The position numbers were made by a program, and so were the translations under genes. From a virus, in IMG/VR virus record IMGVR_UViG_3300009181_006726, positions 1 to 20,992 of that record: 20,992 bases of DNA. The stretch is one strand, 5' to 3'. Below are positions 1-20,992 of the stretch, one piece after another (position 1 is the stretch's first letter; every line of letters begins with the position of its first letter). The notes beneath the pieces were generated by a model. That model was not told the origin of the DNA. It did not search any database and saw only the letters and a list, made by a program, of their open reading frames with translations.

Positions 1-1394
1 CCTGAGCTACCAGATGTTCCACTAGATCCTGAAGTTCCAGAAGAACCGGAAGTACCTGAGTTACCACTTGAACCAGATGTACCACTTGATCCAGAAGAAC
101 CTGAGCTACCACTTGTTCCTGAAGAACCTGATGTACCGGATGAACCTGAACTGCCTGAAGTTCCAGAGTTACCAGAAGATCCAGATGTTCCACTTGAACC
201 AGAAGATCCAGATGTTCCACTTGAACCAGAAGAACCTGATGTACCGCTTGATCCTGAAGAACCGGATGTTCCGCTTGATCCTGAAGAACCTGAGCTACCG
301 CTTGTTCCTGAAGAACCGGATGTTCCACTTGAACCTGAAGTTCCAGAAGATCCGCTTGATCCTGAAGAACCAGATGTTCCTGACGAACCAGAAGTTCCTG
401 AGCTACCTGAAGTACCACTTGATCCAGAAGAACCTGACGTTCCTGAGCTACCAGAACTTCCACTGGATCCAGATGTACCACTTGAACCAGAAGTACCTGA
501 ACTGCCTGAAGTTCCAGAAGAACCAGAAGTTCCACTTGTACCACTTGAACCTGAAGTTCCATCGACTCCGCTCGTACCGCTAGACCCAGACGTACCATCT
601 ATTCCACTCGTACCGCTAGACCCAGACGTACCATCTATTCCACTCGTACCACTAGACCCAGACGTACCATCTATTCCACTCGTACCACTAGACCCAGACG
701 TACCATCTATTCCACTTGTACCGCTAGACCCAGACGTACCATCTATTCCACTTGTACCGCTAGACCCAGACGTACCATCTATTCCACTCGTACCACTAGA
801 CCCAGACGTACCATCGACTCCGCTAGTTCCTGAACTACCTGAAGTACCATCGACTCCGCTAGTTCCTGAACTACCTGAAGTACCATCGACTCCGCTAGTT
901 CCTGAACTACCTGAAGTACCGCTTCCGCTGGTTCCAGAGCTTCCGCTTGAACCTGAAGAACCTGAAGTACCGCTTCCACTAGTACCTGAGCTACCGCTTG
1001 TACCCGATGAGCCACTTGTTCCGCTTGATCCTGAAGTTCCATCTACTCCGCTCGTTCCGGAAGAACCACTAGTGCCAGAGCTACCTGATGTACCGCTCGA
1101 TCCACTAGTACCAGAAGTCCCAGCTGCACCTGCTTGATTTACCCATTTTGTGCCATCATAATATAGAACGTCGCCACTATTTAGAACTCCAAGAGTTACA
1201 TCACCTAAATCATCTAAATTGACAACTGCGCTTCCGCCTCCTTCGATAATGGTGACAACACCAAACTTGTCCATTTTACAGAGCTTGCCTCCATTATCGA
1301 GGTCAAACCCAATAAAATATGCATTGTTTGCTATCTTAGTGTAATCTATTAGAGAAAAGCTAATAATTGGATAAACAAATCCAGTTTGCGTCAT
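1..1394 (-). CDS. Collagen-like fibre protein (C-terminus beyond the window)
   Basis: The visible 464 residues begin with about 85 residues of a fibre-like head, including the motif DVLYYDGTKWVN that is common before collagen-like stretches in phage fibres. The rest is Gly-X-Y repeat running off the left edge. The repeats are GTS/GSS triplets with a block of 12-residue units G(I/V)DGTSGSSGTS, and they contain no proline. Two GTSGSGTSG interruptions break the triplet register while the reading frame stays open. The ATG at 1392-1394 was chosen because the late-promoter-like ATAAATAA lies 16 bases upstream; the frame stays open to a stop at 1458-1460, but without another ATG. Probably a trimeric adsorption fibre or virion fibre. 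Confident for the collagen-like call, less so for its exact place in the particle. Confidence 0.85.
   Translation of the reverse strand, partial: MTQTGFVYPIISFSLIDYTKIANNAYFIGFDLDNGGKLCKMDKFGVVTIIEGGGSAVVNLDDLGDVTLGVLNSGDVLYYDGTKWVNQAGAAGTSGTSGSSGTSGSSGTSGSSGTSGVDGTSGSSGTSGSSGTSGSSGTSGSGTSGSSGSSGSSGTSGSGTSGSSGTSGVDGTSGSSGTSGVDGTSGSSGTSGVDGTSGSSGTSGIDGTSGSSGTSGIDGTSGSSGTSGIDGTSGSSGTSGIDGTSGSSGTSGIDGTSGSSGTSGIDGTSGSSGTSGVDGTSGSSGTSGTSGSSGTSGSSGTSGSSGTSGSSGSSGSSGTSGSSGSSGTSGSSGTSGSSGTSGSSGSSGSSGTSGSSGTSGSSGTSGSSGSSGSSGTSGSSGSSGTSGSSGSSGTSGSSGSSGTSGSSGNSGTSGSSGSSGTSGSSGTSGSSGSSGSSGTSGSSGNSGTSGSSGTSGSSGTSGSS
559..918 (-). repeat. Ten tandem 36-bp coding repeats inside the collagen-like gene
   Basis: Units start at 559, 595, 631, 667, 703, 739, 775, 811, 847 and 883, exactly 36 bases apart. 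Each encodes a 12-residue unit, GIDGTSGSSGTS or GVDGTSGSSGTS on the minus strand. The six central units (595-810) are almost identical; those at 811-918 use different synonymous codons. This suggests recent expansion by slippage or unequal recombination and probable copy-number variation between relatives. Confidence 0.95.
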
Positions 1395-1410
1395 TAAGCG
1401 AACTTTCTTA

Positions 1411-1418
1411 TTATTTAT
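1411..1418 (-). promoter_or_regulatory. Late-type promoter element ATAAATAA for the collagen-like gene
   Basis: Minus-strand ATAAATAA followed by TAAGAAAG, 16 bases before the start codon at 1394. It matches the T4 late promoter core TATAAATA except at the first base and recurs before four other minus-strand genes here. Confidence 0.6.
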
Positions 1419-1464
1419 CCCTACGAATAAACCATTGCAAACTTGGTGTGTATAAAATTAAAGT

Positions 1465-2328
1465 ATGAAAGTATATCGCGCAGCAAGCTTTGCTTCTCTT
1501 TACAAATACAGTCTCATGGATCTTATACAGAATCCAGAGTATGAGACCCGACCTAGAGAGCTAAGCGTAAAAGAAAATACGAATGTGGCTCTAGTATTAG
1601 AGAATCCATTATCATGTCTTTATAAAAATCCAGTTCGTTCTTCTCAGAAAAAATATGTTGCTGCAGAGATGTTATGGTATTTTATGGGCAGAAACGATGT
1701 AGCATTTATCAAGAAGTACGCTAAGTTTTGGGAATCTATTCAAAATGAGGATGGAACTGCCAATTCGTCGTATGGTAATCTACTCTTTACTCAACTTAAC
1801 GAACATGGATTTAGCCAGTATCAATGGGCGTTAATGTCTTTACAAAAGGACAAAGACTCGCGCCAAGCTATTATGCATTTTAATTTACCGAGTCATCAGT
1901 ACATAACAAATAAGGATTTTGTATGTACTATGTATGGTATCTTTCAGATTAGGAATAATCGTCTTAATTTTACAGTCTCGATGAGAAGTAATGATGTGGT
2001 TTGGGGATTACCAACAGATGTTGCGTTCTTTACTGTGCTACAGAATCACCTATGTAAGCAACTTCGTTCTACCTATCCAGATCTGCGGTTGGGTACTTAC
2101 ACTCACATTGCAAACTCATTTCATATTTATGAACACCATTTTGATCTAATCAATCGAATGTTAGATGTTTCATTCGAAGGAGATTCTATTCCTGGAGTAA
2201 ACGAATTACTCGTTGATTCTTGTGGAGACCCAACTAAAGCTATGCGAGATCTTTTTTATAATTTTAGTAGCTCTGACTTTACATCAACAGATCCTCTGAT
2301 AAGTTGGATTCTTGAAAATATCAAATAA
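1465..2328 (+). CDS. Thymidylate synthase-family enzyme with a dCMP-type active site
   Basis: This 287-residue protein has the thymidylate synthase fold signatures: DSRQA at 131-135, catalytic Cys154 in DFVCT, RSNDVVWGLP at 174-183 and the FHIYEHH region near 219-225. Two positions depart from dTMP synthases. The usual Cys-His is Cys-Thr, and the Asn that reads the uracil base (Asn177 in E. coli, 31 residues after the Cys) is Asp185. From memory, T4 dCMP hydroxymethylase gp42 has the same CT, MRSNDVV and Asp at the same spacing. The enzyme therefore probably acts on dCMP, making 5-hydroxymethyl-dCMP or 5-methyl-dCMP. The dCMP deaminase gene downstream is also compatible with dTMP synthesis, and T4 carries both activities. 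Family confident, substrate inferred. The start follows an A/T-rich leader. Confidence 0.88.
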   Translation: MKVYRAASFASLYKYSLMDLIQNPEYETRPRELSVKENTNVALVLENPLSCLYKNPVRSSQKKYVAAEMLWYFMGRNDVAFIKKYAKFWESIQNEDGTANSSYGNLLFTQLNEHGFSQYQWALMSLQKDKDSRQAIMHFNLPSHQYITNKDFVCTMYGIFQIRNNRLNFTVSMRSNDVVWGLPTDVAFFTVLQNHLCKQLRSTYPDLRLGTYTHIANSFHIYEHHFDLINRMLDVSFEGDSIPGVNELLVDSCGDPTKAMRDLFYNFSSSDFTSTDPLISWILENIK

Positions 2329-2331
2329 TTT

Positions 2332-2559
2332 ATGAAACACCCTATGATTATCCTAATAGTAAAAGTGGCGGCTGTCTTTTTGGTTGCTGCACTGTGCTAC
2401 ATGACATATTATTCATGTCATGTAGATAAAGTGGCTGGGTACGAGATCAACTATCGACAGTGGTTAGGAATAACTATTATTTCTACTCTTCTTTTTCACA
2501 AACCTACCGAACAACCTGAAAAATTAAAAAATGACAGTAAAGGACCTCAAATACCATAA
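2332..2559 (+). CDS. Small membrane protein, unknown function
   Basis: A 75-residue protein with a strongly hydrophobic segment at about residues 5-27 and a second, shorter one at about 44-55, followed by a polar, Lys/Glu-rich tail. It starts three bases after the stop of the thymidylate synthase-family gene. Its 3' end overlaps the first 29 bases of the dCMP deaminase gene in another frame, which suggests one transcript with coupled translation. I recognise no family. A host-membrane role is possible but unsupported. Confidence 0.6.
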   Translation: MKHPMIILIVKVAAVFLVAALCYMTYYSCHVDKVAGYEINYRQWLGITIISTLLFHKPTEQPEKLKNDSKGPQIP

Positions 2560-2950
2560 GACCTATTTAAAAATGGCCTGTGAGTGGTCGTCTCTTTCCT
2601 GCTGTAATAAGAAGAAGGTTGGCGCGATTATCGTGAAGGACGGCATGATCATATCAGACGGCTTTAATGGTACTCCTAAGGGCTTCCTAAACGATTGCGA
2701 GGACCTAAATGGCAATACTTATTGGTATGTTTTGCACGCAGAAGCAAATGCAATCCTAAAGGTTGCAAAGTCTTCACAAAACATAGAGGGTGCAACTCTC
2801 TATGTGACTATGTCCCCATGTAGAGAGTGTTCAAAACTGATAGTACAGGCAGGAATCAAAAGAGTGATTTATGCTGATGAATATAGAGATGTCGCAGGTC
2901 TAGCGATCTTACGTGAAGCGATGATCGATGTATTAAAAATGGAATTATAA
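2531..2950 (+). CDS. Deoxycytidylate (dCMP) deaminase
   Basis: This 139-residue zinc enzyme of the cytidine/dCMP deaminase family hydrolyses dCMP to dUMP. The zinc and catalytic motif HAEANA is at residues 69-74, with Glu71 as proton shuttle. The second metal motif SPCREC is at 95-100 (Cys97 and Cys100). The N-terminal VGAIIVKDG and GFNGTP motifs are typical of dCMP deaminases. The ATG lies inside the end of the upstream membrane-protein gene, after a GAAAAATTAAAAA leader. It shares an operon with the thymidylate synthase-family gene, so both draw on the dCMP pool. In T4-like phages this enzyme supplies dUMP for dTMP synthesis and is usually controlled by dCTP and dTTP. Confidence 0.93.
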   Translation: MTVKDLKYHKTYLKMACEWSSLSCCNKKKVGAIIVKDGMIISDGFNGTPKGFLNDCEDLNGNTYWYVLHAEANAILKVAKSSQNIEGATLYVTMSPCRECSKLIVQAGIKRVIYADEYRDVAGLAILREAMIDVLKMEL

Positions 2951-3349
2951 ATGGAAGACAGACAAGTGTCAATCGTTTTTGTACGGGAATACCGCAATTT
3001 TATCGGTGCCTTTAATAAAAAGAGCAAAGAAGACTATGTGCTCAATGTTAGTAAGATAATAAAAGACAAGTTTAAGACGAAATTTATCATTCCAAATAAA
3101 GTGCAGTCTTTCCTGCTTAATTACGAGATCAAAAAACTCTTAGACAAAGCAATCAATATTAAAAATAAAAAATACAAGAGAGTTATCTACTTAAACTCTA
3201 ATCTTTCGTCTTCGATAATCTTAAATACGATTTCTTTTATTGAAGAAGAATACACTAATCTTACTTTTACTTATCACCTAATTGAACCTAAGTCTTCTGG
3301 TGAAGATGAAATTAGCGATATTGAAAATCTAGAAAAGATCATAATATAA
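2951..3349 (+). CDS. Hypothetical protein, last gene of the nucleotide operon
   Basis: A 132-residue Lys/Ile-rich protein whose ATG directly follows the dCMP deaminase stop codon, so it belongs to the same operon. It appears to alternate short hydrophobic beta strands (VSIVFVREY, RVIYLNSN, LTFTYHLIEP) with helices, which suggests a small alpha/beta fold, and it ends in an acidic tail. I see no Walker A or metal motif and recognise no family. The strong terminator at 3351-3375 follows immediately. Confidence 0.75.
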   Translation: MEDRQVSIVFVREYRNFIGAFNKKSKEDYVLNVSKIIKDKFKTKFIIPNKVQSFLLNYEIKKLLDKAINIKNKKYKRVIYLNSNLSSSIILNTISFIEEEYTNLTFTYHLIEPKSSGEDEISDIENLEKIII

Positions 3350-3350
3350 A

Positions 3351-3375
3351 AAAGGGAGCAAAAAATGCTCCCTTT
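3351..3375. terminator. Bidirectional rho-independent terminator
   Basis: A perfect 10-bp stem, AAAGGGAGCA with TGCTCCCTTT, around a five-A loop, with A and T runs on its two sides. It sits between convergent genes ending at 3349 (plus) and 3398 (minus) and can serve both. Confidence 0.9.
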
Positions 3376-3397
3376 TTCTTTACTACCTTATCATCTA

Positions 3398-3823
3398 TTA
3401 AGAGTATGCAACAAGAGCCATTGCTATCTTTACATTATATGTGCTAGATTGGGGAGCTAAGCCTACTCCTTGAACGGTTACCTGAATAAGGTCTGAAGGA
3501 TTAACTGGGAATTCTTGAAAAAGATCAATATAATTGTAGCACCAGTTGTCGTTTTGCGCTAGGGCAGCAGTTCTAACAAAATCCGTTCTTGAATAAACTG
3601 CTGGATGTGCGCCACTACCGATAGTTATCGTAGTTGTTAGCCGCAGTTCACCACCGCCAGCAATGTCTCCAAACCATGAATAAGTTATCTGTTTTAGAAG
3701 ATATGTCTTACCCACTGGACATGTAAAAATAGTTACCGTAACTGGAGCCCAATTTGTTGTAGCACCGTTACTAGCAGAATAACCTATCGATAGAGAGTTT
3801 GCATAATCAAGAGTTGTTGCCAT
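3398..3823 (-). CDS. Probable virion protein, unknown family
   Basis: A 141-residue protein rich in Thr, Ser, Ala and alternating hydrophobics, predicted by eye to be mostly beta strand, with no signal peptide or membrane segment. It is the last gene of the minus-strand structural run that includes the tail-tube-like gene and ends at the bidirectional terminator. The ATG follows the A-rich leader TTAAAAAGTA, 15 bases after the upstream stop. It lacks its own ATAAATAA element, so it is probably read through from upstream. A beta-sandwich decoration or fibre-associated protein is a guess. Confidence 0.7.
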   Translation of the reverse strand: MATTLDYANSLSIGYSASNGATTNWAPVTVTIFTCPVGKTYLLKQITYSWFGDIAGGGELRLTTTITIGSGAHPAVYSRTDFVRTAALAQNDNWCYNYIDLFQEFPVNPSDLIQVTVQGVGLAPQSSTYNVKIAMALVAYS

Positions 3824-3838
3824 TACTTTTTAATTTTT

Positions 3839-4765
3839 TTAAATTTCTTCTTCCTCTTCTCCGTCTTCAGTCTCAAAGGATCTTAATAATGATTCAACGT
3901 CTGACTCAGTAGGTTCAATAGGTCTTTCACCTTCGATTTCCTCAGTCTCTTCTTTTTCGTCACCATAATATTCTTCTTCTGGTTCAGTATATAAGTCTTC
4001 CGTATCGTCGATTTCAGCCGCATCCTCTTCGTCATCGTAATATTCTTTATCACGATCTTCTAGGTCATCATAAAAATCTTCCGTTTCTTCACTAGGCTCT
4101 TCAGCCTGTTGCATCATGTTTGGATCCTGAATTCTTTGATAATCCATATTCGACATTTGAGAAGAATTAGGTAAAACTACAAGTTCACGACGATCTGTGT
4201 CAACAAATGCAACTATTTCGCCAGCTTTATTTTTAAAACCTCGACCGTTGATTCCAGCAGGCGGATTTGCTAATGAGTCGTAGTCAATACGCTCGTCTAA
4301 CAAGATCTCCTCAGCCATTGACATTGCATCGCGATCAGTTTTACCACGTAACTTAAACATTCTACCTCCTTTCATTGAAGGCTGCATTGAAGGCTGCATT
4401 TCAGCTTCATTTAGGAAATTTTCAAAAGAAGAGCACGCACGTCCTTCTTGCATAGCGCCTACTTGTACAACAGGTATAGCTGTGATATATGGATCCTTAT
4501 AGGTGAATGGCTTTTTCTTTGCCTGCTTATAAACAACATCGTGAGTCATTGCTTTATATGTTGAGTTATAGTGAGGGTGAGAAAAAAGAGGATCTCTTTC
4601 AACTACTCGTTGATACTCCTTTAATTTCGGTTTTGGATTCGCGATGTTTCCGCGACCGTCTCTATATTCTTTTGCAGAATTTGGCCCACCGAAACCTGGT
4701 TTCTTTAGGTCCATATAGTCGTCAAAATTAAAGACGTCTCTGCGATGTACGTTAAACATTTCCAT
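3839..4765 (-). CDS. Virion or assembly protein with a long acidic tail, unknown family
   Basis: This 308-residue protein has a basic, Pro/Tyr/Lys-rich N-terminal part, a phrase SFENFLNE at about residues 113-120, and a tandem MQPSMQPSM caused by a repeated 12-bp segment (CATTGAAGGCTG on the plus strand, about 4373-4396). A compact middle section (about 130-205) is followed by a C-terminal 85-90 residues dominated by Glu and Asp. Acidic tails like this occur in assembly scaffolds and chaperones, but no family is recognised. It follows the tail-tube-like gene by 18 bases. A TATAAAAA element at 4781-4788 could be a weaker late promoter for it. Confidence 0.7.
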   Translation of the reverse strand: MEMFNVHRRDVFNFDDYMDLKKPGFGGPNSAKEYRDGRGNIANPKPKLKEYQRVVERDPLFSHPHYNSTYKAMTHDVVYKQAKKKPFTYKDPYITAIPVVQVGAMQEGRACSSFENFLNEAEMQPSMQPSMKGGRMFKLRGKTDRDAMSMAEEILLDERIDYDSLANPPAGINGRGFKNKAGEIVAFVDTDRRELVVLPNSSQMSNMDYQRIQDPNMMQQAEEPSEETEDFYDDLEDRDKEYYDDEEDAAEIDDTEDLYTEPEEEYYGDEKEETEEIEGERPIEPTESDVESLLRSFETEDGEEEEEI

Positions 4766-4783
4766 TCTTAAGATAAATTCTTT

Positions 4784-5353
4784 TTATACGCTAATTTGAC
4801 CAACTCTAGTTTCTTTCCAAGAATCTGATCTAAACTTGGCAGTAATCTCATAAAGATTATTTGACATATAATCTAATGATATTGGAGTAAAGTTTCCTTG
4901 AGGAATTACAGGCGTAAATCTAAATTCTCTGAAAATATCTCCAGCCTTATTAAAGATTGCGATATAGATTTCTCCCCAGTAATCTCTTTTTAAACCTTGA
5001 CGTCCAGTCAAAGGATCGTACGCAAGGTCTGCCCATGCTCTAAGAGTATTGTAAATATACATGTTGTTGTCCTCGTTCAAGTTTACTGAAAACTTGATTT
5101 CAAGATCAACAATAGTATCCTTAGGTATTGCTCCAGAATAAGAACGTTTTGCAAACTTATATGTTTGAGTCACAGGATCTGGTGGAGTCAGTTCAGGAAG
5201 ACCCGTAACTGTCATTACGTGTTCTACCAATAGATCAACGTTCTCTGTGATCGTTGAAGGCGGTGTAATAATTACTTCAAACTGATTTTGAAAAATCGGC
5301 TCATAATAATTAGTAGCAGCTCTTGAATTATCCCAATGTGGTAAACCGGCCAT
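4784..5353 (-). CDS. Tail tube protein, T4 gp19-like
   Basis: A 189-residue protein matching the general pattern of the T4 gp19 tail-tube family (gp19 itself is about 163 residues). Features include an early NQFEVIITPP strand, a central LRAWADLAYDPLTGRQG stretch, and a late FREFRFTPVIPQG segment leading to LDYMSNNLYEITAKFR, the recurring pattern of tube-forming proteins. Stacked rings of this protein would form the DNA conduit inside a contractile tail. It has its own late-type ATAAATAA element at 5373-5380, fitting a highly expressed structural gene. The related tail-completion proteins of the same superfamily (gp54-like) are the main alternative. Confidence 0.72.
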   Translation of the reverse strand: MAGLPHWDNSRAATNYYEPIFQNQFEVIITPPSTITENVDLLVEHVMTVTGLPELTPPDPVTQTYKFAKRSYSGAIPKDTIVDLEIKFSVNLNEDNNMYIYNTLRAWADLAYDPLTGRQGLKRDYWGEIYIAIFNKAGDIFREFRFTPVIPQGNFTPISLDYMSNNLYEITAKFRSDSWKETRVGQISV

Positions 5354-5372
5354 TATGTATTGATTATTTTGT

Positions 5373-5380
5373 TTATTTAT
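5373..5380 (-). promoter_or_regulatory. Late-type promoter element ATAAATAA for the tail-tube-like gene
   Basis: Minus-strand AAATAAATAAACAAAATA, with the core 19 bases before the start codon at 5353. It overlaps the stop codon of the upstream gene and shares the extended ATAAATAA-N2-AAAATA pattern with two fibre genes. Confidence 0.6.
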
Positions 5381-6198
5381 TTGTTTTCTGTAGAGGATTC
5401 AGCAGGCTTGTGTTTTGTCTCATCCTCAACGTTAAAGAGATTTACATAGTCTTTATTTACGTTTGCTGTGATTAGTGCAGAGCGATTCGAATAAGTATCA
5501 ATTGCAATTCTGTCTCCTTTGAATTCAAGTATCAGTGAAGGAACAATAGTTCTAAAAACCACGTCTTCAATTTTTTCTACCTCGTCGTATTCTTTGATTG
5601 ATGCGATTGGATCAGAATCGTTTTTAATGATTAAATCATAGCCCAAACCTTCGGCTTTAATTGAAAATGCATCCCAAGTTGGAGCAGCCGCTCCGTCTAG
5701 ACTGTCTACCATCCCTGTTGAAACTTTTAACACGATTCGAGGTGACCCTGAGTTCAATCCGCTTGTTGATACTTCTCGTAATACAAGTCTATTGGTGGAC
5801 AAAGTCACCTCGTAATAAGTATTTGCAAAATATTTTGCGTCTACCTCGTGTTTTTTATTCGCGGTCAAGATAGTGCCTGCACCGTTTAATCGTTTTAACT
5901 CTTCTGCATATTCTAAATTAAGGCGCTTTTTAATTGCCTCGCTAGCAAGTTCAAACTTTCTCTTTAAGAGATTGACTTCGCTTAGAATAACATAATTAAG
6001 AGTTGCATGACCTTCAGTAAACTTGATATCTGGAAAAATATCTACTTGATGCAAAACGGCATTAATTTGTTTAGGATCGATTCGGGTCTCACCATTAACA
6101 ATTTCCCATTTTATCGAATGACTAACTATCGCCTGAAAGACGAAACCTCCGTCTTTTGCGCTAGCCTCATCTCCATATGCTTCAAGTATTTTAGTCAT
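5377..6198 (-). CDS. Hypothetical protein of the tail/structural cluster
   Basis: A 273-residue soluble protein with no membrane segment. The N-terminal third looks mixed, a Lys/Glu/Leu-rich helical section spans about residues 75-105, and the C-terminal half looks mainly beta. The tail is polar and low in complexity. It starts one base after the end of the 84-residue gene and ends 23 bases before the tail-tube-like gene, so it is in the same late transcription unit. I recognise no family; a tail or neck component is an inference from position. Confidence 0.7.
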   Translation of the reverse strand: MTKILEAYGDEASAKDGGFVFQAIVSHSIKWEIVNGETRIDPKQINAVLHQVDIFPDIKFTEGHATLNYVILSEVNLLKRKFELASEAIKKRLNLEYAEELKRLNGAGTILTANKKHEVDAKYFANTYYEVTLSTNRLVLREVSTSGLNSGSPRIVLKVSTGMVDSLDGAAAPTWDAFSIKAEGLGYDLIIKNDSDPIASIKEYDEVEKIEDVVFRTIVPSLILEFKGDRIAIDTYSNRSALITANVNKDYVNLFNVEDETKHKPAESSTENK

Positions 6199-6199
6199 T

Positions 6200-6454
6200 T
6201 TACTGTTTGCGATCTCGTGTGCGTTTGTAGTTTTTCCAGATCTCGTTATAGATGTTGCATGAAGCTCCTAAGAAGTTTATGATACCTACGTATTTCTTCT
6301 TGTCTTCGCCATCCATATTAGCGATCTTAACGCCAAGTTTTTTAGCGTCGTTTACCGTAAGTTCCTCATCGTCGTCCTTGCCGACTAACTTTTTTAAGTC
6401 TCCCTTTTTTTCATATAAGGCAAACCTATCAAAGCTTTCGAATGCTTTTCTCAT
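6200..6454 (-). CDS. Small hypothetical protein
   Basis: An 84-residue, Lys/Asp-rich and probably helical protein, with no membrane segment or recognised motif. It lies 10 bases after the 76-residue gene and one base before the 273-residue gene. That tight late-gene packing supports it as real. ORFs on the opposite strand here are shadows. Confidence 0.62.
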   Translation of the reverse strand: MRKAFESFDRFALYEKKGDLKKLVGKDDDEELTVNDAKKLGVKIANMDGEDKKKYVGIINFLGASCNIYNEIWKNYKRTRDRKQ

Positions 6455-6464
6455 CAGAGGTTAA

Positions 6465-6695
6465 TTATTTCTTACCAACAACGTTCTTCTTCTTAACAGT
6501 GTTAAGGTATTGCTTAGTGTACTTATCGATTTGAGGAGTACCTTTACCCTTAACTGGACCTGCAGCAAGTTCTTGTTTAACTTTTTGCGTGCCAGTTGCA
6601 TCGTTGTTCCCAGTATCAGCTTTTCCGCTGTATCCAGATGCTGCTTTTTTGAAAGCTGACATGAACTGATTGTAATTCATTACAGGATTACTCAT
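6465..6695 (-). CDS. Small basic protein, first gene of the late unit
   Basis: A 76-residue Lys/Gly-rich protein: an N-terminal helix-like MNYNQFMSAFKKA, a low-complexity Gly/Asn/Thr middle and a basic C-terminus. It is the first gene of the minus-strand late unit, headed by ATAAATAA at 6715-6722. The composition suggests a small, partly disordered structural or nucleic-acid-associated protein, but I recognise no family. Confidence 0.65.
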   Translation of the reverse strand: MSNPVMNYNQFMSAFKKAASGYSGKADTGNNDATGTQKVKQELAAGPVKGKGTPQIDKYTKQYLNTVKKKNVVGKK

Positions 6696-6714
6696 TTTGT
6701 CCTAGATTTTTTTA

Positions 6715-6722
6715 TTATTTAT
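6715..6722 (-). promoter_or_regulatory. Late-type promoter element ATAAATAA, head of the 6695-3398 unit
   Basis: Minus-strand AGATAAATAATAAAAAAA, core 19 bases before the start codon at 6695, in the divergent spacer between early and late genes. Confidence 0.6.
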
Positions 6723-6752
6723 CTTTTATTCTGTGCGAAATTTATAGTATCT

Positions 6753-6764
6753 TTTAGTAAAATA
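6753..6764 (+). promoter_or_regulatory. Possible plus-strand promoter element, TTTAGTAAAATA
   Basis: TTTAGTA followed by an AT-rich -10-like tract recurs at 6753, 7859 (before the helicase) and 13364 (before the 78-residue gene), each 6-16 bases before an ATG. I could not define a shared -35 element. Confidence 0.25.
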
Positions 6765-6780
6765 GCCAAAAACTGTACAT

Positions 6781-7572
6781 ATGCCTGAACTTGCAGAGAT
6801 TAAAATAATGTCAGAATATATCACGTCAGTCTGTAAAAATCACGACTTTTGGTCAATTGGAACTTCACCAGAAGTTTCAAAGCGCTTGGGAGTAGTGCAG
6901 CCATCTAATTTACAGATGTTTTCCATCTCGGCTGAGGCCAGGGGCAAAGAATTGCGTCTTATTCTCTCTTCTGGCGCAGACATATATACACTGTCTGTTT
7001 CGATGGGCATGTCAGGATATTGGGTTTTTGGCGATCGTGACTCTAAACCCAAACATAGTCACTTAATCTTCAATACTATCGATAAAAAGGCGCTTTTTTT
7101 AGTTGATGTGCGTCGTTTTGCTAAATGGAAATGGGGAGACTGGTCTCCAAATAGAGGACCATGTCCAGTAAAGGAGACTAGTCTATTTAAAACTAATGTG
7201 ATAAATAGCCTAAACAAAAAAGTCTTTTTAAAAGCAATTCATCTTCTCCTGATGGATCAAAAATATTTCAACGGTATCGGTAATTATTTGCGTGCCGAAA
7301 TCCTCTATCTAGCAAACCAAGATCCTTTTGAATCTGCACGTGAAGCAATCATAAATAATCCTGTGCTCTTAGATTTGTGCACCCAAGTTTCATATGAAGC
7401 GTATATGATTGGAGGAGGACAGCTTAAGGATTGGAAAAATCCATTTCAAGTGCCAAAAAATGGATTTTCTGACTGGATAAAATGTTATGGCAAGGCAGAG
7501 CATTCTATTCTCGACGCAAACGGACGTACTTTATGGTATTCAAAATCACAACTTAAAGATAAAAATGACTGA
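6781..7572 (+). CDS. Fpg/Nei-family DNA glycosylase with degenerate zinc finger
   Basis: This 263-residue base-excision repair enzyme would remove oxidised bases and cut the abasic site. Catalytic Pro2 and Glu3 are present in MPELAE, where most Fpg proteins read MPELPE. Lys56 in ARGKEL matches the conserved active-site lysine. MGMSGY (75-80), DVRRFAKW (109-116) and the helix-two-turn-helix LLMDQKYFNGIGNYLRAEIL (156-175) are clear. The C-terminal finger keeps the hairpin and GRT (248-250) but only one of four zinc cysteines (Cys235); the usual YCPxCQ reads WYSKSQ. It is therefore likely a zincless-finger enzyme, as in NEIL1 and a mimivirus Nei. It heads the plus-strand run and overlaps the next gene by 8 bases. 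Confidence 0.92.
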   Translation: MPELAEIKIMSEYITSVCKNHDFWSIGTSPEVSKRLGVVQPSNLQMFSISAEARGKELRLILSSGADIYTLSVSMGMSGYWVFGDRDSKPKHSHLIFNTIDKKALFLVDVRRFAKWKWGDWSPNRGPCPVKETSLFKTNVINSLNKKVFLKAIHLLLMDQKYFNGIGNYLRAEILYLANQDPFESAREAIINNPVLLDLCTQVSYEAYMIGGGQLKDWKNPFQVPKNGFSDWIKCYGKAEHSILDANGRTLWYSKSQLKDKND

Positions 7573-7843
7573 AATTAAAAATAGAACAAAACGCGAGAAC
7601 TTTGCAATGGACGCAGTGCATAAGCAGCTGGACATTGTTGGCATCGATCACTCTGTTTTAGAAACTGATCGTGAAGCATGGTTTAGTAACAACACTATGA
7701 CCATGGAACAACATGCCGAATGGAAAATATGGTTTATTGCCGAATCTCGAAAGGTTTTTAAGATTACTAAAAAAATGGCAGAACGCGAGTTTTTATTTTT
7801 TGATCTAAGCTATGGATTGAGACTGAACGACTCCTCTAGCTAA
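7565..7843 (+). CDS. Hypothetical protein, paralogue of the 13028-13342 gene
   Basis: 92 residues from the ATG at 7565, which overlaps the glycosylase stop by 8 bases; a longer in-frame start at 7487 would lie deep inside the glycosylase gene and is rejected. The protein shares with the 104-residue protein at 13028-13342 the order QLD...G, a Trp-Phe strand, EQH..W, Arg/Lys, K..AE..F...DL.(Y/W)GL. The two are diverged duplicates. No catalytic motif is obvious and I recognise no family. A small hairpin with a T-run follows. Confidence 0.78.
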   Translation: MTEIKNRTKRENFAMDAVHKQLDIVGIDHSVLETDREAWFSNNTMTMEQHAEWKIWFIAESRKVFKITKKMAEREFLFFDLSYGLRLNDSSS

Positions 7844-7861
7844 AACTGATAGCTTTTTTTT
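7838..7861 (+). terminator. Weak rho-independent terminator or attenuator
   Basis: Stem AGCTA/TAGCT around a 7-base loop, followed by eight T, overlapping the stop codon of the 92-residue gene. The stem is only 5 bp, so read-through into the helicase gene is likely. Confidence 0.5.
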
Positions 7862-7878
7862 AGTAGATAATACTTACA

Positions 7879-9471
7879 ATGGCAGAAATCCAATTGGAGT
7901 TTACTCCTCGACACCAACAAGAAGAAATACTCCAGTTTACTAAAGACTCAATTTCTTCTGGCAAAAAATTTGTGATCATCGATGCGCCGACTGGAGTTGG
8001 AAAATCATATTCTGCCATCATGATCGCTGATTGGTATCGTAAAGAAATCAACAAAAAAGCCAGGGTAGACATTGTCACCAATACCAAGCTCTTACAGGAT
8101 CAATACATCAGAGACTTTAGTTTTGCAGCCAATCTAAAAGGTAAAAACAATTATTGGTGTCGTCGCAACAACATGGGATGCGGCGATGCACAGATCTTAA
8201 ACAAGGCAGCTGATAAAAAATGTGAAGTGTGTCCTCATAAGATAGCACAATCACAATTTATTCGAAATCCTTTAAGCCTAACCAACTTTCACCTTATTAC
8301 ATCATACTCGATGTATTCTCCAGAGTTGATGGCCGATCGTAATTCAAAGTTATTAATAATCGACGAAGCTCATGCATTCGAAGAGGTGTTTTGTGACTTT
8401 ATTGCTTCAGTTTTTTCAGAAAGAAGTTTAAAGCAGTTCGATATTTGGCAGAAGTGGATGGAAAAGGATCTAGACAATATTACTTCAATATCTGAGCTTG
8501 CTGAATGGGTGTCATCAATCGTTACTCCTATACTTAATAGTCGACTTATCGAATTATTAGATGAAGCAAAGGAAACTAGACAAAGAGCTAAGCGTCTTGA
8601 CCTAATAAAAAAAGCGGATCATATCGATAAATCAGTTTGCAAGTACAACCGTTTTATCAATGATAAGAAAAATTACGTTAGTAATTGGACTTTTGAAAAG
8701 GATTTAGATCAGTATGGAAAGACCAGAATCTTGGTAGAGCCTATTTGGGGAAACATTTATCTTAAGGAAATGTTTTGGGATAAGTACGATCATGTTATTT
8801 TTATGTCGGGCACAATATTAGATCGTCAGCTCTTTTCATTTATCGTTGGAATCGATGAAGATGAGTCTACTTACTTAGCTCTTCCTTGCCCTTTTGCAGC
8901 AGAAAAACGCCCAGTTGTTTACTTAAAGTTTGGAAAAATGTCTTATTACAATAAAAAAGAATCTTTTGCAAGAGCAGTTCCAATATTGGAAAAAATCTTG
9001 GAAAAGAATGTTAATAATAAAGGCATTATTCATACTTCAAATTATGAGTTTAGTAATTGGATAAAATCTGCAATCAAGGATAACCGACTCTTGTTTCACG
9101 ATACTGCAACTCGAGAAAAATCTCTTGAAGAACATCTTAGTTCAAAACATGAAACAGTATTAGTTTCTCCATCGATGATTAATGGTGTAGACTTAAAGGA
9201 CGAATTGTCGAGATTTCAGGTGATTCTTAAAGTTCCTTTTCCAAATTTAATGAGTACTAAAATCAAAAAACGTTTAGAAACTAGACCAGATTGGTATAAT
9301 TGGAAGACTCTAATTGATCTATTACAAGCATACGGTAGATCAATTCGAAACGATGATGACTGGGCAGAAACATATATATTAGATGAATGCTTTGATCAAA
9401 TATTAGATAAAAAGAATGTTCCACCGTATTTTATGGAGGCACTTAAGATAAAAAAATTAGCAAAAAAGTAA
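7879..9471 (+). CDS. Fe-S cluster DNA helicase, XPD/DinG-like (SF2)
   Basis: A 530-residue ATP-dependent helicase, probably 5'-3' and acting on single-strand-containing DNA as family members do. Walker A APTGVGKS is at 36-43, the Walker B DEAH box at 162-165, and motif VI QAYGRSIR at 483-490. Between Walker A and DEAH are four cysteines (94, 101, 115, 118), the expected ligands of the 4Fe-4S domain of XPD, DinG and FancJ. The VPFPNL phrase before motif VI is also typical of DinG-like proteins. The stop codon is directly followed by the ATG of the topoisomerase subunit, so the two are cotranscribed. To my knowledge T4 has no such enzyme. Confidence 0.92.
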   Translation: MAEIQLEFTPRHQQEEILQFTKDSISSGKKFVIIDAPTGVGKSYSAIMIADWYRKEINKKARVDIVTNTKLLQDQYIRDFSFAANLKGKNNYWCRRNNMGCGDAQILNKAADKKCEVCPHKIAQSQFIRNPLSLTNFHLITSYSMYSPELMADRNSKLLIIDEAHAFEEVFCDFIASVFSERSLKQFDIWQKWMEKDLDNITSISELAEWVSSIVTPILNSRLIELLDEAKETRQRAKRLDLIKKADHIDKSVCKYNRFINDKKNYVSNWTFEKDLDQYGKTRILVEPIWGNIYLKEMFWDKYDHVIFMSGTILDRQLFSFIVGIDEDESTYLALPCPFAAEKRPVVYLKFGKMSYYNKKESFARAVPILEKILEKNVNNKGIIHTSNYEFSNWIKSAIKDNRLLFHDTATREKSLEEHLSSKHETVLVSPSMINGVDLKDELSRFQVILKVPFPNLMSTKIKKRLETRPDWYNWKTLIDLLQAYGRSIRNDDDWAETYILDECFDQILDKKNVPPYFMEALKIKKLAKK

Positions 9472-11340
9472 ATGGCAAAGCAAAAAGGCATAGAACAAAA
9501 ATATCAAAAGCTCACCGATATTGAGCACGTGCTACTACGCCCTTTTATGTACATAGGTTCGATTACTCCTCACACTGGAGATCAACACTTATATGATGGT
9601 GAAAAGGTATGGAGCGCAGAATCAACCTACAATCCTGGATTTATCAAGCTTTTCGATGAAATTATTTCAAATTCCGTCGATGAGCATCGTCGTAATCCAA
9701 AACTAAATGAAATTAGAGTTACGCTTAATTTAGATTCTAGCGAAATATCAGTTTGGGATAACGGCGGAATTCCAGTAGCTAAACACCCTGTGCACAAAGA
9801 ATGGATTCCCGAAATGATTTTCTCAAATCTAAAAGCGGGTTCTAATTTTGATGATACTGAGCAACGAACAGTTGCAGGTACAAACGGTGTAGGTTCAACG
9901 CTAACGAATATCTTTTCAAAAAGATTCAATATTTCAACTTGCGATGGAAAAAATGCATTTACTCAGGAGTTTACTGATAACATGCACAATAGAACAAAAG
10001 CAAAAGTTTCTCCAGCAAAGCGAGGATTCACCGAAATCTCATATTTACCCGATTTAGAGAGGTTTAAGATGACTGAAATCGATGAAACCTCATATTTTAT
10101 TATTTTTAAGAGATGCTTAGATGTGGCTGCTTGTAATAATAAGCTAACTGTTAAAGTTACAAAGATTTTATCGGGCAAAACGCAGGACTTTACTCTACGA
10201 TTTAAAACATTTGAAGAATACGTAACTCTATATACTGATTCTTTCTTTTATGAAGAGTCAAAGGATTGGAAAATTGCGTTTGCTGCTTCTGAAAATGGAT
10301 TTGCTAACGTAAGTTTTGTAAATTCAGTTCACACTAAAGACGGTGGTGCCCACGTTGAATATATCGCTAATCAATTGATCGCACAATTACGTGAAATGAT
10401 CAAGAAAAAGCATAAAGTTGACGTAAAACCTAACGAAATCCGAAATCACCTTGCGATTTTTATCGATAGTACTATCATCAACTCTTCCTTTAGTTCACAG
10501 ACTAAAGAAAAGCTAATTACTGAACCTAAAGATTTTGGAACTAGGCATGAAGTAAGCGAAAAAATCGCAAAATTGGTGTTTAAATCCGAAATTATCGCAT
10601 CGGTATTAGATTGGATTGAGAAAAAAGCTCTTGCACAAGAGAGAGCTGAATTAAGAAAACTAAATAGCACTCTTGATAAGACAAAAATACCTAAATTAAT
10701 CGATGCACAACGAAAAGGCGATCGTGGAATTTGTATTTTAGGAATTTATGAGGGTTTATCCGCTCTTTCTGCAGTTCGTAAGTTTAGAGACACTCAAACG
10801 ATGGGAGCATTTCCACTTAAGGGTAAGTTTCTTAACGTAAGCGAAATGAAGAGCACAGAAATCATCAAGAACGATGAAGCAGTGCAGCTAATGGCGTCAT
10901 TAGGCCTAAAATTAGGCGAAGAACCTAAAAGTTTACGTTATGGAAGGATCTATATCTACACAGATGCTGATCCAGATGGAAATTCTATCGCCGCTTTATT
11001 AATTAATTTCTTTAATCGCTTTTGGCCGGAGCTATTTGATCAAGGTAGAGTTTATAAAGTAATGACTCCTCTGGTTGTTGCAAAAAAAGGAAAAGACTCT
11101 CTTAATTTTTACACAAATCAGGAATTCGATGAGTGGGCAGCAAAGAACAACGCTAAAACTTGGAATATTGAATATAAAAAGGGATTAGCTGCACTTGAGT
11201 CCGACGAATATGAGCAAATTATCAATTCACCAAAGCTAATTCAGATAAAAAATGACTTAAATTATAAGGAAAGCTTAGACGCGTGGTTTGGACCAGACTC
11301 TACACCTCGTAAGGAGAGAATTCTTAAAATAACAGAATAA
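9472..11340 (+). CDS. Type II topoisomerase large subunit (ATPase and TOPRIM), T4 gp39/gp60-like
   Basis: A 622-residue GyrB/ParE-type subunit. GHKL ATPase motifs: Glu63 and Asn67 in DEIISNSVDE, DNGGIP at 96-101, and GTNGVGS at 136-142. The transducer loop QTK is at 343-345. The TOPRIM domain has Glu427 in EGLSA (gyrases have EGDSA) and the metal-binding DADPDG at 498-503. ATP-driven strand passage would relieve replication stress. In T4 this polypeptide is split between genes 39 and 60; here it is one gene with no sign of a bypass or split. It starts directly after the helicase stop. The partner subunit lies 260 bases downstream, beyond a membrane-protein gene. Confidence 0.95.
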   Translation: MAKQKGIEQKYQKLTDIEHVLLRPFMYIGSITPHTGDQHLYDGEKVWSAESTYNPGFIKLFDEIISNSVDEHRRNPKLNEIRVTLNLDSSEISVWDNGGIPVAKHPVHKEWIPEMIFSNLKAGSNFDDTEQRTVAGTNGVGSTLTNIFSKRFNISTCDGKNAFTQEFTDNMHNRTKAKVSPAKRGFTEISYLPDLERFKMTEIDETSYFIIFKRCLDVAACNNKLTVKVTKILSGKTQDFTLRFKTFEEYVTLYTDSFFYEESKDWKIAFAASENGFANVSFVNSVHTKDGGAHVEYIANQLIAQLREMIKKKHKVDVKPNEIRNHLAIFIDSTIINSSFSSQTKEKLITEPKDFGTRHEVSEKIAKLVFKSEIIASVLDWIEKKALAQERAELRKLNSTLDKTKIPKLIDAQRKGDRGICILGIYEGLSALSAVRKFRDTQTMGAFPLKGKFLNVSEMKSTEIIKNDEAVQLMASLGLKLGEEPKSLRYGRIYIYTDADPDGNSIAALLINFFNRFWPELFDQGRVYKVMTPLVVAKKGKDSLNFYTNQEFDEWAAKNNAKTWNIEYKKGLAALESDEYEQIINSPKLIQIKNDLNYKESLDAWFGPDSTPRKERILKITE

Positions 11341-11342
11341 AG

Positions 11343-11603
11343 ATGGACTATTTTATAAAATTTACCGTAGTAATGATTGCAATGGCAGTCACTGATGTTT
11401 GTTGGGCGTACTATTTCATTAAAGTTGGTGAGCGCAGAGCAATTCAGGCTGGAACTTGGGCAGTACTGCTCTTTTTTGCTGGTGCGGTTGTTACTACAAA
11501 CTATGTGCACGATAATACGCTAATGATTGCAGCCGCGATAGGTTCGTTTGGTGGTACCGCGATCACAATTGAATATAAAAAGAGAAAAGAAAACAAAGAA
11601 TGA
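11343..11603 (+). CDS. Small multi-pass membrane protein between the topoisomerase genes
   Basis: An 86-residue hydrophobic protein with three likely membrane segments (about residues 4-27, 35-53 and 58-75) and a basic tail YKKRKENKE. It begins two bases after the large-subunit stop, and its stop overlaps the medium-subunit start by 4 bases (ATGA), so it is in the operon and probably translationally coupled. I recognise no family. A membrane anchor for replication and a chance insertion are both possible and untested. Confidence 0.75.
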   Translation: MDYFIKFTVVMIAMAVTDVCWAYYFIKVGERRAIQAGTWAVLLFFAGAVVTTNYVHDNTLMIAAAIGSFGGTAITIEYKKRKENKE

Positions 11604-12967
11604 AATCAGTATTACCAGAAATAAAGTCAGTTACTAAATATCTCGATGAAGACTATCGAGAATATGCAATATATGTTGTTGAAGAAAGAGCGATTCCTTC
11701 AGTAATCGATGGTTTTAAGCCAACCCAACGTAAAGTAATCTTTGTTGCAGATAAGGTTTGGAGAAACGGGAGCGAAAAGCCATTGAAAATATTTCAACTT
11801 GCAGGTAAAGTAGCATCTGATGCTCACTACCATCATGGCGATGGTTCCTTAAATGGAGCGATCGTTGGAATGGCACAGAAATTTAAAAACTCAATGCCCG
11901 TTCTTGAAGAAATAGGTCAGTTTGGTTCGATACGTTCGCCTGAAGCGGGCGCCCCTCGTTACATCTCAACGAAGCTACATAAGAACTTTAGGTTATTGTA
12001 TATGGACTTTGAATTGCTCACCCCGCGTTACGAGGAAGGCAGCGAGATAGAACCTAAGTATTTCCTACCTATCATTCCTACAGTTTTATTGAATGGCGGT
12101 AGCGGAATTGCAGTTGGTTTTGCAACAAATATTCTAAATCGTAATCCTTTAGAACTAATAGATGCCTGCTTAAAAGAATTAGATGGCAAGAAATACAAGG
12201 AACCTACTCCATGGTATAATGGTTTTTCAGGTACTTGTTCAAAGGATGCTGATAATCCAAACGCATGGATCTTTAATGGTATTTACGAAGTAAAGAACAC
12301 GACATCAGTTGATATATTAGAAGTTCCGCCTTCGGTTACTTACGAAAAATTCGATACTCACTTAAATGCATTAGAAGAAGTTCGCCGAATCGCAGGTTAC
12401 GATAATCGTTGCAAGGCAGACATCAATTATACTGTTAAGTTTCGTAGAGAGGACCTTAAGAAACTACAAGATACTGATAAGCTAAGTAAGTTTTTAAAAA
12501 TGGAAGAGCGACAGTCTGAAAACTTTACAGTGTTGGATGAAAACGGCGATCTGAAGATTTTTAACAATGCTATTGAAATCATCCAATATTTCGTTAATTT
12601 TAGGCTGCAATACTATATTAAGCGTAAGGAATATCTAATCGAAAAAATTGGTGCAGAACTTATACTTCTTTCAAATAAAGCAGAATTCATTAAAATGATT
12701 ATTAGCGGTAAGCTAAAAGTCAATAACGTGCCTAAAAAAGAAATTATACTTGCGTTAGAAGTTGCAAATTTTGAAGAGATAAATGGCTCCTATGCTTACT
12801 TGCTCGGTTTGCCTATTCATACCTTAACTAAGGAAACATACGAAGACCTACTTAGCGCAGTAAAAACAAAAGAGGGAGAGTTAACCGCAATAAAATCACA
12901 AGAGCCGATTGTCACGTATAAGTCCGACCTTTTAGAGCTTAAGAAAGCTCTTTCTAAATCATACTAG
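11600..12967 (+). CDS. Type II topoisomerase medium subunit (DNA cleavage), T4 gp52-like
   Basis: A 455-residue GyrA/ParC-type breakage-reunion subunit. The winged-helix part contains IPSVIDGFKPTQRK (residues 32-45), the HYHHGDGSLNGAIVGMAQ block (76-93) and the active-site tyrosine Tyr121 in APRYISTKL. The tower and coiled-coil region follows. There is no GyrA-type beta-pinwheel C-terminal domain; the length matches T4 gp52 (about 440 residues). With the upstream large subunit it forms the phage topoisomerase. The start overlaps the membrane-protein stop as ATGA. Confidence 0.95.
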   Translation: MKSVLPEIKSVTKYLDEDYREYAIYVVEERAIPSVIDGFKPTQRKVIFVADKVWRNGSEKPLKIFQLAGKVASDAHYHHGDGSLNGAIVGMAQKFKNSMPVLEEIGQFGSIRSPEAGAPRYISTKLHKNFRLLYMDFELLTPRYEEGSEIEPKYFLPIIPTVLLNGGSGIAVGFATNILNRNPLELIDACLKELDGKKYKEPTPWYNGFSGTCSKDADNPNAWIFNGIYEVKNTTSVDILEVPPSVTYEKFDTHLNALEEVRRIAGYDNRCKADINYTVKFRREDLKKLQDTDKLSKFLKMEERQSENFTVLDENGDLKIFNNAIEIIQYFVNFRLQYYIKRKEYLIEKIGAELILLSNKAEFIKMIISGKLKVNNVPKKEIILALEVANFEEINGSYAYLLGLPIHTLTKETYEDLLSAVKTKEGELTAIKSQEPIVTYKSDLLELKKALSKSY

Positions 12968-13027
12968 CCACCATATAGAAAATTGATGAAATTAAGATTT
13001 CAAAATCGTTTAAGTTACATTTAAAGC

Positions 13028-13342
13028 ATGAAAAAAAATAAATTAAGTTATAAAAGCGACGAATTTCTTATAAAGATAATTCAAAATCAATTGGACCTAC
13101 ATGGAGCTAAGTTCGAAGATGTAAAAGTACTTCCTGAAGGCAGAATGCCTAATGGCGAATGGTGGTTTACATTCTATAAATTTGAAACTAAAGAGCAGCA
13201 TGAAGCTTGGAAACAGTTCTGTATTACAGAGCTTCGTAATTCAAAAGAAAGTTTAACTATAAAGAGAGCTGAAGCAGTATTTACTTGGATAGATTTACAG
13301 TGGGGTTTAAAACATCAATGGGAGCACATAAAGTTAACTTAA
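13028..13342 (+). CDS. Hypothetical protein, paralogue of the 7565-7843 gene
   Basis: A 104-residue protein, rich in Trp and Lys. It shares a collinear pattern with the 92-residue protein at 7565-7843: NQLDLHG against KQLDIVG, KEQHEAWK against MEQHAEWK, and KRAEAVFTWIDLQWGL against KMAEREFLFFDLSYGL. Function is unknown. It begins 60 bases after the topoisomerase medium subunit, behind an AT-rich spacer without a clear terminator. Confidence 0.78.
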   Translation: MKKNKLSYKSDEFLIKIIQNQLDLHGAKFEDVKVLPEGRMPNGEWWFTFYKFETKEQHEAWKQFCITELRNSKESLTIKRAEAVFTWIDLQWGLKHQWEHIKLT

Positions 13343-13363
13343 ATTTTAAACTAACCCTAGAAA

Positions 13364-13377
13364 TTTAGTAATATAAT
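13364..13377 (+). promoter_or_regulatory. Possible promoter, TTTAGTAATATAAT
   Basis: Contains TATAAT at 13372-13377, six bases before the ATG at 13384. That gives a very short leader if used as a -10 element. No good -35 element is visible. Shares TTTAGTA with sites at 6753 and 7859. Confidence 0.3.
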
Positions 13378-13383
13378 CATATT

Positions 13384-13620
13384 ATGGCAGAATTCTCTAA
13401 ACAATGGTGTGATTCTCACAATCCAGATGGAATAAGACCTGATTTTGATATAGACAAGATAGCTGAAAAGCTAGAAAACAATCACTACGTGTCGTATATT
13501 TGTGAAGGTTTTGGTTTTATCGCAATAGGTAAGGACATAATAGGTAATACTATTCTTGCTTTTCGTGACTATGATGATGACCACATTATCTGGAAGAAAT
13601 ACGAAGACGTACTTAAATGA
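13384..13620 (+). CDS. Small hypothetical protein
   Basis: A 78-residue acidic protein, MAEFSKQW..., with an Asp/Ile/Lys-rich helix-like middle and a GFGFIAIGKD strand pair. It has no membrane segment and no recognised family. Its TGA stop overlaps the ATG of a 26-residue membrane peptide (ATGA), so the two are likely translated together. Confidence 0.7.
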   Translation: MAEFSKQWCDSHNPDGIRPDFDIDKIAEKLENNHYVSYICEGFGFIAIGKDIIGNTILAFRDYDDDHIIWKKYEDVLK

Positions 13621-13697
13621 TAACTCTTCACCTTGTAGTTGCAGCTATTATTCTTTCCTGGTTTACAATATATGACAATAAAAAATCTAAAAAATAA
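13617..13697 (+). CDS. 26-residue single-span membrane peptide
   Basis: The short ORF begins MITLHLVVAAIILSWF, one hydrophobic span, and ends with the basic tail NKKSKK. The ATG overlaps the TGA of the upstream gene (ATGA, 13617-13620), a layout typical of translational coupling and also seen between the membrane protein and topoisomerase gene at 11600. The next gene starts 9 bases after its stop. Too short for family assignment; position and the amphipathic layout are the support. Confidence 0.5.
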   Translation: MITLHLVVAAIILSWFTIYDNKKSKK

Positions 13698-13706
13698 AGA
13701 ACTTAT

Positions 13707-14150
13707 ATGATGACAATCGCACAAGCGTTAAAAGAAAAAAACAAAAAGATCGCTAAGATTCAAAAGTTATGGATAAGAGTCCATGCACACAATGCTATTG
13801 AAGCAAACGAAGGAATTGTTCGACCGTATGATATTGTTGCAACCCATGCTGAATGGGAAGCTGAGATTGGACAATTAGTCGATCTTAAACATGCAATCCA
13901 TACTGCATCACAGCCCGTTCGAAAAGACATTTTTGCCATTTCTGAATTAAAGGGCATGACAAAGGCAGTTCGTGCACTTAACACTAATCCTGCAATATAT
14001 GCTAATCGCTATAGTGGCGGTGATGCACGCGTAAAAGTTGAAGTTACACTTGATGTTGCTTGGCAAGATAAAATGATCGACTCTCTAGAGGCTAAGATCG
14101 AAGAGATCCAAGAGAGATTAGATAAGTTCAATCACTCTACTCAAATCTAA
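13707..14150 (+). CDS. Coiled-coil protein, possibly DIP1984/septicolysin-like
   Basis: A 147-residue, mostly helical protein. An N-terminal helix MTIAQALKEKNKKIAKIQKLW leads to a basic middle region with an AL.TNP segment, and a C-terminal coiled coil (about residues 118-141) is preceded by VKVEVTLDVAW. The order helix, short loop, VxVxxTxDV strand and terminal helix resembles the bacterial DIP1984 (septicolysin-like) family, but this is a pattern match only. A second ATG three bases downstream could be the real start. It is the last plus-strand coding gene before the structured non-coding stretch. Confidence 0.72.
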   Translation: MMTIAQALKEKNKKIAKIQKLWIRVHAHNAIEANEGIVRPYDIVATHAEWEAEIGQLVDLKHAIHTASQPVRKDIFAISELKGMTKAVRALNTNPAIYANRYSGGDARVKVEVTLDVAWQDKMIDSLEAKIEEIQERLDKFNHSTQI

Positions 14151-14154
14151 AAAC

Positions 14155-14344
14155 AGGGCGGCTGGAGATTAGTAGTCTAGTAGATGCTTTGAAAAACGCA
14201 TCATGCGTTTACTATCTTATGCGATGTATTGATAAGGATTGTGAGACATCAAAATTCAAGGTTTACACTTTCAAAAGCGGTATAAACACACAACTTTAAA
14301 ATTCAATATAGTATTTTATTAGACCGTTTTTCAAAGGCTGCCCT
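14155..14344 (+). ncRNA. Candidate structured non-coding RNA (multi-stem, closed by a terminal helix)
   Basis: About 250 bases here hold no gene on either strand. The ends pair: AGGGCGGC (14155-14162) with GCTGCCCT (14337-14344), 8 bp with one G-U. Inside it, AAAAGCGGT (14273-14281) pairs with ACCGTTTTT (14323-14331), 9 bp with one G-U. Local hairpins include AAACGCA/TGCGTTT (about 14194-14210), GATGT/ACATC (14224-14251) and TAAAAT/ATTTTA near 14298-14318. GTTTA (14261-14265) can also pair with TAAAC (14283-14287), which would form a pseudoknot with the 9-bp helix. A strong terminator follows at 14356. It resembles no RNA class I can name: no tmRNA tag or CCA end and no tRNA. All pairing was found by eye. 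Confidence 0.42.
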
Positions 14345-14355
14345 ACCTATACAAG

Positions 14356-14386
14356 AAGAGGACCTAATCGGTCCTCTTTCTTTTTT
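14356..14386 (+). terminator. Strong rho-independent terminator
   Basis: Perfect 9-bp stem AAGAGGACC/GGTCCTCTT with loop TAATC, followed by TCTTTTTT. It ends the plus-strand run and the candidate RNA. It may also act on the minus strand, but the minus-strand spike gene ends at 14399, just before it. Confidence 0.85.
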
Positions 14387-14398
14387 AAGAAATTAAGA

Positions 14399-16618
14399 TT
14401 ACGGTAACAACTGAACTGCGCTAAATCTTGAGCTACTAGGTCTAACTCCCACCACTGATGTTGTAGTGATAGTGTTATACGTACCAGAAGTATAAATTCC
14501 ATCGTACACGTCTTCATTAGTAGTTGAAACATCCCATATATCAGTACGAGAAGTATTTAACCAGTTATTAGCTTCGGTATAAACAGTAGAAGCCGCAGTC
14601 GAAGGTAGCGGCGCAGCTGGTCTAACATCCTGTAATCTCCATACTCCTCCAGCACCAACGTTTCTTAAGAATACTGCAGTAGTGCTAAACGTTGAGCTCG
14701 CAGAAGGTGCGTAAGGAAAGTCTTCGCAAGTGATTCGACTGACTCCGGCTGCACCTGGACCATGTTCAACTATTTTGTTGAATCCACCAGTGCCAATAAG
14801 ACAGATTTTACTTATTCTCGATTGTTGATCTGGAGAGCCTACAATTTTAATAGCATAATGTTGCAATTCTTTCTCTATATGAACGTTTCTAACGCTAAAG
14901 TCCTTAACTACAGTTGACTGTAAGCTATCAAAGTAAATTCCCCAACGGCATCTATTTCCAATAAGAGTGTTATTTGAACGTGCTGGCGCAGAACCTTCTA
15001 GGATAATGTTTTCCATTACACAGTCAGACGCTCCGGCAATATACGCTCCAGCAAATTGTGCAGGATCGGTAAAGTTATTGCGATCTAGTAACAAGAATCT
15101 TAGGTCTCGCATAATAGTTCCATTAGATTGAGAATTAGCTAATGCTGCGTCCTGCCATTGTCCGTTTCTACACGCTAAACCAAACACTGATTGATATTGG
15201 AATGTACAGTTTTCAACGACAGTCTGAAGAGCAAATTGTAAGTCTAGGCCAACATCTCCTCCGGTAAATATACAGTTTGCAACCTTACACTTATATCCAG
15301 TTAGGAGTAAACCTACGCTCTGTGAAGTAGGATTAGTGTTGATCGTTGTAAAAGTTGAAAACTTAAATTTTAGATCTCTAATTTCGATCTCATTAAGGTA
15401 ACTCTGTAGACCGTTTTCTGCATGGTGTTGACAAGGGGAGTCACGATACATTAGTTTTATTCTAGTGCTAGTCACTACTCCTTGAAGAGTTGCATTATTT
15501 CCAAAAACTGTGAATCGGTTAAACGATCCTGCTACTTTTATTGGTAGTTCTAGCCCTCTGCTCAATACATAACTTGCTCCAGGTTCAAGCTCAATCGCTT
15601 GCATTCCATTTGTTGATTCGGCTTGATATATCGCCTGTTGAAGAGAAACCCAGTCTAATGTGTCGTTTGTCATGTCAATCGTAGATCCACCAAACAATGA
15701 AGTACGACTCGCGACTGGATTGCTTCCGCTAGGCGTAGGCGTTCCTCCAAGTATAACGCTTGTAACAGTTGCAGATTTACTATAAACTGTCACATTCGAC
15801 CCGCTAACTGTTGCACAGAGGTTGATCGCTGTGCTGCCTGAAGTATTAATTGCTCCACAAAAGTTTTTAGCTAGAGTTGAAGCGTTTGGAATCAAGCCAG
15901 AAGCGGTTCCGTTCTGGCTAGTTAACGATACCGCCGCTGCACTAGAAGTAATCGTAAACGTAGTAGTAGTAGGAACAGTTGATATCGTTCCTGTGATATT
16001 CAAAGTAGTTGCCGGTAGGTAAATTGTTGCTGTTCCTGTTTGAGCAGTTAATGTGGCAGAAGCAACCGCTTTAGTAATTGTAAAAGTAGTAGTAGTCGGC
16101 ACAGTTGCAATAGTTCCAGTTCCGTTAAATGCAGTGTTAGTAAGACCTGCAATAGTAACACTCTGACCTACTGTAAATCCATGGCTTGAAGAAGTAGTGT
16201 AAGTTATGGTCGTGCCATTAGAAGTGGCGGTGCTCACTGTTTTTGCAGTAGGAACAGTTAGTCCACTGATTGTTACCGTCTGGCCTACTACATAATTGTG
16301 AGTAGTCGACGCCGTGTAGGTAATTGCAGTTCCACTTGCAGAAGCTGCAGTAACTGATTTATTACTAGGTGCAAAAGTGTAAGTAACGCTTCCTATTCCA
16401 GAGTTAAGAGTAAGCGTTCCTCCGTTTGCAAAACTAATGATACTGCTTAAGTTGAAAGTGTCAATTGACCATCTCTTTTTTACTAGTGGCCACCTTGTTT
16501 CTACTGCAGCTAAGCCAGAAGTACCGTATGCTGTTCCTGTTAAGGGATTAATTGCGTCTTTTAAATAGACAGGAGAACCTGTACCTAACGCTCCCAATGA
16601 ATTTACGTTTGTTGCCAT
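14399..16618 (-). CDS. Tail spike or fibre with right-handed beta-helix domain
   Basis: A 739-residue protein. Residues 1-60 look like a virion-attachment head. Residues about 90-240 are Thr/Ser-rich beta modules with duplicated phrases: HNYVVGQTVTISGL against HGFTVGQSVTIAGL, and TVPTTTTFTIT twice. DWVSLQQAIYQA near residue 325 followed by IELEPGASYVLSRG marks the start of a pectate-lyase-like parallel beta-helix, with many short strands and N/C/G turns to about 640. A small C-terminal domain follows. Such spikes bind and often degrade surface polysaccharide; no catalytic residues can be assigned by eye. The start follows an A-rich leader without ATAAATAA at the usual distance; a TATAAAAA at 16629-16636 is a weak alternative. 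Confidence 0.83.
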   Translation of the reverse strand: MATNVNSLGALGTGSPVYLKDAINPLTGTAYGTSGLAAVETRWPLVKKRWSIDTFNLSSIISFANGGTLTLNSGIGSVTYTFAPSNKSVTAASASGTAITYTASTTHNYVVGQTVTISGLTVPTAKTVSTATSNGTTITYTTSSSHGFTVGQSVTIAGLTNTAFNGTGTIATVPTTTTFTITKAVASATLTAQTGTATIYLPATTLNITGTISTVPTTTTFTITSSAAAVSLTSQNGTASGLIPNASTLAKNFCGAINTSGSTAINLCATVSGSNVTVYSKSATVTSVILGGTPTPSGSNPVASRTSLFGGSTIDMTNDTLDWVSLQQAIYQAESTNGMQAIELEPGASYVLSRGLELPIKVAGSFNRFTVFGNNATLQGVVTSTRIKLMYRDSPCQHHAENGLQSYLNEIEIRDLKFKFSTFTTINTNPTSQSVGLLLTGYKCKVANCIFTGGDVGLDLQFALQTVVENCTFQYQSVFGLACRNGQWQDAALANSQSNGTIMRDLRFLLLDRNNFTDPAQFAGAYIAGASDCVMENIILEGSAPARSNNTLIGNRCRWGIYFDSLQSTVVKDFSVRNVHIEKELQHYAIKIVGSPDQQSRISKICLIGTGGFNKIVEHGPGAAGVSRITCEDFPYAPSASSTFSTTAVFLRNVGAGGVWRLQDVRPAAPLPSTAASTVYTEANNWLNTSRTDIWDVSTTNEDVYDGIYTSGTYNTITTTSVVGVRPSSSRFSAVQLLP
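15899..16351 (-). repeat. Duplicated beta modules in the spike N-terminal region
   Basis: Encodes residues about 90-240 of the spike, where two similar GQ(T/S)VTI(S/A)GL modules and two TVPTTTTFTIT modules alternate. The copies have diverged at the DNA level, so this is an older internal duplication. Confidence 0.75.
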
Positions 16619-16647
16619 TATTTTTTTATTTTTATATATTAAAAATT

Positions 16648-16671
16648 AAAAAAAAGAGTCAGATAGACTCT
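16648..16671 (-). terminator. Rho-independent terminator after the oxygenase gene
   Basis: On the minus strand, stem AGAGTC/GACTCT with loop TATCT, followed by seven T. It lies 73 bases after the oxygenase stop and just upstream of the spike gene, so the spike needs its own promoter. Confidence 0.75.
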
Positions 16672-16743
16672 ATCTTGTATTAATATTATGTTTTTCTTAT
16701 TTAAGGGTAAGCAAGATATTTTAGTGTAAGTAACCACTTTTAA

Positions 16744-17364
16744 TTATTGAAAATATTTTTCAATGCGTCTACTTAGTCTTACTCGAGGATCGTCTATAGT
16801 TCGGCCTACCTCTTCATATTTTAGGATAAAACCAAAACTTAAAAATATTCTACGCGATTTAAAAGGATCTGTCCAGTGTTTATAAAGAGAAGCTTCAAAA
16901 CAATACAAATCAGTTTCTTGAATTGGCACATTATTTTTATCAATATGCATAATATAATCTTCTGAGAGTACACTCAGGTTACATTTATAGTTGATATAAC
17001 CTTCGATTGCTGCATCATAATGAGGATCAATCTTTCCACCACTATTCATGTCTACTGCCTGTAGAAATATGTGATCTTTTGAAATCTTTAAAGTTTCTGC
17101 AATTCTATCAATTAATTTAATAATGTTTCCTGGAACAGGCGTGCGGTTGATTGCAGAGATCGATTGAAACTTTGTAATATAATTAGTATAGCTAGTGTCG
17201 GCAATATCAAAAATAATGGATTTTCCATTTATGGCTTTAGTCAACTCACTAAGGTGATGATTCGGCGAGCCTGGCTCAATAGTTAAACTATCGACCCAAG
17301 CCTTTATTTCTTCAGTTTCGCTTCGACTGACAAATCCTTTGAGTAACTTATAATCCTGGACCAA
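16744..17364 (-). CDS. 2-oxoglutarate/Fe(II)-dependent oxygenase (prolyl-4-hydroxylase-like fold)
   Basis: A 206-residue protein with the iron-binding triad and co-substrate arginine of this superfamily: His115 and Asp117 in KIDPHYDAAI, distal His163 in LYKHWTDPFKSRRIFLSFGF, and Arg171 or Arg172 placed to hold 2-oxoglutarate. Members hydroxylate proteins, nucleobases or small molecules; the substrate here is unknown. It lies among late fibre genes, which favours a virion-protein or host-surface target, but that is inference. The start is TTG at 17362-17364: an in-frame TAA two codons upstream and the lack of a nearby in-frame ATG leave little choice. It overlaps the upstream gene by 17 bases. 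Confidence 0.78.
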   Translation of the reverse strand: MVQDYKLLKGFVSRSETEEIKAWVDSLTIEPGSPNHHLSELTKAINGKSIIFDIADTSYTNYITKFQSISAINRTPVPGNIIKLIDRIAETLKISKDHIFLQAVDMNSGGKIDPHYDAAIEGYINYKCNLSVLSEDYIMHIDKNNVPIQETDLYCFEASLYKHWTDPFKSRRIFLSFGFILKYEEVGRTIDDPRVRLSRRIEKYFQ

Positions 17365-17680
17365 AGCTTTTTATTTTCTTTAAGTTATGTTTAGCTAAAA
17401 ACTCAGAAGGTACTGCCTCTTCAATAATAGTATGCGTTTGAGAAGCCAGCATCTTTTGATGAGTCTCCTCATTTACATTAATAAAACAAAACCAATGAGT
17501 TGCCGGTAATTCTCCAGTTGAGGAAAGCGGTATTTTTAAATGGTCTAATACAACTTCAGGATCCTTTTTCTTTTTTAATTCAAGTAATCTCTCAGCCAAT
17601 TCGTATTTTGGTAAAACGACAGCTGATCTTTTGCGAGCGTCGGTGATGTTTGCGTCTTCGCATAGTATACACAATCTCAT
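17348..17680 (-). CDS. Hypothetical protein upstream of the oxygenase
   Basis: A 110-residue protein beginning MRLCILCEDANITDARKRS, with a charged helix (ELAERLLELKKKK) at about residues 27-39 and a TGELPATHWFCFINVNE segment at 55-71. It has cysteines at residues 4 and 7 but no second pair to complete a zinc site. It ends inside the oxygenase gene, suggesting coupled translation. I recognise no family. Confidence 0.7.
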   Translation of the reverse strand: MRLCILCEDANITDARKRSAVVLPKYELAERLLELKKKKDPEVVLDHLKIPLSSTGELPATHWFCFINVNEETHQKMLASQTHTIIEEAVPSEFLAKHNLKKIKSFGPGL

Positions 17681-17694
17681 ATAATTAATTTTTT

Positions 17695-18639
17695 TTAGAA
17701 ACGAGTGATTGAAGCGATCGGAACCCCTTCTGCTGCATCGATAATTAAGTCTTTAACAAAGGTCAAATAATATGGGGCGACAGCTCCGCCATTGTCAGTG
17801 TCCATTTTAAATAGCCCAAAATAGTAATTGACTTCAGGATCTGACCATACTGCGTCTACGTATACTACACCATTATGCTCAACTACTCCAAGTACTGCTT
17901 CGATTGCTGTAATATTAATGTTAGATTCACTTGGCGAAGGGGCTAATATGTTAGAATAGTCAAACGTGCCCGAGACAATGTCAAATGGGCCAGTCATAAA
18001 TCCTCCTGGAAAACCAGTATTTATTGCAACTGCCCAGGTGGCTCCTTCATAAAGAAATAGGTACCTAAGTATATAACCAGTTACCCCTTCATCCACTTCT
18101 GAAACTTCAGTTGCCGTTGCTACTTCTGGTGAAAGTGGGTCTAGTTCAATTCGAACAATACTACTAATTGCTTTTTTATATAGGTTATCAACGTAGATAA
18201 ATTTACCGTCTCCTTCATAATAAAGAGAAGAGGCTCCTTTTGTAGTAAAATCTGAAATATTGTTCTCAATAAATGTCAATTCTCTAGTTGTCCTGTCAAT
18301 TCGAATAAAGTAAATCTCGCCTTCAAAGTCTAATATTGCATATAGGAATCCATCGTCTGTGTTTAAGGTAATTTGAGTAATATCAGGAAATGGTGGCTCA
18401 TAATTATACGGCCAATTTTCTTCTCCTCGATTTAAGTTATAGATAAGACCGTCTATTCCTACTCCATATAGACCAGTCAATTGGTCTCCGCCGCCTCCAG
18501 CAGCAGCGCCAGGAGCATTTCCAGCCCTGTTTCTAGCTCTAGTTGCTCGAACTGCCTGTTCATATAGAGCCTGCTCTTCGAGCTGGCGTCTGATTGCTAG
18601 TTGTTCTGGGCTCTCGGAACCCCAATTGATATACGACAT
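17695..18639 (-). CDS. Modular virion fibre protein with a beta-rich, propeller-like receptor region
   Basis: This 314-residue protein has a charged helical N-terminus (residues 1-44) identical to that of the gene at 19107-20258, then an Ala/Gly linker (about 45-51). The remaining 260 residues are a string of beta strands, with phrases such as GLYGVGIDGLIYNLNR, DGFLYAILDF and YEGDGKFIYVDNLYK that recall beta-propeller blades. The shared head probably docks on the same virion site, with different distal domains as binding modules. A late-type ATAAATAA element lies 22 bases before the ATG, overlapping the stop of the HAD gene. Confidence 0.72.
   Translation of the reverse strand: MSYINWGSESPEQLAIRRQLEEQALYEQAVRATRARNRAGNAPGAAAGGGGDQLTGLYGVGIDGLIYNLNRGEENWPYNYEPPFPDITQITLNTDDGFLYAILDFEGEIYFIRIDRTTRELTFIENNISDFTTKGASSLYYEGDGKFIYVDNLYKKAISSIVRIELDPLSPEVATATEVSEVDEGVTGYILRYLFLYEGATWAVAINTGFPGGFMTGPFDIVSGTFDYSNILAPSPSESNINITAIEAVLGVVEHNGVVYVDAVWSDPEVNYYFGLFKMDTDNGGAVAPYYLTFVKDLIIDAAEGVPIASITRF
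18509..18639 (-). repeat. Near-identical 131-bp duplication, copy 1 (fibre N-terminus)
   Basis: Matches 20128-20258 at 127 of 131 positions by direct reading, without gaps. It encodes residues 1-44 of the fibre and ends exactly at the start codon. Similarity falls off in the Gly/Ala linker. Confidence 0.95.
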
Positions 18640-18661
18640 ACTATAGTATTAATTATTTTAA

Positions 18662-18669
18662 TTATTTAT
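18662..18669 (-). promoter_or_regulatory. Late-type promoter element ATAAATAA for the 314-residue fibre
   Basis: Minus-strand AATAAATAATTAAAATAA, core 22 bases before the start codon at 18639. Shares the ATAAATAA-N2-AAAATA pattern with 20277 and 5373. Confidence 0.6.
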
Positions 18670-19126
18670 TTGCTTCTTGTAAGTATTCTTTTAACTCACG
18701 TAAGGAATCTTTGGTCATGCCTATTTTGGCATCTTCTATAAATACAAACCTTTCTAGCTTTTTTAAATCTAGGTCGTCAATTGCCACCCAAGTAAATACG
18801 ATATTATCGTCAAGCCATTGTGTTATCTCTTCTACTCTTAGTCTTGCTAAGTCGTTTAAAGATGTTATCTCACTGGATTTGTCTGGAGTATATCCAATAG
18901 GCGATTTTATTACACCTTGGCTTATATAGAAGTCTTTCATTTCTTCCAGTGGTACCCATCGCTTCCAATCAGAGGAAACTACAATCTCACAATCTGTTTC
19001 CTTTATTAAATTATTTATGTTATCAACCGCCGCTTTATCAAAGTCTTGAAGTTCCGGTTTACCAGTTTGCCAGCACACTGGCTCTAATCTCATTACTCCT
19101 TGATGATCAAGAAATAGTATCTTCAT
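18662..19126 (-). CDS. HAD-superfamily protein with altered catalytic motif I
   Basis: A 154-residue protein of the HAD fold, resembling the HAD domain of Swiss-Army-Knife RNA-repair proteins. Motif I reads FLDHQGV, where the family has DxDGV: nucleophile Asp7 is kept, but the acid/base Asp two residues on is Gln9. Motif II is IVVSSDW (about 48-54), IGYTP (77-81) is also typical, and the late acidic motif is AIDDLDL (114-120). Losing the second Asp should weaken or change phosphatase activity. It lies between two fibre genes and overlaps the end of the Hint-containing fibre gene by 20 bases, so it is probably cotranscribed with it. Confidence 0.8.
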   Translation of the reverse strand: MKILFLDHQGVMRLEPVCWQTGKPELQDFDKAAVDNINNLIKETDCEIVVSSDWKRWVPLEEMKDFYISQGVIKSPIGYTPDKSSEITSLNDLARLRVEEITQWLDDNIVFTWVAIDDLDLKKLERFVFIEDAKIGMTKDSLRELKEYLQEANK

Positions 19127-20258
19127 ATACCGGCTCGTATTTCTTCTGAATGAATCCTAGTGTCCATTCTGCAAGTTCTTTAATAGTAGGACGAATATAC
19201 GCTAATTCACCTGGAGATTTAGTAAGGAATCCTTCAGATACGTTAACAAGTGGCTGTTCACCTAATCTAAGGCCAGTGTAGTATTCTTCTGGTATACCTT
19301 TAAACTCTTTAATAGAAGTTATATTTCTTTCTTCTTTGACAAACTTCATATCTTTTATAAGGTATAAGTTGTTTAGTCTTCTAGAAGTAAGCATACCTTC
19401 TGCGAATATGTTTAGGTGCCTATTAGTTACAACATTGTATATCTCGGCAAACTCACCTTCTTCTTTACCTACTATTGTAACTATCTCACCGCGGTCGGTG
19501 AACGTTCTTGTTCCTATAGGAGTATGTTCATTAGGGATTGCATAAGTAAACTCTCCTTTATCTAAGTTAAATATTCTATGTCCACCGGTGTGATCAAGAT
19601 GTCCAGATATACCTAATTTAGATCCATCACTAAATAGTATATTGACAGATGGTGTCTTCACCGGATTCATTATCCATAGAGGTTTAGCAGAATCAAATTG
19701 AGCATCGTCAAAGTTCCATACTAAAAGGTTATCTTCATAAGATATATCTTCTATGTTCTTTCTACTTCCGTCAAAAATAGTTATCTTAGTTCCCTTAACA
19801 AAACATGGTAACTCAAAGTAAAGATTAGTTCCATATCCTGTACCTATTGCATTAGTTGCATATGATCTTACATATATGTAATCGTGCGGATTGGGTATTA
19901 TATAGGTCTGGTCAAATGTTCCTACTGCAGTTCCCGTACCTAATATTTTGTTATCTAATATAGTAGGATTCTGGCTTGTACTCCATACTATACCTCTTTC
20001 AAGTATTGCTGAGCCACCATCACTTGTAATTGTTCCCTGCACATCTGCACTACCACCGGCTAGGTTTCCATAAGTGTCAGTAGTTATAGTAGGTATGGTA
20101 AGTACATTATATCCTCCGCCTGCAACTCCAGGAGCATTTCCAGCCCTGTTTCTAGCTCTAGTTGCTCGAACTGCCTGTTCATACAGAGCCTGCTCTTCGA
20201 GCTGGCGTCTGATTGCTAGTTGTTCTGGGCTCTCGGAACCCCAGTTAATATATGACAT
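19107..20258 (-). CDS. Modular fibre with fibronectin-like and Hint domains
   Basis: 383 residues in four parts. Residues 1-44 are the shared virion-docking head. About 53-148 is a fibronectin-like module (ERGIVWSTSQNPT, YVRSYATNAIGTGYG) of a type frequent in Bacteroidetes surface proteins. About 152-292 is a Hint (hedgehog/intein) domain: Cys152 in LPCFVKGTKITI, SRKNIEDIS, a His-rich GHLDHTGGHRIF middle, and the terminal YNVVTNRHLNIFAEGMLTS. A C-terminal domain of about 90 residues follows. The usual terminal His-Asn of inteins reads Thr-Ser, so splicing is unlikely; N-terminal cleavage at Cys152 remains possible. It carries its own late-type promoter element and its end overlaps the HAD gene. 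Confidence 0.83.
   Translation of the reverse strand: MSYINWGSESPEQLAIRRQLEEQALYEQAVRATRARNRAGNAPGVAGGGYNVLTIPTITTDTYGNLAGGSADVQGTITSDGGSAILERGIVWSTSQNPTILDNKILGTGTAVGTFDQTYIIPNPHDYIYVRSYATNAIGTGYGTNLYFELPCFVKGTKITIFDGSRKNIEDISYEDNLLVWNFDDAQFDSAKPLWIMNPVKTPSVNILFSDGSKLGISGHLDHTGGHRIFNLDKGEFTYAIPNEHTPIGTRTFTDRGEIVTIVGKEEGEFAEIYNVVTNRHLNIFAEGMLTSRRLNNLYLIKDMKFVKEERNITSIKEFKGIPEEYYTGLRLGEQPLVNVSEGFLTKSPGELAYIRPTIKELAEWTLGFIQKKYEPVYEDTIS
20128..20258 (-). repeat. Near-identical 131-bp duplication, copy 2 (fibre N-terminus)
   Basis: Matches 18509-18639 with four substitutions, two of them in the last few codons at the gene start (AAT/AAC and ATC/ATT-type silent changes). It encodes the same 44 residues in the Hint-containing fibre. 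Confidence 0.95.
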
Positions 20259-20276
20259 TTAAGTTAAGTATTTTAG

Positions 20277-20284
20277 TTATTTAT
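20277..20284 (-). promoter_or_regulatory. Late-type promoter element ATAAATAA for the Hint-containing fibre
   Basis: Minus-strand AAATAAATAACTAAAATA, core 18 bases before the start codon at 20258, in the 117-base spacer after the 91-residue gene. I see nothing else in that spacer. Confidence 0.6.
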
Positions 20285-20375
20285 TTTAGTATATACATAA
20301 GACTGATTTCCAATATCTTTTGCGCAACTAAAAATTCATCATCTTCACCTATTTACGTTAAAATAAACTTGGTGT

Positions 20376-20651
20376 TTATGCAGGATTTAATAAAAATTCT
20401 GTTATTGCAGAAATTATGTGTTGCTTTACCGCAGATTCATCTAATGACTCTGGTATACTGATAAACAGAGAACCGAATTTAGTTAGGGAATCTTCAGTGT
20501 AAGAATACTCAACTGACACCCTTTTTCCTGAAAGTTCTGAGATATTGAAGTACTTCGGTGAATCTGTTTCCGTAGAGTTAAAAATTGTTTTTACTTGGTT
20601 GCCTTTTCCTGTGCGTTTAACCAAAATGTTCCTTTCTATTAATGTTTTCAT
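20376..20651 (-). CDS. Small hypothetical protein
   Basis: A 91-residue protein with a basic N-terminus (MKTLIERNILVKRTGKGNQ), a beta-like middle (KRVSVEYSY, KFGSLFISIPE) and a C-terminal helix. It starts two bases after the upstream structural gene's stop, so it belongs to that late unit. I recognise no family; an assembly or minor structural role is inferred only from position. Confidence 0.7.
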   Translation of the reverse strand: MKTLIERNILVKRTGKGNQVKTIFNSTETDSPKYFNISELSGKRVSVEYSYTEDSLTKFGSLFISIPESLDESAVKQHIISAITEFLLNPA

Positions 20652-20653
20652 AT

Positions 20654-20992
20654 TTATGGTAAATTTGTTATTTCAACTGTTATGAGGTTAGTATAAAAAG
20701 TATTTAATGTAGCACCGCTATCTGTTAAAATATCAGTATCAGTCGTACTTGCAGTATGTCCATTATCTGATGGATTTACTGTTATCATATTTTGAGAATA
20801 TGGAGTAAAAGTAAAAGGTCCATAAACACCCGAAATTTGCTGATTACCAACCTGAAGTATAAGTTCTTGTTCAGGAGAATCATCTTCCCAGTCATATCGT
20901 GCCATTAAATATAGCTTGCCGTTAGACCATTGTGCCGATGAAAGTGCGTTTCCATCCCATCCTGCATCGTCTAAATCATCTGCTGCAGTAAC
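20654..20992 (-). CDS. C-terminal part of a probable virion structural protein (N-terminus beyond the window)
   Basis: The frame is open to the right edge: 112 residues are visible, about 29 of them before the internal ATG at 20905 (for example GWDGNALSSAQWSNGKLYL), and these read as normal protein. I therefore treat the ATG at 20905 as internal. The visible part is rich in Thr, Ser, Asn and Asp with alternating hydrophobics, suggesting the beta-rich end of a fibre or baseplate protein. A shorter 83-residue gene starting at 20905 cannot be excluded: DSPEQ near that start faintly resembles the SESPEQ of the shared fibre head. Confidence 0.65.
   Translation of the reverse strand, partial: VTAADDLDDAGWDGNALSSAQWSNGKLYLMARYDWEDDSPEQELILQVGNQQISGVYGPFTFTPYSQNMITVNPSDNGHTASTTDTDILTDSGATLNTFYTNLITVEITNLP

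Follow-up and report, generated by a model that had tools for sequence, protein, structure and literature searches.

The gene at positions 1465..2328 (plus strand) of the window, an IMG/VR virus fragment of 20,992 bp, very probably encodes a T4 gp42-type dCMP hydroxymethylase of the ThyA superfamily, an activity predicted here from alignments and a structural model. The original prediction had proposed that the 287-residue product (ATG start; PF00303, 4.5e-21) hydroxymethylates or methylates dCMP instead of making dTMP. Active-site residues, tree, and fold all supported that choice, and Asp151/Ser101/Tyr103 together with Thr155 narrowed it to the hydroxymethylase. It is likely that the virion DNA carries 5-hydroxymethylcytosine (5hmC) or a derivative. 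The enzyme type is already known; the 1465-2328 protein adds a member from a T4-replisome environmental phage, encoded by a gene of the kind that automatic annotation labels thymidylate synthase (TS).

An IMG/VR scan with the 1465-2328 protein found 273 related stretches; 80 loci were retrieved from these. The clade set comprised 57 sequences, with each distinct protein counted once and with the LR756500 and window proteins included; clade relatives were about 51 to 69% identical to the window protein. A wider alignment of 27 sequences, with identity down to 30 to 34%, took in phage G, Xp15, and lactobacillus, enterococcus, and Agathobaculum phages. A scan of genome contigs gave a single metagenome bin, labelled Bacteroidetes; the contig may come from a phage and be wrongly binned.

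The active site was examined residue by residue (all codons on the plus strand). Catalytic Cys154 (codon 1924-1926) and Asp185 (2017..2019) are 31 positions apart and aligned without a gap to Cys148/Asp179 of T4 gp42 and Cys146/Asn177 of E. coli ThyA (EcTS), as originally predicted. The T4-like motifs held as well: DFVCT corresponds to DFMCT in T4, and MRSNDVV is identical in T4. The proposal that an Asp at the Asn177 site selects cytosine agrees with published work (PMC8670742, PMC5175136, and PMC6400193). Cys154 and Thr155 (1924..1929) align with EcTS Cys146-His147, and position 147 and one other residue gave the best separation of modified from unmodified contigs in published work (PMC8670742).

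Hydroxymethylation has a signature of its own, defined in the T4 ternary complex as an acidic residue three before the catalytic Cys (T4 Asp145) plus Ser94-x-Tyr96 (PMC6400193). The window protein aligned at both sites, with Asp151 (1915..1917), the putative activator of the water that becomes the hydroxyl, and with Ser101-Ser102-Tyr103 (1765..1773); position 101 is P or K in ThyA versus Ser in the clade. TS carries Leu at the Asp145 position, and the T4 mutant D145N forms no 5-hydroxymethyl-dCMP (5hm-dCMP) (PMC6400193). As read from the alignment, Asp151, which was overlooked in the first reading, is the most informative residue. Glu68 (1666..1668; T4 Glu60, EcTS Glu58) was invariant in the alignments, and its equivalent acts in water-mediated protonation of folate (PMC6400193).

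Nine residues (D185, D151, S101, Y103, C154, T155, R174, S175, and D177) did not vary across all 57 distinct sequences of the clade; because this invariance was maintained at about 51 to 69% identity, the signature residues are far from chance. In the 27-sequence alignment, D151, C154, T155, R174, S175, D177, D185, H220, and Y222 were all invariant and Ser101 was nearly so. Ser175 and Arg133 aligned as a dCMP-type pocket, not the CMP-type pocket of MilA, a CMP 5-hydroxymethylase (PDB 5jnh and 5b6d) in which Ala176 and Lys133 accompany CMP preference (PMC5175136). The second phosphate arginine is replaced by Gln134, as it is by Gln in the SPO1-like and phage G enzymes. The C terminus differs from that of TS, with the closing tail absent, as it is from T4 gp42.

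Comparison with control enzymes showed that residues 151, 155, and 185 separate dTMP synthases, dUMP hydroxymethylases, dCMP hydroxymethylases, and probable dCMP methylases. The dTMP synthases (E. coli, PX29 td, Moonbeam, pT24, and the second ThyA of two relatives) had Leu151/His155/Asn185, the dUMP hydroxymethylase types (SPO1-like and Ab20) had Asp151/Asn155/Asn185, and AXL1 gp63 had Asn151/Pro155/Asp185; T4-like gp42 and the 1465-2328 protein shared Asp151/Thr155/Asp185. The AXL1 protein was the single methylase-type control and a stand-in for that of the related 5-methylcytosine (5mC) phage XP12, which was not in the collection; the AXL1 authors deduced 5mC from the kinship of the phage and its resistance to restriction. 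The window protein thus differs from ThyA at two positions (Asp185 rather than Asn and Thr155 rather than His), from the SPO1 gp29 type at Asp185 (Asn at 177 in that type), and from XP12-like methylases at Asp151 (a non-acidic residue three before the Cys in those enzymes). Because D151/T155/D185 sorts with T4-like gp42, the residues point both to cytosine as the substrate base and to hydroxymethylation. The three-residue reading therefore makes cytosine-modified phages recognisable in metagenomes.

The same residues bear on whether the enzyme is instead a dCMP methylase, in which the methylene intermediate would be reduced to yield 5-methyl-dCMP, as inferred for XP12-like phages. Asp185 alone is compatible with this, given that an Asn-to-Asp change converts ThyA to a dCMP methylase (PMC8670742). 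However, Asp151, Ser101, Tyr103, and Thr155 are all present, the inability of T4 D145N to form 5hm-dCMP ties the acidic residue to hydroxymethylation, and the closest matches are T4 gp42 and MilA. Because Asp151/Ser101/Tyr103 is retained and the XP12 relative, on a distant branch, has Asn151/Pro155, a hydroxymethylase is favored and a methylase is quite unlikely.

Sequence and structure searches were consistent with the residue analysis. The best phmmer matches in the PDB were MilA (1.3e-22) and T4 dCMP hydroxymethylase (dCH; 6.6e-20), with true TS at 2.4e-11 or weaker, and a PDB profile search likewise ranked MilA and T4 dCH above TS. The score against the NCBIfam TS equivalog (60.9 bits) fell far short of the cut-off of 327. 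An AlphaFold (AF2) model of the protein had a pLDDT of 93.8 and a pTM of 0.92, and Foldseek searches with it returned MilA first (6.8e-19) and then T4 dCH (1.8e-14), ahead of TS, although one TS, 6auj, nearly equalled T4 dCH. By PF00303, the AF2 model, and Foldseek, the protein has the ThyA fold and belongs to that superfamily.

In a maximum-likelihood tree of 48 rows, the window clade (support, 99/97) joined T4-like gp42 and the Xp15/Acinetobacter enzymes at 95/99, and the dTMP synthases stood apart at 98/97. When the analysis was repeated without 16 signature columns and four long branches, the join with T4 gp42 and the Xp15 homologues was kept at 95/96 and is therefore no artefact of the residues under test. 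The tree fixes this join and not the branching order inside it, where a meeting of long branches was flagged between the Xp15 pair and the T4 group. AXL1 gp63 lay far from the window clade, and the dUMP hydroxymethylases formed another branch. A position within dUMP-using ThyA, which would have spoken against the original prediction, was not found; the clade groups with T4 gp42.

On this evidence, the protein is extremely unlikely to be a conventional dTMP synthase whose active site happens to be unusual. The family names in the libraries do say thymidylate synthase, dTMP synthesis would also be consistent with the neighbouring dCMP deaminase, and searches of several fragments, a 176-kb relative included, turned up no second TS. 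This reading conflicts, however, with the invariant Asp185, Asp151, and Thr155, the missing C-terminal TS tail, the tree position outside ThyA, the NCBIfam TS scores far under the cut-off, and the separate ThyA or ThyX present in relatives.

Next to the hydroxymethylase gene are three short genes on the plus strand. A small hydrophobic protein (2332..2559, 75 aa; homologue in 60/82 loci) lies between the hydroxymethylase and a 139-aa dCMP deaminase (2531..2950; PF00383, 1.6e-25; phrog_174, 2.3e-50) with HAE and PCxxC zinc motifs. The deaminase was found downstream of the hydroxymethylase on the same strand in 73 of the 77 loci with enough sequence. It is followed by a conserved partner ORF of 132 aa (2951..3349), present in 77 of 82 loci, which belongs to no family and for which no Pfam match and no confident PHROG match was found. 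Its AF2 model (pLDDT, 83.7) was weakly P-loop-kinase-like in Foldseek (T4 PNK and PFK-2; best E, 4e-3), and a Walker A motif was not found in its sequence. This partner could be an unknown component of the modification pathway. Relatives carry gp47, gp46, gp41, uvsX, and gp43-like genes upstream and topoisomerase genes downstream, a T4-type replication set. At the edge of the window, a truncated ORF (3-1394, minus strand) consists mostly of collagen-type, fibre-like GTSGSS/GVDGTSG repeats, and in 29 loci a homologue of it is the immediate upstream neighbour of the hydroxymethylase.

The deaminase had been called an ambiguous neighbour, and it indeed does not decide the matter alone, as T4 has one too. 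The T4 dCMP deaminase makes dUMP for the separate T4 TS. The conserved pairing in 73/77 loci also raises a two-step route to hydroxymethyluracil (hmU), in which 5hm-dCMP would be deaminated by the co-operonic enzyme to 5hm-dUMP for DNA. We consider this very unlikely: as in T4, dUMP for a separate TS normally comes from a dCMP deaminase; in LR756500 the deaminase is elsewhere and a beta-glucosyltransferase lies near the hydroxymethylase instead; and the dUMP hydroxymethylases that reach hmU directly are on another tree branch.

The dCMP hydroxymethylase reading leads to the following scheme, for which we infer the reaction, the kinase step, the incorporation, and the final base. Cys154 would attack C6 of dCMP while Asp185 binds and protonates the cytosine ring, and the one-carbon unit would come from methylene-tetrahydrofolate. 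Water activated by Asp151, with Ser101/Tyr103, would then add to the exocyclic methylene, giving 5hm-dCMP and tetrahydrofolate. The product would be phosphorylated and enter phage DNA in place of cytosine, where the modified base, bare or carrying an added glycosyl or carbamoyl group, would probably serve in evasion of host nucleases. The adjacent deaminase would supply dUMP for a distinct thymidylate synthase encoded at another place in the genome. No biochemistry on the window clade was found in the literature.

The window, a 21-kb fragment, is too short to display its own pathway genes, and the kinase, dCTPase, TS, and glycosyltransferase were accordingly sought in relatives. A separate thymidylate synthase, which the original prediction had named among the genes to look for, was found in six related genomes: a ThyA with Asn at the 185 position in the 207-kb and 139-kb relatives, a second ThyA in phage G, and ThyX in the 119-kb relative, LR756500, and Xp15. 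Searches of the 176-kb relative and of shorter fragments, all of them incomplete, found no such TS. In LR756500, an insert of about 300 aa, which looks like an intein carrying an HNH-type nuclease, interrupts the ThyX gene (LR756500.1, 276524-278152).

A dHMP kinase, named alongside the TS, did not emerge: searches for the T4 gp1 dNMP kinase by phmmer and phrog_139 gave nothing convincing in relatives, with matches at the P-loop level only, and thymidylate kinase (PF02223) gave nothing convincing in the records searched, phage G excepted. No homologue of denA, denB, or alc was found in four large relatives; in known T4-like phages, the presence of denB and alc follows that of gene 42 (PMC2993671). 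A T4 gp56-type dCTPase/dUTPase was found in 8 of 15 environmental relatives. This is weak support for a hydroxymethylase, because the gp56-type enzyme occurs in almost all T4-like phages, with or without gene 42 (PMC2993671).

The prospect of a glucosyltransferase, also raised in the original prediction, was realized in part. One clade relative, LR756500, has a T4-type beta-glucosyltransferase 1.4 kb downstream of the hydroxymethylase (PF09198, 6.7e-23; phrog_7922, 2e-52), and none of known DNA type was found in the other members searched. Besides T4 itself, PF09198 matched only LR756500 and the T4 alpha-glucosyltransferase (AGT) family PF11440 matched only phage G in the records searched. Outside the clade, homologues with the Asp/Thr/Asp residues lie near a beta-glucosyltransferase in ATCCB and VPE25, near AGT-like genes in phage G, and near a carbamoyltransferase in Xp15 and an Acinetobacter phage. 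The last pairing has been shown to give 5-carbamoyloxymethylcytosine (PMC8670742). Among 18 records, carbamoyltransferase PF02543 was found in Xp15 only and not in the window clade. Maribacter phage Molly_1 (1449-3942 of its locus) has an annotated beta glucosyl transferase adjoining a TS homologue; because that homologue has Asp151 but Asn185, the sugar acceptor might be hydroxymethyluracil rather than 5hmC.

GT4 (PF00534) and GT2 (PF00535) genes were rejected as specific 5hmC transferases, being scattered and non-specific. In the 207-kb relative, in which hydroxymethylase, ThyA, and dCTPase are present, the searches found GT2-type genes but no known DNA-type alpha- or beta-glucosyltransferase or carbamoyltransferase. 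In several near relatives, a GT2-type gene (6931-8028 in locus L007) lies about 3 to 5 kb upstream of the hydroxymethylase; it is placed between the hydroxymethylase and gp46 in L006, L007, and L008, and homologues of it lie upstream in L011, L016, and L059 (GT2 family membership was tested in L007 only). The gene is on the gp46 side of an adjoining collagen-like fibre gene, and its product may have either DNA or the fibre as its target. Gene 42 occurs without glucosyltransferases in some T4-like phages (PMC2993671). It is possible, but doubtful, that the DNA of a widespread uncultured T4-replisome phage lineage contains 5hmC bearing a so far undescribed decoration.

Among characterized systems, T4 gp42 (PDB 1b49 and 6a9a) shares the catalytic set (E, W, S-x-Y, D-x-x-C-T, MRSND, and D), the lack of a TS C-terminal tail, the tree branch, and, in window relatives, the T4-type replication neighbourhood. 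It differs in identity (about 25%), in length (246 aa versus 287 aa for the window protein, which has an extra C-terminal part), in having Arg124 where the window protein has Gln134, and in gene context, the window gene being in a conserved dCMP deaminase operon that lies near gp46/gp47-like genes in relatives. MilA, the best PDB match by both sequence and fold, shares Asp186, the Asp three before the Cys, and the Thr after it, and differs in the CMP-preferring pocket described above. The homologue in LR756500, a 462-kb uncultured huge phage, is 51% identical, nested in the clade, and has the same signatures; it differs in the nearby beta-glucosyltransferase, the lack of an adjacent deaminase, and the intein-like insert in ThyX. 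Xp15 gp36 and the MetaGPA TS homologues linked to 5hmC carbamoyltransferase share Asp at 177, Thr at 147, Asp151 (read in Xp15), and an adjoining dCMP deaminase, and Xp15 gp36 differs in identity (34%) and in its carbamoyltransferase neighbour.

5hmC-type DNA is thus predicted for a large uncultured T4-like lineage, and it would affect restriction and CRISPR sensitivity and recovery by methods that need unmodified DNA.

Several other genes of the window were noted. An Fpg/Nei-like DNA glycosylase (6781-7572, plus strand; PF01149, 6.9e-13), found in 39 of 82 loci, is of interest as an enzyme of base excision, given that the phage is predicted to have modified cytosine. A 206-aa product (16744-17364, minus strand) was considered as a 2-oxoglutarate dioxygenase from an HYD motif and a distal H/R seen by eye and was set aside, with no family or PDB support. 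On the minus strand, the proteins of 17695-18639 and 19107-20258 have almost identical N termini (MSYINWGSESPEQLAIRRQLEEQ...) and then diverge, the latter continuing into a Hint-like domain (weak PF05203). An HAD_SAK_2 domain protein (18662-19126, minus strand; PF18143, 7e-22) belongs to a family tied to RNA repair.
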